Shown: in pieces, positions 1 to 64,000 of the stretch
Position numbering within the stretch: the first letter of the stretch is position 1
How the letters are laid out: each line of letters opens with the position of its first letter
From: Pseudomonadota bacterium
Lineage (GTDB): Bacteria; Pseudomonadota; Alphaproteobacteria; SHVZ01
Direction of reading: 5' to 3'
NCBI GenBank assembly: GCA_016195085.1
Contig: JACQAG010000024.1
Location: 1-64,000, forward strand
Length of the DNA stretch: 64,000 bases
The notes under the pieces: model-generated
Told to the model about the DNA's origin: nothing
The model's input: the letters and a program-made list of their open reading frames with translations, nothing else
Database searches by the model: none
Program-made: the position numbers and the translations under genes

Positions 1-157
1 CCGCGTCAACCTCATGCATCGAAAGCCAATTGCCCACCTGCTCAACCCACTGCCAGGGCCAAGTCTCAATAACTCCCAATTGACCCTTCAATGCATCTGA
101 ATCTAAACCGGACAGCCGTGGGCTTGACCCGGCAATCCATCTTGTTTTGTACGATGG

Positions 158-180
158 ATGCCCGGATCAAGTCCGGGCAT
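158..180. repeat. REP-like hairpin in the left-end intergenic region
   Basis: Perfect inverted repeat ATGCCCGGA / TCCGGGCAT with a 5-base loop, inside a stretch (about 116-213) of the kind often scattered between genes in alphaproteobacterial genomes. No run of T follows either arm, so a strong intrinsic terminator is not evident. The rest of positions 1-257 shows no gene I can support. Confidence 0.6.
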
Positions 181-257
181 GACGACAAAATAGGCAGGTA
201 GCCTGACGCCCCGCTGGCGGCGACGCAAGGCCGACGACCTCGGCCGGGATTCAACGC

Positions 258-1049
258 ATGAAGCGGATGGACCCTGCGGTCCGCCTGCCCCCATCATGGC
301 CCATGGCCGGCCAACGCCCCGCATCCGCCGAGGATCAGGCTCGCAGCATCGCCACCAGAGCAGCGGCGCTGGACTGGCCCGAGATCGCAGCCTCGCTCGA
401 TGCGCGGGGCTATGCCACCACCGCGCCGCTGATCGAGCCTCAGCAATGCCGCGCCCTCGTCGCGCTCTACGGCGATGCCGGCCGCTTTCGCTCACGCGTG
501 GTCATGGAGCGGCATGCCTTCGGCCGCGGCGAATATCAGTATTTCTCCTACCCGCTGCCGGAACCGGTGGCCGCCCTCCGGCAGGCGCTCTATCCGAACC
601 TGGTGCCGGTCGCCAACCGCTGGAGCGAGGCTCTTGGGCGGGCCGATCTCTACCCGCCGCAGCTCCCGGCATTTCTGCGGCACTGCCATGCGGCCGGACA
701 GACGCGGCCGACGCCGCTCATGCTCAAATACCAAGCGGACGACTACAATTGCCTGCACCAGGATCTTTATGGACCGCTCGTCTTCCCCCTGCAGGCGACC
801 ATCCTGTTGAGTGCCCCCGGCACGGACTTCGAAGGCGGCGAATTCCTGCTCATGGAGCAGCGGCCGCGGGCCCAGTCCCGGGGCGAGGTGGTGCCGCTGG
901 CCCAGGGCGAGGCGGTGATCTTCGCGGTCCACCACCGGCCGGTCGCCGGCAAACGCGGCCCCTACCGGGTCAATCTCCGCCATGGGGTGAGCCGAGTGCG
1001 CTCCGGCCACCGCTTCACCCTCGGCCTCATCTTCCACGATGCGGCGTGA
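258..1049 (+). CDS. 2OG-Fe(II) oxygenase
   Basis: 263-residue cytosolic protein of the 2-oxoglutarate/Fe(II) dioxygenase superfamily (double-stranded beta-helix, prolyl-hydroxylase-like). Family members couple decarboxylation of 2-oxoglutarate to oxidation of a substrate. The iron ligands are visible as H167-x-D169 in LHQDLYG and a distal H242 in LRHGVSRV; R252, ten residues further on, fits the 2-oxoglutarate carboxylate anchor. GGEFLLME and the run of beta-strand-like segments around 177-225 fit the jelly-roll core. The substrate cannot be read from sequence; protein residues or small molecules are both known for this fold. It stands alone, with repeats on both sides. ATG codons at 258 and 267 are both possible starts. 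Confidence 0.85.
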   Translation: MKRMDPAVRLPPSWPMAGQRPASAEDQARSIATRAAALDWPEIAASLDARGYATTAPLIEPQQCRALVALYGDAGRFRSRVVMERHAFGRGEYQYFSYPLPEPVAALRQALYPNLVPVANRWSEALGRADLYPPQLPAFLRHCHAAGQTRPTPLMLKYQADDYNCLHQDLYGPLVFPLQATILLSAPGTDFEGGEFLLMEQRPRAQSRGEVVPLAQGEAVIFAVHHRPVAGKRGPYRVNLRHGVSRVRSGHRFTLGLIFHDAA

Positions 1050-1056
1050 CGGTGCC

Positions 1057-1240
1057 CCCACCCTGCAACCCTCTCCCACCCCTGAGCTTCTGTCGAAGGA
1101 CGGCGGGGGCGGGAGCCATGATCAATCATGCGTCTTGTCCCCTCCCCCAGCGCCGACGCGCGAGGGCGGGAGGACGATTTTTGGGCTCCCTCCCCCAACG
1201 TGTTGGGGGAGGGTCGGGGTGGGGGCACACGGTGTCGACC
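1057..1240. repeat. GC-rich REP-like repeat cluster (family C)
   Basis: Array of C-rich and G-rich blocks: CCCTCTCCCACCCCTGAG near 1069-1086, a central block around 1160-1190 (GCGAGGGCGGGAGGACGA) and GGGGGAGGGTCGGGGTGGGG near 1205-1225. The same blocks in the same order recur at 2130-2226, and the outer G/C-rich arms recur at 26318-26362. With the two hairpins at 1255-1367 this fills the gap between the oxygenase and hydrolase genes. Short reading frames here are translations of the repeat, not genes. Confidence 0.7.
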
Positions 1241-1254
1241 ACGGACAGCCCAGC

Positions 1255-1304
1255 TAGTGTCCCGCCCCAGAAATTCGTCAGCGAATTTCTGGGGCGGGAC
1301 ACTA
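1255..1304. repeat. Palindromic element B (23-bp arms)
   Basis: Perfect inverted repeat: arms 1255-1277 and 1282-1304, loop TCAG. The outer end of the arm reads TAGTGTCCCGCCCC. An 11-base spacer (1305-1315) joins it to element A. The same composite is found in the opposite orientation near 29943-30059, and a truncated outer end (TAGTGTCCCGCC) lies at 39551. The arms are long and perfect enough for an RNA hairpin or cruciform. Confidence 0.85.
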
Positions 1305-1315
1305 ATCAATTGAAT

Positions 1316-1367
1316 CTAGTGTGATGATTCCGAAGTTCGGTGACGAACTTCGGAATCATCACACTAG
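1316..1367. repeat. Palindromic element A (24-bp arms), overlaps a stop codon
   Basis: Perfect inverted repeat: arms 1316-1339 and 1344-1367, loop GTGA, with the core GATGATTCCGAAGTTCG. Both ends carry CTAG. The right-hand CTA (1364-1366) is the stop codon of the minus-strand hydrolase gene. Further copies lie at 29943-29994 and 39490-39537. The copy at 29943 has G instead of T in one arm and the matching C in the other, so pairing is preserved. Confidence 0.85.
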
Positions 1368-2104
1368 GGACCGATCAGCTCGGCGCGAAAGAATGCGACC
1401 TCTCGATTGAACGCGTCGGTCGCCGCTGGCTCTGCCCAAGTGGAATGGCGATGCTTCTCGCCGGGATAGACGACAAGCTCGGCGCGACCGCCGAGTTGTC
1501 TCGCGAGGCTGACCAGGTTCTGGCCCGAGAGCAGGGGGACGTTATCATCGGAGTCTCCGTGCAACGCCAGCAATGGCGGCAGGCGTGTCGTCCGGAGGCG
1601 CTGCTCGTCATTCGGAATGAAGCCATAAAAGACGACGAGCGCCGTGACACGCGGATCACGAGCGCTGACGAAGGCGAGTGCGCCGCCGAGCGAGAAGCCG
1701 AGTAAGCCGATACGCCCCGATGCGTCCGGCCGCCGCAGGATGGCAGTCGTCGCGTCGGCCACGGTGATAGCCCATTCATCCCAACAGCTGCAGTACCAGT
1801 TCGAGCCAGGTCTAAAGTACGGCACGAGATAAGCGTCAATGCCGCTCGCAGCGAGCGCCCGCGCATGGTGCGCATAGGACTGCGGGTTGATCTCAAGGCC
1901 GCTCGACCCGTGCAACATCAGCACGGCGGGCCGCAATGCTGCAGTCGCCGCTGCGTAACGCGTGACTGTGACCGCGCGGCCACCACTATCGAAGGTCAAT
2001 TCCTCGGGGACCAGTTCGGCCGCCACGCCGGATTGCGCGAGCAGGGTGGCGCAAGCGAGTGCGACCACCAGCCGATGCAGCGGTAAGATCATGCCGGCTG
2101 GCAT
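1364..2104 (-). CDS. Dienelactone-hydrolase-family alpha/beta hydrolase, exported
   Basis: About 246 residues from the chosen start. The first 25-30 residues look like a signal peptide, so the enzyme probably acts in the periplasm. The alpha/beta-hydrolase triad is readable: nucleophile S138 in GFSLGG, an acidic residue in HGDSDDN (184-187), and a histidine in GEKHRHS (218 or 220). Classical dienelactone hydrolases use Cys as nucleophile; this one has Ser, so a general esterase or lipase-like role is more likely than true dienelactone hydrolysis. Upstream in-frame codons only translate repeat C (positions above about 2125), so I start at 2104; 2092 is also possible. The stop codon is supplied by hairpin element A. 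Repeats flank both sides, suggesting the gene sits in a repeat-rich, mobile stretch. Confidence 0.8.
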   Translation of the reverse strand: MPAGMILPLHRLVVALACATLLAQSGVAAELVPEELTFDSGGRAVTVTRYAAATAALRPAVLMLHGSSGLEINPQSYAHHARALAASGIDAYLVPYFRPGSNWYCSCWDEWAITVADATTAILRRPDASGRIGLLGFSLGGALAFVSARDPRVTALVVFYGFIPNDEQRLRTTRLPPLLALHGDSDDNVPLLSGQNLVSLARQLGGRAELVVYPGEKHRHSTWAEPAATDAFNREVAFFRAELIGP

Positions 2105-2129
2105 AGTAGCCGATCGAAGCATCGAATGC

Positions 2130-2226
2130 CCCCACCCCGACCCTCCCCCGCGTATGACGCGAGGGAGGGAGGACGATTTCCTGCTCCCTCCCCAGCCTTC
2201 GGCAGGGGAGGGTTGGGTGGGGGCAT
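2130..2226. repeat. GC-rich REP-like repeat (family C), second copy
   Basis: CCCCACCCCGACCCTCCCCC at the left and a G-rich partner AGGGTTGGGTGGGGG at the right surround GCGAGGGAGGGAGGACGA and CTCCCTCCCC. The central block matches the copy around 1160-1190. It lies between the divergent hydrolase and DUF1080 genes, where their promoters must also sit. Confidence 0.7.
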
Positions 2227-2276
2227 CCACACGGTCCGTTGTATGCTGGCGCCTCATGCAGTCACGCGAGGCGCCA

Positions 2277-3023
2277 ATGCCTTTTTGCGTTCCGGCGAAG
2301 GTCTTCGTCCGGCTCGCGCTCGCCCACTGCCTCGCTCTGGTTCTCTACGACTCGGCCCTCGCCCAGGACTTCCGTCTGCTGTTCGACGGCACCAGCCTCA
2401 AGGGATGGCATGTGAGCGCTGCCAGCGACCACAGCCGGACGAGCGCCCATCGATCCGGCGGCCGGTGGACGGTCGAGGCCGGCGCCATCATCGGTACCCA
2501 GGATCAGCCGGGAAATGGCGGGCTCTTGCTGAGCGACGATGAGTTCGGCGATGTCGAGATCGAGCTCGAGGCGAGGAACGATTTCGGCATCGACAGCGGC
2601 ATCTTCCTGCGCTCGACCGAAGCCGGTGCCGCCTATCAGTGCATGGTCGACTATTATCCCGGCGGCACCATCGGCGGCGTTTATGGCGAGGGGCTCACCG
2701 GCGATCTCCATGTCCGCAACTTCAGCTTCCTCGATCGGCCCGAGCTGATCGAGCTCGTGGATGGGCCGTTTCCGCTGCCGGTGGCGCCCGGCCAATGGCC
2801 GAGCCTCTGGCGCGTCGGCCAATGGAACCGCATCCTTGTGCGCATCGAAGGCAACCCACCCCGCATTCGCTCGGCCATCAACGGAATCACGGTCATGGAC
2901 TTTACGGATAAGGAGCTGCGGCTCGGAGCAAGCGGCCGGATCGGGCTGCAGCTGCATGGCGGCGAGCAATTCTGGGGCTTGGCCGTGCGCTACCGCGATC
3001 TTCGCATCCGCCGGCTGGATTAA
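2277..3023 (+). CDS. DUF1080 (3-keto-disaccharide hydrolase-like) secreted protein
   Basis: 248-residue protein with an N-terminal signal peptide ending near ALAQ (about residue 24-27), followed by a single DUF1080 domain that opens with the diagnostic RLLFDGTSLKGWH motif. The family has a concanavalin-like beta-sandwich and is linked to glycoside or 3-keto-glycoside metabolism; the exact substrate is unknown. A GCGAGG ribosome-binding sequence lies 5 bases before ATG 2277; an in-frame ATG at 2256 is less well placed. It is divergent from the hydrolase and converges with the sorbosone-dehydrogenase-like gene 8 bases downstream. Confidence 0.8.
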   Translation: MPFCVPAKVFVRLALAHCLALVLYDSALAQDFRLLFDGTSLKGWHVSAASDHSRTSAHRSGGRWTVEAGAIIGTQDQPGNGGLLLSDDEFGDVEIELEARNDFGIDSGIFLRSTEAGAAYQCMVDYYPGGTIGGVYGEGLTGDLHVRNFSFLDRPELIELVDGPFPLPVAPGQWPSLWRVGQWNRILVRIEGNPPRIRSAINGITVMDFTDKELRLGASGRIGLQLHGGEQFWGLAVRYRDLRIRRLD

Positions 3024-3031
3024 GCTCCAAT

Positions 3032-4291
3032 TCAAGGACCGGTGTAGCTCACCTTCCAAACCGTCCGCCCGGCATCATCGGCGATCAACAGCGCGCCGTC
3101 CTTGGCTATGGCGAGCCCGACCGGCCGGCCCCAGACGATCGCATTGGTGGTGCCGCCGAGGCGGAAGCCCGACGCGAAGGTCTCGTAGCCGGGCTCCGGC
3201 TTGCCCGCCTTGAAGCGCACGCGGACCACGGCATAGCCCGTGGGCACGGAGCGGTTCCAGGAGCCATGGTGGCTGACGAAGGCATCGCCCCGATACTCGG
3301 CGGGAAATTGCGTGCCCTCGTAGAACACCAACCCCAAGGGTGCCGAGTGTGAGCGGAACAGCACGTCCGGCACCAACGCCTTGGCTCTGAGATCGCCGCC
3401 CTTCGCCTCCAACCCCGGCTGCGGATTGGCGCCGATATAGGAGTAGGGCCAGCCATAGAAGCCGCCCTCGACCACGCGGGTGAAATAATCCGGCACGAGA
3501 TCGTCGCCGAGCCCATCGCGCTCGTTGACGACGGCATAGAGCTCCCTGGTGCCCGGCCTGAGCGCGATGCCGACGGGATTGCGCAGGCCGCGCGCGAAGC
3601 TGCGTCCCTTCGCCGCTCCCGGCTCGAACACCCGGATGCTGGCATAGGGCTCGGGCTCCTCGGCCAGGTTGGAGAGCGAGCCGATGGCGGCGTAGAGCGT
3701 GCCGTCCGGAGCAAAGGCGATGGTGCGGGTCCAGTGGCCGTAGCGCGGACCCATTTCGCCTTGTGCCGTCACCGGCTCGGGCTTGCTCCGCGCCGTCTTG
3801 TCGCCATTTGCGTAGGCAAAGCGCCACACCGCCTCGACATCGCCCACATAGAGCGCGCCGTCGCGAAAGGCGAGGCCGTGGGGCATGCGCAGCCCGGTCG
3901 CAAACGTGGTGCGCTCGGCGGCGGCGGCGGTGCCGCCGGGGTCGAGGAAGCGGGTCACGATGCCCTCTTCGGTCTCGGCCAGAAACACATCGCCATTGGG
4001 TGCCACCGCGAGATTGCGGGCCTCCCCCAGATTCTCCGCGAACAAGGTCGCGGTAAACCCCTGGGGCACGCTCGGACGGGTATCGCGCGGGCGGGCGACG
4101 ATCTGGGGCGGACGCGTGGCGCTGGGGGTGGCGCGCGGCGGCGGCAGGTCGGCGGGGGTGACGACCACCCGGTCGCCGGGTTGGGTCATCTGCGCGTTGC
4201 CCGTCGGGGGACCGACGAGGAGGGCGAAGAGGCCGAACGCGCTGGCCAAGCCGAGAGGAACGCCGCACTTTTGGGAGATTAACCCGGACAT
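3032..4291 (-). CDS. PQQ-dependent glucose/sorbosone dehydrogenase-like beta-propeller protein
   Basis: About 419 residues. A hydrophobic signal sequence is followed by a Pro/Arg-rich linker (to about residue 75) and a six-bladed beta-propeller of the GSDH family. Blades are recognisable by repeats such as NLAVAPNGDVFLAETEEG, MPHGLAFRDGALYVGD, NPVGIALRPGTRELY, HHGSWNRS and PVGLAIAKDGALLIADD. Relatives oxidise sugars or aldehydes with PQQ in the periplasm, but many lack proven cofactor binding. ATG 4291 is preferred because AAAGGAG precedes it by 10 bases, whereas the upstream ATG at 4333 has none. Downstream, it converges with the DUF1080 gene; both may act on extracellular sugars. Confidence 0.82.
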   Translation of the reverse strand: MSGLISQKCGVPLGLASAFGLFALLVGPPTGNAQMTQPGDRVVVTPADLPPPRATPSATRPPQIVARPRDTRPSVPQGFTATLFAENLGEARNLAVAPNGDVFLAETEEGIVTRFLDPGGTAAAAERTTFATGLRMPHGLAFRDGALYVGDVEAVWRFAYANGDKTARSKPEPVTAQGEMGPRYGHWTRTIAFAPDGTLYAAIGSLSNLAEEPEPYASIRVFEPGAAKGRSFARGLRNPVGIALRPGTRELYAVVNERDGLGDDLVPDYFTRVVEGGFYGWPYSYIGANPQPGLEAKGGDLRAKALVPDVLFRSHSAPLGLVFYEGTQFPAEYRGDAFVSHHGSWNRSVPTGYAVVRVRFKAGKPEPGYETFASGFRLGGTTNAIVWGRPVGLAIAKDGALLIADDAGRTVWKVSYTGP

Positions 4292-4482
4292 GGGGCCGAC
4301 GCTCCTTTCGCGGAAAGCCGCGGTCGATCGCATCCAGGGCCAGTGTGCCGGGCGGGACCGGGAGGCTCAAGGGAACCGGAGCCGGAAAAGATAAAAAGCG
4401 AATTAATCTTTCTTTAAAACTTCGCTGATATATTGTAGTTGAGAAACCAGGTCCGCCTACACGCACAGGAGGGATCCGTTCC

Positions 4483-5580
4483 GTGCCGAATAACGTCGAA
4501 GCGAAGAGCTCATCACCGGCGGAGACGCCGCCGCCCTCCTCCAACCTTGCCGACCATGAAAAGGACTCGCTGCATATCCTGCCGCTCTCGGCGATCCCGC
4601 TGAAGACCCCCGGTCTGCAGAAATGGCACCTCACCAAGAATGTCCGCCTGGAAACGGTGGTCGAGATCTTCAGTCTCGGCAAGCAAGTGAGCGGCCAGGT
4701 CGGCGTCGAGGAGCTGCACAAGTATTTCGACGATCGCAAGAATGTGCACGATGACCTGATCGTTCTAAGGAAGCTCGCCTCCCTCAACAGCTATGATGTC
4801 TACACCCTGCGCATCCAGCTACGCCGTCTCGGCGTCGTCGTCACCTCCCAGGACGCGCTTCAGCTCTCCGAAGCGAAGAAGCAAGAGCTCGTGCAGTTCA
4901 TGCGCGCCTTCACCCGTCCGCTCATCCAGAAGGTCTATGGCGGCCTCGACGCGCAGATCACCGACTTCGACCAGCTCGTCGGCCTGTTCTCCCACCCGGA
5001 CCGCGGCGAAGCCTTGCGCAACTTGCAGGTGCTGGCCGACCGCCTGCAGGTGGGCCTGACCGACATCCCGAACTTCCTCGAGGAATACGGCGACGTCTTC
5101 CTGTCGATGGCCTACTACCGCAGCGTCTTCATGCAGATCCGCCCGCATCTGGCCGGATTCAGCCAATGGACGAAGGAGGCAGCGGCCACCTACCAGCTCC
5201 GCGGCGATGCCGGCTTCCAGAAGAAATGCACGGGCATGCTCAACACCCTCGATCGCCTCGGCCTGGCCGTCCTCGCCATCCTCGAGGGCTTCGAGGAGAC
5301 GGCGAAGACCTTCTGGAACGACATCACCATGGAGTCCTTCGGCAAGCTGCGCGAGACGGTGACGCGCCAGCACGCGCTCATCGGCGGGTTGCTGTGCGGC
5401 CTCTACGTCAAGCTGCGCATCTGGGGCGAGAATTTCCTCGGCAAGCGCCTCAACCCGGAGAAGAGCGCCGGGTTCATCCTTTCCGACATGTTGCCGGGGC
5501 TGGAGATCATCACCGGCCTGAGCAAGGTTTATGTGAAGCCGATAATCGACGAGCCGCCGATGATCGTCGCGGTCGTCTAG
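4483..5580 (+). CDS. Conserved hypothetical helical cytosolic protein
   Basis: 365 residues starting at GTG 4483, with an AGGAGGG ribosome-binding site 8 bases upstream. No domain I can name. The first 40 residues are Pro/Ser-rich and probably disordered; the rest is predicted mostly alpha-helical, without a signal peptide or clear membrane segment. Charged heptad-like stretches occur around 85-145 and 160-200 and a hydrophobic helix at about 260-275. The upstream gap (4334-4482) has an AT-rich patch near 4390-4440 that should hold its promoter. It is monocistronic and converges with the next gene. Confidence 0.65.
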   Translation: MPNNVEAKSSSPAETPPPSSNLADHEKDSLHILPLSAIPLKTPGLQKWHLTKNVRLETVVEIFSLGKQVSGQVGVEELHKYFDDRKNVHDDLIVLRKLASLNSYDVYTLRIQLRRLGVVVTSQDALQLSEAKKQELVQFMRAFTRPLIQKVYGGLDAQITDFDQLVGLFSHPDRGEALRNLQVLADRLQVGLTDIPNFLEEYGDVFLSMAYYRSVFMQIRPHLAGFSQWTKEAAATYQLRGDAGFQKKCTGMLNTLDRLGLAVLAILEGFEETAKTFWNDITMESFGKLRETVTRQHALIGGLLCGLYVKLRIWGENFLGKRLNPEKSAGFILSDMLPGLEIITGLSKVYVKPIIDEPPMIVAVV

Positions 5581-5628
5581 AGGGCACCGGCGCGCGGCAG
5601 CGCTCGAGCCCGGCCGTTTCGCGCTCTC

Positions 5629-6555
5629 TCATCCCTCGCCGGGCTTAAGCGCCGCCTTCTTGAGGAGATAGGCGCCCTGTCCGATGCCGAAGCTCGCAAG
5701 CAAGGTCGAGTCGACATCGGGGAGCGTGACCTCCCTCGCGAGCTTGAGCTCACCCAGGAAATGGAAGGTGCTGAGCGCAAAGATCGCAACCGAGCCGAGC
5801 GCAATGAGGATCATTTGAAAGTCCCCGAGATCCGCTTGTCGCCGATCGTTCTGGACGAGATCGGTCAGCAGGTTGGGACGCGCCGCGGATGGCTTCGGCA
5901 CGGGCTCGTTCGGCTGCGCGGCATTCTGCACTTTCTGCGTGGTGATCACCTTGGCGCCGCCGAAGGAGAGCGCGCTCAAGCCGGAAAGCGCCAATAGATT
6001 CTCGGTAATCTGCACACCGCCGATGTAATCCGAGCCGAGATAGAGATAGCGCAGCGCGACGGTGGCGATATAGGCCGTCGCCAAGGCGGCGAACCACAAC
6101 GCCAACTGCGTCTGCGAATTGCTGTAGCGGTTGTCTGCGCCGATCAGGAATGCGAGCGGAGAACGGGCGAGCATGCCGGCGGCAAGCAGGCAGAGCACGG
6201 CGAATGCGACCGCCAACGCCAAGAGCCGGTGCGTCCTCTCCACCGGCCGACGGATCTCCTGGAGCTGCTTTAGCTGCGTCGGCTTGGTCGAATCGTCGGC
6301 ACTGAACTTGACGATGTCGCCCTTCCTCGCTTTTGCGAGCGTTTCCGCGGCCGCCGGATCGGCGATGGTCAAGGTCTTGTCATGGAAAGGTGCCGGCAGC
6401 GTCAGCACGGCCGTTCCCTTATCGGGATCATGGCTCTTGAGCACGCCTTCCATGACACCGCTCTTATCGGGCGGTTGGGCATCCTGGGCTCGGCCTGGCT
6501 GGGAAGCGAGTGGAAGCGACAGCAGCAATGCCACAGCCAGCAAAACGGAGCGCAT
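5629..6555 (-). CDS. Membrane protein of unknown function with periplasmic OB-like domain
   Basis: About 308 residues from ATG 6555, chosen because GGGGGGA lies 5 bases upstream. A signal peptide (MRSVLLAVALLLSLPLAS) is followed by a soluble part (about 25-105) with alternating strands (GVMEGVLKSHDPDKGTAVLT), compatible with a small beta-barrel. Then come about four membrane helices: near 110-132, 150-172, 185-200 and 255-277. I do not recognise the family. It follows the patatin gene by 44 bases on the same strand, so the two are probably co-transcribed and may share a membrane-linked role. Confidence 0.6.
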   Translation of the reverse strand: MRSVLLAVALLLSLPLASQPGRAQDAQPPDKSGVMEGVLKSHDPDKGTAVLTLPAPFHDKTLTIADPAAAETLAKARKGDIVKFSADDSTKPTQLKQLQEIRRPVERTHRLLALAVAFAVLCLLAAGMLARSPLAFLIGADNRYSNSQTQLALWFAALATAYIATVALRYLYLGSDYIGGVQITENLLALSGLSALSFGGAKVITTQKVQNAAQPNEPVPKPSAARPNLLTDLVQNDRRQADLGDFQMILIALGSVAIFALSTFHFLGELKLAREVTLPDVDSTLLASFGIGQGAYLLKKAALKPGEG

Positions 6556-6599
6556 GCGATCCCCCCATCTCATGTGCGCGCGATGGTCGACCCCGCGCG

Positions 6600-7799
6600 C
6601 TACTTCACGGCGTTCCACGCGGCAACCGCCTCTTGGAACGAGCCGTAGCCAAGCTCCGGCGCCAAGCTATCGCGATGCATCCGGAGCGGCTGATTGCTGA
6701 CATTCCCGCCGATCCACAGATCCGCGAAGGCGGCGATGGCATCGACCTCGGCCTGCTGTACGGCATCCATGTCGAGATCGACGAGGTGGGTGAACTGCGC
6801 GGCGGTCATCGGCTTGTCGAGGGGGCCCGGCGCTCGCCACTGCCCTGGCTTTCCCATGGGGCTGATGAGGGGATTCATGCGCACGATCCGGCTCATCGCG
6901 GGCGACCGGACGCCGGCGCCGCTCCCGGTCATGACATGCGCAAGGAAGCTAGCGACATCCGGTGGATCGTCGAGGATCGAGGTCGCGAGCTTGCGCAGAT
7001 CGGTAACGAGGCCGGGCTCGACGGTTGCCTGCACATAGGGCGACTTCGGCGGATCCGCCGGTGTCGGCCATGGCAGCACGACCGTCGCCGTGCCGAGGCT
7101 GAGCGCCGCGATGTCCGCGGGCTTTTGCCCCATGACGATCGCCTCGGTGACCGCGGCCAGGACCGGATTGTTGCAACCGGTGACGCCGCCGTCCCAGAAC
7201 CGTCCGGGCCCGTCGGGAAACATCGCCGGCGCATCGAAATAGTTCACGGGCGCATTGGTGGAGGCGTGGATCGCTTCTGCGAGTGTCACGCTCGCGGTCT
7301 CGCCATGCCCCCATTGCGGACCGGCCGCGGGCGCCGAGCGGAAGAAACTGGCGGTGTTGCGGTCGTAGTCGAAGCCGATGATGAGGAGATGGACGTTGTC
7401 CGCAAAACCGGTGCGGTGCACGCCGTCGGCGGCCTTGGTGAGGAGTCGATTGCCGCGCTCCGGCAACAGGTTCTGCAGGGCCACGAGCTTGTTTTTGGCG
7501 CTGTATTTGGGGCCCATGCCCGTCAGATCGCGCAGCACCCGGTCACCCCAGGAGCTGGTCGGCGAGAATATCGCTCGGCGCTTCGCCTCATCCTCGAAAT
7601 AGCCCAAGAGATCGCCGAGGCTCAGATTCTCGACGAGGCCGCCAAGCACGAGGCTGCCGCCGGAATTTGCCGCGACGAGATCGAACTCCGCGAGCACCTG
7701 GTGTCCCTTGGCGTCGGCGCCAAAGAGCGTCATGAGGGCGCGCACTTCAATGAGCGCCCAGGCGCCGCCGCCATCGAGCGATAAGATGCGATAGGCCAT
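6600..7799 (-). CDS. Patatin-like phospholipase
   Basis: 399-residue patatin-family lipid acyl hydrolase. The oxyanion-hole loop is LSLDGGGAW (residues 7-14), the nucleophile elbow is AANSGG with S46, and the partner aspartate is D203 in FWDGGV, giving the Ser-Asp dyad. The elbow departs from the usual G-x-S-x-G: the first Gly is Ala. The remainder (210-399) has no named domain. The start is ATG 7799 with CGGGGG upstream; the longer in-frame extension to 8063 would run into the divergent gene and is rejected. It is probably cytosolic, with no signal peptide. First gene of a two-gene unit with the membrane protein. Confidence 0.85.
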   Translation of the reverse strand: MAYRILSLDGGGAWALIEVRALMTLFGADAKGHQVLAEFDLVAANSGGSLVLGGLVENLSLGDLLGYFEDEAKRRAIFSPTSSWGDRVLRDLTGMGPKYSAKNKLVALQNLLPERGNRLLTKAADGVHRTGFADNVHLLIIGFDYDRNTASFFRSAPAAGPQWGHGETASVTLAEAIHASTNAPVNYFDAPAMFPDGPGRFWDGGVTGCNNPVLAAVTEAIVMGQKPADIAALSLGTATVVLPWPTPADPPKSPYVQATVEPGLVTDLRKLATSILDDPPDVASFLAHVMTGSGAGVRSPAMSRIVRMNPLISPMGKPGQWRAPGPLDKPMTAAQFTHLVDLDMDAVQQAEVDAIAAFADLWIGGNVSNQPLRMHRDSLAPELGYGSFQEAVAAWNAVK

Positions 7800-7980
7800 G
7801 GTTACCCCCGGTGAGCCTGCGCAGCCGCGAACAGCCGCCAAAAGTATGCAACCATAAGTGGATTGTGGCGTCCAGGGAAAAACAGACCCCGGGCACGCCG
7901 ACCGCACCCTCGCGGCACGGGGACGGATTGGACTACCCTCAGGCATCGCCAGGACGATGCACGACAAGTGGAGAGCGACG

Positions 7981-8613
7981 ATGACCGACGACACCGCCAA
8001 CGGCGTGGAGAACGAGGACAGTCTCCGCGCCCTGTACCCGCCGGTCTCGGAGCTGGCGCGCATGAAGCAGATCGACCGGCTGGACCGGCACGCGCGCGCC
8101 TACATCAAGCTCTCGCCCTTCCTCCTCATCGGCTCCATGCGGCCGGGGTGCGGCATGGATGTGAGCCCGCGGGGCGATCCGCCGGGCTTCGTCGCCGTCG
8201 TTGACGACCGCACCCTCGTCATCCCCGACCGCCCCGGCAACAACCGGCTGGACACGCTGTCCAATCTGGTGGAAGCGGCCGAGGTCGGGCTCCTGTTCAT
8301 GATCCCGGGCATCGAGATGACGCTGCGCGTCAACGGCAAAGCCTCGCTCACCCAAGATCCGGTGCTGCTCCGCCAAGCGGAAATCAACGGCAAGCGCCCC
8401 AGGCTGGCGATCAAGGTCGTGGTCAGCGAGGTGTTCTTCCACTGCGCCAAGGCGCTCCGGCGCGCCAAGCTATGGGAGGAGGACCATCGCCAGAAGCCGG
8501 GTGCCTTGCCCTCGATCGCACGCATCATCTGCGAGCAGACCGGAGCCACCCACGTCGACGTCGATGCGGTCGAGCGCACCAGCGAGGAGCGGTTGAAGAC
8601 GCATCTGTACTAG
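7981..8613 (+). CDS. PPOX-class FMN-dependent pyridoxamine-phosphate-oxidase-like flavoprotein
   Basis: 210-residue protein of the split-barrel FMN-binding superfamily, close to the group annotated as 'PPOX class probable FMN-dependent enzyme, DR_2398 family'. Landmarks: SPFLLIGSMRPGCGMDVSPRGD, the VIPDRPGNNRLDTLSNLV phosphate/FMN-binding stretch, GLLFMIPG, TLRVNGKA, and the C-terminal LRRAKLWE segment typical of this group. The physiological substrate is not known. ATG 7981 is preceded by GGAG with 7 bases spacing. Confidence 0.8.
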   Translation: MTDDTANGVENEDSLRALYPPVSELARMKQIDRLDRHARAYIKLSPFLLIGSMRPGCGMDVSPRGDPPGFVAVVDDRTLVIPDRPGNNRLDTLSNLVEAAEVGLLFMIPGIEMTLRVNGKASLTQDPVLLRQAEINGKRPRLAIKVVVSEVFFHCAKALRRAKLWEEDHRQKPGALPSIARIICEQTGATHVDVDAVERTSEERLKTHLY

Positions 8614-8709
8614 CATTTGGACTCATGTGCGCGCCGCCATTCGCCTTTGCGGCTGCGGGCTGATGCAGGTCGCTGGTCATTCCCACCCCTCGCCACTATG
8701 TTTTCGCCC

Positions 8710-9759
8710 ATGGCAACGCTTGGCGATGTGGCTTGGCGGGCTGGCGTCTCGGCTGCGACGGTTTCCCGTGTCCTCAACCATCCCGCGAAAGTGAGCCTGG
8801 AAATCCGCGAGCGCGTCATGCGTGCGGTGAGCGAGCTCGGATACCTCAGAGATGGGGCGGCGCGGGCGCTGGCCTCACGTCATTCCCTGACGATCGGCAA
8901 GGTCGTGCCAACACTCGGCATCGGGATCTTCGCAGCCGGTGTTCAGGCGTTGCAGCGACGCCTAGAAGAATTCGGCTATCAGCTTTTGGTCGCCGCCAGC
9001 GACTATGATCAGGAAAAAGAGGCGCGGCAAGTTCGGGCCCTCATTGAGAGGGGCGTCGATGGCATCGCCCTGGTCGGCCATCGGCACGCACCCGAGGTTT
9101 ATGAACTCCTGCGGTCGCGCAAGCTCCCATACGTCAATACCTACCAGTTCGATGGGCAGAACCCGCATCCTTGCATTGGATTCGACAATCGGGCTGGTGC
9201 CTATCGCCTGACGCGCTGCCTCATCGATTTTGGACATCGCCGCTTTGGCATTATCACCGCTCCTTCCAGCCTCAACGATCGGATCGCGGCGCGGCTCACG
9301 GGCGTGCTCGACTGCTTGAGGGAACATGGCATCACCGCCGCTCCGGAATATGTCGTGGAGGTGGCGCAGACGATCGTCGATGGCCGAGCGGCGACGCGGA
9401 TGCTTCTGTCTCAGCACTCCGATCTGACCGCAATCTTTTGTACCACCGACACGCTGGCCATCGGCGCTCTCTTGGAATGTCACAAATTGGGCATCGGGGT
9501 GCCGGAGCAGATCTCGGTCGCTGGTTTTTCGGATCTCGAGATCGTCTCCCAGCTGGATCCGCCGTTGAGCACCGTGCACATCCCGGCTGACCGAATTGGG
9601 ACGATGATTGCCGATTTCCTACTTGACTGCATCGACGGTCGAGCCGGCCCAAAGAAGATCGAACTCGAGGCCGACGTGGTCATTCGGCAATCGACCGGAC
9701 CGGTGCGCGCCGCGAATAAATCCCGACGCCGCCGCGCTGGGTCATCCGGCCGATCCTAG
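8710..9759 (+). CDS. LacI-family transcriptional regulator
   Basis: About 349 residues. The N-terminal HTH is textbook LacI: MATLGDVAWRAGVSAATVSR with hinge helix VLNHPAKVS. The periplasmic-binding-protein-like effector domain follows (residues about 60-335; motifs GIDNRAGAY-like at GFDNRAGAYR and STVHIPADRIG). ATG 8710 gives the usual LacI N-terminus; ATG 8698 adds four residues. A fitting operator, GTGAAAGCGCTATCAC, lies 45 bases after its stop and ahead of the ABC transporter genes, so it very likely regulates them, perhaps together with itself. The effector is unknown; LacI proteins usually bind sugars or nucleosides. Confidence 0.9.
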   Translation: MATLGDVAWRAGVSAATVSRVLNHPAKVSLEIRERVMRAVSELGYLRDGAARALASRHSLTIGKVVPTLGIGIFAAGVQALQRRLEEFGYQLLVAASDYDQEKEARQVRALIERGVDGIALVGHRHAPEVYELLRSRKLPYVNTYQFDGQNPHPCIGFDNRAGAYRLTRCLIDFGHRRFGIITAPSSLNDRIAARLTGVLDCLREHGITAAPEYVVEVAQTIVDGRAATRMLLSQHSDLTAIFCTTDTLAIGALLECHKLGIGVPEQISVAGFSDLEIVSQLDPPLSTVHIPADRIGTMIADFLLDCIDGRAGPKKIELEADVVIRQSTGPVRAANKSRRRRAGSSGRS

Positions 9760-9804
9760 GAGACCGCTGCAACCACCTTGACGGGAGCGCGCGGACTTGC
9801 TAGC

Positions 9805-9820
9805 GTGAAAGCGCTATCAC
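9805..9820. promoter_or_regulatory. Candidate LacI-type operator upstream of the ABC transporter
   Basis: GTGAAAGCGCTATCAC is a 16-base palindrome with one mismatch and the central CG typical of LacI-family operators. It lies 130 bases before the binding-protein start codon and just downstream of the LacI regulator gene. It is the best inverted repeat in this 190-base gap. Confidence 0.7.
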
Positions 9821-9949
9821 TTAACTATATCAGTGGCTTAATGCGGAAATTGGCGGTGAGCATCGGTGTTTGGGTGCATTGGCGACCCATGATCGGCATC
9901 GCGGCGCCTGGCTGATGACAACGACGATAAAGACAGGGGGGAAGGCACC

Positions 9950-10750
9950 ATGAAGATTTGTTTGAGACTGTTCGCGCTGGCAATGCTGGTCGCAATGCCT
10001 GCGATGCTGGTTGCGCCGTCGACGCGCGCCGAAAGCACGCTCGACAAGATCCTCAAGGAGAAGAAGATCCGGGTTGCCATCGACGTTGGCAATCCGCCCT
10101 TCGGCATTCTCGACAAGGACGGCCAGCCCGACGGCTCGGATGTCGCCGTCGCCCGACAAATGGCGAAGGACATGGGCGTCGAGCTCGAATTCGTGCAAGT
10201 GCCCTCGACCGGCCGGATCCCGGCGCTGCTTTCGGGCCGCGCCGATGTCACCATCGCCTCCATCTCGGTTACCACCGACCGAGCCAAGGCGGTGATGTAT
10301 TGCAACCCTGACGGGGCGCTCTCAATCGTCATCTTCGGGCCGCAGAGCGTTGCCATCAAGACACCCGCCGATCTCACCGGCAAGCGCATTGGAATCACCC
10401 GCGCAACGCTCGAAGAGGCGACCGTGCCGAAGATGGCGCCGCCAGGCACCAACATCGTCTGGTTCGACGAGATCGGCGCCACGATCCAGGCGCTGCTCTC
10501 GGGCCAGGTCGACGCGGTCGCCATGACCTCCTTCGCCGGCAAGACCGTGGCGGACGGCAACCCGGACAAGAAGATCGAGAACAAGTTGCTGGTGACGACC
10601 GCCTATTACGCCCCGATTGTACGGCCCGGCGATTTCGAGCTGCGGCGGTGGATCAACACCTGGATATTCGTCAACACGAACAACGGTACACTCGCCACGC
10701 TCTATAAGAAGTACACCGGGATCGATCTCCCGCCGCTGCCCGTGTTCTAA
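9950..10750 (+). CDS. ABC transporter substrate-binding protein, polar amino acid type (SBP_bac_3)
   Basis: 266-residue periplasmic binding protein. Signal peptide about 1-27 (ends STRA-ES). The family-3 signature is seen at KIRVAIDVGNPPFGILDKDG, DVAVARQMAKDMGVELEFV, RIPALLSGRADVTIASISVT and LTGKRIGITRATLEE. Family members capture amino acids or related small cations for uptake. The two permease genes follow. The control by a LacI regulator is unusual for this class and hints at an amino sugar, sugar-amino acid conjugate or similar ligand, but that is inference. Confidence 0.9.
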   Translation: MKICLRLFALAMLVAMPAMLVAPSTRAESTLDKILKEKKIRVAIDVGNPPFGILDKDGQPDGSDVAVARQMAKDMGVELEFVQVPSTGRIPALLSGRADVTIASISVTTDRAKAVMYCNPDGALSIVIFGPQSVAIKTPADLTGKRIGITRATLEEATVPKMAPPGTNIVWFDEIGATIQALLSGQVDAVAMTSFAGKTVADGNPDKKIENKLLVTTAYYAPIVRPGDFELRRWINTWIFVNTNNGTLATLYKKYTGIDLPPLPVF

Positions 10751-10845
10751 CCTCGGTCCGTGAGCCGCCGCGGCGTTCTCGGCACGACGGCGTTCGCGTG
10801 CACGTCGCGGCATCCCTGCCCGCCGGCTGACGGGAGAGATCTGGC

Positions 10846-11517
10846 GTGAACTACGTCTTTCAGTTCAACGTCGTCTGGGATCACTTTGCGGAGCTCTTGG
10901 CGGGCGTGTTGCTGACCATTCAGCTCTCCGCCACGGCGATGGCATTGGGACTTTGCCTTGGCATCGTCTGTGCCTATGGGAAGTCGGCGGGGCCGAAGCC
11001 GGTGCGCTGGCTGGTGGCGGGCTATGTCGAGCTCATTCGCAATACGCCGTTCCTGGTACAGATTTTCATCTTCTATTTCTCGCTGCCGGTGATCGGCATC
11101 CGCCTCACCGCGAACACGGCAGCACTCGCCGCGATGACGGTCAATCTCGGCGCTTACGCAAGCGAGATCATCCGCGCCGGGATTGAGGCAATACCCCCGG
11201 GTCAGGTCGAGGCGGCGCGCGCGCTCGGCCTGAAGCGTCTGGGGATCTTCCGTTTCATCATCATCTTCCCGGCGCTGAAGACCGTCTATCCGGCACTCGC
11301 CAGCCAGTTCATCTTGCTGATGCTGAGTTCGAGCGTGGTCTCGACGATCTCCGCGGTCGAGCTGACGGCGATCACCAGCTCGCTGCAATCGACCACCTTC
11401 CGCGCCTTCGAGTTCTATTTCGTTGCCACCGGCCTCTACCTCGCCATGGCGCTCGGCTTCAGAGCCGGCTTGAGTACGATCTACTGGGCCGTGTTCCAGC
11501 GCGGCCGGCCAGCCTGA
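10846..11517 (+). CDS. Amino-acid-type ABC transporter permease (HisM/GlnP family)
   Basis: 223-residue inner-membrane protein, start GTG 10846. N-terminal TLTIQL-like segment (LTIQLSATAMALGLCLG), the YVELIRNTPFLVQIFIFYF segment characteristic of the His/Glu/Gln permease family, and the EAA-loop (GAYASEIIRAGIEAIPPGQVEAARALGL) that docks on the ATPase. About five membrane helices. Partner of the next permease; the heterodimer would form the channel for the upstream binding protein. Confidence 0.9.
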   Translation: MNYVFQFNVVWDHFAELLAGVLLTIQLSATAMALGLCLGIVCAYGKSAGPKPVRWLVAGYVELIRNTPFLVQIFIFYFSLPVIGIRLTANTAALAAMTVNLGAYASEIIRAGIEAIPPGQVEAARALGLKRLGIFRFIIIFPALKTVYPALASQFILLMLSSSVVSTISAVELTAITSSLQSTTFRAFEFYFVATGLYLAMALGFRAGLSTIYWAVFQRGRPA

Positions 11518-11521
11518 GGGT

Positions 11522-12196
11522 GTGATGGGGCGCAGCTTCGGCACTGGCGAGTTCCTCTACCTCCTCAAGGCGATCCCCTGGACCTTGCTGCTCTCGTTCG
11601 GGGCCCTCCTCGGCGGCGGCGTTGTCGGGATCTTGGTCGCGATCCTGCGCATTGCGCCGGTTCGCCCGCTGCGCTGGCTTGCGATCGGCTATATCGAGCT
11701 GTTTCAGGGCACCCCTGTGCTGATGCAGCTCTTTGTCACCTATTACGGGCTTGCCGTTCTCTTCAACATTCAAGTAGGTGCTTGGCCGGCAGTGCTGCTC
11801 GCCTTCACGCTCTACTCTAGCGCCTTTCTCGGCGAGATTTGGCGCGGCTCTATCCAAGCCATTCCGCGCGCTCAATGGGAGGCCGCGGAATGCCTGTCGC
11901 TCAACTTCCCCAAGCAGCTCTGGCTTGTGATCCTCCCGCAGGCGGCGCGCATTTCAATCCCGCCGACCGTCGGCTTCGCCGTCCAGCTCATCAAGAGCAC
12001 CTCGATCGCCGCGATCATCGGCTTTGTCGAGCTCACGCGCGCTGGACAGCTCATGACCAACACAACCTTCAAGCCGATGATCGTCTATCCGATCGTGGCG
12101 ATGCTGTATTTCATCCTGTGCTGGCCCTTGTCGCTGCTGGCTCAGAGGCTCGAACAGCGGATCGATGCCGCTCTCGGAGTGAAACAGCATTTCTGA
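11522..12196 (+). CDS. Amino-acid-type ABC transporter permease, second subunit
   Basis: 224-residue homologue of the preceding gene, 4 bases downstream, starting at GTG 11522 or ATG 11525. It has the YIELFQGTPVLMQLFVTYY motif and the EAA-loop (SAFLGEIWRGSIQAIPRAQWEAAECL). No ATP-binding subunit follows: the next 460 bases hold only an insertion-sequence remnant. The system must borrow an ATPase encoded elsewhere, or its own was lost when the insertion sequence arrived. Confidence 0.9.
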   Translation: MMGRSFGTGEFLYLLKAIPWTLLLSFGALLGGGVVGILVAILRIAPVRPLRWLAIGYIELFQGTPVLMQLFVTYYGLAVLFNIQVGAWPAVLLAFTLYSSAFLGEIWRGSIQAIPRAQWEAAECLSLNFPKQLWLVILPQAARISIPPTVGFAVQLIKSTSIAAIIGFVELTRAGQLMTNTTFKPMIVYPIVAMLYFILCWPLSLLAQRLEQRIDAALGVKQHF

Positions 12197-12380
12197 GCAG
12201 TTTTGTCAAATGCGCGCAGCTCCGCTATGTCAACAAATTGGAGCGGTCCGATGTCGGCACGAAGTTTCAGCACCGTCGTTGTGTTAGCTCTTCCGGTATT
12301 GGGTGAAAAGCGGACACACCAGCAAGGTCGGCGGATCGACGTGAATGATCCACAGCGGACGTTGCGCGCGAAGCATATCC

Positions 12381-12593
12381 TCAAACGGGTGGCCGGATCG
12401 CCCCCAGCAGCATCTCCGGGGCGATCGACGGCCGCCCCGTCCCGGAATACAGCGCCGCGAAGTCCGCACAGTGATCACAAAGCGCCGCGCTCGCGATCTC
12501 CCGGACCGCCAGAAGCGGATGGTCCTGCCGAACCCGCTTCTCAAGATCGACGTAGGAAATCGATTCGCCGGATCGTTGATCAGACCCACGCAT
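12381..12593 (-). pseudogene. Remnant of IS5/IS1182-type transposase (N-terminal DUF772 part)
   Basis: About 70 codons matching the start of IS5/IS1182-group transposases: MRGSDQRSGE, SYVDLEKRVRQDHPLLAVRE and the hallmark GRPSIAPEMLLGA. The frame then stops; weak continuation in another frame runs to about 12300. The catalytic DDE domain is absent, so the gene is dead. No convincing terminal inverted repeats remain. It fills the gap (12197-12658) between the ABC permease and the LysR regulator, and its arrival may explain the missing transporter ATPase and the altered LysR C-terminus. Confidence 0.75.
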
Positions 12594-12658
12594 TCCTTAC
12601 CCTCGACGAAACCTCCCGCCGAGTGATTCATGGACCCGCACACGTCGCTACGGGTTTT

Positions 12659-13573
12659 TCAACAGCCTGCTCGCGCGCGACGGAACACGGCTAGCGCGCG
12701 ACGGAACACGGCGATGAATTCCAGCGCGACGCCCGAAGGCGTGCGCTGGGCGGGGTAGAGCGCCGCGAACTCGATCGCGATCCTCGGGCTGAACGGCCGG
12801 ATCGCCACGCCGCGCGACTTGAATTCCTCGGCCATCAGCGGATCGACGATCGACACGCCCACCCCGGCGGCGACCAGCGAGCAGGCGATCTCGGTCAATT
12901 GCGTCTCGACGTGGATCGTGAACGCGACCCGTTTGGCGGCGAAGGCATGGTCGATGCGGTGGCGCAGCAGGGAGAACTGGCCGAGCGCGATGAACGGCTC
13001 GCCGCGGAAGTCCTTGGGCGTCAGGACCGCGCGCAGCGCCAGGCGGTGATCCGCCGGCACGGCGGCGACCGCGGTCAGGCCCTCGATCGACTGGCTGGTG
13101 ACGCTCGGGAATTCGAACACATCAGAGGCGAAGCCGATGTCACATTGGCCCGAGGCGACCTGGTCTACCACGCTGCGCGAGCCGAGACCCTGAACCGCGA
13201 TATGCAGCTTCGGGCGCTCCTTCAGGAAGTCGGCCACGACCCTGGGCAGGAACGAGGTCGCAAGCGCCGGGTAGGCGGCGATGCGCAGCGAGCCGGCGCG
13301 GCGCGAGCGCAGGTCGGTCGCGGTCTGCACGATCCGTTCGAGGCCGACGAAGGAGCGCTCGACCTCGTGGTACAGCGACAAGGCCTCGCTGGTCGGCAAG
13401 AGGCGCGTACCGACGCGCTCGAACAGCGGTAGGCTGACGGCTACCTGCAGGTCGCGGATCAGCCTGGAGACCGCGGGCTGCGTCACGTTCATGAGCTGCG
13501 CCGCGCTGGTAACGCCGCCGGTCAGCATGACGGCGCGGAACGCCTCGACCTGGCGCTGATTGAGACTGGGCAT
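12659..13573 (-). CDS. LysR-family transcriptional regulator
   Basis: 304 residues. N-terminal winged HTH (MPSLNQRQVEAFRAVMLTGG, VTSAAQLMNVTQPAVSRLIR) and a substrate-binding domain of the type-2 periplasmic-binding fold (about 92-295). It is divergent from the polyamine-type transporter/oxidoreductase operon and has palindromic boxes in the shared promoter region, so it most likely controls that operon in response to its substrate. The last 17 residues include a seven-residue duplication (AVFRRAL / AVFRRAR), encoded by a 21-base tandem repeat next to the transposase remnant. The native C-terminus may therefore have been replaced. Confidence 0.9.
   Translation of the reverse strand: MPSLNQRQVEAFRAVMLTGGVTSAAQLMNVTQPAVSRLIRDLQVAVSLPLFERVGTRLLPTSEALSLYHEVERSFVGLERIVQTATDLRSRRAGSLRIAAYPALATSFLPRVVADFLKERPKLHIAVQGLGSRSVVDQVASGQCDIGFASDVFEFPSVTSQSIEGLTAVAAVPADHRLALRAVLTPKDFRGEPFIALGQFSLLRHRIDHAFAAKRVAFTIHVETQLTEIACSLVAAGVGVSIVDPLMAEEFKSRGVAIRPFSPRIAIEFAALYPAQRTPSGVALEFIAVFRRALAVFRRARAGC
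12673..12711. repeat. Tandem duplication (period 21) at the 3' end of the LysR gene
   Basis: The 18-mer GCGCGCGACGGAACACGG occurs at 12673-12690 and again at 12694-12711. The period of 21 keeps the reading frame. It lies at the junction between the LysR gene and the insertion-sequence remnant. Confidence 0.8.
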
Positions 13574-13577
13574 CCGT

Positions 13578-13596
13578 CCATAATATTCGATTATGG
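13578..13596. promoter_or_regulatory. Candidate LysR-binding palindrome
   Basis: CCATAATATTCGATTATGG is a perfect 7-bp inverted repeat with a 5-base spacer. It starts 5 bases upstream of the LysR start codon and ends about 100 bases before the binding-protein gene. A related half-site, CATAATTCGATTTG, follows at 13605-13618. Two such boxes between divergent genes are the usual arrangement for autoregulating LysR activators. Confidence 0.65.
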
Positions 13597-13698
13597 ATTG
13601 GCCGCATAATTCGATTTGACGCTATGGCGATTGCCCTGTTCGATAGGCAGAACCGGAAGAAGCCGAACAACAACCTTTGCTATGGACTTGGAGGTGAG

Positions 13699-14733
13699 AT
13701 GATGCGTTCCCTGCTGCTCGGCGGCCTGGCCGCCCTTGCCGTCGGTGCCGGCTCCGCCGCCGCCCAGACGCCGACCCTGACCCTCGGCCTCTATGGCGGG
13801 TCGTTCGAGAAGGCGATGCGTGAGACGGTCGTGCCGGCCTTCCAGAAGGAATTCAAGGCCGACTTCAAGTACGTCGCCGGCAACTCCACCGACACGCTGG
13901 CGCGGCTGCAGGCGCAGAAGGCGAAACAGGAGATGGACGTCGTCTTCCTCGACGACGGCGTTCTGTACCAGGCGATCCAGCTCGGGTTCTGCGCGCCGCT
14001 CACCGATGCGCCGATTTACAAGGACCTGCACGACATCGTCAAAGTCCCGGGCAACAAGGGCATCGGCCTCGGCTTCGTCGCCACCGGCTACACCTACAAC
14101 ACCAAGTATTTCAAGGAGAAGGGCTGGGCGGCGCCGTCCTCGTGGAACGAGCTGGCCGACCCGAAATACAAGAAGCTCCTGGCGATCTCGCCGATTACCG
14201 GCACCTACGGACTGCACGTGCTGGTGATGCTGGCGCGGGTCAATGGCGGCAGCGAAACCAATATCGACCCGGGCTTCAAGGCGATGGAGAAGGTGACGCC
14301 GAACATCCTCAGCTTCCCGCCGTCGCCGGCGAAGATGTCCGAGGCGCTGCAGGCGGGCGACGTGGCGATCTCGATCTGGGGTTCGGGCCGCAGCGTGGCG
14401 CTGGCCAATACGGGATTCCCCGTCGACTTCGTCTATCCGAAGGAAGGCGCGGTGTCGCTGATGATCGGCGTCTGCCCGGTGGCGAAGCCCGCCGCCTCAG
14501 ACCTGGCGCAAAAGTTCATCCAGTTCAACTTCCGGCCGGAGGTCCAGGCGGTCTGGGCGAAGGAGCAAGGGGCGGGCCCGGCCAACAAGAACACCAAGCT
14601 CGAGCCCGACGTGGCGAAGCTGGTTCCCTACGGCCCGGAGCAGGTCAGCAAGCTCGTCGCGGTGGACTGGGACGTGATCAACAAGGAGCGCGAGAACTGG
14701 ACCAAGCGCTGGCAGCGCGAGGTCGAGAAATAG
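13699..14733 (+). CDS. ABC transporter substrate-binding protein, spermidine/putrescine type
   Basis: 344 residues. The start is one of the twin ATGs at 13699/13702, with GGAGG at 13690-13694. Signal peptide about 1-22 (GAGSAAAQ). The rest is a family-1/8 type periplasmic binding protein: LTLGLYGGSFEKAMRETVV at the mature N-terminus, DVVFLDDGVLYQA, APSSWNELADPKYKKLL and a GDVAISIWGSGRS segment. Such proteins bind polyamines, opines or other cationic nitrogen compounds. First gene of an eight-gene operon with its ATPase, two permeases and four oxidoreductase genes, so its ligand is probably the substrate of those enzymes. Confidence 0.9.
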   Translation: MMRSLLLGGLAALAVGAGSAAAQTPTLTLGLYGGSFEKAMRETVVPAFQKEFKADFKYVAGNSTDTLARLQAQKAKQEMDVVFLDDGVLYQAIQLGFCAPLTDAPIYKDLHDIVKVPGNKGIGLGFVATGYTYNTKYFKEKGWAAPSSWNELADPKYKKLLAISPITGTYGLHVLVMLARVNGGSETNIDPGFKAMEKVTPNILSFPPSPAKMSEALQAGDVAISIWGSGRSVALANTGFPVDFVYPKEGAVSLMIGVCPVAKPAASDLAQKFIQFNFRPEVQAVWAKEQGAGPANKNTKLEPDVAKLVPYGPEQVSKLVAVDWDVINKERENWTKRWQREVEK

Positions 14734-14749
14734 GTCGGGGTCCGCTCTC

Positions 14750-15787
14750 TTGGCTTTCCTGGAACTGAGCGGCCTCGTCCAGCGCTACGGACCGGTCGTC
14801 GCGGTCGACGGGGTCGATCTCTCCGTCGAGCGCGGCGAGTTCCTGTCGCTCTTGGGTCCATCGGGCTGCGGCAAGTCGACCACGCTGATGGCGATCGCCG
14901 GCTTCGTCGATCCGACGGCGGGCCGGATCGTCGTCGGCGGGCGCGACATGGCCCAGGTCAAGCCCAATCGGCGCAACATCGGCATCGTCTTCCAGTCCTT
15001 CGCGCTGTTCCCGCACATGACCGCAGCCGACAACGTCGGCTTCGGTCTGGAGATGCGCGGCGTCGCCAAGGCCGAGCGGGCGCAGCGCGTCGCCGAGACC
15101 CTGGCGCTGGTGCGGCTGACCGAACTGGCCGAGCGCTATCCCAAGCAGCTCTCCGGCGGGCAGCAGCAGCGCGTGGCCTTGGCCCGCGCGCTGGTGATCA
15201 GGCCCGACCTGCTGCTGCTCGACGAGCCGATGTCGAGCCTGGACGCCAAGCTGCGCGAGGAGATGCGGGTCGAGATCCGCGACATCCAGCGCAAGGTCCA
15301 GATCACGACGATCATGGTGACGCACGACCAGGCCGAGGCGCTCTTGATGGCCGACCGCGTGGCGGTGATGGACCAAGGCAAGATCGTGCGCATCGGCAAG
15401 CCCTATGAGGTCTACGAGAACCCGGGCAGCGCTTTCGTGTCCGACTTCCTCGGCCGCACCAACCTCCTGCCCGCGACCGTGATCGGCCGCTCGGTCGGTC
15501 GGTTGCGGCTGCGCGTCGGCGAGATCGAGGTCGACGCGGTCGGCGAGGCGCCCGACGGCAAGGCTATGCTGTCGCTGCGCCCGGAGCGGCTGAGCTTCTC
15601 AGGCGAGGGCTTGCCGGGCCGGGTCGAAAGCTGCCTGTTCATGGGCGGGCAGTGGTTTTATCGCGTCGCCACGGCGATCGGGCAGTTGTCGGTGATCCGC
15701 CCGAACGAAGGCGGGGCGCATGTGGCGGAGGGCGGGTCGGTGCGCGTCGCCTGGCCACTCGACGCCGCGCGCGTGGTGCAGGGTTAG
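14750..15787 (+). CDS. ABC transporter ATP-binding protein (PotA-like)
   Basis: 345 residues, TTG start at 14750. All ATPase motifs are intact: Walker A GPSGCGKSTT, Q-loop VFQSFALFPH, signature LSGGQQQR, Walker B LLLLDEPMSSLD and switch histidine MVTHDQAEA. A TOBE domain (about 245-345) follows, as in MalK/PotA-type importers. It powers uptake for the binding protein 16 bases upstream and the two permeases downstream. Confidence 0.92.
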   Translation: MAFLELSGLVQRYGPVVAVDGVDLSVERGEFLSLLGPSGCGKSTTLMAIAGFVDPTAGRIVVGGRDMAQVKPNRRNIGIVFQSFALFPHMTAADNVGFGLEMRGVAKAERAQRVAETLALVRLTELAERYPKQLSGGQQQRVALARALVIRPDLLLLDEPMSSLDAKLREEMRVEIRDIQRKVQITTIMVTHDQAEALLMADRVAVMDQGKIVRIGKPYEVYENPGSAFVSDFLGRTNLLPATVIGRSVGRLRLRVGEIEVDAVGEAPDGKAMLSLRPERLSFSGEGLPGRVESCLFMGGQWFYRVATAIGQLSVIRPNEGGAHVAEGGSVRVAWPLDAARVVQG

Positions 15788-15789
15788 CG

Positions 15790-16647
15790 ATGGCCACGTC
15801 ACGTCTGCTCCCCTACGGGCTCAGCCTGCCGGCGGTGGCGGCGCTGACCGTGTTCATGGCCGCGCCCCTCGTCATGGTGCTGATGTTGAGCTTCAACAGC
15901 TTCACCATGGCGACCGGCATCCAGCCCGGGTTCAACTTCAAGAATTATGTCGAGGTGCTGGGCGACAATTACTTCCACACAATCTTCGGCCGCACCTTCG
16001 TGCTGGCGCTGTGGGTCACCGGCATCTCGATCCTGATCGGCGCGCCCGAGGCCTACGTGATCCATCGCATGCGTCCGCCATGGCGCTCGATCTTCCTCCT
16101 GGTGATCCTCGGGCCGCTGCTGGTCTCGGTGATCGTGCGCACCCTGGGCTGGGCGGTGCTGCTCGGGCGCGGCGGCATGGTCAACGTGGCGCTGGTGAAG
16201 CTTGGCATCCTCGAGCGGCCGATGGAGTTCATGTACAGCTTCACCGGCATGACCGTAGCGCTGGTGCACGTGCTGGTGCCGTTCATGGTCCTGTCGGTCT
16301 GGACCAGCCTGCGGCGGCTCGACCCGGCGGTCGAGGCGGCGGGCGTGTCGCTGGGCGCGTCCCAGGCCACCGTGCTCTGGCGCATCGTCCTGCCCCAGGC
16401 CATGCCCGGCATCCTCTCGGGCAGCCTGATCGTGTTCACGCTGGCGGCCAGCGCCTTCGCTACCCCGGCGATCGTTGGCGGCCGGCGACTGAAAGTCGCC
16501 TCCATGGCGGCCTATGATGAGTTCCTGAACTCGCAGAACTGGCCCTTGGGTGCTGCGATCGTCGTCGTGCTGCTGGTCGCGATGGTGGCGATCGTGATGG
16601 GCTACAACCGGATCGTGGAGGGCCGCTTCAAGCAGGTGTTCCAATGA
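15790..16647 (+). CDS. ABC transporter permease (PotB-like)
   Basis: 285-residue inner-membrane permease with about six helices. ATG 15790 lies 2 bases after the ATPase stop. The EAA-loop is visible as VEAAGVSLGASQATVLWRIV. It pairs with the next permease, which overlaps its stop codon (ATGA), so translation is coupled. Confidence 0.9.
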   Translation: MATSRLLPYGLSLPAVAALTVFMAAPLVMVLMLSFNSFTMATGIQPGFNFKNYVEVLGDNYFHTIFGRTFVLALWVTGISILIGAPEAYVIHRMRPPWRSIFLLVILGPLLVSVIVRTLGWAVLLGRGGMVNVALVKLGILERPMEFMYSFTGMTVALVHVLVPFMVLSVWTSLRRLDPAVEAAGVSLGASQATVLWRIVLPQAMPGILSGSLIVFTLAASAFATPAIVGGRRLKVASMAAYDEFLNSQNWPLGAAIVVVLLVAMVAIVMGYNRIVEGRFKQVFQ

Positions 16648-17444
16648 CCCGGACCAACGGCTCCCTGGCCCTGGCATTCCACGGGCTTTTCATCGCCTTC
16701 ATCCTGGCGCCGCTGGTGGTCGTGATCCTGGTCGCCTTCACGCCGGAATCCTATCTGTCGATCCCCACCACCAAATGGTCGCTGCGTTGGTTCGAGGCGA
16801 TCTGGTCGAGCGACTTTATCCCCGCTTTCTGGATCAGTGTCCAGGTTGCGACCGCGTCGGCGACCGTGGCGCTGCTCTTGAGCGTGCCCGCGGCCATCGC
16901 CACGGCGCGATTCCAGTTCGCCGGCCGCCAGGTGCTCTCCGCCTATTTCCTGTCGCCCTTGATGGTGCCGCATGTCGTCCTCGGCGTGGCGCTCCTCCGC
17001 TTCATGGCCGAGATGGGTCTGACCTCGAACATGGGCGCGCTGATCATGGGCCATGTGATCATCGTCCTGCCGTTTACCCTGCGCCTGGCCTTGGCGGCGC
17101 TCACGGGCATGAACCGGCATTGCGAATGGGCGGCCTGGTCGCTCGGCGCCTCGCAATGGACCGTGTTCCGGCGCGTGACCCTGCCGATGATCGTGCCCGG
17201 CCTCGCCGGCGGCTGGCTGCTCGCCTTCATCCAGAGCTTCGACGAGCTGACCATGACCGTTTTCGTCGCCTCGCCCGGCACGACCACCCTGCCGGTGCGC
17301 ATGTTCCAGTACATCACCGACAACATCGACCCGATGGTCGCCTCGATCTCAACCGCGCTGATCGTGCTGGCGCTGGTCTTGATGGCGGTCATGGAGCGGG
17401 TCTACGGCCTGGAGCGCCTGTTGGCCGGGAAGGGGGAGGGTTGA
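16644..17444 (+). CDS. ABC transporter permease (PotC-like)
   Basis: 266-residue permease with about six helices and EAA-loop EWAAWSLGASQWTVFRRVTL. Overlaps the previous gene by 4 bases and the next by 4 bases (TTGA). Forms the channel with the PotB-like subunit. Confidence 0.9.
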   Translation: MTRTNGSLALAFHGLFIAFILAPLVVVILVAFTPESYLSIPTTKWSLRWFEAIWSSDFIPAFWISVQVATASATVALLLSVPAAIATARFQFAGRQVLSAYFLSPLMVPHVVLGVALLRFMAEMGLTSNMGALIMGHVIIVLPFTLRLALAALTGMNRHCEWAAWSLGASQWTVFRRVTLPMIVPGLAGGWLLAFIQSFDELTMTVFVASPGTTTLPVRMFQYITDNIDPMVASISTALIVLALVLMAVMERVYGLERLLAGKGEG

Positions 17445-18577
17445 GCGATCCTGATTTCATCGTCCTCGGCGGCGGGTTGGTCGGCAGCGCGATCGCCTAT
17501 GGGCTGATCCGCCAGGGCAAGCGCGTGACGGTGCTGGACGAGGGCGACGTCGCGTTGCGCGCCTCGCGCGGTAATTTCGGCCTGGTCTGGGTGCAGACCA
17601 AGGGCCTGGGCATGCCGGCATACGCCGACTGGGCGCGGCTGTCGGTTGATGTCTGGCCGGAGTTCGCCAAGGAGCTGACCCAACGTTCGGGCATCGACAT
17701 GAACTACCGCAAGCCCGGCGGGTTCCAGGTCGCGCTCGGCGAGAAGGACATGGAAGCGCGCATCGAGGTGATCGACAAGCTGCGCGCGCAGCAGGGCGCC
17801 GAGGGCTACGACTGCGAGATCGTCGAGCGCAAGCGCCTGGACAACATGCTGCCGGGCCTTGGACCGGAGGTGGTCGGCGGCACCTACTGCCCGCATGACG
17901 GGCATGTCAGCCCGCTCAGGCTGCTGAAGGCGCTGCACAAGGTGATCGCGGACTCCTATCGGCCGAACAGCAAGGCGACCGCGATCCGCGGCAGCGCGGG
18001 CGGGTTCCAGGTCGATGCCGGCGGCGTCACCCATGCCGCGCCCAAGATCGTGCTCGCCGCGGGCCTCGGAAACCTGCCCCTGGGCGAGATGCTGGGGTTC
18101 AAGCTGCCGGTGCGGCCGCAGCGTGGCCAGATCCTGGTGACCGAGCGCCTGCCGGCCTTCCTCGACTATCCACTCTCCGGCGTGCGCCAGACCGAGGAGG
18201 GATCGGTGCTGCTCGGCAGCTCGCGCGAGGAAGTCGGCTACGACAACTCCACGACGCCCGACGCCATGCACACCATCGCCGGCAACGCCCTGCGCATCTT
18301 CCCGCGGCTGCAGCACGCGCGCGTGGTGCGCGCCTGGGGCGCGCTGCGCATCCTGGCGCCGGACGAGTTCCCGATCTACCAGACCCTTCCCGGCCATGAT
18401 GGGGCGATGGTCGCGACCTGCCACAGCGGCGTGTCGCTGGCCGGCGCGCATGCGCTTTGCTTCGCCAAGTACCTGGCGGACGGCGCCTTGCCCGAGCATT
18501 TCACCGCGTTCCACAGCAGGAGATTCGATGTTCCGAAGGCTTCATACGAGCTCGTCGACCCTGACCATCACGCTTGA
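17441..18577 (+). CDS. FAD-dependent D-amino-acid-oxidase-fold dehydrogenase
   Basis: 378 residues, TTG start at 17441 with a GGGGGAGGG ribosome-binding site overlapping the end of the permease gene. N-terminal dinucleotide-binding motif IVLGGGLVGSAIAYGL (GxGxxG) places it in the DAO/GMC-like FAD family. RPQRGQILVTE and the C-terminal GHDGAMVATCHSGVSLAG are typical of the SoxB/HcnC/opine oxidase subunits. Such flavoproteins oxidise secondary amines, opines or D-imino acids. It overlaps the small [2Fe-2S] gene by 50 bases, so the two products probably form a complex with the next subunit. Confidence 0.85.
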   Translation: MSDPDFIVLGGGLVGSAIAYGLIRQGKRVTVLDEGDVALRASRGNFGLVWVQTKGLGMPAYADWARLSVDVWPEFAKELTQRSGIDMNYRKPGGFQVALGEKDMEARIEVIDKLRAQQGAEGYDCEIVERKRLDNMLPGLGPEVVGGTYCPHDGHVSPLRLLKALHKVIADSYRPNSKATAIRGSAGGFQVDAGGVTHAAPKIVLAAGLGNLPLGEMLGFKLPVRPQRGQILVTERLPAFLDYPLSGVRQTEEGSVLLGSSREEVGYDNSTTPDAMHTIAGNALRIFPRLQHARVVRAWGALRILAPDEFPIYQTLPGHDGAMVATCHSGVSLAGAHALCFAKYLADGALPEHFTAFHSRRFDVPKASYELVDPDHHA

Positions 18578-18833
18578 CGGCGTGGCGCTCAAGGTCGCGC
18601 CGGGCGACTCGGTGGCCGCCGCGGTGCTGGCCTCGGGCAATCCTGCCTGCCGCCAGACGCCGGTGACCGGCAGCGATCGCGCGCCCTTCTGCATGATGGG
18701 CGCCTGCTTCGACTGCCTGGTGGAGATCGACGGCGTGCCGAACCGCCAGGCCTGCCTGGTCGAGGTGCGCGAGGGCATGCAGGTGCGCCGCCAGGCCCGA
18801 CCTACCCTTGTCGCGGACAGGTTGGCGTCATGA
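18528..18833 (+). CDS. [2Fe-2S] ferredoxin-like small subunit (HcnA/opine-oxidase type)
   Basis: 101 residues with CAGGAG 6 bases before ATG 18528. A plant-type ferredoxin fold with ligands C55, C60, C63 and C76 (C-x4-C-x2-C-x12-C: FCMMGACFDC and ACLVEV). Homologous small subunits pass electrons within HcnABC and octopine/nopaline/hydroxyproline dehydrogenases. The start lies inside the preceding FAD gene in another frame and the stop overlaps the next start by 4 bases, consistent with a tightly coupled complex. Confidence 0.88.
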   Translation: MFRRLHTSSSTLTITLDGVALKVAPGDSVAAAVLASGNPACRQTPVTGSDRAPFCMMGACFDCLVEIDGVPNRQACLVEVREGMQVRRQARPTLVADRLAS

Positions 18834-20212
18834 GCGGCGAGATCATCGACCTCGCGGTCATCGGCGCCGGTCCGGCCGGCATGGCGGCGGCGACTGTCGC
18901 GGCCGACCTCGGCCTCGACGTCACCGTGTTCGACGAGAACCCGGCGCCCGGCGGGCAGATCTATCGCGGGATCGAGGCGGTGGCGACCAAGCGCGCGTCC
19001 GACCTGGCGATGCTCGGGCCGGCCTACGAGGCGGGCAAGACGATCGTCAGCGCGTTTCGCGCCAGCAAGGCGAAACACCAGCCCAACACCAGCGTGTGGC
19101 TGGTGCAGAAGGATCGCCAACTGGGCATTGCATCGGGCGGGCGCGCCAGCATGGTCCAGGCGCGGCGCATCTTGATTGCGAGCGGCGCGCAGGAGCGCCC
19201 GGTGCCGATCCCCGGCTGGACTCTGCCGGGCGTGATGCTTGCCGGCGCGACGCAAGGCCTGCTCAAGTCGGCCGGGATGGTGCCGTCGGGCCCGGTCGTG
19301 CTGGCGGGGAACGGGCCGCTGCTCTACCAGCTCGGCGCCCAGCTCGCGGCGGCCGGCGCCAAGGTGACGGCGCTGCTGGAGACCGAGGCGCGCTATGGCG
19401 CAGCACTGCAGCATCTGCCGGGCGCCATCGCGTCGGGCGGCTATCTCGCCAAGGGTCTGGGGCTCATCTCCGCGATCAGGAAAGCCGGCGTGCCGATCCG
19501 GCGCAACGTCACCGGGCTAAAGGCGATCGGCAAGGATCACGTGGAAGCGGTTGAGTTCGCGGCGAACGGCCGTGCGTGGCGCCTGGACTGCGAGGTGCTG
19601 TGCCTGCACCAGGGCGTCGTGTCGAACGCACAGCTCACCCTGGCCATCCCGGCCAAGCACGAATGGAACGAGGCGCAGCGCTGCTGGCGTCCGGTCACCG
19701 ACGCCTGGGGCAATACCGACCTCGAGGGCATCGCCGTCGCCGGGGATTGCGGTGGGATTGGCGGCGCGGAGGCCGCCGCTCATGCCGGCAGGATCGCCGC
19801 CTGCGAGGCCGCACGCGCCCTGGGCAAGATCGACGCCCCGCAGCGCGATACACGCGCCAGCGGCGATCGCAGCGCCTGGGAGCGGCATCTGCGCATCCGT
19901 CCCTTCCTCGACGCGCTCTATCCGCCCTCGCGCGCGATCGCCGTGCCGGCGGACGACGTTACGTTATGTCGTTGCGAGGAGGTAACCGCCGGCGAAGTGC
20001 GCGCGGCGGTGCGCCAGGGTGGCACCGGGCCGAACCAGGTGAAGTCCTTCACGCGCACCGGCATGGGTCCGTGTCAGGGCAGGATGTGCGCGCTGACCGT
20101 GTCCGAGGTGATCGCCGACCAGCTCGGCAAGTCGATGGCCGAGGTCGGCACCTATCGCGTGCGCTTCCCGATCAAGCCGCTGACGGTCGGCGAACTGGCG
20201 AGTCTGGAATGA
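18830..20212 (+). CDS. FAD/NAD(P)-type oxidoreductase, HcnB/opine-oxidase alpha-like subunit
   Basis: 460 residues. Two Rossmann motifs: AVIGAGPAGMAAATVAADLG at the N-terminus and VLAGNGPLLYQLGAQLAAAG near 160. PGGQIYR and the GDCGGIGGAEAA flavin-contact loop also fit. The C-terminal region has a BFD-like cysteine cluster (CRCEEV and GPCQGRMC), expected to hold a second [2Fe-2S] centre. This is the electron-relay subunit of amine or opine dehydrogenases. Overlaps both neighbours by 4 bases. Confidence 0.88.
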   Translation: MSGEIIDLAVIGAGPAGMAAATVAADLGLDVTVFDENPAPGGQIYRGIEAVATKRASDLAMLGPAYEAGKTIVSAFRASKAKHQPNTSVWLVQKDRQLGIASGGRASMVQARRILIASGAQERPVPIPGWTLPGVMLAGATQGLLKSAGMVPSGPVVLAGNGPLLYQLGAQLAAAGAKVTALLETEARYGAALQHLPGAIASGGYLAKGLGLISAIRKAGVPIRRNVTGLKAIGKDHVEAVEFAANGRAWRLDCEVLCLHQGVVSNAQLTLAIPAKHEWNEAQRCWRPVTDAWGNTDLEGIAVAGDCGGIGGAEAAAHAGRIAACEAARALGKIDAPQRDTRASGDRSAWERHLRIRPFLDALYPPSRAIAVPADDVTLCRCEEVTAGEVRAAVRQGGTGPNQVKSFTRTGMGPCQGRMCALTVSEVIADQLGKSMAEVGTYRVRFPIKPLTVGELASLE

Positions 20213-21375
20213 CAGGCGGGGCGATGAGCACGGCTGGTACGGTTCACGACTTCGACGTCGTCATCATCGGCGGGGGCTTGCACGGCTGTTCCGCCGCCTA
20301 CCACCTCGCGCAAGCCAAGCTGAAGCCGGTCGTGCTTGAAAAGCACGTGGTCGCGCGCCATGCGTCGAGCGCCAGCGCCGGCGGTGTCCGGCGGCTGGGG
20401 CGCGACCCGGCGGAGATCCCGCTCGCCGTGGCCTCGATCGAGATGTGGCATTCTATGCGCGACATGCTGGGCGACGACGGCGAATTCCGTGCGACCGGCC
20501 AGGTGCGCGTGGCGGAGAACGCGGCCGAGCTCCAGAAATGCGAGGAGCGCGCCGCCAGGGTCCGGGCGCTTGGCTACGACCACGAGGTGGTAATCGACCG
20601 CAAGGAGCTGCGCCGCCTGGTGCCGCAGGTGGCCGAGCACTGCGTCGGTGGCCTGCATACCGCACGCGACGGTTACGCGTTCCCGTTCAAGGCGACGACG
20701 GCGTTCCGCCTCAAGGCCGAGGAGCTGGGCGCCGTGGTCAAGGAGGGGACCAAGGTCGAGGCGATCGAGCGTTCAGGGGAGCGTTGGGTGGTCAGGACCA
20801 ACCACGGGCAGTTTCGCGCGCCGGTGCTGGTCAACGCCGCCGGGGCCTGGGGCGCCGAGATTGCGCGGATGGTCGGCGACGATCCAGTCGAAGAGCCGGT
20901 GGCGCTGATGATGATGGTCTCGGGCCGCATGCCGCATTTCCTCGACCCCACGGTGGGCTGCATGGGCCGCAAGCTGTCGTTCAAGCAGATGCGCGCCGGC
21001 ACGGTGGTGATCGGCGGCGGGCATGTCGGCACGGTCGACCGCGAGACCGAGCTGACCGAGCTCGATTTCCGCAAGCTGGCGCTGAGCGCGCGGACCGTTT
21101 CAGCCGTGTTCCCGATCATGAAGGACGCGACCCTGGTACGCTGCTGGGCGGGGGTCGAGGGCTTCACGCCCGACGACATACCCTATATTGGTCCGTCCAA
21201 GGCGGCGCCGAACGTGTTCCATTCCTTCGGCTTCTGCGGCCACGGCTTCCAGCTCGGCCCCGTGGTCGGCAGCATTACCGCCCAGCTCGTGACGCAGGGC
21301 AAGACCAACCTGCCGATCGAGCCCTTCCGCATCGACCGCTTCGCCGGCAAGGACGCCCGCGTTCCCGCGCACTGA
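20209..21375 (+). CDS. FAD-dependent oxidoreductase of the DAO family
   Basis: 388 residues from ATG 20209 (overlapping the upstream stop); ATG 20224 is an alternative. It has VVIIGGGLHGCSAAYHLA (FAD motif), SSASAGGVRRLGRD, and a C-terminal GVEGFTPDDIPYIGPS plus GFCGHGFQLGPVVG segment characteristic of sarcosine/glycine-oxidase-like enzymes. With the preceding three genes this gives two DAO-type catalytic subunits, one ferredoxin and one relay subunit. It may be a second catalytic subunit with different specificity or an enzyme for the next step. Last gene of the operon. Confidence 0.87.
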   Translation: MTGGAMSTAGTVHDFDVVIIGGGLHGCSAAYHLAQAKLKPVVLEKHVVARHASSASAGGVRRLGRDPAEIPLAVASIEMWHSMRDMLGDDGEFRATGQVRVAENAAELQKCEERAARVRALGYDHEVVIDRKELRRLVPQVAEHCVGGLHTARDGYAFPFKATTAFRLKAEELGAVVKEGTKVEAIERSGERWVVRTNHGQFRAPVLVNAAGAWGAEIARMVGDDPVEEPVALMMMVSGRMPHFLDPTVGCMGRKLSFKQMRAGTVVIGGGHVGTVDRETELTELDFRKLALSARTVSAVFPIMKDATLVRCWAGVEGFTPDDIPYIGPSKAAPNVFHSFGFCGHGFQLGPVVGSITAQLVTQGKTNLPIEPFRIDRFAGKDARVPAH

Positions 21376-21547
21376 CGGGCGGCGGGGCAATGCCAATTCG
21401 ATCTTGAAGCTCTGCGCCCCTTCCACAGGACCGAGCACTCAATGTCCGGAACGTTCCGGAAGTGCTTCCTTCCGCGAGTGGCGGCCGCTTGCGAGACTAC
21501 AACGGACTCACGCAAGCCATCCCCGGACGTGTCTATGAGCTCCCGTC

Positions 21548-21916
21548 CTAGACCGGCGCGTCCTCGACCATGACCACGCGGAAGGTCCGCTCCACGCCGT
21601 CATGCTCGGTGATGCTGACATATTCGCCTTCGCGGAAGACATGGCCGCCGAAGCGAAAGATCGGCTCATCGTCCGCCTCGCCCGGCTCATAGGAGAAGGC
21701 CCAGCCGTGCTTTGAGTGGTGCACGAGCTCACCCACCTCGTCATCCTCGCCGCGCCAGAAGCGGTGCACGGTGCACAGCTTCGCCAGCTTGCGCCAGGCC
21801 GCGAGATCGAAGGTGCCGTCCGGCTTCAAGGGCGCCTTAAACTCGTAGCCGTGATGGGCGCTGCCTTCGGGAAACTCTGGGCTGCGCGCCAGCTCGAGGC
21901 GGATTTTCTTCAACAT
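21548..21916 (-). CDS. Conserved hypothetical protein
   Basis: 122 residues, no signal peptide or membrane segment. Contains RLELARSPEFPEGSAHHGYE, a motif seen in small conserved alphaproteobacterial proteins of unknown function, and a C-terminal beta-rich part (FRFGGHVFREGEYVSI). Its start codon overlaps the stop region of the universal stress gene upstream, so they form one operon and probably act together under stress. Confidence 0.7.
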   Translation of the reverse strand: MLKKIRLELARSPEFPEGSAHHGYEFKAPLKPDGTFDLAAWRKLAKLCTVHRFWRGEDDEVGELVHHSKHGWAFSYEPGEADDEPIFRFGGHVFREGEYVSITEHDGVERTFRVVMVEDAPV

Positions 21917-22776
21917 CAGTGCACCATGAGGACGGGCAGCTTCGCCGCTTTGAGCACGCGCCTGGTGACGCCGCCCAGCACCAGCTCTCTCAGCCGGCTG
22001 TGGCTGTAGGCACCCATGACCAGGAGATCGGCGCCGGCTTTGCCGGCAGCCGCGAGAACATTGGCGCCGATGTCGCCCGCGGCCGAAAACTTGCGAACCT
22101 CAGCCGTCAGGCCGTGCCAGGCCAGGCTCCGCGCCAGGTCTTCGGCGTCCTCGCCCATGTTGCCCTTCTCCGGCGCGGTCAGCACCACGATCTTGCTCGC
22201 TTCCGCCAGCAGCGGCAGGGATTGGGCGACCGCACGCGCCGCCTCGGCGCTGCCGTTCCAGGCGATTGCCACGGTCTTGCCGATCGCCTTCGGCGCCTTC
22301 GAGGCCGCCAGCAGCACCGGCCGGCCGCTCCGGGTCAGCGCGGTTTCAATGGCGAGCGACCGGCGCTCGTCGTCCTCGCTCGACCCACGCGCCAAGATGA
22401 CGATATCGGCGAGCCGGCCGCGGCGCGCGATCGTCTCGACCGCGCCTTGCATCTGCGTCCAGGTGGCCGTCGCCGCCTTCGACGTGCCTGGCTGGCCGGT
22501 GTGGGTGAGCTTGCTCGCCTTCATCCACGCCTCGAAGGTGGCGCGGGCCTGCTTCGCCCTCGTTTTGATGTCGGCCTCAGCCGCCTCGATGATCGACTCC
22601 GCCGCCGAGGCCGACAACGGATCGCCGACCATAAGCAAGTCGCTCGCGGGGTCGCGCTCGACGTGCAGCACCGAGACATGCGCGGCGAACCGGCGGGCAA
22701 GCGGCAACGCCGCATCCAGCGCCGGGCGATCCGACTTGTCGCCGAACACCGGAACGAGCAGAACCTTGACGCCCAT
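21916..22776 (-). CDS. Universal stress protein with two UspA domains
   Basis: 286 residues, two UspA-like alpha/beta domains in tandem (about 1-150 and 155-286). The second ends with GADLLVMGAYSHSRLRELVL and GGVTRR, the usual ATP-binding tail (G-x2-G-x9-G-S/T type, here with T). Such proteins are cytosolic and support survival under starvation or oxidative stress. It precedes and overlaps the 122-residue hypothetical gene. Confidence 0.88.
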   Translation of the reverse strand: MGVKVLLVPVFGDKSDRPALDAALPLARRFAAHVSVLHVERDPASDLLMVGDPLSASAAESIIEAAEADIKTRAKQARATFEAWMKASKLTHTGQPGTSKAATATWTQMQGAVETIARRGRLADIVILARGSSEDDERRSLAIETALTRSGRPVLLAASKAPKAIGKTVAIAWNGSAEAARAVAQSLPLLAEASKIVVLTAPEKGNMGEDAEDLARSLAWHGLTAEVRKFSAAGDIGANVLAAAGKAGADLLVMGAYSHSRLRELVLGGVTRRVLKAAKLPVLMVH

Positions 22777-22896
22777 GGCAATCCCTCCTCGGCAAACCGC
22801 TGCCAGCTCCCGGGAAGGACTCCTACCGGATGAATCCTCGCTCGGCCTTGAGATGGATCAATGTCCGACTTGCCCCGCCGGTGGCTGCCCTCACTC

Positions 22897-23493
22897 TCAT
22901 GAGATCAGCGCATTCAAGCGCTGGGCGATGAGCTCCGGCGGGCTTTCATGGGTGAAATTCGTGACGAAGCGCCCCTGGGGATCCATGACGTAGATGACCG
23001 AGCTGTGGTCCATGTCGTACTCGCCGGGTGAGGCGCCGGCGTGCTTGGCGTAGTAGACGCGATAGGCGCGGGCGGCGCGCTGGATCTGGTCCGGCGTGCC
23101 GGTCAGCCCCACGACCGCATCGCCGAACGCCGCCACATAGTCCTTGAGCACCGCCGGCGTGTCTCGCTCGGGATCGACGGTGACGAACAGCGCCTGCACC
23201 TTCGGGCGCTTGCCCCCGAGGCGGTCGATGGCTTCCGCCATGTCGTTGAGCGCCGTCGGACAGGCATCGGGACAGTGGGTGTAGCCGAAATAGATGAGGA
23301 GCCACTTGCCGCGGTAGCTCGCCTCGCTGACCGGGCGTCCGTCCTGGTCGGTGAGCTGAAAGGGTCCGCCGATGGTGGCAACGGCAGTCGAGCCGCCGAT
23401 CACCCGATCGACGACGACGAGAGCGATGCCGGCAAGCACGAGCGCGCCGATGAGGGCGGCAATCAAGGGCCATCGCTGCGTTGCTCGTATCAT
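22897..23493 (-). CDS. SCO1/SenC-family copper chaperone
   Basis: 198 residues, anchored by one N-terminal helix (about 9-30) with a periplasmic thioredoxin fold. The copper ligands are C74 and C78 (THCPDACPT) and H163 (MDHSSVIYV). SCO proteins deliver copper to, or reduce, the CuA centre of cytochrome c oxidase. ATG 23493 overlaps the stop of the PCuAC gene, so the two are translationally coupled. Confidence 0.92.
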   Translation of the reverse strand: MIRATQRWPLIAALIGALVLAGIALVVVDRVIGGSTAVATIGGPFQLTDQDGRPVSEASYRGKWLLIYFGYTHCPDACPTALNDMAEAIDRLGGKRPKVQALFVTVDPERDTPAVLKDYVAAFGDAVVGLTGTPDQIQRAARAYRVYYAKHAGASPGEYDMDHSSVIYVMDPQGRFVTNFTHESPPELIAQRLNALIS

Positions 23494-23960
23494 GACCCGG
23501 ATCCTTGCTTGGGTTGCGGCGCCATCGCCCGGGCGTTCTCGACCTTGACCAGCACCTCGCGCGTTCCGGCATGTTCGAAAGTGAGCGTCATCGGGAAGCT
23601 GTCCCCCTCCTTGAGCGGCTGCTTCAGCCCGGTCAGCATCAGGTGATAGGAGCCGTTCGGCTTAAGCACGATCGGCTCGCCGGGCTTGAGCTGGATCGCA
23701 TCGACGGGGCGCATCTGCATGGTGCCGTCGCCCAGCATCGTATGGGCGTGGAGCTGCGCTTGCGCCACCGGTGTGGCGACCGCGACCAGCCGATCGGCGA
23801 GCGGACTGACGATGGTCATATAGGCGACGCTCAGCTGCGAGCGCCCGATCGTGGCCCGCGCCCACGCAGCTTCGATCCTGGGCCCGGCCTCGTCCGCCTG
23901 CACCGGCAAAGCGCCGAGTAGGGCTGCGAACGCCAGGGCGAAGATGGTCTTCGTCGGCAT
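23490..23960 (-). CDS. PCuAC copper chaperone (DUF461)
   Basis: 156 residues with a signal peptide (about 1-22). The periplasmic domain has the expected copper-binding pattern: histidine and methionine residues at LHAHTML, TMQMR and YHLML. PCuAC proteins load copper onto oxidase subunits together with SCO1, whose gene follows directly. Confidence 0.9.
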   Translation of the reverse strand: MPTKTIFALAFAALLGALPVQADEAGPRIEAAWARATIGRSQLSVAYMTIVSPLADRLVAVATPVAQAQLHAHTMLGDGTMQMRPVDAIQLKPGEPIVLKPNGSYHLMLTGLKQPLKEGDSFPMTLTFEHAGTREVLVKVENARAMAPQPKQGSGS

Positions 23961-23975
23961 CGATCGACTCCTCGG

Positions 23976-25871
23976 CTAGTGAATGTGGGGGCCGATCGCC
24001 CCACTTGCGACCGGCATGCGACGGAGAGCAGCGATGCGCTCCAGGAGGACGGCAGTGCCGGTCGAGCTCGGGTCGTCGGCAGGCAGCCAGACCTGTCGCA
24101 GCCAGCGCGCCCGATCGATCAGGAATTCGCCCCCCGGCATCGACTCCAAGGCGATCCCGGCGATCTCGGCATAGGCCGGTGCGGCCTCGGGCGAGTCGGC
24201 GACGCAGAGGCTGGGCGGTACCGCGAGCCCGGCATGGCCGACCACGACCGTGACGGCGCCGGCCTCGCTGAGCCTGCCGGCAAGCGCCGCCAAATTCGTG
24301 AGCCGCACCGGCGTGGCGGGGTCGGCGAAGACTAGATGGACGGGCTGCCCGACCATGTCGCTCAGCATGGCGGGCCCGCCGCCGGGGCAACTGACCGGGA
24401 TGTCGGGGGCAGGCACGGGGCGGAGGAAGGTTGCATCCCACAGGCGCGTGCTGGCGGCGTTGGCATGCAGGAAGTCGATGAGTTGCCAGCGGTCCGCAAC
24501 CTCGATCACCCCTTCGAAGGCCGGCATCGCCTCGTTCATGCCGTTCGAGATCCACCAATAGAGATCGCCATCGGCATGATCGAAGAAATGCTCGGCGGTG
24601 AGATCCGCCGGCCTCGCCCGAAGGCCCGCGGCTGCCGGACCGTTGCCTCGGCCCAGGTGCCCGTGGCAGATGACGCAGTGCTCGGCAAACAGCGCCCTGC
24701 CGCGCATGACCGAGCTCGCGGTGAAGCCGGTGGGCGAGGTCCAGAAGGTCGTCGGCAGGGCTTCGACGGCAAAGAGCCTGAGGCCTGGGGAGAAGAAGAG
24801 GACGAACGCCGCGCCCAGAGGCATGGCGACCCAGCGCAGGCGCCGATAGGGACCGGCCAGCAACATCACAATGAGGCCGACGGCGATCCCGTAGCAGGCG
24901 ACGAAGGCTTCGAGGTAGAGCTCGGGGATCTGCAAGGCCGCACGGCTCGGTTGCAGCGGAAACGGCCACCAGGGTTGCTGATGGGCGCCGGGCGCCGAGG
25001 TGGCGAGCAGACCCGCGGCACCGAGGATTGAGAGGCCGACACCGATCTCGGCGCCGATCGACAGGCGAAGCCGGCTTCGAGCGGCAGGCGAGGCCTGGTC
25101 TCCCGACACGGCAGGCGCCAGGCGCCAGCGGTTGAGTGCGGCCAGCGCCAGCATGAACGCGAACAGCAGCAGCTTGACGAGGCAAAGAGCGCCGTAGAGC
25201 GTGCCGACCAAGGCCGGGATGGAGCCGACGAGAAACCAGGATTGAACCAGCGCCGTTACGGCAATGGTCGCAACCGAGGCGATGCCGACCGGCGAGAAGC
25301 GGCGCGCCGCCTCGGCTGCCGCCGGCAACGGCAATGCGAGCGACCAGAGCAGCGGCACGAGACCCCCGAGCCATGCACCCGCGGCCAGGAGATGCAATCC
25401 GTTGGCGAGCCCCGCGAGCCAGCCCGTGCCGGCGCCGATCGCCGCGCCATGTCCGATGGCGGCATGGAGCGCCAGGCCGAGTCCCGCCAGCGCCGCCGCC
25501 GCGGCATGCCACGGCGCCGGGCGCCGGCGGATGGACCCCAAAGCAAGGAGGATGGCGACGATGAGGCCTGCACGGAGGAGGAGGACGGTGCCGAAGCGCG
25601 ACACCGACAAGACCTGAACGAGCGATCGGGCGAAGTCGTCTGCGCCCGCCATCGCGCGGGTTTGCAGCGGCAGCCACAGGCACGCCGTCGCCAGTGCCAC
25701 GAGCGCGCTCATGACGGCGAGCCGATGCAGCCGTGCATCCACAGGCGCCGCCGCCGCGCCGGAAGCGGCGAACACCGGGGGCGCGATCGAGGCTCGGAAC
25801 AGCAAGACTCCGAACAGCGACAAGGCGGCGCTCAGATGCGCGGCTCTTAGAATGCCCAGCATCGCATCCAT
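23976..25871 (-). CDS. CopD-like membrane protein fused to a cytochrome c domain and a thioredoxin-like tail
   Basis: 631 residues, longer than ordinary CopD. Residues 1-295: CopD-type region with about eight membrane helices, including the HLLAAGAWLGGLVPL segment. Residues 315-365: further helices. Residues 388-475: mono-haem cytochrome c with C399-V-I-C402-H403 and methionines at 445 and 449 as possible axial ligands. Residues 488-631: a part resembling a thioredoxin fold but without CxxC. The product would sit in the inner membrane with the haem outside. A role in copper import or delivery linked to electron transfer fits the neighbouring CopC, PCuAC and SCO1 genes. The fusion itself and the redox partner are inferred. 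Confidence 0.82.
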   Translation of the reverse strand: MDAMLGILRAAHLSAALSLFGVLLFRASIAPPVFAASGAAAAPVDARLHRLAVMSALVALATACLWLPLQTRAMAGADDFARSLVQVLSVSRFGTVLLLRAGLIVAILLALGSIRRRPAPWHAAAAALAGLGLALHAAIGHGAAIGAGTGWLAGLANGLHLLAAGAWLGGLVPLLWSLALPLPAAAEAARRFSPVGIASVATIAVTALVQSWFLVGSIPALVGTLYGALCLVKLLLFAFMLALAALNRWRLAPAVSGDQASPAARSRLRLSIGAEIGVGLSILGAAGLLATSAPGAHQQPWWPFPLQPSRAALQIPELYLEAFVACYGIAVGLIVMLLAGPYRRLRWVAMPLGAAFVLFFSPGLRLFAVEALPTTFWTSPTGFTASSVMRGRALFAEHCVICHGHLGRGNGPAAAGLRARPADLTAEHFFDHADGDLYWWISNGMNEAMPAFEGVIEVADRWQLIDFLHANAASTRLWDATFLRPVPAPDIPVSCPGGGPAMLSDMVGQPVHLVFADPATPVRLTNLAALAGRLSEAGAVTVVVGHAGLAVPPSLCVADSPEAAPAYAEIAGIALESMPGGEFLIDRARWLRQVWLPADDPSSTGTAVLLERIAALRRMPVASGAIGPHIH

Positions 25872-25905
25872 GGGCGCGCCCTCGCTCGGGACCTGCGAAT
25901 TCAGC

Positions 25906-26268
25906 TCACGGCTTCACCGTGAAGGCGTAATTGCCCTCGGTGCGATGCGTATCCACCGATACGACGTGCCAGCGCACCTTGTAGGTACCGGGAGCGATGT
26001 CCGTGAGGCTCGCCAGCATCTGCTTCGTATCCTTGGCAGCGAGATGCGCATCGCCCTTGTCGACGCGGCTGCCGGCGCCGTCCAGAACCTCGAGACCGGA
26101 CAAGCCCGGCTCGAGCTGCTGGGTGAACCAGAGGCTCACCTCCTTCGGGGCGGTGCTGACGGTGCTGCCGGCAGGCGGCAGCGCCCGTTGCAGATGGGCA
26201 TGCGCCCAGGCGGTTGCGGTGAGCGCCATGGCGAGCATGACCACGGCGAGAAAGGTCGATTTGCGCAT
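25906..26268 (-). CDS. CopC-domain periplasmic copper-binding protein
   Basis: 120 residues from ATG 26268; upstream in-frame codons only translate the hairpin repeat. Signal peptide ends at AWAHAH, so the mature protein begins with a histidine as in CopC and LPMO-like copper sites (H-x-H). It has the SVDTHRTEGNYAFTV C-terminal strand typical of the CopC/YobA family. 34 bases upstream of the CopD fusion; together they form a CopC-CopD copper uptake pair. Confidence 0.9.
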   Translation of the reverse strand: MRKSTFLAVVMLAMALTATAWAHAHLQRALPPAGSTVSTAPKEVSLWFTQQLEPGLSGLEVLDGAGSRVDKGDAHLAAKDTKQMLASLTDIAPGTYKVRWHVVSVDTHRTEGNYAFTVKP

Positions 26269-26317
26269 GAGAGGCGGCTCCGTCGAGTAGCTGATCCGGT
26301 CGGGGCTGTTGCCCCGG

Positions 26318-26362
26318 GGAGGGTCGGGGCGGGGGTAGTCCCCACCCCCTCCCCGACCCTCC
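26318..26362. repeat. Long GC-rich hairpin (family C type)
   Basis: Perfect 12-bp arms GGAGGGTCGGGG (26318-26329) and CCCCGACCCTCC (26351-26362), with more G/C pairing inside. It lies between the DUF2946 and CopC genes, where it could act as an attenuator or transcript-end stabiliser for the minus-strand operon. No T-run follows. Confidence 0.7.
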
Positions 26363-26371
26363 AACTGGCAA

Positions 26372-26788
26372 TCAGGCGCTCGGCGGCGGTGCCCGCGAGG
26401 CATAGGCACTCAGGCGGGAGAGAATCGGATGACGGTCGTCAGGATCGAGCCACGCGATCGCGAGCGCGACCGGCAGACCGAGCGTCCGCGGCGCTGCCAG
26501 TGACAGGGCTGCGCCGACGGAGGAGCACTGCAGACATTGGTCATGCAGGTGCTTGAGGGGGGGCGTGCCGCCGGTATCGGTCTTGCCGTGCTCTCCCGGT
26601 CCTTCCCCAGGGGCAAGGCAGAGCACGGCCGCCGCATCCGCTGGTCCTCCAGGGACGACCGACGCCAAGAGCGCCAAGGGACCCGAGAGCCAGGACTGCA
26701 GCAGCAACGCCGATAACGCCGCCGCGGCCACGGATCGCGACATCCACGACCATAGGGAACGGGAGGGCCTCAAGCGCTTGTCTCGCAC
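26372..26788 (-). CDS. DUF2946-family protein
   Basis: 138 residues: an N-terminal helix (about 18-40), a middle region with HDQCLQCSSVG (a CxxC that could bind metal), and a hydrophobic stretch. DUF2946 genes often neighbour copper and TonB uptake genes, in agreement with the CopC gene downstream. The biochemical role is not known. Confidence 0.72.
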   Translation of the reverse strand: MRDKRLRPSRSLWSWMSRSVAAAALSALLLQSWLSGPLALLASVVPGGPADAAAVLCLAPGEGPGEHGKTDTGGTPPLKHLHDQCLQCSSVGAALSLAAPRTLGLPVALAIAWLDPDDRHPILSRLSAYASRAPPPSA

Positions 26789-26869
26789 GGGGGCGAGTCT
26801 ATCCCGGCATCACCATGCGGGGCCAGCCTCGCCCGCTCACGATGCGGGCGATGGCGGGCGCGCGCGCCG

Positions 26870-28117
26870 TCACGATGCCGCGACGATGCCGAGCGGCTGA
26901 TAGGTGATCGTCGGAAATACCGCGGCGATGTTGGGATTGCCTTGGCGGCGCACCAGGATTTCGGCGAGCACCTGCCGGTAGTCGGTGGTGATCGCAAGAT
27001 CCAGGCGCTGGTCCAGCTGATTCGCCGCCAAGCCCGGCCAGGTGCCGTAGATCCGTCCGCCATTGACCGGCCCGCCGAGGGCCAGCATGACCGAGCCATG
27101 GCCATGGTCGGTGCCGCGATTGGCATTCTCGGCCACGCGCCGTCCGAACTCGGTCATCGCCACCACGGTCAGCCGCGATTGATAGGAGGCAAGGTCGGCC
27201 CAGAACGCCGACAGCGCTTGCGAGAGCTGACCGATCTGGCTCTGCAGGTGGATGGCCTGGTCGTCGTGGGTGTCCCAATTGTTGAATTCGACGGTGGCGA
27301 GCTTGAGGCCGACATCGAGCTTGACCAGCTCGGCCACCGTCTTCAGCCCATCGGCGAGCTCGCCGCGGCCATAATCCACACCGGGAGCGGGGTGGTAAGT
27401 GTCGATCGCACCGGCGGCATTCTTGGGCGCGCGGTCATAGACCGCACCCAAGGCGGCGATCGCATGGCTGCCGACCGCGGCGTAGTCGCTGGTGCCGGCG
27501 CAGAGCTGCTGCAGCACGCCGCGGTTGGCGTCGTCGTCCTCGAGGAAGAAGTCCTGAACCGCGGGGATGGCGACGGCGCTGGTGTTGCGGAGCAGCGAGA
27601 TCGGCAGGCTGTCATGGGCGGCCATGACCGGCACGGCACCCGAGCCGATGCCGGTGACGGCCAGATGTCGGGTGATCCAGCCGTCGATCAGCTCCGCCTC
27701 GCCGTCGCCATAGCCGCGTTCCATCAGGTCCTGGGACTTGAAGTGGCTGCGGCTGGCGCTGGGGAGACCGCAGGCGTGCACGATGGCGAGGCGGCCCTGG
27801 TCGTAGAGCGCCTTCAAGCCGGCTGCCCAGGGGTGGAGGCGGAAGTCGACCCCGGCCGGCCCGCCGGCGAGCGCCAGGCCGGCATTGGCGCCGGAGGCGG
27901 GTACGGCCAAGGTCGGGCGCGCGGCGATATAATTGGCGTCGTTCACCGGGGCCACCAGGCTCAAGCCATCGGCGCCGCCGCGCAGGAACAGCACGACAAG
28001 GATGTCGCCGGCCGAAGCCGTATCGGCGAACGCCACCTGGAGACCCGGCCGCAGCATGAGACCAGCGGCGCTTGCGGCTCCGGTTGCCAAGAGACGACGG
28101 CGCGAGATCATCGGCAT
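26870..28117 (-). CDS. DUF1501-family secreted protein (twin-arginine signal)
   Basis: 415 residues. The N-terminus SRRRLLATG is a twin-arginine export signal. The body is the DUF1501 (sulfatase/phosphatase-like fold) family: VVLFLRGGADGLSLVAP, a DTHDDQ motif, VVAMTEFGRRVAENANRGTD and DHGHGSVMLALGGPV. The last histidines and aspartates fit metal ligands of the alkaline-phosphatase superfamily. It is 12 bases downstream of the DUF1800 gene; the two families are nearly always adjacent, and their substrate is unknown. Confidence 0.88.
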   Translation of the reverse strand: MPMISRRRLLATGAASAAGLMLRPGLQVAFADTASAGDILVVLFLRGGADGLSLVAPVNDANYIAARPTLAVPASGANAGLALAGGPAGVDFRLHPWAAGLKALYDQGRLAIVHACGLPSASRSHFKSQDLMERGYGDGEAELIDGWITRHLAVTGIGSGAVPVMAAHDSLPISLLRNTSAVAIPAVQDFFLEDDDANRGVLQQLCAGTSDYAAVGSHAIAALGAVYDRAPKNAAGAIDTYHPAPGVDYGRGELADGLKTVAELVKLDVGLKLATVEFNNWDTHDDQAIHLQSQIGQLSQALSAFWADLASYQSRLTVVAMTEFGRRVAENANRGTDHGHGSVMLALGGPVNGGRIYGTWPGLAANQLDQRLDLAITTDYRQVLAEILVRRQGNPNIAAVFPTITYQPLGIVAAS

Positions 28118-28129
28118 GGCTCCCGGCTC

Positions 28130-29689
28130 CTAGCGATTGACGAATTCGGGCGTGGTGGCGATCAGCGCCACCAGCCGACGCAGCGCCGCTTCGAAAGCGC
28201 TCGCCCTCCCGCCGATGGCGGGACCGATGCCGTCGGCGCTCATGGCGTCGCTCAGAAGCGCGGCGTAGCTCGACGCCGAGAGGTTGCCGCCCAGCATGGC
28301 CTGGCTCCAAAAGGCGAGGATGCTGTCGACCGTGTTGGTGCCGGCCGGGAGCTGCGAGGCGAGCACCGCCTGGCCCCCGAGGATCGTGGTGCCGAACATG
28401 CCGAGAAGCAGGTTCCAGGTCCGCAGCGTCGTGTCGGTGGTGAGCCAATGGGCGTTGGTGTCGGGCAATCCGTCCGGCGTCGGCCAGGAGAACATGCGGT
28501 AGCCCGTGCTCTCGAGACCGCCCATCAGGTTCCAGCTCGGCGTCGCCACGGCGCCGACGGCGCGGAGGAACCCGACCAGCAGCTCGAACGGCCGGCGCAG
28601 CTTGATGCCTGGATTCTGCAGGAACTCCGGGGCATTGAGGATGGTGCGCAGCACCTGGGCGATCTGGTCGGGCGCGGTGCTGTTGGCGAGCCAGGTGGCG
28701 ACCGCCTTGTCCACCAATGATTGCGGCGCGTTCTCGCCGTAGAGGCGCTGGCAGAGCTTGCCGCAGACGAACGCCGCGGTCTTTGGGTGGTAGGCGGCGA
28801 GATCGAAGACCTTGCGCCCGGCGGCGAGATCGGCAGTGAAGCTGGCGAGGTCGATGCCCAGGACCCTGGCCGCGGCGCGACTGTGATATCGCGGAACATA
28901 GAGGAAGGATCCATTGGCCGGATCGATAGTCCAGCCCGACAGCGCCTTCGCCGCGCCGAACACGTCGTCATCGATGAAGCCGATGGGCTCGCCCGTGGGC
29001 AAGAGCGGCACCTGGTCCCAGCTGGCGTATTGGTGGTCGTAATAGTTCGGGCGGCCGAGCGTGTGCAGCTCCAGGAGCTCGCGTGCGTAGTTCTCGTTGG
29101 GGTGGCTGGCGCGGCTCGACTGGTTGTTGAGGAAGAACATCATCGCCGTGCTGGTGCCGACCGCCTCCAGAAGCTGGCGAAAATTGCCGAGGGCGTTGGC
29201 GCGGATCACGTCGCGATCATAGGCGGGCCAGGTCGCCATGATCTCGGTATCGGCGAAGGCATCGACGCTGAAATGCGTGTGCCAGAACTCGCACAGCATC
29301 TCCCTGAGCTGGTAGGAGCTGTGAACCGCACGGATCCAGGTGGCAACGCGGACCTCTTCGGTGGCCCGCATGACTTCCGACCAGGGCGTGGTAACGGCCT
29401 GGAAGCCGAGATGCAGCTGCCAGAGATCGGCAAGCGGCTTGCCCAAGGTATTGAGCGGACGATTCTCGCGCACGGCCGGCCAATTCGCGCCCGCCGGATA
29501 GCCGATCGGAAAGCGAGCGGCGGCGAGCATCGCCTGGGTCAGCGGATCGTCGCCCGGCGGCGCCGCCAGCTGCTCGTCCACATAGGCCGCGAGGCCGATC
29601 CGCTGCATCCGCGCGACGTCCGCCGGCAGGGGACCGTAGCTCATGCGCGAGAGAGCAATCCATTCCGGCGCAGCGTTGGCGATGGTCAT
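28130..29689 (-). CDS. DUF1800-family protein
   Basis: 519 residues from ATG 29689, chosen because GGAG precedes it by 6 bases; ATG 29770 upstream is less likely because it would put the CRP-like site inside the gene. DUF1800 landmarks: LSRMSYGP, AAYVDEQLA, MLCEFWHTHFSVD, MMFFLNNQSSRASHPNENYA, ARELLELHTLG, PKTAAFVCGKLCQRL. Function unknown; co-occurs with the exported DUF1501 protein. A perfect TGTGA-N6-TCACA site lies 67 bases upstream, suggesting control by a CRP-type regulator. Confidence 0.88.
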   Translation of the reverse strand: MTIANAAPEWIALSRMSYGPLPADVARMQRIGLAAYVDEQLAAPPGDDPLTQAMLAAARFPIGYPAGANWPAVRENRPLNTLGKPLADLWQLHLGFQAVTTPWSEVMRATEEVRVATWIRAVHSSYQLREMLCEFWHTHFSVDAFADTEIMATWPAYDRDVIRANALGNFRQLLEAVGTSTAMMFFLNNQSSRASHPNENYARELLELHTLGRPNYYDHQYASWDQVPLLPTGEPIGFIDDDVFGAAKALSGWTIDPANGSFLYVPRYHSRAAARVLGIDLASFTADLAAGRKVFDLAAYHPKTAAFVCGKLCQRLYGENAPQSLVDKAVATWLANSTAPDQIAQVLRTILNAPEFLQNPGIKLRRPFELLVGFLRAVGAVATPSWNLMGGLESTGYRMFSWPTPDGLPDTNAHWLTTDTTLRTWNLLLGMFGTTILGGQAVLASQLPAGTNTVDSILAFWSQAMLGGNLSASSYAALLSDAMSADGIGPAIGGRASAFEAALRRLVALIATTPEFVNR

Positions 29690-29755
29690 TCTCGGCTCCG
29701 GTCGGTGCGCGAAGCGATACGCAAATACATTGTGGCCCGAAAGTCGTTTCTGAAC

Positions 29756-29771
29756 TGTGACCGCGGTCACA
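29756..29771. promoter_or_regulatory. Perfect CRP-type site upstream of the DUF1800/DUF1501 operon
   Basis: TGTGACCGCGGTCACA is an exact match to TGTGA-N6-TCACA, embedded in an 18-base perfect palindrome (29755-29772). It is 67 bases before the DUF1800 start codon, a usual distance for activator or repressor binding. The sequence is seen directly; the regulator is inferred. Confidence 0.7.
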
Positions 29772-29942
29772 GGACGCGCTTTGTTTATCGAGGGATCAAA
29801 TTAAACAGAAGATAAACGCCCCTGAATTCTTTCGATTACACGCGAATTTTCTTGGGATTGCTTCGCAGCACACCATGCAAGCAGCTCAAGCATGATATCA
29901 TAAAATTTTAGGCAAATGCACAGCAAAGCGTCGGGCGACGCC

Positions 29943-29994
29943 CTAGTGGGATGATTCCGAAGTTCGTCCACGAACTTCGGAATCATCCCACTAG
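29943..29994. repeat. Palindromic element A, second copy
   Basis: Perfect 24-bp arms 29943-29966 and 29971-29994, loop TCCA, CTAG at both ends. Compared with the copy at 1316-1367 it carries a compensated base change (GTGTGATG becomes GTGGGATG in one arm and the complementary change in the other). The adjacent region 29773-29942 is AT-rich and holds no gene I can support; a short minus-strand frame there only reads through the palindrome. Confidence 0.85.
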
Positions 29995-30020
29995 ATTCAA
30001 TTGATTGGTGGCCCGCTTAT

Positions 30021-30059
30021 CCCTGAAATTCGCTGACGAATTTCAGGGGCGGGACACTA
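30021..30059. repeat. Palindromic element B, second copy with decayed left arm
   Basis: Inner arms CCCTGAAATTCG (30021-30032) and CGAATTTCAGGG (30037-30048), loop CTGA, followed by the intact outer arm GGCGGGACACTA to 30059. The matching outer left arm is degenerate. It is joined to element A by ATTCAATTGAT (29995-30005), the exact reverse complement of the spacer at 1305-1315, so the whole composite is inverted relative to the first copy. Confidence 0.8.
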
Positions 30060-30105
30060 AATCGCCATGGCGTCAACGCCTAATGCGAAACGCTGGAGCG
30101 GGCGC

Positions 30106-31635
30106 TCACTGCCACTTCATGTCGAAGGCGAAGAACGACTCGTTGGGCGTGGGCTGCCAGAGGAACTCCTTGCGCGCGGCGTAGATCGCGACGTTCTGGT
30201 AGAGGCCGATCCCCGGCACGTCGCGCTCGAGCAGCTCGAAGGCCTTGCGATAGTTCGCCAAGCGTTTCTGCTCGTCCAAGGTGCTGCGCGCCGCATCGAC
30301 CACAATGTCGAACTCCGGATTCTTGTATTTCGACCAGATGCTGTCGCTGCGGAACAAGGGATAGATGACGCCGTCGGCATCCTGGCAGGCGCAGGACCAA
30401 TTGCCCGTCGACATGTTGCCGGCGTCCTCCGGATTGCCTTGCCGTCGCTTGAGGAAGGTCGGCTGGTCCGTGGACGAGATCCGAACCTTGAGGCCGACCT
30501 CTCCCAGCATCTGCTGGATCGCCTGCACCACCCGCTGGTCGTAAACCGGGGAGGTGATGAAGACGAGCTCGGCATTCTCCTGCTTCGCTTCCTTCAGGAG
30601 CGCCTTGGCCTTGGCCGGATCGTGGGGATACCCCTGGAAGCCGTCGATATAGCCGAAATTGGCCGGGGTCAGCACGATGTTGACCATCTTGCCATAGCCG
30701 GCCAACAGCGCCTCGATGATGAGCTTGCGGTCGACGGCATAGGCGATCGCCTGGCGCACCCGCACATCGGCCGTCGGGCCCCAGAGCGCGTTCAAGAACA
30801 TGTAGCCGATGCGCTCGGTCGGCACCGACAGGATCTTGAGGTTGGCATCGCCGACGATCGGCTGAGTGTCGTCGGGGTTTAGGCCGCGGATCACGTCGGC
30901 CTTGCCGGTTCTGAGATCGGCGACCCGGGTCGCTGCGTCCGGCACGCCGCGAAACTCGACATGCTCGAAGGGTGCCTTGCCCCGCCAGTAGGCGGGATTG
31001 GCCTCGAGCGTCACCTTGACGCCGCGCTGCCAGGAGGCCAAGCGGTAGGGCCCGCTGCCGAGCGGCTGCTGGTTGAACTCGACGTCGCCCAGCTTCTTGA
31101 CCGCGGTCTCCGGCACGATGCTGAGCTTGACGAGCTGGCCCAAGAGTGCGGGATAGGGCGAGGAGGTGGTGACCCTGACGACGCCCGGTGCCGTTATCTT
31201 CGCATCGACGATGGTGTTGAACTGGCTGAGCTGCGGGCTCTTGAAGGCGGGATTGGTGATGCGTTTGACGCTGAACACCACGTCTTCCGGCTTCAGGGCC
31301 GAGCCGTCGTGAAAGACCACGTCGCTCCGGATCTCGAAATCGATCTCGGTATCGCTGGCGTAGCGCCACGATTTGGCGATCTGCGGCTGGATCTTGCCCT
31401 GGGCGTCGCGGGTCAGGAGATTGTCGAAAATGTTGCGGTAGACGGTGTAGCTGTCGGTGTCCCACTGCACCTGCGGGTCGAGCGAGGCCGGATCGCCCTG
31501 CAGGCCCACGGCCAAGGTGTCTTTGCCGGCGGCGAGAGAAGGTGCCCCCGCCAGCGCCAGACCGGCGGCGAGCGCGCTCATCATCGCCATCCGCCCGCCT
31601 CGCCTTGGCGACCGTCCGAGATCCGTCTCAACCAT
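30106..31635 (-). CDS. ABC transporter substrate-binding protein, peptide/opine type (SBP_bac_5)
   Basis: 509 residues; ATG 31635 is preceded by AGGGGAGAGG. Signal peptide about 1-35 (ends SLAAGK). Family-5 motifs: LAVGLQGDPASLDPQVQWD, a VFHDGSALKPEDVVFSVKR segment, PYPALLGQL, GSGPYRLASWQRG and VRQAIAYAVDRK. These proteins bind di- or oligopeptides, opines, nickel or glycosides. No permease or ATPase gene lies nearby, so this is an orphan binding protein. Confidence 0.9.
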   Translation of the reverse strand: MVETDLGRSPRRGGRMAMMSALAAGLALAGAPSLAAGKDTLAVGLQGDPASLDPQVQWDTDSYTVYRNIFDNLLTRDAQGKIQPQIAKSWRYASDTEIDFEIRSDVVFHDGSALKPEDVVFSVKRITNPAFKSPQLSQFNTIVDAKITAPGVVRVTTSSPYPALLGQLVKLSIVPETAVKKLGDVEFNQQPLGSGPYRLASWQRGVKVTLEANPAYWRGKAPFEHVEFRGVPDAATRVADLRTGKADVIRGLNPDDTQPIVGDANLKILSVPTERIGYMFLNALWGPTADVRVRQAIAYAVDRKLIIEALLAGYGKMVNIVLTPANFGYIDGFQGYPHDPAKAKALLKEAKQENAELVFITSPVYDQRVVQAIQQMLGEVGLKVRISSTDQPTFLKRRQGNPEDAGNMSTGNWSCACQDADGVIYPLFRSDSIWSKYKNPEFDIVVDAARSTLDEQKRLANYRKAFELLERDVPGIGLYQNVAIYAARKEFLWQPTPNESFFAFDMKWQ

Positions 31636-31789
31636 TGGGCCTCTCCCCTTTTATAGCCGCCCCCGACTTGGCTCGAAGCTTAGCATAGGCACGGTCGATG
31701 CCACGGTCCGCCAGCTTCTTCCGCGACGAGGCGGCATTGCTTCTTATATTATTGCCCAGATGGAGCCAGCGGACGAAGGGCCGAGACCC

Positions 31790-32026
31790 ATGGCCGAGCG
31801 ACCAGAGAGCTACGAACCCGGGGCGGTGGTCTGGCGGACCCCCGAGGGCGAGCCCGTCTCTTGCGTGGAAAAGATCAAGGTCCTGAACCAGGACTTCGAG
31901 GAGCTGAGGCAGCTCGCCCAGGACGCGCTCGAAGACGCCATCCTCATGGGCTGCGACGAGCGCCAGGTCCGCGCCGAGCTCGCCCGCCTCATCGCCTCGC
32001 TGCACAATCCCTACAATAAGGGCTGA
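31790..32026 (+). CDS. Small conserved hypothetical protein
   Basis: 78 residues, cytosolic, acidic. ATG 31790 has GAAGGG upstream; ATG 31760 would add ten residues without a ribosome-binding site. The C-terminal two-thirds is an amphipathic helix pair (QDFEELRQLAQDALEDAILM and RQVRAELARLIASLHNPY), resembling small alphaproteobacterial helical proteins of unknown role. Third-position GC is high, which supports coding. Just upstream of the CRP-type site of the CHAT operon. Confidence 0.6.
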   Translation: MAERPESYEPGAVVWRTPEGEPVSCVEKIKVLNQDFEELRQLAQDALEDAILMGCDERQVRAELARLIASLHNPYNKG

Positions 32027-32055
32027 GGCGGCCAGAGCTGCCCGGCGGCTCGCTT

Positions 32056-32071
32056 TGTGACGGCCCTCACA
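32056..32071. promoter_or_regulatory. Perfect CRP-type site upstream of the CHAT-cyclase operon
   Basis: TGTGACGGCCCTCACA, an exact TGTGA-N6-TCACA, lies 81 bases before ATG 32153. This is one of only two perfect matches I found in the window, the other being at 29756. It argues against GTG 32057 as the real start of the CHAT gene, since that codon lies inside the site. Confidence 0.7.
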
Positions 32072-32152
32072 GCCGCGCTCGGCGAAACGGCGCAGGAATG
32101 CAACCGACTGGGGCTTACCCGACCCCTGGTCGAGTGCGTCCGCACTCATATC

Positions 32153-35100
32153 ATGGTACGGTTTCGGCCGTACCTGCCTCAGGGCTTGGCCGAGCGGGGG
32201 GCATGCGTGCTGAAGCAGCCTGACGACCGTGCCGAATTCGGCCGACGCTTGCGGTGCCCGCTTTCGCGGCTGCCAGCGCTGAGCCTCGCGATCGCGCTGA
32301 CTTCCATCACCGTCGCCCTCCTCCCCCTGCGGGAGGCGGACGCCCAGAGCGGGACCGCTGCCCCGTTGCAGCGCCAGGAGACCGAGGCGTCGCCCGACCA
32401 GCTCTTGGACGAGGCCTTTACCGCCAATCCGGAGCGCCTGGCTCAGGCGAAAGCCAAGGCGGCCGAGCCGCCGCCGCAGACCAACGATGCCGAGCGGCTG
32501 GCGCAGTTCTATCGCAATCGCGGCGTCGCCGCCCAGATCGCCAGCCTGCCGCAGCAGGCGATCGAGGATTTTCGGCGCGCCGCCGAGCTCGCCCGCCAGG
32601 CTCCGAGCGTCGACCGCGGCGAGATCCTGTGGCACCTTGCCACGGTCCTCGGCGGCATCCAGCGCACGCTGCCGGCCATCAATTTCCTCCGCGAGGCGAT
32701 CGAGGCGACACCGCAGAACCGCCGCGGCAGGGTCATCGGCTGGTATTCTCAGCTCGCCGGTTTTCAAGGCAGCATCGGCAATCTCCCGGCGGCCGAGCGA
32801 TCGGTGGCGCAATGCCAGGAGCAGTATCAGCAGCTGATCAACAGCCCGCGCCGTAATTTCAGCGAGCAGCTGCGCTTAACCTGGCATGTGCAGGTGCTGC
32901 GCGCCGAAGCTGCGTTGTGGCAGGCCAGGGGCCGCCAGGTGAAGGCGGAACCCCTGCTCCGCGAGGCGCTCGAGGAAGCGCAGAAGCTGCCGAACGGCGG
33001 TGGCGTCATGCAGGCCCTCCATGCCACCCTCTCGCGCAATCTGATGGTCCGCGGACGGCTCGGCGAGGCGGAGAACGAGGCGCGGTTGGCGCTCGCGCAA
33101 GCGCAGCGGGCCGGCGGTGCCGGCGGCATGCAGGCCAGTCACGCGCTGCTTGGCCTGGCCGTTGTGCTGATGGAAGAGGGCCGGGTGGTCGAGTCAGAGA
33201 CCTTGATCCGCAAGAGCATCGAAATCTTCAAAAGCGTCGGCTTGCAGGCGAATGGCGGAGTTCGATTCCCTCTTGCCCATGCGCTCGCCGCGCAAGGCCG
33301 CTGGCGGGAGGCCTATGACGAATTCGAGGTGGCGCGGAAGAGCTTCGCCCAGATCCCGCAGCAGTTCGAGCTGAAGGTCCGGCAGGATGTCACCTATCCC
33401 TTGGTGCTGCTGAAGTCGGGTCACGGCCCGGAAGCGGTTGAACGTCTGGCGGCGATGGCGGACACCGCGACGAAGCGCTTCGGGGAGAGGCATTACGCCG
33501 TAGCCGCCCTCCCGAGCGGTCTCTACGCCGTGGCGCTGGCGGAGACCGGTTCCACCGACAGGGCGCTCGCCGAATTCCAATCCTCGGTGCCGTTCCTCCT
33601 GCAGCGCTCGCGCGAGGCGAACGATGAGGAGGATTCGGCGGCCGGCCGCGAGCAGCGCGTGCGTCTTGTACTGGAATCCTACATCTCCCTGCTGGCGGAC
33701 CTGGCGGCTTCGGGCAAGTCCCTGCCCAACCTCGACCCGGCGGCCGAAGCCTTCCGGCTGGCCGAGGCCGCGCGCGGCCAGAGCGTCGTGCGCGCGCTCG
33801 CTGCCTCCTCGGCGCGGGCCGCGGCGGCGACACCTGAGCTCGCCGAGATCGCCCGGCGCGAGCAAGACGCCCAGCTGCAGCTCTCGGCCTTGAACGGGCT
33901 CCTGGCCAACGCCATCAGCGCCCGGGCCGAGGATCAAGATGAGAACGCGATCAAGACGCTCCGCGTCGAGATCGATCAGCTCCGCGACGAGCGGGCGAAG
34001 ATCGCCGGCGAGATCGAGCGCCGCTTCCCCGACTATGCCAATCTGATCAATCCAAAGCCCGCGAGCTTGGCCGACGCGCGCTCGAAGCTGCAGCCCGGCG
34101 AGGCCTTGCTCGCTTTCTATGTGGGCGAGCGCAGGACCTACGTCTGGGCGGTGTCTCCGTCGGGAGCGCATTTCAATGCGGCCCAGATCACGCGCGACGA
34201 TCTCACCCGGCAGGTGGCGGCGCTGCGCCAGGCCCTCGACCCCAACGCCCAGAGTCTCGATGACGTCCCGGCCTTCGATGTGGCGGCGGCCCAGCGCCTC
34301 TATGCCACGCTGATCCAGCCGACCGAGCCCGCCTGGGGCGAGGCGAAGAGCCTGCTGATGGTGCCGCACGGACCCTTGGGCCAGCTGCCGCTGGGCTTGC
34401 TGCCGACCACACCGGCCAGTCTGGAGAAGACCGGCCTCGCCTTCGCCGGCTATGCCAAGGTGCCTTGGTTGCTGCGCCGGGTGGCGGTGAGCCAGCTGCC
34501 TTCGGTCGCCTCCTTCTTGACCCTCCGCGCGCTCCCCGCCGGGCGCGGCGATCGTCGGCCCTTCGTCGGGTTCGGCGATCCCTGGTTCAGCCTTGCCCAG
34601 GCCGAGGAGGCGAAGGCGGCGATGAAGACCGAAGCCGCCCCGCTCACCACCCGCGGCGTTCGCTTGAAGCTGCGCAGCGCCCCCAGGGGTGCGGACATCG
34701 CCGCCGAGATGGCCCAGCTGCCGCGCCTGCCCGACACCGCCGAGGAGGTGCAGGGCGTGGCCCAAGCGCTCAAGGCCGATGCCGCCCATGAGGTGTTCCT
34801 CGGCGCCGCCGCCAGCAGGCAAACCGTCACCGGGCTCAAGCTCGCCAGCTGGCGCATCGTCATGTTCGCAACCCACGGCCTGGTGCCCGGCGACCTCACC
34901 GGCTTGACCCAGCCGGCGCTGGCCTTGAGCGCCCCGGAGGTGACCGGCGATGCCGGCACCGGCCTCTTGACCACCGAGGACATCCTGGCGCTCAAGCTCG
35001 ACGCCGATTGGGTCATCCTTTCGGCCTGCAATACGGCGGCCGGCCAGGGGGCGGGGGCCGAGGCGATCTCGGGTCTGGGGCGCGCCTTCTTCTACGCCGG

Positions 35101-35356
35101 GGCCCGGGCGCTGCTGGTCTCCAATTGGCCGGTCGAGACCACCTCGGCCCGGACCATCACCACCGACCTCTTCCAGCGCCAAGCGGAGAATCCCGGCCTG
35201 TCGCGCGCCGAGGCCCTCCGCCAGGCCATACTCGCTCTCATCGATAGCCCGGGTTATCTCGACCCTGGATCCGGCAAACCGCTGTTCTCCTACGCACATC
35301 CGATCTTCTGGGCCGCCTTCTCCCTCGTCGGCGACGGCGGCGGCACCTGGAGGTAA
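32153..35356 (+). CDS. TPR-CHAT domain protein (caspase-like protease), exported
   Basis: About 1067 residues from ATG 32153; GTG 32207 (GGGGGG 5 bases upstream) is an equally good start and puts a signal peptide (PALSLAIALTSITVALLPL, cleavage near ADA-QSG) close to the N-terminus. TPR-like helical repeats run from about 33000 to 33550 in nucleotide terms (GRLGEAENEARLALAQAQ, EEGRVVESETLIRKSIEI, AQGRWREAYDEFEVARK), then a coiled-coil-like part, then a C-terminal CHAT domain. The protease dyad is visible: His codon at 34874 (FATHGLVPG) and Cys codon at 35027 (LSACNTAAG). CHAT proteases belong to the caspase/separase clan and cleave partner proteins. The substrate is unknown; the two following gene products are the nearest candidates. 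Confidence 0.88.
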   Translation: MVRFRPYLPQGLAERGACVLKQPDDRAEFGRRLRCPLSRLPALSLAIALTSITVALLPLREADAQSGTAAPLQRQETEASPDQLLDEAFTANPERLAQAKAKAAEPPPQTNDAERLAQFYRNRGVAAQIASLPQQAIEDFRRAAELARQAPSVDRGEILWHLATVLGGIQRTLPAINFLREAIEATPQNRRGRVIGWYSQLAGFQGSIGNLPAAERSVAQCQEQYQQLINSPRRNFSEQLRLTWHVQVLRAEAALWQARGRQVKAEPLLREALEEAQKLPNGGGVMQALHATLSRNLMVRGRLGEAENEARLALAQAQRAGGAGGMQASHALLGLAVVLMEEGRVVESETLIRKSIEIFKSVGLQANGGVRFPLAHALAAQGRWREAYDEFEVARKSFAQIPQQFELKVRQDVTYPLVLLKSGHGPEAVERLAAMADTATKRFGERHYAVAALPSGLYAVALAETGSTDRALAEFQSSVPFLLQRSREANDEEDSAAGREQRVRLVLESYISLLADLAASGKSLPNLDPAAEAFRLAEAARGQSVVRALAASSARAAAATPELAEIARREQDAQLQLSALNGLLANAISARAEDQDENAIKTLRVEIDQLRDERAKIAGEIERRFPDYANLINPKPASLADARSKLQPGEALLAFYVGERRTYVWAVSPSGAHFNAAQITRDDLTRQVAALRQALDPNAQSLDDVPAFDVAAAQRLYATLIQPTEPAWGEAKSLLMVPHGPLGQLPLGLLPTTPASLEKTGLAFAGYAKVPWLLRRVAVSQLPSVASFLTLRALPAGRGDRRPFVGFGDPWFSLAQAEEAKAAMKTEAAPLTTRGVRLKLRSAPRGADIAAEMAQLPRLPDTAEEVQGVAQALKADAAHEVFLGAAASRQTVTGLKLASWRIVMFATHGLVPGDLTGLTQPALALSAPEVTGDAGTGLLTTEDILALKLDADWVILSACNTAAGQGAGAEAISGLGRAFFYAGARALLVSNWPVETTSARTITTDLFQRQAENPGLSRAEALRQAILALIDSPGYLDPGSGKPLFSYAHPIFWAAFSLVGDGGGTWR

Positions 35357-35359
35357 TCA

Positions 35360-36052
35360 ATGACCGGTATCTCGCGCGCGATCCTCGCCATCGCCGGCGG
35401 CCTCTTCGCTAGTCTGGCGATCACCCTACCCCTCGCCTCCGCCGGCGCGGCGGAGGATCCGGTGGCGCTCGTCGAGGACATCACCAATCCCGCCGACGGG
35501 ATCGACTTCATGGATGTCTTGCCCAAGGGCAAGGTGATCAAGCTCGGAGCCAAGGACACCTTGATCCTGGGCTACCTCAAGTCCTGCCAGCGCGAGGTGA
35601 TCACCGGCGGAACCGTCACCGTCGGAGCCGAGCAGAGCATCATTGCCGGCGGCAAGGTCGAGCGGCGCAAGGTCGAGTGCGACGGCGGCCACATGCGCTT
35701 GACCGCCGATCAATCGGGCAAGAGCGGCGTCATGGTCTTCCGCGGCGCGCCCGGCAAGCTGCCGCCGGCGCAGCTCACACTCTATGGCACCAGTCCGGTC
35801 ATCAGCCTCACCAGCGGCAGCGGCACGGTGGTGGTCGAGCGCCTGGACAAGCCCGGCGAGAAGCGCGAGGTGACGGTCGGCGGCGGCGGCGCGATCCGCT
35901 CCGCCTTCTTCGACTTCGCCCGCCACGACATGGCGCTCGCCGCCGGCGGGCTCTACCGCGCCAGCAGCGGCGGCCGCGAGCTGGTCTTCAAGGTCGCCCC
36001 CGACGCCCAGCCCGGGGTGACGCCGCTGGTCGGCCGGGCGATCCGCCTCTGA
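35360..36052 (+). CDS. Secreted conserved protein, partner of the CHAT/cyclase operon
   Basis: 230 residues. ATG 35360 follows the CHAT stop by 3 bases and has GGAGG overlapping that stop, so translation is coupled. Signal peptide about 1-31 (ends SAGAAED). The mature part is beta-rich: DVLPKGKVIKLGAKDTLILG, a Cys at CQREVITGG and another at VECDGGHMRL, which could form a disulfide. It recalls FecR-type periplasmic sensor domains in length and strand pattern but I cannot assign the family firmly. By position it could be the ligand or modulator of the CHASE2 domain of the next gene, or a CHAT substrate. Confidence 0.72.
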   Translation: MTGISRAILAIAGGLFASLAITLPLASAGAAEDPVALVEDITNPADGIDFMDVLPKGKVIKLGAKDTLILGYLKSCQREVITGGTVTVGAEQSIIAGGKVERRKVECDGGHMRLTADQSGKSGVMVFRGAPGKLPPAQLTLYGTSPVISLTSGSGTVVVERLDKPGEKREVTVGGGGAIRSAFFDFARHDMALAAGGLYRASSGGRELVFKVAPDAQPGVTPLVGRAIRL

Positions 36053-36083
36053 GGCGGCCGCGCCACGAGTTAGTCCGCCGCCG

Positions 36084-38219
36084 ATGAGGTGGCGCGATCT
36101 CGCCGGTGCGCTTCTGATCGCATTCGCCGTGACCGGCGTGCTCGCGACGGCACCCTTCGCCTTCTTCTCCGGTCTGTCGATCGACCTCTTGTTCTGGCTG
36201 CGCCACCACAGCTACGGGGCGCTGCATCAGGCGGAGGACTCGCCGACGGTGGTGGTGGCCTTCGATGAGGAATCGCACCGAACCCCGCCCTTCGACGGCG
36301 TACCCCAGGCGCTTTGGACCAAGGATGTCGGCCACGTGCTCGATGCCGTGCTTGTCGGCGGGGCGAAGGTGATCGGCTTCGACGTGATCTTCGAGAAATC
36401 GATGGAGAGCTTCGTTCCCGGCTTCGACCGCGACTTCCTGCGGGCGCTCTTTCGCGGCGGCCGGGAACGAAAGGTGGTGCTTGGCAAGGTCCAGCACGCG
36501 ATCCTGCCGATCGCTCCCTTCCGCACCCAGGTGCTCGCCGTCGGCAATGCCGCCAACGTGCGCACGACCAACCTGTTTCGCGACGACGATGCGGTGATCC
36601 GCCGTATCCCGCTGCTTCTGGAGAGCGATGATCTGCAGAGCGGCGTCAGGCACGAGACCTCGATGGCCCTCGAGCTGGCCGCGCGCTGGCTCGGGCGGGT
36701 GCCGGAAGCGCTCGCCGATGGCGGAGTGCGCCTCGGCGACTATCTCATTCCGCAGTCGCCGCCCAACAACATGCCGATCAACTTCTCGACCGGGATCGGC
36801 GACGTTCCCACATATTCCTTCGCCGATCTCGCCGCCTGCGCGGATGCAGGCAATACGGAGTTCTTCGCCCGGCATTTCGCCGGCAAGGTGGTGCTGCTCG
36901 GCGCGGTGCTCGACGTCGAAGATCGAAAGCTCACCTCGAAGCGGCTGGCCACCGGCCGGGAAGGTACGACGAGCGGAGAGCGCTGCGTGCATCCGCCCAT
37001 GCAGGGCCTCTACCAGGAGGATCTGATTCGCGACGACATTCCCGGCGTGTTCATCCATGCCAACGCCGTCAACAATCTCCTGCGCGGCGAGGGCCTGATG
37101 GAGCTCGACCGGCCGATGGCGATCGCCATCACCTTCGCCCTTGGAGCGGTGTCGGCGGTTGTGGCGCTGCTCTTGCCGGCAGGCCGCTCGGGCCTGGTGC
37201 TGCTGGCGGGAGCGCTCCTGTGGGTCGCCGCGGCGACCGCGGCGTTCCGCCACGGCACCGTGCTGCCCCTGGTGCAGCCGCTGGTCGCCATGGCCGCGAC
37301 CTTCGCGGCACTCTTGGGATATCGCTTCACCGTGACCGACCGCGACAAGCGCCAGCTCAAGCGCGCCTTCGCCTTCTACCTCGCTCCCGCGGTGGTCGAT
37401 CGCATGCTGGCGGCCAACAGCACGCCCGAGCTCGGCGGCGAGACGCGGCAGCTGACCGTGTGGTTCTCCGATCTTGCCGGCTTCTCCACCTTCGCCGAAG
37501 GCATGGAGCCGGACGACCTGGTGGCGCTGATGACCGAATACCTCTCGGCGATGACCGAGGTGGTGGAAGTCCATGGCGGCTTCGTCGACAAATACATCGG
37601 CGATGCGGTGGTGGCCGTGTTCGGCGCGCCGGTCGAGGATGCTCTGCACGCACGCCACGCCGTCGAGGCGGCGCTCGGCTGCGCCCAGCGGCTGAAGGAT
37701 CTCAACGCCAACTCGCCCTTGCTCCGCGGCCGGCCCTTGGCGCAGCGGATCGGCGTCAACACCGGCCAGGTGCTGGTCGGCAATATCGGCTCGCACCGCC
37801 GCTTCAACTACACGGTCATGGGCGATCCGGTGAACGTCGCCTCCCGCCTGGAAGGGGTGAACAAGGTCTATGACACGGAGATCCTGGTGACGGATGCCAC
37901 GGCGGCGGCGACCGGCGATGGCGTGTTCTACCGCGAGATCGACACCATTCGCGTCAAGGGCCGCGATACGCCCTTCAATGTCTTCGAGCCGATGGGGACG
38001 GCCGGCAGTCTCCCGGCCGATCGCCTCGAGCTTTGCCGCCGCTACGCCGAAGCGCTCGGACACTATCGGGCCGGCCGCTTTGCCGAGGCGCGGAGCGTCC
38101 TCGATGCGATCGCTGAAGGCGATCCCCCCTCGGCGCGCCTTCTCGACGTGGTCAAGGGCTTGGCCGGGCGGCCGCTATCCGCGGGCTGGGAACCGATCAA
38201 TACGCTTCTGGAGAAATAG
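36084..38219 (+). CDS. Adenylate cyclase with CHASE2 sensor domain
   Basis: 711 residues. One N-terminal helix (about 5-28), a periplasmic CHASE2 domain (about 30-335), three further helices (about 343-415) and a cytosolic class III cyclase domain (about 455-640). Catalytic features are intact: metal ligands D462 (WFSDLAGF) and D507 (KYIGDAVVAVF), adenine-selecting K503 and D581, and transition-state N585 and R588 (GDPVNVASRLE). It should make cAMP in response to a periplasmic signal. Third gene of the CHAT operon, 31 bases after the secreted partner; a CRP-type site heads the operon, which would allow feedback by its own product. Confidence 0.9.
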   Translation: MRWRDLAGALLIAFAVTGVLATAPFAFFSGLSIDLLFWLRHHSYGALHQAEDSPTVVVAFDEESHRTPPFDGVPQALWTKDVGHVLDAVLVGGAKVIGFDVIFEKSMESFVPGFDRDFLRALFRGGRERKVVLGKVQHAILPIAPFRTQVLAVGNAANVRTTNLFRDDDAVIRRIPLLLESDDLQSGVRHETSMALELAARWLGRVPEALADGGVRLGDYLIPQSPPNNMPINFSTGIGDVPTYSFADLAACADAGNTEFFARHFAGKVVLLGAVLDVEDRKLTSKRLATGREGTTSGERCVHPPMQGLYQEDLIRDDIPGVFIHANAVNNLLRGEGLMELDRPMAIAITFALGAVSAVVALLLPAGRSGLVLLAGALLWVAAATAAFRHGTVLPLVQPLVAMAATFAALLGYRFTVTDRDKRQLKRAFAFYLAPAVVDRMLAANSTPELGGETRQLTVWFSDLAGFSTFAEGMEPDDLVALMTEYLSAMTEVVEVHGGFVDKYIGDAVVAVFGAPVEDALHARHAVEAALGCAQRLKDLNANSPLLRGRPLAQRIGVNTGQVLVGNIGSHRRFNYTVMGDPVNVASRLEGVNKVYDTEILVTDATAAATGDGVFYREIDTIRVKGRDTPFNVFEPMGTAGSLPADRLELCRRYAEALGHYRAGRFAEARSVLDAIAEGDPPSARLLDVVKGLAGRPLSAGWEPINTLLEK

Positions 38220-38264
38220 GGCGCTGGTAGTCCGCGCCCACGCTTGGCGCTAAGCTCGGCGCCG

Positions 38265-39491
38265 ATGCATCGAGCTGCCGATCAGAGCCCAGATGAAGCC
38301 GCACCGGCGCGGGCGCATGCCACGCTCATCACCTGCGGGGCGACGCACGCGCTGCATGACGGGCTCGGCGATGCGCTCTATCTCCTGCTGCCAATCTGGC
38401 AATCGAGCTTTGGTCTCTCGCTCGCCGAAATCGGCCTGCTCAAGACCTCCTTCTCGGCCGCGCTCGCCAGCGTCCAGGTGCCCGCCGGCATCGCCTCGGA
38501 GCGGCTCGGCGAACCGGCGCTGCTGGCGCTTGGCACCGCGGCGATGTCCTTGGGTTTTCTGCTGCTAGGCCTGGCGGACGGCTTCGCCCCGCTGGCGCTG
38601 GCGATCGGGCTCATGGGAGCGGGAGCCGCCGTACAGCATCCACTGTCATCGGCGCTGGTCGCGGCCGCCTATGGCGAAGCGCGCCGGCGGTTGGCGCTCG
38701 GCACCTACAACTTCGCCGGCGACCTCGGTAAGGTGGCGATTCCGGCGGCGCTCGGCCTGGCGTCCGTCTATGTCGGCTGGCGCAGCGCCACCATGGGGCT
38801 CGGCGCCTTCGGCATCCTCGGCTCGGCCTTTCTGTACGCCATGCTGGTTCGCCTCAGACCCGGTAGCCGGCATGACGACCGGCACGCGGCACCGGCCCGC
38901 GGCGGCTGGGGCATCCGCGATGCGCGCGGCTTTGCCGCCCTCTCCGCCATCGGCGTCATCGACAGCATGACGCGAACCGGCTTTCTCACGTTGCTGCCGT
39001 TCTTCCTCGTGAGCCGGGGGGCGGCCATTGCCGAAATCGGCTTCGCGCTGGCCCTGGTTTTCGCCGGCGGCGCCGCCGGCAAGTTCTTGTGCGGTGCGAT
39101 CGCCGGACGCCTTGGCATCGTCGCCACGGTGATCTTGAGCGAATTCCTGACCTCGGCAGCGGTGCTGGCCCTGCTGGTCGTGCCGGATTGGGCGGCAATG
39201 CTGCTGCTGCCGCTCGTTGGGGTGGGGCTCAACGGCACCTCCTCGGTGCTCTACGGCACCATTGCCGATCTGGTCGAGCCCGAGCGCCGTGCCCGCGCCT
39301 TTGGACTTTTCTACAGCATCGGCATCGGCGCAGGCGCGCTTTCGCCGACTGTCTGTGGGGTGATTGCCGACCGGGCGGGTGTGCCTCAGACCTTGGCCTT
39401 GGTCGCCCTCATGGTGCTGCTGACCCTGCCTCTGTCCGCCTTCTTGCGGCAGACCGGCCGCATCCAGCCGAGCCTGCCGGCGGCCCCCTAG
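38265..39491 (+). CDS. Major facilitator superfamily transporter
   Basis: 408 residues from ATG 38265 (a TTG at 38244 would add seven). Twelve predicted membrane helices and an MFS-type loop; the N-terminal HALHDGLGDALYLLLPIWQ resembles fosmidomycin-resistance (Fsr)-like exporters, which is a similarity of type, not proof of substrate. It follows the cyclase by 45 bases and may belong to the same transcript. Its TAG stop is formed by the left end of palindromic element A (39490-39537). Confidence 0.85.
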   Translation: MHRAADQSPDEAAPARAHATLITCGATHALHDGLGDALYLLLPIWQSSFGLSLAEIGLLKTSFSAALASVQVPAGIASERLGEPALLALGTAAMSLGFLLLGLADGFAPLALAIGLMGAGAAVQHPLSSALVAAAYGEARRRLALGTYNFAGDLGKVAIPAALGLASVYVGWRSATMGLGAFGILGSAFLYAMLVRLRPGSRHDDRHAAPARGGWGIRDARGFAALSAIGVIDSMTRTGFLTLLPFFLVSRGAAIAEIGFALALVFAGGAAGKFLCGAIAGRLGIVATVILSEFLTSAAVLALLVVPDWAAMLLLPLVGVGLNGTSSVLYGTIADLVEPERRARAFGLFYSIGIGAGALSPTVCGVIADRAGVPQTLALVALMVLLTLPLSAFLRQTGRIQPSLPAAP

Positions 39492-39537
39492 CGTGATGAT
39501 TCCGAAATTCGTCGGCGAACTTCGGAATCATCACGCT
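39490..39537. repeat. Palindromic element A, third copy, overlaps the MFS stop codon
   Basis: Arms 39490-39511 and 39516-39537 with loop TCGG and one mismatch (A at 39507 where the other copies have G). CTAG at 39488-39491 contains the stop of the MFS gene. As in the first copy, the element sits exactly at a gene end, where its hairpin could serve as a terminator or protect the mRNA 3' end. Confidence 0.8.
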
Positions 39538-39550
39538 GGTTTCAATGAAA

Positions 39551-39600
39551 TAGTGTCCCGCCGGCGCCTAAATGCCCCGGCTTACGACCGGGGCATTAGG
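39551..39600. repeat. Truncated element B joined to another hairpin
   Basis: TAGTGTCCCGCC (39551-39562) is the outer end of element B at the usual short distance from element A. The sequence then changes to a different inverted repeat: CCTAAATGCCCCGG (39567-39580) and CCGGGGCATTAGG (39588-39600), loop CTTACGA, with one bulged A. The composite is therefore mosaic here. Confidence 0.65.
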
Positions 39601-39674
39601 CCGAGGCGTTGGCCTCGAGCGGATCCGGGCCTGGGTACGATTAAGGGATTCGCCTCAAATACCCGTGATTGCCG

Positions 39675-39702
39675 TTGACATCCGTTCAACCGGCAGTATG
39701 GT
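39675..39702 (+). promoter_or_regulatory. Candidate sigma-70-type promoter of the TetR-RND operon
   Basis: TTGACA (39675-39680), a 16-base spacer and TATGGT (39697-39702), just upstream of the TetR gene. If correct, the transcript starts only about 10 bases before GTG 39721, so the leader is very short. Confidence 0.45.
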
Positions 39703-39720
39703 TTTCCGCAATTGGAACTC

Positions 39721-40383
39721 GTGAGTTTCACCTTGCCGCTCGATGACACCAAATCCTGGCGCCTCAAGCGACGGCAGCGCATTTTGCTCGCGGCCTCGAG
39801 TCTGTTTGCGCGCCGTCCGTACCAAGAAGTGCAGATGGACGATGTCGCACATTTGGCCGGAACCGGCAAAGCAACGGTCTATCGCTACTTTCCCTCCAAG
39901 GAAGAGCTCTATCTCGAGGCCTTCGATCAAGCCTTGGCTGTCCTCGAGGATGCCATCGCCGTCGCCTCGGACTCCGGCGGATCGCCGATTGCCGCGCTCG
40001 AAGCCATGCTGCGGGCGCTGGTGGAGACCCTGGCTGAGCAGCTGCCGTCGCTGCGCGTGCTGGGCGGCGACGACAGCCACCTGGCCGAGCGCGGTCGGCA
40101 GGTGTTTCGGCGCCGCGCCGCCCACATCGCCGATCGGCTGCGCCAGGTCATCGAGCAAGGCATCGAACGAGGCGAGTTTCGCGCCATGGACACCGAAATC
40201 GTCCCCCGCATGCTGATCAGCATGGTCCGCGGCGCGCTCGTTGCCGCTCCACGCAATTCGAACGGCCGGGCGCTTGATGCCGTCCTCGACATGGCGCTCA
40301 AGGGCGGCTTGGCGACGATGGTCGCAACACCGCCTCCCGCGGCCGTTTCCTCCGAACGCAAGCGTTGGAGCTCTTCCCGGTGA
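39721..40383 (+). CDS. TetR-family transcriptional regulator
   Basis: About 220 residues; GTG 39721 has GGA 5 bases upstream and TTG 39712 is an alternative start. The N-terminal HTH is clear: RILLAASSLFARRPYQEVQM, DDVAHLAGTGKATVYRYFPS, KEELYLEAF. The C-terminal ligand domain is helical (about 65-210). First gene of an operon with an RND efflux pump (overlap GTGA), so it is probably the drug-responsive repressor of that pump. Confidence 0.9.
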   Translation: MSFTLPLDDTKSWRLKRRQRILLAASSLFARRPYQEVQMDDVAHLAGTGKATVYRYFPSKEELYLEAFDQALAVLEDAIAVASDSGGSPIAALEAMLRALVETLAEQLPSLRVLGGDDSHLAERGRQVFRRRAAHIADRLRQVIEQGIERGEFRAMDTEIVPRMLISMVRGALVAAPRNSNGRALDAVLDMALKGGLATMVATPPPAAVSSERKRWSSSR

Positions 40384-41591
40384 AACGTATCTGGCCCGCC
40401 CTTCTCCTGGTTGCCCTGCTCGCCGGCGGCGGCTACGGGTACAACTGGTACACGCACCTCGCCGAGCCGGCTTCGGCGGCGGCGAGCCCGGCAGCCCGCC
40501 AAGCGGCTCCCGGCGTCCCCGTGGTGACGCGGCTGGTCGAGCAGAAGCCCATGCCGGTCGACGTGGCGGCCATCGGCACCGTGCAGCCCATCGCCACCGT
40601 CGCGATCAAGTCCCGGATCGACAGCGAGATCATGCAAGTGCATGTCGCCGAGGGCCAGGAGGTCAAGCAGGGCGATCTCTTGTTCATGCTCGATGTCCGT
40701 GGTCCGCAGGCGCAGCTTCGCATCGCCGAGGCGAGCCTGGAGCGCGACAAGGCGCAGCTCGAGAAGGCGAAGCAGGATGTCGCGCGCTACACCGAGCTGT
40801 TGAAGCGCGACTACACGCCGCGCACGAACCTCGACCAGGCGGTGGCGCTTGCCAACCAGCTGGAGGCCCAGATCAAGTCCGATATCGCCAGCATCGATGC
40901 GGCGAAGCTGATCCTGGCCTACGCCACCATCCGCTCGCCGATCGACGGTCGCATCGGCGCCATCGCCTTCAAGCGCGGCAATCTGGTGAAGAACAACGAT
41001 ACGACCTCCTTGGCGACGATCACCCAGCTCCGGCCGATCTACGTCACCTTCTCCGTGGCGGAGGGGCAGCTCCTGGAGATCCAGAAGCAGATGGCGACCA
41101 AGGCGCCGCCGATCGTCCAGGCGATCATTCCCGGCGACCGGGCGAAGCCGGCCGAAGGCCAGCTCAGCTTCGTCGACAGCACCATCGATCCCGCGACCGG
41201 AACCATCCAGCTCCGTGCCGCATTCCCCAATGCCGATACGCGTCTGTGGCCCGGCCAGTTCGTGCGCGTCTCGATGCGTCTGCGCATGGTGCCCGACGCG
41301 CTGGTGGTGGCCTCAGACGCGGTGCAGGCCGGCCAGAGCGGTCCCTTTGTCTTCCTGGTCAAGGCGGACCAGACCGTCGAGCCGCGCAATATCGCCATCG
41401 CCTGGACCAGCGGCGAGGAGACGGTCATCGCCGACGGCCTCAAGGCCGGTGAGCGGGTGGTGGTGGACGGCCAGCTCCGCATCACCACCGGCAGCAAGGT
41501 GACCGAGCGCGGCGCCGCCGCCAACGCGGCTCCGAACCCTGCCGCCGCGGGCGGCAAAGGGCAAGGACAGGGACAGGGTCAAAAGCAATGA
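40380..41591 (+). CDS. RND efflux periplasmic adaptor (membrane fusion protein)
   Basis: 403 residues from GTG 40380, which overlaps the TetR stop and has GGAG 8 bases upstream. One N-terminal anchor helix (about 4-20); a Pro/Ala-rich linker; the lipoyl half-motifs around VAIKSRIDSEIMQVHVAEGQ and YATIRSPIDGRIG; a coiled-coil hairpin between them (EASLERDKAQLEKAKQDVAR); beta-barrel and membrane-proximal domains; a Gly/Gln-rich tail. It connects the RND pump to an outer-membrane channel, which is not encoded here. Type similar to MdtA/AcrA. Confidence 0.92.
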   Translation: MKRIWPALLLVALLAGGGYGYNWYTHLAEPASAAASPAARQAAPGVPVVTRLVEQKPMPVDVAAIGTVQPIATVAIKSRIDSEIMQVHVAEGQEVKQGDLLFMLDVRGPQAQLRIAEASLERDKAQLEKAKQDVARYTELLKRDYTPRTNLDQAVALANQLEAQIKSDIASIDAAKLILAYATIRSPIDGRIGAIAFKRGNLVKNNDTTSLATITQLRPIYVTFSVAEGQLLEIQKQMATKAPPIVQAIIPGDRAKPAEGQLSFVDSTIDPATGTIQLRAAFPNADTRLWPGQFVRVSMRLRMVPDALVVASDAVQAGQSGPFVFLVKADQTVEPRNIAIAWTSGEETVIADGLKAGERVVVDGQLRITTGSKVTERGAAANAAPNPAAAGGKGQGQGQGQKQ

Positions 41592-44500
41592 ATCTCTCCG
41601 AGCTCTGCATCCGCCGGCCGGTCATGACCACGCTCGTGACCGCGGCCTTGATCCTGTCCGGCGTCTTCGCCTATCAATTGATCCCGGTCGCCGCGCTGCC
41701 GCGGGTCGACTATCCGATCATCTCGGTCTCCGGACAGCTCCCCGGCGCCTCGCCCGGCACGATGGCGGACACCGTGGCCGAGCCGCTGGAGCGGCAGTTC
41801 TCCACCATCGCCGGCGTCGAGCTCATCACCTCCACCAACAGCCTTGGCAGCACGCAGATCGTGCTGCAGTTCGCCCTCGATCGCGACATCGACAAGGCGG
41901 CGCTCGACGTCCAGTCGGCGATCTCGGTGGCGGCCCGCCGGCTGCCGGCGGACATGACCACCCCACCCTCCTTCCGCAAGGTCAATCCCGCGGATGCTCC
42001 GGTGCTCCTGGTGGCATTGTCCTCCGACACCGTGCCGCTCTCACGCATCAATGAGTATGCGGATGCCGTGATCTCGCCCCGGCTGTCGACGCTTTCCGGC
42101 GTCGCCCAGGTGCTGGTCTTCGGCACGCAGAAGTTCGCCGTGCGCGTGCAGATCGATCCAGATGCGCTGACGGCCCGCGGCGTCGGCATCGACGAGGTGC
42201 AGAAGGCGGTGTTCTCCGCCAATGCCAACACGCCGATCGGCAGCGTCTCCGGCCAGCGCCAGGAGCTGACCTTGCAGGCCAACCGTCAGCTCGCCACCGC
42301 CGACGGCTTCCGGCCGCTGATCGTTGCCTGGCGCAACGGCGCGCCGATCCGGCTGGGCGATGTGGCGAACGTGATCGACAGCGTGGAGAACGACCGGCTG
42401 GCGAGCTGGTACGGCGCCAACCGCTCGATCGTGCTCGCGGTCTTCCGCCAGCCCGACGCCAACACGGTCGAGGTGGTCGATCGGGTGAAAGCGCTGCTGC
42501 CGGTGTTCCGCGCCGACGTGCCGCCCGCGGTGTCGATCGATGTGCTCAACGACCGGGCGAACTCGATCCGGGCGGCGGTTGCCGACGTCCAGTTCACTCT
42601 CGGCCTCACCATCGTCCTGGTGGTGATGGTGATCTTTCTCTTCTTGCGGCGGCTGTCGGCCACCGTGATTCCCGCCTTGGCCTTGCCGGTATCGCTCATC
42701 GCCACTTTCGGGGCGATGTACGTGCTGGGCTTCAGCATCGACAACGTATCCTTGCTGGCGCTCACTCTCTCGGTCGGGCTGGTGGTCGACGATGCCATCG
42801 TCATGCTCGAGAACATCGTGCGCCACGTCGAGGGCGGCATGAAGCCCTGGGAGGCAGCACTCCGGGGCGGCCGCGAGATCGGCTTCACCATCATCTCGAT
42901 CACGCTGTCGCTGGTCGCCGTGTTCATCCCGCTGTTCCTGATGGGCGGCGTCGTCGGCCGGGTGTTTCACGAGTTCGCCGTGGTGGTGACCCTGGCGATC
43001 ACCCTCTCCGCCTTCGTTTCGCTGACGCTCACCCCCATGCTGTGCTCGCGTTTCCTGCATCCGGAGAAGGCGGAGGAGCACAACAACCTGTTCGAGCGCA
43101 TCGCCGGCGGCACGCTCAAGCTCATGACCGAGGCCTATGCCAGCTCGCTGCGCTGGGTGCTCCGGCATCGCCCGCTCATGCTGGCGGCGCTGCTCGGCAC
43201 CATCGTCGCCAGCGGCTATCTCTTTTCCGCCATTCCCAAGGGGTTTTTCCCGCAGGAGGACATCGGCCAGCTCGGGGTGGCGACGGAAGCGGTTCCCGGC
43301 ATCTCATTTACCGCTATGGTCGAGCTGCAGACCCGCGCCCGCGACATCATCCGCAAGGATCCGGCGGTGCAATCGGTCGCCTCCTCGGTCGGCTCCGGCG
43401 GCTTCTCGAACACCGTCAATTCCGGCCGCATGTTCATCACGCTCACGCCGCGCGACCAGCGCCCGCCGGCGGCCGTGGTGGCAAGGCGGCTCCGCCAAGC
43501 GGTATCGAACATTCCCGGCATCAACGTCTTCATCAACCCCGTGCAGAACCTGCAGATCGGCGGCCGCCAGAGCAAGAGCCTCTATCAGTACACCCTCCAG
43601 GCGCTCGATATCGGCGACCTCTATGAATGGTCGGGCAAGCTGACCCGGGCGCTAGCGCAGACGCCGCAGCTCCAGGACGTCACCTCCGACCTGCAGGTCA
43701 ACAATCCCGAAGCGACCTTGCGGATCGATCGCGAGAAGGCGGCGGCGCTCGGCGTCGGCATCGATCAGCTGCGCTCGACCTTGTTCAGCTCCTTCGGCAC
43801 AAGGCAGGTCTCCACCATCTACGCCAACAGCAACGACTACCGGGTGATCCTCGAGCTCGAGCCGAAATTCCAGGGCGACCCGTCGACCCTGTCGCGTCTC
43901 TACGTGCATGCGAGCACCGGCCAGCTGGTTCCGATCGATGCCTTCGCCCACATCGAGCGCACCGCGGGTCCACTCACCGTCAACCATCAATCCCAGCTGC
44001 CGGCAGTCACCATCTCCTTCAACCTCGCCCAGGGCGTGGCCCTCGGCGACGCCATCGACGCGATCAAGAAAACCGAAGCAACGATGGGCTTGCCCGCCAC
44101 CATCAACACCTCCTTCCAAGGCACGGCGCAGGTGTTCCAGCAGGCGCTGGCGAACCAGGGCCTGCTGCTGCTGGCCGCGGTGCTGACCATCTACATCGTG
44201 CTGGGCGTGCTCTATGAGAGCTTCATCCACCCGCTCACCATCCTCTCCGGCCTGCCTTCGGCCGGCATGGGGGCGCTCCTGACCTTGTGGATCTTCGGCT
44301 TCGACCTGAGCGTCATCGCCATGATCGGCATCCTGATGCTGATCGGCATCGTCAAGAAGAACGCCATCATGATGATCGACTTCGCGCTGGCCGCGCAGCG
44401 CGAGGAGGGCCGCGCGCCGGCCGATGCCATCTACCAGGCCTGCGTGCTGCGCTTCCGGCCGATCATGATGACGACGATGGCGGCGATCATGGGCACCTTG

Positions 44501-44743
44501 CCGATCGCCATCGGCCATGGCGCCAGCGCCGAGCTGCGCCAGCCGCTCGGCGTCGCTGTGGTCGGCGGCCTGGTGGTCTCCCAGGTGCTGACCCTCTACA
44601 TCACGCCGGTGCTCTACATCTATCTCGACCGGGTCGGCCACCACGTCGGAGCAGGGATCGCCTGGCTATGGTCGGGCGGATGGCGGAAGCCGGCCTCCGC
44701 CGTGGCGCCGGCATCGAAATCCGAAGGCCGCAAGGTCGCATAG
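41588..44743 (+). CDS. RND multidrug efflux permease (HAE1 family)
   Basis: 1051 residues, the usual length for this family, overlapping the adaptor gene by 4 bases. Twelve membrane helices with two large periplasmic loops. The proton-relay helix region LSVGLVVDDAIVMLENIVRH carries the paired acidic residues, and GILMLIGIVKKNAIMMIDFA carries the lysine typical of helix 10. Resembles MdtB/MexF-type drug and metabolite exporters. The outer-membrane partner is absent from the operon. Confidence 0.93.
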   Translation: MNLSELCIRRPVMTTLVTAALILSGVFAYQLIPVAALPRVDYPIISVSGQLPGASPGTMADTVAEPLERQFSTIAGVELITSTNSLGSTQIVLQFALDRDIDKAALDVQSAISVAARRLPADMTTPPSFRKVNPADAPVLLVALSSDTVPLSRINEYADAVISPRLSTLSGVAQVLVFGTQKFAVRVQIDPDALTARGVGIDEVQKAVFSANANTPIGSVSGQRQELTLQANRQLATADGFRPLIVAWRNGAPIRLGDVANVIDSVENDRLASWYGANRSIVLAVFRQPDANTVEVVDRVKALLPVFRADVPPAVSIDVLNDRANSIRAAVADVQFTLGLTIVLVVMVIFLFLRRLSATVIPALALPVSLIATFGAMYVLGFSIDNVSLLALTLSVGLVVDDAIVMLENIVRHVEGGMKPWEAALRGGREIGFTIISITLSLVAVFIPLFLMGGVVGRVFHEFAVVVTLAITLSAFVSLTLTPMLCSRFLHPEKAEEHNNLFERIAGGTLKLMTEAYASSLRWVLRHRPLMLAALLGTIVASGYLFSAIPKGFFPQEDIGQLGVATEAVPGISFTAMVELQTRARDIIRKDPAVQSVASSVGSGGFSNTVNSGRMFITLTPRDQRPPAAVVARRLRQAVSNIPGINVFINPVQNLQIGGRQSKSLYQYTLQALDIGDLYEWSGKLTRALAQTPQLQDVTSDLQVNNPEATLRIDREKAAALGVGIDQLRSTLFSSFGTRQVSTIYANSNDYRVILELEPKFQGDPSTLSRLYVHASTGQLVPIDAFAHIERTAGPLTVNHQSQLPAVTISFNLAQGVALGDAIDAIKKTEATMGLPATINTSFQGTAQVFQQALANQGLLLLAAVLTIYIVLGVLYESFIHPLTILSGLPSAGMGALLTLWIFGFDLSVIAMIGILMLIGIVKKNAIMMIDFALAAQREEGRAPADAIYQACVLRFRPIMMTTMAAIMGTLPIAIGHGASAELRQPLGVAVVGGLVVSQVLTLYITPVLYIYLDRVGHHVGAGIAWLWSGGWRKPASAVAPASKSEGRKVA

Positions 44744-44834
44744 CCCTTCCCGCCGCGCGCGGTCCGCCGCGGCCCAAGCGCGGGGCTCCGCGCATGACCG
44801 CTCCTGCCCCCTTACCGCCCGCCGGCCGAAGGCT

Positions 44835-44900
44835 CGTCCAAAAGCCGATGCGTCCATTTGGACGGCGCCTGCGTATAGATGTTACAATCTGTAGGATTGT
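44835..44900. repeat. Two inverted repeats in the RND/TPR-barrel intergenic region
   Basis: CGTCCAAA (44835-44842) and TTTGGACG (44857-44864) form an 8-bp inverted repeat with a 14-base loop. ACAATCTGTAGGATTGT (44884-44900) is a perfect 6-bp repeat with a 5-base spacer. The first could end the RND transcript; the second, 54 bases before the next start, may be a regulator site. No other feature is visible in this 211-base gap. Confidence 0.45.
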
Positions 44901-44954
44901 TTAGGCGTTTGTACGGTTTCCCGTCCGGGGTCCGGGCAAAGCTGCGGGGGCAGA

Positions 44955-46379
44955 ATGCTTCTGGGGGGCAGTGGGAGGGCGAGCGGATCGGCGGGGCGAC
45001 GTCGGGCATGGCGGCTGCTTTTGGCCGCCCTCGGGGCCGTTTCGCTCGCCGTTCCAGCCGCGGCGGAGGCGGGCCAGGGGCTCGAGCCGACCCTCGGCCT
45101 CCAGCTGGCGCAGGCGTCCTCCGTGTCGGCCGCCACCCGCGCCGAATATGACCGGACCTTCCAGGCGGTGCTCCGCGACCCAGGCAACCTGGATTTGACC
45201 TTCCGCTTCGCCGAGCTCGCGGTCGAGGTCGGCGACCTCGAAGGCGCGATCGGAGCGCTCGAGCGGCTGCTGGTCTTCAACCCGGACCTGCCGCGGGTGC
45301 GCCTCGAGCTTGGCGTCCTCTACTATCGCCTCGGCTCCCACCAAGCCGCCAAGGCATATCTGGAGCAGGCGCTCGCCGCCCCCAATGCCCCAGCGGAGGT
45401 GCGCGAGCGCGTCAGGCCGCTCATCGCCGAGATCGACCGCTCGCTTACGACCAGCCATTTCTTCGGCGCGGTGCAATTGGGCACCCGCTACCAGACCGAC
45501 GCCAATGCCGCCACCGCCACCGGCAACGTCAAGCTGTTCGGCCTCGATGCGACGCTGTCGAGCGAATTCCTGAAGCAGCACGACTCCAACGGCTTCATCG
45601 TCGGCAATCTCGGCTATATCTACGATCTTGGAAACCAAGCCGGCGACGCCATCGAGAGCAACCTGAGACTCGTGGCCACGCGACAGTTCCGGCTGACGAG
45701 CCTCGATCTCGGCTTTCTCGAGGCCGATGTCGGCCCGCGGTTCCACCCGTTCGAGCGCATGCCCGGCCTGTCGCTCAGGCCTTACGCCGTCGGCGGCGCC
45801 GTCACCCTGGGCGAAGCGCTCTATTACAAGGGCGGCGGCGGTGGGCTCAGCCTCGATACGCCGCTGACCCGCGCGCTCGCGGTCAACCTGGACGGCGAAG
45901 GACGGGCACGCTGGTTCCACAATACCGCCTCGCGCTCGACCTCGACCGACAAGAACGGCCCGGAGACCGTCGGCCGGCTGACGGCCCGCTACGCGCTCTC
46001 TCCGGTCGCGGCGGTGGTGGCGGCGTTCGAGTTCGTCCGCGACGCCAGCCAGGCGGATAACGAGCGCAACAATCAGTACGGTGTGACCGTCGCCTACAAC
46101 CGGCAATTTTCGGCGCCGTTCCGGCTTACCCGGCTGCCCTGGTCGTTCAGCCTCAACGCCGGGCGGGTGTGGCGCGAATATGCGGGCCCCGATTCCTCCG
46201 TCGATCCCGACGTCACCCGCCACGACCGCGAGTGGTCCGTCGGCGGCTCGCTGACGGCGGGGCTCTTCGGCCGCTGGTCTGCGACCCTGCAGGTCCAGCA
46301 GCAATGGGTGAACTCGGCGCTCGTAAACTTCGCCTACCGCAATTCCGCCGTTTCCCTCGCTCTCGGCTACGCTTTCTAG
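44955..46379 (+). CDS. TPR protein with C-terminal outer-membrane beta-barrel (DUF560/Slam-like)
   Basis: 474 residues. Signal peptide (about 15-37). Residues about 55-155 hold TPR-like units (LTFRFAELAVEVGDLEGAIG, ALERLLVFNPDLPRVRLELG, YYRLGSHQAAKAYLEQALAA). Residues about 160-474 are a series of amphipathic strands ending in phenylalanine (SLALGYAF), the usual outer-membrane barrel signal. This architecture matches surface-lipoprotein-assembly-modifier (Slam/DUF560) proteins, which move proteins to the cell surface. The next gene, 21 bases downstream, encodes a FecR-domain protein that may be its client. Confidence 0.78.
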   Translation: MLLGGSGRASGSAGRRRAWRLLLAALGAVSLAVPAAAEAGQGLEPTLGLQLAQASSVSAATRAEYDRTFQAVLRDPGNLDLTFRFAELAVEVGDLEGAIGALERLLVFNPDLPRVRLELGVLYYRLGSHQAAKAYLEQALAAPNAPAEVRERVRPLIAEIDRSLTTSHFFGAVQLGTRYQTDANAATATGNVKLFGLDATLSSEFLKQHDSNGFIVGNLGYIYDLGNQAGDAIESNLRLVATRQFRLTSLDLGFLEADVGPRFHPFERMPGLSLRPYAVGGAVTLGEALYYKGGGGGLSLDTPLTRALAVNLDGEGRARWFHNTASRSTSTDKNGPETVGRLTARYALSPVAAVVAAFEFVRDASQADNERNNQYGVTVAYNRQFSAPFRLTRLPWSFSLNAGRVWREYAGPDSSVDPDVTRHDREWSVGGSLTAGLFGRWSATLQVQQQWVNSALVNFAYRNSAVSLALGYAF

Positions 46380-46400
46380 CTGTGCACAGGAGCTCGTGAC

Positions 46401-48785
46401 ATGAACACTCACTCCCGTTCCGCCGCGCTCATACTGTCGCTCTCCGTCAGCATGCTCGCGCTGACTGCAACCGCCGTCGACGCGCAGCCTGCGAACAAGG
46501 CCGGCGTCGCCGCCGCGGTCAACGCCAGGACCGATGGGACGCCGTCCACGAGCGCCACCCGAAGGCTCGAGATCGGCAACGACGTCTTCCAGCAGGAGCG
46601 CATCGCAACCGACGCTCAGGGACAGGCGCAGATGCTGTTCCTCGACGGCTCGGCCTTCACCGTCGGGCCGAACGCCGAGGTGGTTCTGGATGAGTTCGTC
46701 TACGACCCAAGCACCGAGGTGGGCAAGCTCGCGGTCTCCGCCAGCAAGGGGCTGATGCGGTTCGTCGGCGGCAAGCTCAGCAAGAAGGATGCGGTCGCCA
46801 TCAAGACGCCGACGGCGACGCTCGGCATCCGCGGCGGCATCGCGCTCGTCGAGGTGGACGGCCAGACCGGCGCAACCGAAGCCACGCTCCTGTTCGGCGA
46901 CGAGCTGACGGTGAGGGCGATCAACGGCGAAATCCAGCGGATCACGCGGCCGGGCTTCTCGACCACGGTCGCCAGCCGGGATTCGGCGCCAACGTCGCCC
47001 CGGCGGGCGGAGCACGATCGGCTCGGCCGGTCGCTGAACCAGCTGAACGGCAGGCCCGGCGCCGGCGGCGGAGCTAGAGAGGTTCCAACCGAGGCCCACG
47101 TCGCCGGCTCGCTGGTCGGCGGGGTCAATTCGAGGCCGGTGGCAGAGGCAATGGCACGCGGAGGGCCAGGCCCGAGCGGCCCCGGCCCCGGCCCCGGCGC
47201 CCCGCCGCCGCCCCCGCCGCCGCCGCACGACCCGGTCGCTGCCGCCAGCCAGACCGGCAACAAGGCCACCGCGGCGAAGAACAACGTCGTCATCGGTGCC
47301 TACGCGGTCGCTCCGGACCCGTCGCTGAACTCGGCCATCCCGTCGGTGCGCGGTGCGGTCGGCGGTAACCTTCCCGGCGCCGTGGTCTCGCATCAGTTCC
47401 TCGTCACCGGCACGGGGAGCGACGGAATCCAGACCCGCGGCGTCCAGGCGAGCATCGTGATCAACGGCCAGGGTGCCGGGCAGCGCTCGCTGGTCGTGGT
47501 CACCACCAGCGAGGTGCTCACGCGCGACAACGGCAGGAACAATTTCCTCGCAGGCACCGAGCGCGGCTCGGCGCGCACCGGCGCTACCGACGGATCGATC
47601 CTGATCGGCGCCCTCACCACGACGAAGAACGATTCGACCTTCTCCGGCAACAAGCTGCCCGACACCTACGTGTCGGGTACGAGCGATCCCGCGGGCGTCA
47701 GGAGCACTGCGGTCGATGTCGGCCTCGTGCCGGCGACCAAGACCGAGTACTCCTTCGTGCAGAACGCGTTCCGGGTCGCGCCGCCGGCCGGGGTCGGCGT
47801 ATCGCGAACCGGCCAGGTCATGGGCGGCTACGCGACCGGCATGGTCGACACGCGACTGCCGAATGGCACGCGCGCGGACCCGACGATCCTGACCTCCGGC
47901 CAGTTCTCGAGCACGGGCGCGCAGACCCAGGCCGGCCCCGACGCCGTGCAGATCGCGACCAATCCCGGCAATCACCGGATCGCCGCCAACTTCAACCTTT
48001 CCGACGGTACCACCGACATCGACGGCAGGGCGCGCACCCGAGCGCCCAACAATTACGGCTTGAAGTTCGGATCCCTCGATGGCCCGAACAACGCCCGCAG
48101 CGCCTTCATCGACGACAATGCCTTCGCTGCCGGGGAGACGCTCGTTTCCGGCACCAACCAGGTCGCCTCGACCGTCAACGGCAATCAGGTCATCAGCGAT
48201 CCCAACCTGGCCATAAGCCAGCTCTACCTCGTCTCCAGTGCGCTCGCCTCCACAGCCAGCGTATTGCCGGCGGGCGTGCAGTTCTGCCAATGCGAGTTCG
48301 TGAAATGGGGCTTTTGGGGCGGCCAGCTCGCCACCGGAGATGCTTCGGCCTTGCGCCTCGATCGCATCCATCTCGGCACCTGGGTCGCCGGCCCGATGGC
48401 CAGGGCCTCGGACATGCCGCAGACCGGCATCGCGACCTTTGTGGGCCATGCCATCGGCACGGTGGTGAACGGCAGCGCCCAGTACATCGCCGGCGGCGGC
48501 TTTTCCAATGTCTGGGACTTCGGGCGCAAGCAGGGCGCGCTCACCATCAGCAACTTCGACGGGCTCACCATGAGCGGGGCTCTCAGCAGCGCCAATGGCC
48601 GCGACTATGGTGGCACGCTGGCGGTCACTGGGCAGAGCGGCCTCGGCGGCAGCGCTCAAGGCTCGTTCTTCATGGGCAGGGGCGATCCGGCGCGCGAGAC
48701 CGGCGGCCAGTTCGTGGTCAAGGCCAGCGGAACCGGCGGGTCGCGCTACGGGGCGACCGGAATCTTCGTTGGCCGCAAGCCCTAG
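46401..48785 (+). CDS. FecR-domain protein with long beta-rich C-terminal region
   Basis: 794 residues. Signal peptide about 1-28 (ends TAVDAQ). FecR domain about 50-190 (ATDAQGQAQMLFLDGSAFTV, DEFVYDPSTEVGKLAVSASK, KTPTATLGIRGGIALVEVDG). A Gly/Pro linker with an eight-proline run (around 250-275) leads to a C-terminal part of about 500 residues rich in Gly, Thr, Ser and beta-strand patterns, reminiscent of surface or transferrin-binding-type barrels. No sigma factor lies nearby, so it is not a classical FecR-FecI system. It follows the TPR-barrel gene and converges with a second CHASE2 cyclase; FecR-type domains often accompany such cyclases. Confidence 0.8.
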   Translation: MNTHSRSAALILSLSVSMLALTATAVDAQPANKAGVAAAVNARTDGTPSTSATRRLEIGNDVFQQERIATDAQGQAQMLFLDGSAFTVGPNAEVVLDEFVYDPSTEVGKLAVSASKGLMRFVGGKLSKKDAVAIKTPTATLGIRGGIALVEVDGQTGATEATLLFGDELTVRAINGEIQRITRPGFSTTVASRDSAPTSPRRAEHDRLGRSLNQLNGRPGAGGGAREVPTEAHVAGSLVGGVNSRPVAEAMARGGPGPSGPGPGPGAPPPPPPPPHDPVAAASQTGNKATAAKNNVVIGAYAVAPDPSLNSAIPSVRGAVGGNLPGAVVSHQFLVTGTGSDGIQTRGVQASIVINGQGAGQRSLVVVTTSEVLTRDNGRNNFLAGTERGSARTGATDGSILIGALTTTKNDSTFSGNKLPDTYVSGTSDPAGVRSTAVDVGLVPATKTEYSFVQNAFRVAPPAGVGVSRTGQVMGGYATGMVDTRLPNGTRADPTILTSGQFSSTGAQTQAGPDAVQIATNPGNHRIAANFNLSDGTTDIDGRARTRAPNNYGLKFGSLDGPNNARSAFIDDNAFAAGETLVSGTNQVASTVNGNQVISDPNLAISQLYLVSSALASTASVLPAGVQFCQCEFVKWGFWGGQLATGDASALRLDRIHLGTWVAGPMARASDMPQTGIATFVGHAIGTVVNGSAQYIAGGGFSNVWDFGRKQGALTISNFDGLTMSGALSSANGRDYGGTLAVTGQSGLGGSAQGSFFMGRGDPARETGGQFVVKASGTGGSRYGATGIFVGRKP

Positions 48786-48794
48786 CTCGCGGCC

Positions 48795-51020
48795 TCACTT
48801 GCTCTTGGCGACGTAGACCCCATCCCAGCCGGGCACGGGCGGATTTGAGCGGAATTCGCCGATGCGCTCGGCGAACATCTGGTAGAGCGCTTCGAGATCG
48901 GGCCTGAGCCCGCGGCACTCGGCGAGCGCCCGTTCCGCCGCCTCCCAGTCCTGCGCGCGGTAAGCCTTGATCATCGCCGCATGGTGCACGCCGAAGGCTT
49001 GGAACGACGGCTCCGTCACCAGGTCCGTCGGCCCCATCAGCGCATAGATGCGGACCGCCTCCTTCTTGCCTTTGACCGCGATCAGGTCGAGCTCGATCGC
49101 GGCAAAGTCCGGGGCCTTCGCGCGCGTCTCCTCACCGATGACGATGGTCATGCCATAGGTCTTTGACTGGCCTTCGAGACGCGAGGCGAGATTGACCGCA
49201 TCGCCCAGGACCGAATAGTCGAAGCGCTGCTCGGAGCCCATGTTGCCGACGACGACCTCGCCGGAATTGAGCCCGATGCCGACCGCGAGCGGCCGATGCG
49301 GCCGGCCGGAAGCGGCGGCCTCATCCGCCAGGCGCTCGTTCAAGCGGGTGAGCTCGTCCAGCATGGAGAGCGCCGCCTCGCAGGCATGGCGCCCGTGCTC
49401 GCGATCCTCGATGGGCGCGTTCCAGAACGCCATGACGCAGTCGCCCATGTACTTGTCGATGGTGCCGCGGCGGGCGAGGATCGCGTTCGTCATCGGCGTC
49501 AGGAAGCGGTTGATGAGCTGGGTCAATCCTTGCGGGTTGGCCTTGAACCCCTCGGAGATGCTGGTGAAGCCGCGCACGTCGCAAAAGAGGAAGGTCATGT
49601 CGCGGGTTTCGCCGCCGAGCTTGAGCTTGCCCGGATCCCGGGCCAGCTCGTCGACCAATGCCGGCGACAGATACTGGGCGAAGGCGCCGCGCACCTGCCG
49701 CTTCTCCGCCTCGGTGCGCATATAGGTCAACAGCGAGCCGGCGAGATAAACCGCAAGGCTCGCCACCGACGGCACGACCGGGTCGACGAGAACGTGCTCG
49801 ACCTCGTATCCATACCAGGAGCCGGCGAAGGCTGCCGCAATGGCGGCCACCCCGACGCTGGCGGCGACCAGCGCACCCACCCGCGCGATGACGATGATGA
49901 GGGCCGTACCCAGGACCAGAAGGAAGCTGATCTCGGCGCCATCCGCCCAATCCGGGCGTTCGAGATATTGTCCCAGCAGGATCTGCTCGAGGGCCTGCGC
50001 ATGCGCCTGGACGCCCGGCAGCGCCGGATCGAGCGGCGTCGTCCTAAGATCGAACAGGCCGGCGGCGCTGGTGCCGACCACCATGATGTTGCCGCCGATC
50101 TCGTCTTCGGCGACTTCGCCCGACAGCACGCGCCAAGCCGAAATCGCCTCGCCCTCGACCCGTCGGCGGAAATGCAGCCAAACCTGGCCCCGGCTATCGG
50201 TGGGGACCACCTGTGGGCCGATCTTGACCGTGTTGATGCCGGTGTTGGCGCCGAAACTCAATGCTTGATTGGCGCCCGAGGCCTTGACGATGAAGGTGCG
50301 GGCACCCAGCCCGACGCGGAGGACTTCGGCCACCAGCGAGGGATAGAGCTGGGAGCCCAGGCGCAGCACCAGGGGCACGCGCCGGGTCATGCCATCAGGG
50401 TCTTGCACCAGGTTGAGGCTGCCATTGCCGGCCGCAGCCTTCTCGATCGGCTCGAGATCGACCACCGCGCCGACATAGCTCGGAATGAAGGGGTTGGGAT
50501 CGTCGCCGGCGACCGCGAAGCTGCCCTTGAGCTGAGGTGGGCGACGGCCGGGAGTTGCGGTCAAGGTGAAACCGGTCACCACCCGCGCTTGGCCGATGGC
50601 TTCGGCCAGGAGGCGGTCATGGTCGGGCAAGCCGGAAATCGCCTCCTTGAGCCGCACCAGCTCGGGCGCATCCGCCCAAAGCCGGACGACTTCCGTGGGC
50701 GAGGTCCGGTCCGGCTCGGGAAACATCATGTCGAGGGCGACGACGGCGGCTCCAGCCTCGGCGAGATTGCCGATGAGCTTGGCCATGACCGTTCGCGGCC
50801 ACGGCCATTGGCCGATGCGCGCCAGGCTTTCCTCGTCGATATCGACGACGCGGACCGGCGCCGCCTCAGGCTCCCGGGGGGCGAAGACCTGGTAGGCATC
50901 GAAGACTCTGAGCCGAAAGCCGCCCAGCAGCTCCCCCGGATCGATGACGCGCCAGGACAGCGCCAGGGCCAGCATGGCGATGGGGATGGAGTAGTCGACA
51001 AGCCGCCGGAAGAACCGCAT
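48795..51020 (-). CDS. Adenylate cyclase with CHASE2 sensor domain, second copy
   Basis: 741 residues with the same layout as the cyclase at 36084: one helix at about 8-24, CHASE2 about 30-355 (VVDIDEESLARIGQWPWPRT is the family hallmark), three helices about 363-433, class III cyclase about 470-660. Catalytic residues: D481 (FCDVRGFTS), K523 and D527 (IDKYMGDCVMAF), D607, N610 and R614 (GDAVNLASRLE). Everything needed for cAMP synthesis is present. Its stop lies 9 bases from that of the FecR-domain gene, tail to tail. It is paralogous to, but clearly diverged from, the first cyclase. Confidence 0.92.
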   Translation of the reverse strand: MRFFRRLVDYSIPIAMLALALSWRVIDPGELLGGFRLRVFDAYQVFAPREPEAAPVRVVDIDEESLARIGQWPWPRTVMAKLIGNLAEAGAAVVALDMMFPEPDRTSPTEVVRLWADAPELVRLKEAISGLPDHDRLLAEAIGQARVVTGFTLTATPGRRPPQLKGSFAVAGDDPNPFIPSYVGAVVDLEPIEKAAAGNGSLNLVQDPDGMTRRVPLVLRLGSQLYPSLVAEVLRVGLGARTFIVKASGANQALSFGANTGINTVKIGPQVVPTDSRGQVWLHFRRRVEGEAISAWRVLSGEVAEDEIGGNIMVVGTSAAGLFDLRTTPLDPALPGVQAHAQALEQILLGQYLERPDWADGAEISFLLVLGTALIIVIARVGALVAASVGVAAIAAAFAGSWYGYEVEHVLVDPVVPSVASLAVYLAGSLLTYMRTEAEKRQVRGAFAQYLSPALVDELARDPGKLKLGGETRDMTFLFCDVRGFTSISEGFKANPQGLTQLINRFLTPMTNAILARRGTIDKYMGDCVMAFWNAPIEDREHGRHACEAALSMLDELTRLNERLADEAAASGRPHRPLAVGIGLNSGEVVVGNMGSEQRFDYSVLGDAVNLASRLEGQSKTYGMTIVIGEETRAKAPDFAAIELDLIAVKGKKEAVRIYALMGPTDLVTEPSFQAFGVHHAAMIKAYRAQDWEAAERALAECRGLRPDLEALYQMFAERIGEFRSNPPVPGWDGVYVAKSK

Positions 51021-51266
51021 GGGGAGTGGCGTTCGCCTTCTTCGGTGCCGATGCGCAGGAGCGTGGCAAGACCTTAGTCTCGGGCAAGCTCGCCGTCATC
51101 CCGCGAGCTGCTAGGATTCAGCCGCCAGGGTGGACCGTTATGCTGGGGGGCGCTAAGCTTTTTCCCATCAGAAAGCCGGATTCAGGCTCGCCCTGGCTCT
51201 CCCGCCTCCTCTCCTCGCCCCGCTGATGGATCCCGGCCGGAGCGCCCACCAACCGCCAGAGGCTCC

Positions 51267-52766
51267 ATGCACACCATCCTGATTGCCGAATGCGCCCAGG
51301 AGATCTCCTCCTTCAATCCGGTGCCCAGCGAATACACGAACTTCACCGTCGTTCGCGGCGATGAGATCATTCAGCGCCATCGCGACCAGAATACCTCGAT
51401 CGCGGGGGCGCTCGGCGTGTTCAAGGAGCGCGCCGACGACATCCGCGTGGTGCCGACCTATGCCGCAACCGCCTACAGCGCCGGCATGCTGTCGAAGAAG
51501 GGCTTCGCTAAGCTCTCGGACGAGCTCCTGGCGGCGATCCGGGCCAAGGCCAAGGGTGCCGCTGCGCTCTACTTCTCCCTGCACGGCGCCATGGGTGCGG
51601 ATGGCGAGCTCGATCCCGAGGGCAACCTCCTGGAGCGCGCCCGCGAGATCCTGGGCCCGCGCATTCCCATCGTGATCTCCCTCGACCTCCACGGCATCCT
51701 GACCGAGCGGATGCTTCGCCATATCGATGGTGTGGTCATCTACCACACCTATCCCCATGTGGACTTCGCCGACACCGGCCAGCGGGCGGCCCGGCTGCTG
51801 CTGCGCATTCTCGATCGCGCGATCAAGCCGGTCATTTCCCGCGTGGTCGTGCCCTGCCTGGTGCGCGGCGACGAGCTCATCACCGAGACCGGCGTCTATG
51901 GCGGCGTCATCCGCCAGGCGCAGAAGCTGGAGCAAAGCGGCAAGGCGGCCGCCGCCGCCTTCATGATCGGCAACCCCTTCACCGACGTGCCGGAGCTGTG
52001 CAGCCAGGCCGTGGTGGTGACCGACGGGGATGTTGCCGGCGCCGAAGCCGCCGCCACCGATCTTGCCTGGAGCTTCTGGGCCGACCGGCCGCTGATGCAG
52101 ACGCGCCTGGTGGCGATTCAGGATGCGATCGCCAAGGCCAAGACCATGACCGGCCCCGTCATCTTCACCGATGCCGCCGATGCGACCAGCTCGGGGGCGA
52201 CCGGCGACAGCAACGCCATCCTGGTGGCGCTGGTCAAAGCCGGCTATGCCGGCAAGGTGCTGCTGCCGATCGTCGATCCGCCGGCCGTGAAGGCCGCCTT
52301 CGCCGCCGGCGTGGGGGCCACGCTCAAGGTCAAGCTCGGCGGCGCCTTGGACAAGCGCTTCAAGCCGGTCGAGCTCGAGGTGACCGTCGATCTTCTCTCC
52401 CGCGGCCGCTGCGTCTTGGAGCGCAGCGGCTTGCCGATGGACGCCGGCCCGACGGCCGTGCTCCTCCACAAGAACTTCACCATCGTGGCGATCACGCGCG
52501 GGGCCTATCTATTCGACCGTGCGGTGTTCTATGCCGCCGGACAGGACCCGAAGCGCTTCGATCTGACGGTGGTGAAGTCCCCCCATTGCGAGCACCACAT
52601 GTTCGACGATTGGGCGGAACGCAACTTCAATATCGACGCGCCGGGCGCCACCAGCGCCAACTTGCACAGCCTCGGGCATAGGATCTGCCGGCGGCCGATC
52701 TATCCGCTCGATCCCGAGGCGACCTTCAAGCCGAAGCCGCAGACCTTCCAGCGCGGACGGAATTGA
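51267..52766 (+). CDS. M81-family metallopeptidase (MlrC / microcystinase C-like)
   Basis: 499 residues, no signal peptide. N-terminal DUF1485/M81 domain with likely zinc ligands H106 (SLHGAMGADG), D140 and H142 (SLDLHG), H160 and H164 (YHTYPHVD), followed by the MlrC C-terminal domain (about 300-490). MlrC cleaves linear microcystin-derived peptides, but most homologues are in genomes without that pathway and act on unknown amide substrates. Other amide-cleaving enzymes follow (D-aminoacylase-like, two amidases). Divergent from the second cyclase; the shared 246-base gap shows no clear operator. Confidence 0.88.
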   Translation: MHTILIAECAQEISSFNPVPSEYTNFTVVRGDEIIQRHRDQNTSIAGALGVFKERADDIRVVPTYAATAYSAGMLSKKGFAKLSDELLAAIRAKAKGAAALYFSLHGAMGADGELDPEGNLLERAREILGPRIPIVISLDLHGILTERMLRHIDGVVIYHTYPHVDFADTGQRAARLLLRILDRAIKPVISRVVVPCLVRGDELITETGVYGGVIRQAQKLEQSGKAAAAAFMIGNPFTDVPELCSQAVVVTDGDVAGAEAAATDLAWSFWADRPLMQTRLVAIQDAIAKAKTMTGPVIFTDAADATSSGATGDSNAILVALVKAGYAGKVLLPIVDPPAVKAAFAAGVGATLKVKLGGALDKRFKPVELEVTVDLLSRGRCVLERSGLPMDAGPTAVLLHKNFTIVAITRGAYLFDRAVFYAAGQDPKRFDLTVVKSPHCEHHMFDDWAERNFNIDAPGATSANLHSLGHRICRRPIYPLDPEATFKPKPQTFQRGRN

Positions 52767-52807
52767 GCGCGCGGAGGTTCGTCCTGCTTGCGGTTTTCTG
52801 CTTCGAT

Positions 52808-52844
52808 CCGCCCCTCACCCTAACCCTCTCCCCAAGGGAGAGGG
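52808..52844. repeat. REP half and hairpin at the left boundary of the accessory island
   Basis: The 26 bases at 52808-52833 (beginning CCGCCCCTCACCC) are the exact reverse complement of 54779-54804. Inside, CCCTCTCCC and GGGAGAGGG (52824-52832 and 52836-52844) form a perfect 9-bp hairpin, which could terminate the M81 gene transcript. Confidence 0.75.
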
Positions 52845-53060
52845 GGTAAAAAGGAAAGCGGCTCCTATTCCCTTGTATGGGGGGCTTTGCACAAGAAGTC
52901 GTAAAACATCGGCCATTTTTGTGCAGCCGAATCTTTTTTTGCAGCCGACACTAGGATGAACAGTCCGCCGGAGGGGGGCCGACGCACTGGCAGAGATGAT
53001 CACAACGGAGACCGCTGTTTCCACCTTGCAAGCTCGCCTTTGAGTGACGACTATTGCCAA

Positions 53061-53861
53061 ATGGTAGGGTTCCTCAGGCTAGTCACATTCCTTCTCGGCC
53101 TCTCGACATACTTCTATGCCCTACCTCGGGGCTGGGCAGCGGATGAGCTATGCCTTGATGGATTCTGTATCGGCCAACCTCTCACTGCGGATCGGTTTGC
53201 CGAAATCGACTGGTTGGTTCCTAAGGAGGTGAAGAAGGAAAATTGCACCGGGATAGGATGCCAGCCAGCAGTGGCCTTTCGTGGCTACCCGGAGAAGCTT
53301 CAATCAGAACTGGCCGAAGCCCTTAGCTGGAGTTACGACGTCGTCGCGAAATATAACGTCGTTTCTCGGAACAACCTGCCGATCCTTCGCCAGTATCGAT
53401 ATGAGTGTAATCCGTCAGCGCGAACCGGTCGCGGCGAGCGTCGCTTCATTGGAATTCACCGAAGCACACCTAGCCGATATCTCACCGTAATTGGCTTAAG
53501 GCTAATTGGCAGTGAGCTTCGAGTTTATCGGATCGTGCGAGAGTACCCGATTACGAATCAGAATGAACTCCTCTTGCTTGCACGCGAACTCCACAAGACC
53601 TACGGCGAAGCGATCCTGTATGTCGACTATCTCAGTTCGAACGCCTATTCTGATGTGATCCGACACGACAAAAGTGGCTGGTTCGGCCGGAGCAAGCTTT
53701 TCAATCCCAACGATCTGGCCGACAACGCTGCCGAACTCGTTCTGATTGATCCGAAGACGCGCGACCTGCTCGGACCGTCGAAAATGCCGGAAAGTGGCGA
53801 GGTCAGAGACCTGCCCGTCGCGCCACATCCCCAATGCAATCGAGTCTTGCCGCTCCAATAA
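53061..53861 (+). CDS. Exported protein of unknown function in the accessory island
   Basis: 266 residues from ATG 53061, where the frame begins with a typical signal peptide (VGFLRLVTFLLGLSTYF, cleavage near GWA-ADE). Upstream in-frame codons back to 52956 add a Gly/Arg-rich stretch without a ribosome-binding site. The mature protein has two close cysteine pairs (CLDGFC and CTGIGC) and otherwise mixed alpha/beta character. I do not recognise a family. Codon use is foreign to the rest of the window. 16 bases before the HEPN-like gene. Confidence 0.6.
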   Translation: MVGFLRLVTFLLGLSTYFYALPRGWAADELCLDGFCIGQPLTADRFAEIDWLVPKEVKKENCTGIGCQPAVAFRGYPEKLQSELAEALSWSYDVVAKYNVVSRNNLPILRQYRYECNPSARTGRGERRFIGIHRSTPSRYLTVIGLRLIGSELRVYRIVREYPITNQNELLLLARELHKTYGEAILYVDYLSSNAYSDVIRHDKSGWFGRSKLFNPNDLADNAAELVLIDPKTRDLLGPSKMPESGEVRDLPVAPHPQCNRVLPLQ

Positions 53862-53877
53862 AGGCGAGTTTGCTGGG

Positions 53878-54525
53878 ATGACCGACGCACCACAGCGACG
53901 CTTCACCAAAGCCGACGTGCTCGTCATCTTTCAACGGCAAGACCACGCTTATCAGCTTGCTCTTCTTGCTAGCCAACTTCTCCGGTCCCAGAACAACTCG
54001 CAGGGTACGGTCTCCGCGACGGCACGGGGAAGCCAGACAGGTTTTGGCAGTCATTGGATTTCTGGAGCAGAACTGGCAGCGAAGCTCGATAGCGAGGAGC
54101 GTGATGGGCTGTGGAGTGAGTTCACGCTCGTGCAGCTTCACGCGCTTATCCAGTTCCCATTGGAGGTGTTGGAGGACTATTGCGAGGATGCCAAGCAGCT
54201 TGCTGCTCTAGCGGCGACTGACTGGTATCGGTTCGCCAAACACATTCGAAACGCAGTCGCCCACAATCGACGTTTTCATTTTGGACGGAACAATGAGGGC
54301 AGATTCAAGCACCTTCCGGCATCCTGGGAAGGGCAAGAGATCACCGAGGACATGCAAGGCAAGCCGCTCACGTTTGAGCATCTCTGGCATCAGAACGGAT
54401 ACCGCCTCTTCGTCGCGATGCGTGCCTTCTTAGAGTCGCTACCCGAGCCCCCCCTCGATAGCCGCTGCCTTCCTCACTCAGAGCAGAAGCATGCTGAAGC
54501 ATCGCTCTCCGGCGACCGTATATGA
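53878..54525 (+). CDS. HEPN-like protein of the accessory island
   Basis: 215 residues, ATG 53878. Predominantly helical. A conserved-looking core (TDWYRFAKHIRNAVAHNRRF) contains RNAVAH, which fits the R-x4-H motif of HEPN ribonucleases; FHFGRNNEGRFKHLPASWEG follows. HEPN proteins are frequent RNases of toxin and phage-defence systems, although this motif also occurs in non-enzymatic helical proteins. The gene stop overlaps the start of a truncated HNH gene (ATGA), so these were part of one operon. Assignment as HEPN rests on this short motif and helical character. Confidence 0.55.
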   Translation: MTDAPQRRFTKADVLVIFQRQDHAYQLALLASQLLRSQNNSQGTVSATARGSQTGFGSHWISGAELAAKLDSEERDGLWSEFTLVQLHALIQFPLEVLEDYCEDAKQLAALAATDWYRFAKHIRNAVAHNRRFHFGRNNEGRFKHLPASWEGQEITEDMQGKPLTFEHLWHQNGYRLFVAMRAFLESLPEPPLDSRCLPHSEQKHAEASLSGDRI

Positions 54526-54692
54526 GCCCTGTTGGCCGCTGCATCTATTGCGGAGCAACCGACAAACTTTCACGCGAGCACATCCACCTCGTCGGTGGAT
54601 CAGGAGAAGAAACAAGTCCTAAGGACGGCCTTCTTCACACAATTTACGCCTACGAACCCGGGCTACATAGCGACGTATCCTCAAGGATCTGA
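54522..54692 (+). pseudogene. Truncated HNH-endonuclease gene fragment
   Basis: 56 codons from ATG 54522, overlapping the HEPN-like stop. The N-terminus reads GRCIYCGATDKLSREHI, the zinc-binding CxxC and first HNH histidine (REH) of the HNH nuclease family. After the Gly-Gly turn the sequence loses similarity and stops at 54690; the second cysteine pair and catalytic helix are missing. The break lies about 70 bases before the right-hand REP boundary, so the gene was probably cut by the rearrangement that made that boundary. Positions 54693-54834 hold only the boundary repeat. Confidence 0.65.
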
Positions 54693-54761
54693 CTGTATTT
54701 ACGGGTTGGTCTCTAGATCGACGGATTCAGCCTCAGGGCTTTTTTGTGCAGACGCCATTAT

Positions 54762-54804
54762 TTGTGCAAGGCCCCCATGGGGAGAGGGTTAGGGTGAGGG
54801 GCGG
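54762..54804. repeat. REP half at the right boundary of the accessory island
   Basis: TTGTGCAAGGCCCCC (54762-54776) and the 26 bases at 54779-54804 mirror sequences at the left boundary. The order of the two blocks is preserved but inverted, as expected for an original palindromic repeat split by an insertion, or for ends of a non-autonomous element. Confidence 0.7.
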
Positions 54805-54834
54805 CGCCAAACGGCAGAGCACGCTCAAGGTGTC

Positions 54835-56529
54835 ATGCACGACCTCGTCATCAAGAATGCGGTGATCGTCGACGGGCTCGGATCGAAGCCGCTTCAGGGC
54901 GCGCTCGCGGTGGACAATGGCCGGATCGTCGCCGTCGCGGATGCAGAGCGCACGGGCGCGCTCGGTGGAGCCCGCGAGATCGTCGATGCCGAGGGCCTCA
55001 TGCTGGCGCCGGGCATCATCGACGGCCACACCCACTATGATGCGCAGCTCACCTGGGATCCCTGGGCCGATCCCTCGCCGGCGCTCGGCGTCACCACCGT
55101 GGTCATCGGCAATTGCGGATTTACCATAGCGCCTTGCCGGGAACGGGACCGCGACTTGACCATGCGCAACTTGACGCATGTAGAGGGCATGTCGCTGGAG
55201 GCGCTGCGCACCGGCATCGCCTGGGAGTTCGAGAGCTTCTCCGATTATCTCGCCATGCTGGAGAAGAACGGCGTCGGCCCGAACGTGGCCGCCTTCGTCG
55301 GCCATTCCTCGATCCGCACCTATGTGCTGGGTGGGGACGCCGCCAGGCGGCGCGCGACCGATGCCGAGATCGCCGAGATGCGGCACCTGGTGCGGGACGC
55401 CATGGACGCCGGCGCGATCGGCTTCGCCACCTCCACGAACGAGCCGCACAACTGCGAGAACGGCATCCCCATGCCTTCGCGGCTCGCCGACGATCGGGAG
55501 ATGCGGGCGCTGGTCACGGCCATGGGCGAGAGCGGCCGCGGCGTGTTCATGCTGACCAAGGGCACCGTCACCCCGGTTCCCTATCTCGAGTCCCTTGCTG
55601 CCGACAGCGGCCGGCCGGTGCTGATCGCCGCCATGCTGCACAACCAGACCAACCCGACCCGGGTGTTCGAGGGCTTGGCTGAGATGCAGGCGGCGCGCGG
55701 GCGCGGGCACCGTCTCTATCCGCAGGTGTCGTGCTGCCCGCTCACCATGGATTTCACCCTCCGGAGCGCCTACGTGTTCGAGGGCCTCGCGGCCTGGAAG
55801 CCGGCGATGCAAGCCCATGGCGAGGCCTTGAAAGAGGTCTATGCCGACCCACAATTCCGCGCCGCGGTGAAGGACGACCTCTTGCAGCACCGCGGCATGC
55901 GCCTCTTCAACAGCGAATGGGACAAGCTCGACGTGGTCGAAGCGATGCGGCCCGCCAACCGCTGGGCCGAAGGCGGCTCGGTGGCAAGCCATGCGGCAAC
56001 GGCCGGCACGCATCCGCTCGATTGGATGCTCGATTTCGCGCTTTCCGAGAATCTCGAGACGCAGTTCACCGCCGTGCTCTTGAACACCGACGAGGAAGCG
56101 GTCGGCCGTCTCTTGACCCACCCCGACAGCCATATCGCCCTTTCCGACGCCGGCGCGCATCTCACCTTCTTCTGCGATGCCGGCTTCGGGCTGCACCTCC
56201 TTGGCCATTGGAGCCGGGAGCTGGGCTTGATGCCGGTCGAAGAGGCGGTGCGGCGGCTGACGAGCCAGCCCGCCGCGTTATTCGGCATGCAGGACCGCGG
56301 CAGGCTTGCACCGGGAGCAGCCGCCGACCTCATCCTCTTCGATCCGGCCACCGTCGGCCGCAGCGAGAAGCGCCGCGTCAGCGATCTGCCGGCCGGCGCA
56401 ACGCGCCTGGTGACGGAAGCGGCAGGTCTCCACGGCGTATGGATCAACGGCGAGCGCGTCGCCGATGCGAACGGTCTCTCGGCGCCGGACCGTCGGCCAG
56501 GCAAGGTGTTGCGCGAATTCGCCGCTTAA
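54835..56529 (+). CDS. N-acyl-D-amino-acid deacylase-like amidohydrolase
   Basis: 564 residues, amidohydrolase superfamily (TIM barrel with zinc, flanked by a small beta domain). Features: H65-x-H67 in DGHTHYDAQL, VIGNCGFTIAPC, the GHSSIRTYVLG loop, SDAGAHLTFF near 440 (metal aspartate) and the C-terminal beta-sandwich strands (LAPGAAADLILFDP). Known relatives are D-aminoacylases and similar enzymes for N-acyl or cyclic amides. No signal peptide. Twelve bases before the cupin gene. Confidence 0.87.
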   Translation: MHDLVIKNAVIVDGLGSKPLQGALAVDNGRIVAVADAERTGALGGAREIVDAEGLMLAPGIIDGHTHYDAQLTWDPWADPSPALGVTTVVIGNCGFTIAPCRERDRDLTMRNLTHVEGMSLEALRTGIAWEFESFSDYLAMLEKNGVGPNVAAFVGHSSIRTYVLGGDAARRRATDAEIAEMRHLVRDAMDAGAIGFATSTNEPHNCENGIPMPSRLADDREMRALVTAMGESGRGVFMLTKGTVTPVPYLESLAADSGRPVLIAAMLHNQTNPTRVFEGLAEMQAARGRGHRLYPQVSCCPLTMDFTLRSAYVFEGLAAWKPAMQAHGEALKEVYADPQFRAAVKDDLLQHRGMRLFNSEWDKLDVVEAMRPANRWAEGGSVASHAATAGTHPLDWMLDFALSENLETQFTAVLLNTDEEAVGRLLTHPDSHIALSDAGAHLTFFCDAGFGLHLLGHWSRELGLMPVEEAVRRLTSQPAALFGMQDRGRLAPGAAADLILFDPATVGRSEKRRVSDLPAGATRLVTEAAGLHGVWINGERVADANGLSAPDRRPGKVLREFAA

Positions 56530-56541
56530 AGGGAGAGCACG

Positions 56542-57099
56542 ATGGCCCAGCTGGAAGTCACCTATTGGTCGCGTGAAGCGATGCTGAAGCGCGTGGCGCG
56601 GTTCGATAGGCTCAAGGGTTCCGATGGCGGCCTTCCCGACAGCCGCTATCCCGAAAGCATCCGCACCCTCTACAACGTCATCGGCTTTCAGCCTCCCGAG
56701 GGCGAAGGCGAGGTGCACTCGCCGGTCGGCGCGGAAGCGGCACGGATGGCAGCCATACCCATCAGGGAAGGCTTCAATCTCGGCTTCTGCCGGTGCAAGT
56801 CGGGCAAGGGGCCGCTGATGCACAACCACGACACCAACGAGACGTTCATCGCGCTCACCGGCGTCTGGCGCGCGTCGTGGGAATCCGCCCCGGGCAAGGT
56901 CGAGTGGATCGACCTCAAGCCCTATGACGTCGTCTCGTTCCCGCCCGGCGTTCCGCGCCGCTTCGAGAACGTGACCCCGGGCGACCCGGAGCTGGACCAG
57001 CTGCTCTTGTTCGTGATCGGCGGCGACAGCCCGATGGCCGAGTTCACCCCCGCTGCCCTCGAGCTCCTGGCCAAGGCCGGCTTATACGCCCCCGCGTAA
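56542..57099 (+). CDS. Cupin-domain protein
   Basis: 185 residues, cytosolic. Single conserved beta-barrel with motif 1 PLMHNHDTNETFIALTG (two His and Glu, metal-ligand positions) and motif 2 PPGVPRRFENV, where the last His of the standard set is replaced. The cupin may be an enzyme, a ligand-binding regulator or a helper for the amidohydrolase, whose gene ends 12 bases upstream. Converges with the first amidase gene. Confidence 0.8.
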   Translation: MAQLEVTYWSREAMLKRVARFDRLKGSDGGLPDSRYPESIRTLYNVIGFQPPEGEGEVHSPVGAEAARMAAIPIREGFNLGFCRCKSGKGPLMHNHDTNETFIALTGVWRASWESAPGKVEWIDLKPYDVVSFPPGVPRRFENVTPGDPELDQLLLFVIGGDSPMAEFTPAALELLAKAGLYAPA

Positions 57100-57117
57100 A
57101 GGGAGCGAGATGGAAGC

Positions 57118-58617
57118 TCATCCCGCCTTCGTCACATGCACCGGCGGGGTCCGGTTGAACCATTCCGGCTTCGCCCGCTCGAGCTGTGCGGCCAATCTTA
57201 AGAGCAGATCCTCGCGGCCGAAATTGCCGTAGAGCTGCGCGCCCACCGGCAGCCCGTCGCGATCGAAGCCGGCTGGGACCGAGACGCCGGGCATGCCGGT
57301 CTCGTTGCCCGGCATGGTGTAGCGGCAGGCATCGGCCAGCCGCGCGATCCAGCCCTCCAAGGGCTCGTCGCGCAGCAACGAATAAGGTCCATTGGCTTGA
57401 GGCACCCGGATCGCAAGGGTCGGCGTCAACAGCACGTCGTAGCGATCCATGAGCTTGCCGAAGGCGCGGGTCACGGTGTTGTTGTGCGCCATCGCCTTGT
57501 AGAGATCGAGGGTCGTGTAGCGCTTGGCCGCCTCGTAGTGGCGCCAGGTCATCGGATTGAGATAGTCGCCGAGGCTGTTGGCGCCGATGGCGCGGCTGTC
57601 GCCGATCCAGCCATAGGGAGCCCGGGCGGAGATCCATTGGGTGATGTAGCCCCACCACATCGCCTGCCAGTCGCAGATGGTCTTGTCGTCGATCTCCTCG
57701 ACAGGATGGCCGAGGGACTCCAGAACCTTGGCGACCGCGCGTACCCGGGAGACAACTTGCGCATCGGTCGCCCCGCCGCGACCCCAGGGGCCGGTGCTGA
57801 GTCCGATCTTGAGCTTGCCGGGCTTGCGCTTGATCGCTTCCAGATAGGAACCCTCGGGCGGTGCCATCGGGATGTAGGAGCCGCCATTGGGCGCACGCCA
57901 GAGATAGTCCATGACCGCCGCAGTATCGCGCACGCTCCGCGTCACCACGGTCTCGCTCACATGCCGGGTGGTGTAGTCGCTCTGCGCCAGCTGGCGCGGC
58001 ACCCGGCCGCGGCTCGCCTTCAAGCCCACCAGCCCGCAGAAGGATGCCGGTATGCGGGTCGAGCCGCCGCCGTCGGAGGCCATGCTGATCGGCGTAACAC
58101 CCGCGGCGACGAACGCCGCCGAGCCGCCGGAAGAGCCGCCGGGGGTGCGCTCGAGATTCCAGGGATTTCGAGTGACGTTGAGGCGGCCGAGATAGTCGGT
58201 CGCGGTGTCGAAGGTCATGCCGAACTCGGGCGTGGTCGAGCGGCCGATCGGCACCAACCCGGCAGCCAGGTAGTTCTCGACCAAGGGATCGGTCGCCTTG
58301 ACGACGAAGTCCTTCAAGAGCTTGGTGCCGGATTCCTGCCGTCTGCCCTTGAGCCCCGAGCCGATGTCCTTCAAGAACATCGGCACGCCGTAGAGCGCGC
58401 CCTTCCTGTTCGGACCGTCCTTGTCCGGGCTCTCCAGCACGTCGGCGAACACTTCGAGCACGCCGGCCAGCTTCGGATTCAACAGCGCGACGCCCGCCGC
58501 CGCCTGGCGGGCGAGCTCCGCCGGCGTCACCTTCTTCTTGCGCACGAGATCGGCCAGCCCCACGGCATCGTGCTTCGCCCATTCCTCCCAGCTCATGGCC
58601 ATCGCACTCTTCGCCAT
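57118..58617 (-). CDS. Amidase (amidase-signature family), copy 1
   Basis: 499 residues, ATG 58617 with GGAGGACGGGAG just upstream. The amidase-signature catalytic triad is complete: K83 (PMFLKDIG), cis-Ser S162 (GGSSGGSAA) and nucleophile S186 (SDGGGSTRIPAS). It hydrolyses an amide bond, substrate unknown. It aligns over its full length with the next gene, transcribed in the opposite direction from the same 209-base gap; the N-termini (W-E-E-W / W-A-E-W, DAVGLADLVRKKKV) are nearly identical. They probably arose by inverted duplication and diverged in substrate range. Confidence 0.88.
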   Translation of the reverse strand: MAKSAMAMSWEEWAKHDAVGLADLVRKKKVTPAELARQAAAGVALLNPKLAGVLEVFADVLESPDKDGPNRKGALYGVPMFLKDIGSGLKGRRQESGTKLLKDFVVKATDPLVENYLAAGLVPIGRSTTPEFGMTFDTATDYLGRLNVTRNPWNLERTPGGSSGGSAAFVAAGVTPISMASDGGGSTRIPASFCGLVGLKASRGRVPRQLAQSDYTTRHVSETVVTRSVRDTAAVMDYLWRAPNGGSYIPMAPPEGSYLEAIKRKPGKLKIGLSTGPWGRGGATDAQVVSRVRAVAKVLESLGHPVEEIDDKTICDWQAMWWGYITQWISARAPYGWIGDSRAIGANSLGDYLNPMTWRHYEAAKRYTTLDLYKAMAHNNTVTRAFGKLMDRYDVLLTPTLAIRVPQANGPYSLLRDEPLEGWIARLADACRYTMPGNETGMPGVSVPAGFDRDGLPVGAQLYGNFGREDLLLRLAAQLERAKPEWFNRTPPVHVTKAG

Positions 58618-58826
58618 CTCCCGTCCTCCCTCGTCCCCGAACGGCCGCCGATCACGATAGCACCCTAGGGAAGGTGACCGGCGCCTCTCGCAGTGCTTGT
58701 ATCGGAAGCAGCTTTTTCCCCCGGCGCGGCTTGTGGTGTTTGCCGGCGCTCTTCGCATAGGATCCCACTGACAATGCCGCGCTGCCAAGCATAGGTGCGG
58801 GCGGAAGAACCGGGGAGGAGGGAGCC

Positions 58827-60332
58827 ATGGCGGCATCGAACAATGGTCCGGCGATGAGCTGGGCGGAGTGGATGCGATACGACGCCGTCGGCCTGGCCGA
58901 TCTCGTCCGCAAGAAGAAGGTGATGCCCCGAGAGCTGACCCGCCAGTCGGCGGATGCCGTCGGCCTGGTCAATCAGAAGCTTGCCGCCGTGCTGGAGGTT
59001 TTCGACGACATCCGGGAGAAGCCGGCCGTCTCCGGCGCCGACAAGAAGGGAGCGCTCTTCGGCGTCCCGCTCTTCCTCAAGGACCTCGGCTCCGGCTTCA
59101 AGGGGCGTCGGCAGGAATCGGGAGCCAAGCTGTACAAGGGCAACATCGCCAAGGCGACCGACCCCACGGTCGAGAACTTTCTCGCCGCCGGCCTCGTCCC
59201 GCTCGGCCGCTCGACCACGCCGGAATTCGGTATGACCTTCGATACCGCGACCGACTATCTCGGCCGCCTCAACGTGACCCGCAACCCGTGGAACCTGGCG
59301 CGCACTCCTGGCGGATCTTCCGGTGGCTCGGCGGCGCTGGTTGCCGCCGGCGTGACGCCGGTCAGCATGTCCTCCGATGGCGGAGGCTCTACCCGCATTC
59401 CCGCTTCCTTCTGCGGGCTCGTGGGCCTCAAGGCCTCGCGCGGCCGCGTACCGCGCCCGCTGGCCCAGAGCGAATACATGACCAGGATCAGCGTCGACGG
59501 TGTGGTGACCCGCACCGTCAGGGACACGGCGGCGGTCTATGACTATCTGACTCGCGTTCCCAATGGCGGCAGCTTCATCAAGATGCAGCCCTTCGACGGC
59601 TCCTACGCGAAGATCATCAGGAAGAACCCGAGCAAGCTCAAGATCGCGCTCTCGGTCGGCCGCTGGGGACGCGACGGCAAGCCCGACGCGCAAGTGGTTC
59701 AGCGGGTCAAAGAGACCGCCAGGCTGCTGCAACGCCAGGGGCATGCGGTCGAGGAAATCGACGACACGACGATTTGCGATTGGCAGGCGCTATGGTGGGG
59801 CTATTTGGTGCAATGGATCGGCTCGCGCGCGCAGTTCCGGACCACCGCCAAGGACCGCGGCGTGCCGTTGGCAGAACTCCGCGACCACCTCTCGCCGATG
59901 ACCTATCGGCACTACCTCGCCGCCGATCGCTACGACAAATTCGACATCTGGAAGATGATGAGCTGCAACAACACGGCAACTCGGGGATTCGGCAAGCTCA
60001 TGGAGGGCTACGATGCCGTGCTTACACCGACGCTCGCCATTCGCGTGCCGGACGCAAACGGTCTCTATTCGCTATTGCGAGACGAGGACATCGACACCTG
60101 GGTCGGCCGCCTCTTCGACGCCTGCCGCTACACCATGCCGGTGAACGAGACCGGCCTCCCGGCGATCTCCGTCCCCGCCGGCCTCGATGGCGACGGCCTG
60201 CCGATCGGCGCGATGCTGACCGGAAACTTCGCGCGCGAGGATCTGCTGCTGCAGCTCGCCGCCCAGCTCGAACGCGCCAAGCCGGAATGGTTCAATCAAA
60301 ACCCGCCGCTCAACGTGACGATGGCGGGTTGA
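58827..60332 (+). CDS. Amidase (amidase-signature family), copy 2
   Basis: 501 residues. Triad K85 (PLFLKDLG), S164 (GGSSGGSAA) and S188 (SDGGGSTRIPAS). Paralogue of the divergent gene at 57118. The last 113 bases of the gene are part of a 135-base segment that recurs at 62070-62204, beyond the AbiE toxin-antitoxin genes. This copy remains full length, so the insertion did not destroy it. Confidence 0.88.
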   Translation: MAASNNGPAMSWAEWMRYDAVGLADLVRKKKVMPRELTRQSADAVGLVNQKLAAVLEVFDDIREKPAVSGADKKGALFGVPLFLKDLGSGFKGRRQESGAKLYKGNIAKATDPTVENFLAAGLVPLGRSTTPEFGMTFDTATDYLGRLNVTRNPWNLARTPGGSSGGSAALVAAGVTPVSMSSDGGGSTRIPASFCGLVGLKASRGRVPRPLAQSEYMTRISVDGVVTRTVRDTAAVYDYLTRVPNGGSFIKMQPFDGSYAKIIRKNPSKLKIALSVGRWGRDGKPDAQVVQRVKETARLLQRQGHAVEEIDDTTICDWQALWWGYLVQWIGSRAQFRTTAKDRGVPLAELRDHLSPMTYRHYLAADRYDKFDIWKMMSCNNTATRGFGKLMEGYDAVLTPTLAIRVPDANGLYSLLRDEDIDTWVGRLFDACRYTMPVNETGLPAISVPAGLDGDGLPIGAMLTGNFAREDLLLQLAAQLERAKPEWFNQNPPLNVTMAG

Positions 60333-60354
60333 GCGGAGAGGATCGGGCGCAGGC
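60220..60354. repeat. Direct repeat, left copy (amidase 3' end)
   Basis: About 135 bases (last 113 bases of the amidase gene and 22 bases beyond) repeated in the same orientation at 62070-62204 with about five mismatches. The two copies bracket the AbiE module, 1850 bases apart. Confidence 0.85.
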
Positions 60355-60410
60355 AGCGAGCCTCGGCCGCTAAGGCACAGACCCGCGAAGGCCGATTAGA
60401 TAGAAATCCT

Positions 60411-60460
60411 TTGGTACTCTCCCGATACCAAGAGGAGTTGTATCATCAAGACAGATGATA
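60411..60460. promoter_or_regulatory. Candidate AbiEi operator region
   Basis: Two inverted repeats in an AT-rich stretch: TTGGTA (60411-60416) with TACCAA (60426-60431), and TATCATC (60441-60447) with GATGATA (60454-60460). They lie 50-100 bases before the antitoxin start. AbiEi-type antitoxins are known to bind inverted repeats in their own promoter, so an autorepression site is likely. Confidence 0.6.
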
Positions 60461-60508
60461 TGATTCCTCCTGCGTAACCTTGTATTAGTCGATGATTCAT
60501 ATCATATT

Positions 60509-61171
60509 ATGGCCATGACAACGGGCATGGAACGCCAACAAGATCGCGCCATTGCGCTGCTATCCCAGCAGGGTATGGCACGCCTGTCGGAACTGACAGA
60601 TGCCGGGATCACTGCCGCCACCGTCTCTCGCATGGAGCGGAAGGGCAAGGTCATCCGCCTTGCGCGCGGCCTCTATCAGCTTCCCGAAGCACCGCTTGAT
60701 GCGAACCACTCGCTCGCCGAAGCGGCCAAGCTGGTGCCGAAAGGGATCATCTGCCTCCAATCGGCGCTGGCTTTTCATGACCTGACCAACCGCATCCCGC
60801 CCTCCATCTGGATGGCAATCGGCGTCAAGGATTGGCGGCCGCGGATCACCTCCCCGCCAATACAGATCATGCGGTTCGGGCCGAAGGTTTTTGAATCAGG
60901 CATCGAAACGCATGTCATTGAGGGCGTCCCCGTTCGCATATATGGGGCAGCCAAGACTGTGGTCGACGCGTTTCGCCATTGCCATATGGCAGGACGGCTC
61001 TATAGCAAGAGCCTTGGCTACAATCTCGCTCCGGCAATCGAAGGTCTGAGAAACGCGCTGCGTCAGCGCAAGGCGACGCCGGCCGAGATTGCACGGTTCG
61101 CGGTGGAGGATGGACCCAAGACTTGGGAGCTCGTCAGACTTTCCCTCGAGGCCTTCACGGTTGATGCCTAA
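60509..61171 (+). CDS. AbiEi-type antitoxin (type IV toxin-antitoxin)
   Basis: 220 residues. Winged HTH at the N-terminus (RAIALLSQQGMARLSELTDA, GITAATVSRMERKGKVIRLA) followed by the AbiEi C-terminal domain with LYQLPEAP, SALAFHDLTNRIP and YGAAKTVVDAFRHC. It should repress the operon and counter the toxin. The stop overlaps the toxin start by 8 bases, the usual arrangement. Base composition is lower in G+C than the flanking amidase genes. Confidence 0.87.
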   Translation: MAMTTGMERQQDRAIALLSQQGMARLSELTDAGITAATVSRMERKGKVIRLARGLYQLPEAPLDANHSLAEAAKLVPKGIICLQSALAFHDLTNRIPPSIWMAIGVKDWRPRITSPPIQIMRFGPKVFESGIETHVIEGVPVRIYGAAKTVVDAFRHCHMAGRLYSKSLGYNLAPAIEGLRNALRQRKATPAEIARFAVEDGPKTWELVRLSLEAFTVDA

Positions 61172-62039
61172 GCCCGTTCGCAACATCGGGGCTTCGGTTC
61201 GGGCGCGTCTGCTGAATCTGGCGAAGCAACAAAATCGGCCGTTTCAGCTGCTGCTCACGCGGTTCGTGCTGGAGCGCCTCCTCTATCGCCTCAGCCTCAC
61301 GATGCATCGGGACTATTTCGTGCTGAAGGGCGCCATGCTCATCACAACATGGTTTGCCAATCCGCATCGCCCGACACGGGACATCGACTTCCTCGGATTT
61401 CGCGATCCCGATCCGGAAACGATGCTGAGTGCCTTCCGCGAGATATTTGCTGTCAAGGTCGAGGATGGCGTCGAATTCGATGTCGCGGCCCTACGGATCG
61501 ATCAAACCCGCGAGGAGTTGGAATATGGCGGCCTCCGAGTCAGAACGATCGCGACGGTCGGTGGGGCGCGCGTGACCGTTCTTATCGACATCGGATTCGG
61601 CGACGCCGTTGAACCGGGACTCGAGGAGGTCGTAATTCCGGTTTTGCTAGACTTCCCGGCTCCGCGCCTGCGAGCCTATGCGCGCGAGACCGTCATCGCC
61701 GAGAAGTTTCAGGCCATGGTAAAGTTCGGTCGCGCAAACAGCCGGATGAAGGATTACTACGATATCTGGGTTCTAAGCCGCACCCACGAGTTCGCCGGCG
61801 ATCGCCTCGCCCGAGCAATCGCAGCGACCTTCGCCCGCCGGCGGACCGAAATTCCGGCTGAACCGCCTGACGCGCTGACTGAAGCCTTTGCGTCAGACTC
61901 GGTCAAGCTCCAGCAATGGGCTGAGTTCGCGAGTAATATCGCCCTGCAGCCTAGTTCCTTCGCCAAGGTGATTGACGATTTGGTCTCGTTCCTCATGCCG
62001 CGCGCGGCCGAAGCACGGGTGATCAAACCCCTCGAATGA
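61164..62039 (+). CDS. AbiEii/AbiGii-type nucleotidyltransferase toxin
   Basis: 291 residues from ATG 61164. The nucleotidyltransferase core is visible: FVLKGAMLITTWF, then HRPTRDIDFLGF with the paired aspartates, and VIAEKFQAMVKFGRANSRMK with DYYDIW further on. AbiEii toxins are NTP transferases that stop growth, for example by modifying tRNA or other targets, and are best known from phage-exclusion systems. Forms a module with the AbiEi gene; the pair is bracketed by direct repeats. Confidence 0.87.
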   Translation: MPKPVRNIGASVRARLLNLAKQQNRPFQLLLTRFVLERLLYRLSLTMHRDYFVLKGAMLITTWFANPHRPTRDIDFLGFRDPDPETMLSAFREIFAVKVEDGVEFDVAALRIDQTREELEYGGLRVRTIATVGGARVTVLIDIGFGDAVEPGLEEVVIPVLLDFPAPRLRAYARETVIAEKFQAMVKFGRANSRMKDYYDIWVLSRTHEFAGDRLARAIAATFARRRTEIPAEPPDALTEAFASDSVKLQQWAEFASNIALQPSSFAKVIDDLVSFLMPRAAEARVIKPLE

Positions 62040-62069
62040 GGTACTTCGAGCGAGCGATAGACGTGCCTT

Positions 62070-62204
62070 CCGGAAACTTCGCGCGCGAGGATCTGCTGCT
62101 GCAGCTCGCCGCCCAGCTCGAACGCGCCAAGCCGGAATGGTTCAATCAAAACCCGCCGCTCAACGTGACGACGGCGGGTTGAGCAGAGAGGATCAGGTGC
62201 GGGC
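62070..62204. repeat. Direct repeat, right copy (orphan amidase 3' end)
   Basis: Carries the amidase tail from CCGGAAACTTCGCGCG through the stop codon and 22 further bases, with no amidase start attached, so it is a dead fragment. Nearly identical to 60220-60354. It begins 30 bases after the toxin stop. Confidence 0.85.
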
Positions 62205-62243
62205 TTCGCCGCGGAATCGCGCGCGAGACCTCCTAGACCTGCT

Positions 62244-62429
62244 CTAGGTGAGCTCGCTCTCTCTGACGACCCGCTCGTGGCCGTCGCGGACCGACTTCAC
62301 CCGATATTGGTTGTCGCCTTCCTGGGCAGGCAGACGCCGAACCACCTCATAGCGGCCGGGAGGGACGACCCCGCGCACCAAGGTGCGGGCGTCGACCACT
62401 TGGCCAACCTTGTATCTATGCTCCGACAT
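62244..62429 (-). CDS. Small conserved hypothetical protein
   Basis: 61 residues from ATG 62429, with GAGGAG 10 bases upstream. Begins MSEHRYKVGQVVDARTL and continues with RYEVVRRLPAQEGDNQYRVK, a short SH3-like beta pattern seen in small alphaproteobacterial proteins of unknown role. Ends TAG 62244. The stretch 62457-62782 to its right holds no gene I can support. Confidence 0.65.
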   Translation of the reverse strand: MSEHRYKVGQVVDARTLVRGVVPPGRYEVVRRLPAQEGDNQYRVKSVRDGHERVVRESELT

Positions 62430-62782
62430 GTTCGTCGACTCCTCGCTCGAAGCCATTCAGCCCTGGCTCCGGCATGTTGCGACCACGATGACCTCTTCGC
62501 GACAGCGCGCCCCTAACCGGACCGCAATGCGCGCCAGAGAAGTCCCGCGGCCCCATGCCGCTATCTAAAGCCAGAACTGGACCCGATTGGAACTCATGAC
62601 GACCAGAACGGTGCGACCAAGCACAATCGACGCACCGATCAGGCCAGTTGGGTCACGTTGCAAGATTCGATATGCCCGCTATCATACACGGAGCCGGCGG
62701 GAATGCCAGAAACCTTTGCGCGTGGCTGCCACGCCCTATCGGCCCCAAGCGGCGCTGGATCGAAGCGGCCAGAAATCGTCCG

Positions 62783-63082
62783 ATGCAAGGCTTTACCCAT
62801 TGGCAATGCGCGCAGCCCGGCTCCGCTCGTTCAGGAGAGTCCTTGAGCCTGGCTCTCGCGGCCGTGGCGGTCGGCATGGCGCTCCTGGGCACGGAAGCGG
62901 CCAAGGCCGCACCCGAGGAGGCGGCTTACGGCGCGCCGGAATACCCGACCCCGGCGCTGGGCGAGATCATTCGCCAACGCTTCCTCGTCGCCGCGCACAG
63001 CCGTGCCGATACGATCTTTACGGCGCGCACTATTGAGCACCGCAAACGGCCATTGGCGTTAGCGGATTGGCAGGACAACTAG
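62783..63082 (+). CDS. Possible small exported protein
   Basis: 99 residues from ATG 62783. A hydrophobic segment (SLALAAVAVGMALLG) ends in AKAAPEE, like a signal peptide; the rest (APEYPTPALGEIIRQRFLV) is short and without a recognised domain. No good ribosome-binding site is visible and the start is uncertain. It lies 21 bases before the TIM-barrel gene. Confidence 0.4.
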   Translation: MQGFTHWQCAQPGSARSGESLSLALAAVAVGMALLGTEAAKAAPEEAAYGAPEYPTPALGEIIRQRFLVAAHSRADTIFTARTIEHRKRPLALADWQDN

Positions 63083-63103
63083 GCAATGGCAGTGGGGAGG
63101 ACA

Positions 63104-64000
63104 ATGGCGAAGACCCTGGAGATTGGCGCGGTCGGGTCGGGCGTGCTGCATACCGACAAAGAGGTCCCGGACGTCGATACCAAGTTCCGCATGGTGAAGG
63201 AATCCGGAGCCTTCGACTATTTCGACCGCTCGCCGCCGATGGGCGAGCTCGATCTCTATCTCAATGCCAGCCGCAAATACGACCTGCCGATCCGCGCCGG
63301 CGGCTGGTTCTACACGCTCGGCCGCGACGAGCCGCTGCTCGAGTGGAATCTCCGGATCGCCAAGGAGGTCGGTGCTCGGGCGCACAACGTGCAAATCATG
63401 ACCAACGATGCCAACGGCAGGCCGGTCAGCGACGAAGACGTGGTGCGTACCTATCTCTGGGCCGCGGAGAAGGGCGATCGGTTCGGCGTCGATCCCTGCC
63501 TGGAGGTTCACGTCAATATGTGGTCGGAGCATTTCGGCCGCGTGGCGAAGGTCGGCCGCGCGGTGGAGGCGCGCGGCATCCGTTTCAACATGACCCTCGA
63601 TCACTCCCACGTCATCTTCAAGATCGACAATCCGAAGGAACAAGAGGTGCAAGGCATGCGCGAGGACGTGGCCTCCGGCCGCGTCGTGCTCGATCCCTTC
63701 AAGGCGGACAGCGTCACCCATCAATGGATCATGGCCAATTGGGTGCGCCACGCCCATGCGCGCCCGGCCATCCCCAACAACCCGGTCAATGTCTGGGCCA
63801 AGCACCCCAATGGCAATTATGGCCGCGGCATCCAGTATCCCTTCCTCAAGCCCAAGCAGGGCGAATGGCATTCCGAATGGCAGGAAGAGCGGCTCGAGCC
63901 TTGGAAGCAGGTGGTCCGCGATCTGCTCGAGCACCACGCCCGCACCCTCGACAGCCGGCTCGGGCAAATATCGACGGAGATGATTCCCTCGACCGACTAC
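63104..64000 (+). CDS. TIM-barrel (xylose-isomerase/sugar-epimerase-like) protein, cut by the window end
   Basis: First 299 codons only; the gene continues past the right edge. ATG 63104 has GGGGAGG 3 bases upstream; ATG 63086 in the same frame adds six residues. Segments such as PIRAGGWFYTLGRDEPLLEW, HNVQIMTND, CLEVHVNMWSEHFGRVAK and FNMTLDHSHVIFKID look like beta/alpha-barrel strands carrying His, Asp and Glu metal ligands of the AP-endonuclease-2/xylose-isomerase-like fold. The long minus-strand frame opposite (63059-63967) is only its shadow. Substrate unknown. Confidence 0.7.
   Translation, partial: MAKTLEIGAVGSGVLHTDKEVPDVDTKFRMVKESGAFDYFDRSPPMGELDLYLNASRKYDLPIRAGGWFYTLGRDEPLLEWNLRIAKEVGARAHNVQIMTNDANGRPVSDEDVVRTYLWAAEKGDRFGVDPCLEVHVNMWSEHFGRVAKVGRAVEARGIRFNMTLDHSHVIFKIDNPKEQEVQGMREDVASGRVVLDPFKADSVTHQWIMANWVRHAHARPAIPNNPVNVWAKHPNGNYGRGIQYPFLKPKQGEWHSEWQEERLEPWKQVVRDLLEHHARTLDSRLGQISTEMIPSTDY

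Follow-up and report, generated by a model that had tools for sequence, protein, structure and literature searches.

A CHASE2 cyclase and an exported cysteine-pair protein form a conserved alphaproteobacterial unit with a predicted CRP-type operator and recurring exported proteases

In the window, by which we mean the whole 64-kb stretch of DNA that was analysed, a predicted CRP-type operator, TGTGACGGCCCTCACA, occupies positions 32056..32071 (no strand assigned) and is followed by three coupled genes on the plus strand: an exported CHAT-TPR protease (predicted, 32153..35356), an exported, beta-rich “partner” protein of 230 residues (35360..36052), and a CHASE2 transmembrane class III adenylate/guanylate cyclase (36084..38219). 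These are the genes described in the initial annotation, and they are tightly packed, with 3 bp between CHAT and partner and 31 bp between partner and cyclase. The MFS gene that comes next (38265–39491) was considered as a fourth member and rejected, as it is not kept beside the pair in the closest triad.

The first gene product matches the Pfam CHAT domain with E = 3.7e-47 and also contains TPRs. Sequence comparison places the catalytic His codon, within an ATHG motif, at 34874..34876 (+) and the catalytic Cys codon, within a SACN motif, at 35027..35029 (+), exactly where an intact dyad had been claimed; the His–Cys dyad is intact as well in all CHAT homologues long enough to judge, and we predict the protein to be an active protease. 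The longest reading frame starts inside the operator (GTG 32057). The true start is probably ATG 32153 or GTG 32207, because the signal segment LPALSLAIALTSITVALLPLREADAQ comes next and because the homologues begin there, with signal peptides or lipobox-like N-termini; the operator would therefore end 82–136 bp upstream of the gene. In the closest triad (L033, in G004), the CHAT gene has an in-frame TAG near 4352–4354, between the signal region and the TPRs, which may mark either a pseudogene or an assembly error. The source genome (G000) has a second CHAT gene at C71:56106–57188; the contig that carries it yielded no CHASE2 gene.

The partner belongs to an unnamed family, in which six residues are invariant across 35 aligned homologues: Ala36, Leu62, Cys76 (codon 35585..35587, +), Gly84, Cys107 (codon 35678..35680, +), and Tyr199. 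We infer that Cys76 and Cys107 form a disulfide. No convincing match was obtained for any of the 35 homologues in Pfam or NCBIfam. The AlphaFold2 model has two predicted beta domains (mean pLDDT 83.5, pTM 0.46), and a search of the PDB with this model gave only generic Ig/FNIII-like hits, none at E ≤ 0.001. A diverged FecR protein was also considered and rejected, since the homologues gave no FecR match and the HHalign probability to FecR was 1.2%.

In the cyclase, identified by domain and motif matches, the CHASE2 domain (aa 14–350, 36123..37133, +; E = 5e-27) lies between transmembrane segments and is followed by the catalytic domain (aa 455–629, 37446..37970, +; Guanylate_cyc E = 1.8e-22), the arrangement of a CHASE2–class III receptor. 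The motifs SDLAGF, DKYIGD, and VNxxxR are retained, together with the metal and ATP residues, bearing out the claim that all catalytic residues are present.

The palindrome at 32056–32071 is, as first reported, a perfect TGTGA-N6-TCACA. Two perfect copies occur in the window, at 29756 and 32056, where dinucleotide-preserving shuffles give a chance expectation of 0.02 per window (two sites in 0/100 shuffles), in agreement with the earlier rough estimate of about 0.02 per 64 kb. The source genome (4.81 Mb in 95 contigs, 95.9% complete) contains 15 perfect sites and none of the pattern read backwards; genome-wide, palindromic arms with a 6-bp spacer are above chance. The other site in the window, 29756–29771 (TGTGACCGCGGTCACA), is likewise perfect and lies upstream of a minus-strand DUF1800–DUF1501 gene pair. 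It overlaps the first possible GTG of the DUF1800 gene, the likely start of which is an ATG near 29689, and therefore this site too is upstream of an operon; with the start codons corrected, the observation that both sites precede operons stands.

Searching 385 alphaproteobacterial genomes (the “class sample”), we found the partner family in 48. The full locus set combined the class-sample loci and their flanks with a scan of named genomes and with plasmid records, and was clustered at 70% partner identity. In 64 loci, or 41 clusters, the gene immediately after the partner encodes a CHASE2 cyclase; these loci come from genera that include Bradyrhizobium, Rhodoplanes, Reyranella, Tagaea, and Azospirillum. 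The expected gene order of CHAT, partner, and cyclase thus held in part: the partner–cyclase pair is tight, but CHAT stands beside it in only 20 of the 64 loci (15 of 41 clusters). For this reason the conserved core is, judging by gene neighborhoods, the pair of partner and CHASE2 cyclase, with CHAT an optional third member. The CHAT frequency is inflated in loci L143–L176, because the query for the contigs of the named genomes was built mainly from CHAT-containing loci, and the class sample gives a fairer value (12 of 38 loci).

Other exported proteases recur in the neighborhood. An M48 metalloprotease gene is found directly 3′ of the cyclase in nine loci (six clusters), never together with CHAT among the 64 loci, and a C14 caspase gene is found next to the pair in eight (three clusters). 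Four of the C14 genes immediately precede the partner gene, three of them in loci that also have CHAT; in the other four loci (L104, L105, L107, L110), a gene for an exported beta-propeller–C14 caspase is divergent from the pair, as is an outer-membrane-barrel-like gene, with a perfect site in the common intergenic region in three of the four. Taken together, at least one exported protease (CHAT, C14, or M48) accompanies the pair in 34/64 loci and 23/41 clusters. Azospirillum has ShlB/FhaC as its third gene.

The operator recurs as well. With at most one mismatch allowed, TGTGA-N6-TCACA was found upstream of the pair in 18 of the 64 loci (9 of 41 clusters; 28.6 kb of upstream DNA scanned), while 29 controls with scrambled arms reached at most two clusters. 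A spacer of 6 gives these 18 loci, and no other length between 0 and 13 gives more than one; over the entire loci (912 kb) there are 26 matches, 18 of which fall within the 28.6 kb upstream. In one genus (L104/L105/L107), the arms are identical and the spacers vary. The position of the operator varies too: in several relatives it comes after CHAT, before the next genes, rather than in front of CHAT, and two further exact sites, one in a Tagaea genome and one in an Azospirillum MAG, separate CHAT from a C14 caspase gene that precedes the pair. Conservation of the site in relatives with the operon is thus partial: in the other 32 clusters, the Azospirillum plasmid copies among them, the DNA scanned does not contain it. 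Bradyrhizobium iriomotense, a cultured relative that has the unit, does carry the site. By this comparison, the operator upstream of the pair is common, not universal, and both operator and unit are real and conserved.

These results bear on the simplest objection, namely that the 32056 palindrome arose by chance or is a terminator-type inverted repeat and has no regulatory role. In its favor, the corresponding near-match in the closest triad (L033) sits in a longer hairpin 3′ of the upstream gene, and a search for a sigma-70 consensus promoter adjoining 32056 found none. Against it are the genome-wide excess, the spacer specificity, the conservation of the site, and the result of a search at 32056 for a terminator-like site, which was negative, and we hold this explanation to be very improbable.

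Does the genome encode a suitable regulator? It contains 11 cNMP-binding stretches. In four proteins such a stretch is combined with a DNA-binding helix, and three of the four retain the cAMP pocket: L017 (GEIALLDGRERSA), L018 (GELSAIDGEPRSA), and L022 (GEIAAIDGGSRSA). All three combine the pocket with an RE-type recognition helix, so that the CRP homologue whose presence the initial annotation wanted checked has three candidates. The best PDB match of L018 is E. coli CAP (2e-24), the recognition helix of which aligns with TTRETVAR in L018; L022 has the identical recognition helix. L017 is closest to M. tuberculosis Rv3676, with SRESVNK in place of SRETVNK.

The operators themselves fall into two classes: TGTGAA-N4-TTCACA beside L017-type crp genes (eight exact) and TGTGA(C/T) beside partner–cyclase units, the site at 32056 belonging to the latter. 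This difference weakens the case for L017 as the regulator of 32056, and the co-occurrence of L017 orthologues with the site is not significant (Fisher p = 0.15 or 0.07). L018 and L022 appear the better candidates on account of the operator class, of the L018-type CRP genes (TTRETVAR) that lie head-to-head with a partner–cyclase pair in two genomes (L088/L249 in G297 C348, L090/L251 in G374 C128), and of G007, in which an L018-type CRP gene has TGTGACGGCCGTCACA just upstream. The intergenic regions between CRP gene and pair in G297 and G374 contain no site with ≤ 2 mismatches, and upstream of L018 in the source genome no clear site was found. The same head-to-head layout is apparent in a third contig (L095, G206), at its cut edge.

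The source genome has 17 class III cyclase genes, and two of its 15 perfect sites lie < 200 bp upstream of one (C42:88407 and C56:2842), where about 0.02 would be expected (p = 0.0014 per site when 400 bp are allowed for each cyclase; two-site tail probability about 2e-4). The 32056 site is a third cyclase-linked site: it heads the operon, and the cyclase is the third gene, 4 kb on. The site at C42:88407 (TGTGAAGCAGTTCACA; L121, 6777–11866) lies between an L017-type CRP gene with its adjacent gene and a divergent zinc-ribbon/cyclase/AAA gene. Orthologous crp loci in seven other genomes have exact TGTGAA-N4-TTCACA sites too, which suggests that the L017-type CRP is autoregulated through an operator class of its own. 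The site at C56:2842 is on a short contig (L122) with two class III cyclase stretches, one of them preceded by TGTGACTGAAATCACA.

Bacteria have many CRP/FNR proteins with other ligands, and a family member that does not sense cAMP could bind the operator, leaving no feedback loop. L026 of the source genome fits such a role in that it has the HTH and lacks the cAMP-pocket residues. As L017, L018, and L022 retain the pocket motif and two other cyclase genes are each closely preceded by one of the 15 sites, we regard a regulator of this kind as improbable. A CRP-type operator heading the unit, as originally suggested, gains support from its conservation in relatives, from the CRP homologues present, and from the CRP genes that two genomes carry divergently beside the pair; on these comparisons there is good support for a CHASE2-cyclase unit controlled by CRP.

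On the basis of the gene content, catalytic residues, export signals, pair co-occurrence, operator conservation, and CRP candidates read from the sequences, we consider it probable that the unit as a whole serves as a cAMP receptor module that faces the periplasm and is subject to CRP-type control. At its core would be the CHASE2 cyclase together with the exported Cys-pair protein. The latter is most likely periplasmic and would most likely bind a signal or present it to the CHASE2 domain; such a role as CHASE2 accessory is plausible. The cAMP made by the cyclase would load a CRP-type regulator, most likely of the TTRETVAR type (L018/L022), and the loaded regulator would bind the operator at 32056 and control the operon, activation being more likely than repression, thereby closing a feedback loop by cAMP–CRP that we consider likely. 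An exported protease, which is CHAT here and a C14 caspase or M48 metalloprotease in other loci, would be an optional addition that tunes the signal by processing some envelope protein, perhaps the partner. Gating through cleavage of the partner by CHAT, as first suggested, is possible, the argument for it being the recurrence of three families of exported protease next to the pair.

The broadest form of this proposal is that, across the alphaproteobacteria, exported caspase-fold proteases and metalloproteases act on the Cys-pair protein that controls the CHASE2 cyclase, so that extracytoplasmic proteolysis would set cAMP and cAMP–CRP would feed back on the same operon; we find this rather unlikely. 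As a receptor domain, CHASE2 is widespread in bacteria, and to our knowledge few of its ligands and accessory proteins have been identified; nor do we know of a settled function for exported bacterial caspase-type proteases. A tightly linked, unnamed partner with invariant cysteines, together with a conserved operator and candidate regulators, offers a direct handle on how CHASE2 cyclases are switched, while the repeated placement of exported caspase-type proteases beside the pair, swapped with M48, gives a concrete hypothesis for their function.

The closest known system is that of S. meliloti, with the CHASE2 cyclases CyaD1, CyaD2, and CyaK and the CRP-family regulator Clr, whose gene adjoins cyaD1 (PMC5498481). 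Clr controls the exported neighbors of CyaD1, the FecR protein SMc02177 and the periplasmic SMc02178, and another cyclase gene, cyaF2, is a Clr target; signal perception does not require these two neighbors, whereas the phenotype does (PMC5498481). By analogy, this argues against the partner as sensor, and it favors an alternative in which the operon is an output unit of cAMP–CRP: partner and proteases would remodel the envelope as cAMP rises, with the cyclase merely amplifying and no gating. That the gene beside the pair varies freely (CHAT, C14, M48, ShlB/FhaC) while the pair persists also agrees with an output role. The partner is, however, far more tightly tied to the cyclase than to any protease, which fits a direct partner–CHASE2 relation better than a general effector, and we regard the output role as possible but doubtful.

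Returning to the receptor module, the likeness to CyaD1/CyaD2/CyaK–NsrA–Clr lies in a CHASE2 class III cyclase that is encoded next to exported proteins and linked to a CRP-family cAMP regulator. Unlike in S. meliloti, the exported proteins here include proteases, the partner is not a FecR protein (a FecR domain was found in none of the 35 homologues), no NsrA-like outer-membrane barrel is encoded among the three genes, and the operator is TGTGA-N6-TCACA in contrast to the Clr box TGTT-N8-AACA. In magnetospirilla, mtxA, whose product has a signal peptide and a domain of the beta-sandwich type, is followed by a CHASE2 cyclase gene (PMC4439547); the gene order of an exported beta-type protein and then a cyclase resembles our pair, a likeness by description only.

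Among caspase-fold proteases, HetF, gasdermin-linked CHAT, and Craspase share with our protein the CHAT domain, His–Cys dyad, and TPRs, and in Trichodesmium a metacaspase–CHASE2 fusion joins a caspase fold to CHASE2 directly (PMC3501461). Unlike these, the CHAT protein here has an exported or lipoprotein form, is encoded separately under a CRP-type site, and has no gasdermin or CRISPR partner. Two defense functions were considered and found unsupported: for CHAT–gasdermin/Craspase defense, CHAT and partner have no gasdermin, CRISPR, or PADLOC match and carry N-terminal export signals, and for Pycsar, the cyclase domain matches PycC models but CHAT and partner match no PADLOC family.

In the literature covered, a search for an operon of CHAT and CHASE2 found none. 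The claim that the system had not been described therefore holds for the whole combination, as far as that literature shows, but not for its parts, as the wiring of CHASE2 cyclases to CRP-family regulators with exported partners is known (PMC5498481), as is clustering with FecR and TPR proteins (PMC9239204). Since the principle of CHASE2 cyclase, CRP-type regulator, and exported partners is known, the unit is a variant of it; new here are the partner family, the conservation of the operator, and the recurring exported proteases. The Campylobacterota clusters comprise a CHASE2 cyclase, a FecR outer-membrane protein, a TPR protein, and a phosphodiesterase (PMC9239204); our unit differs in having neither FecR nor phosphodiesterase, and in that its TPR protein bears a CHAT protease domain. 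A second CHASE2 cluster in the window (44955–51020) is of the known FecR type, with a TPR/outer-membrane barrel-like protein, a FecR protein that gives the genome's only FecR match, and a convergent CHASE2 cyclase on the minus strand (48795–51020).
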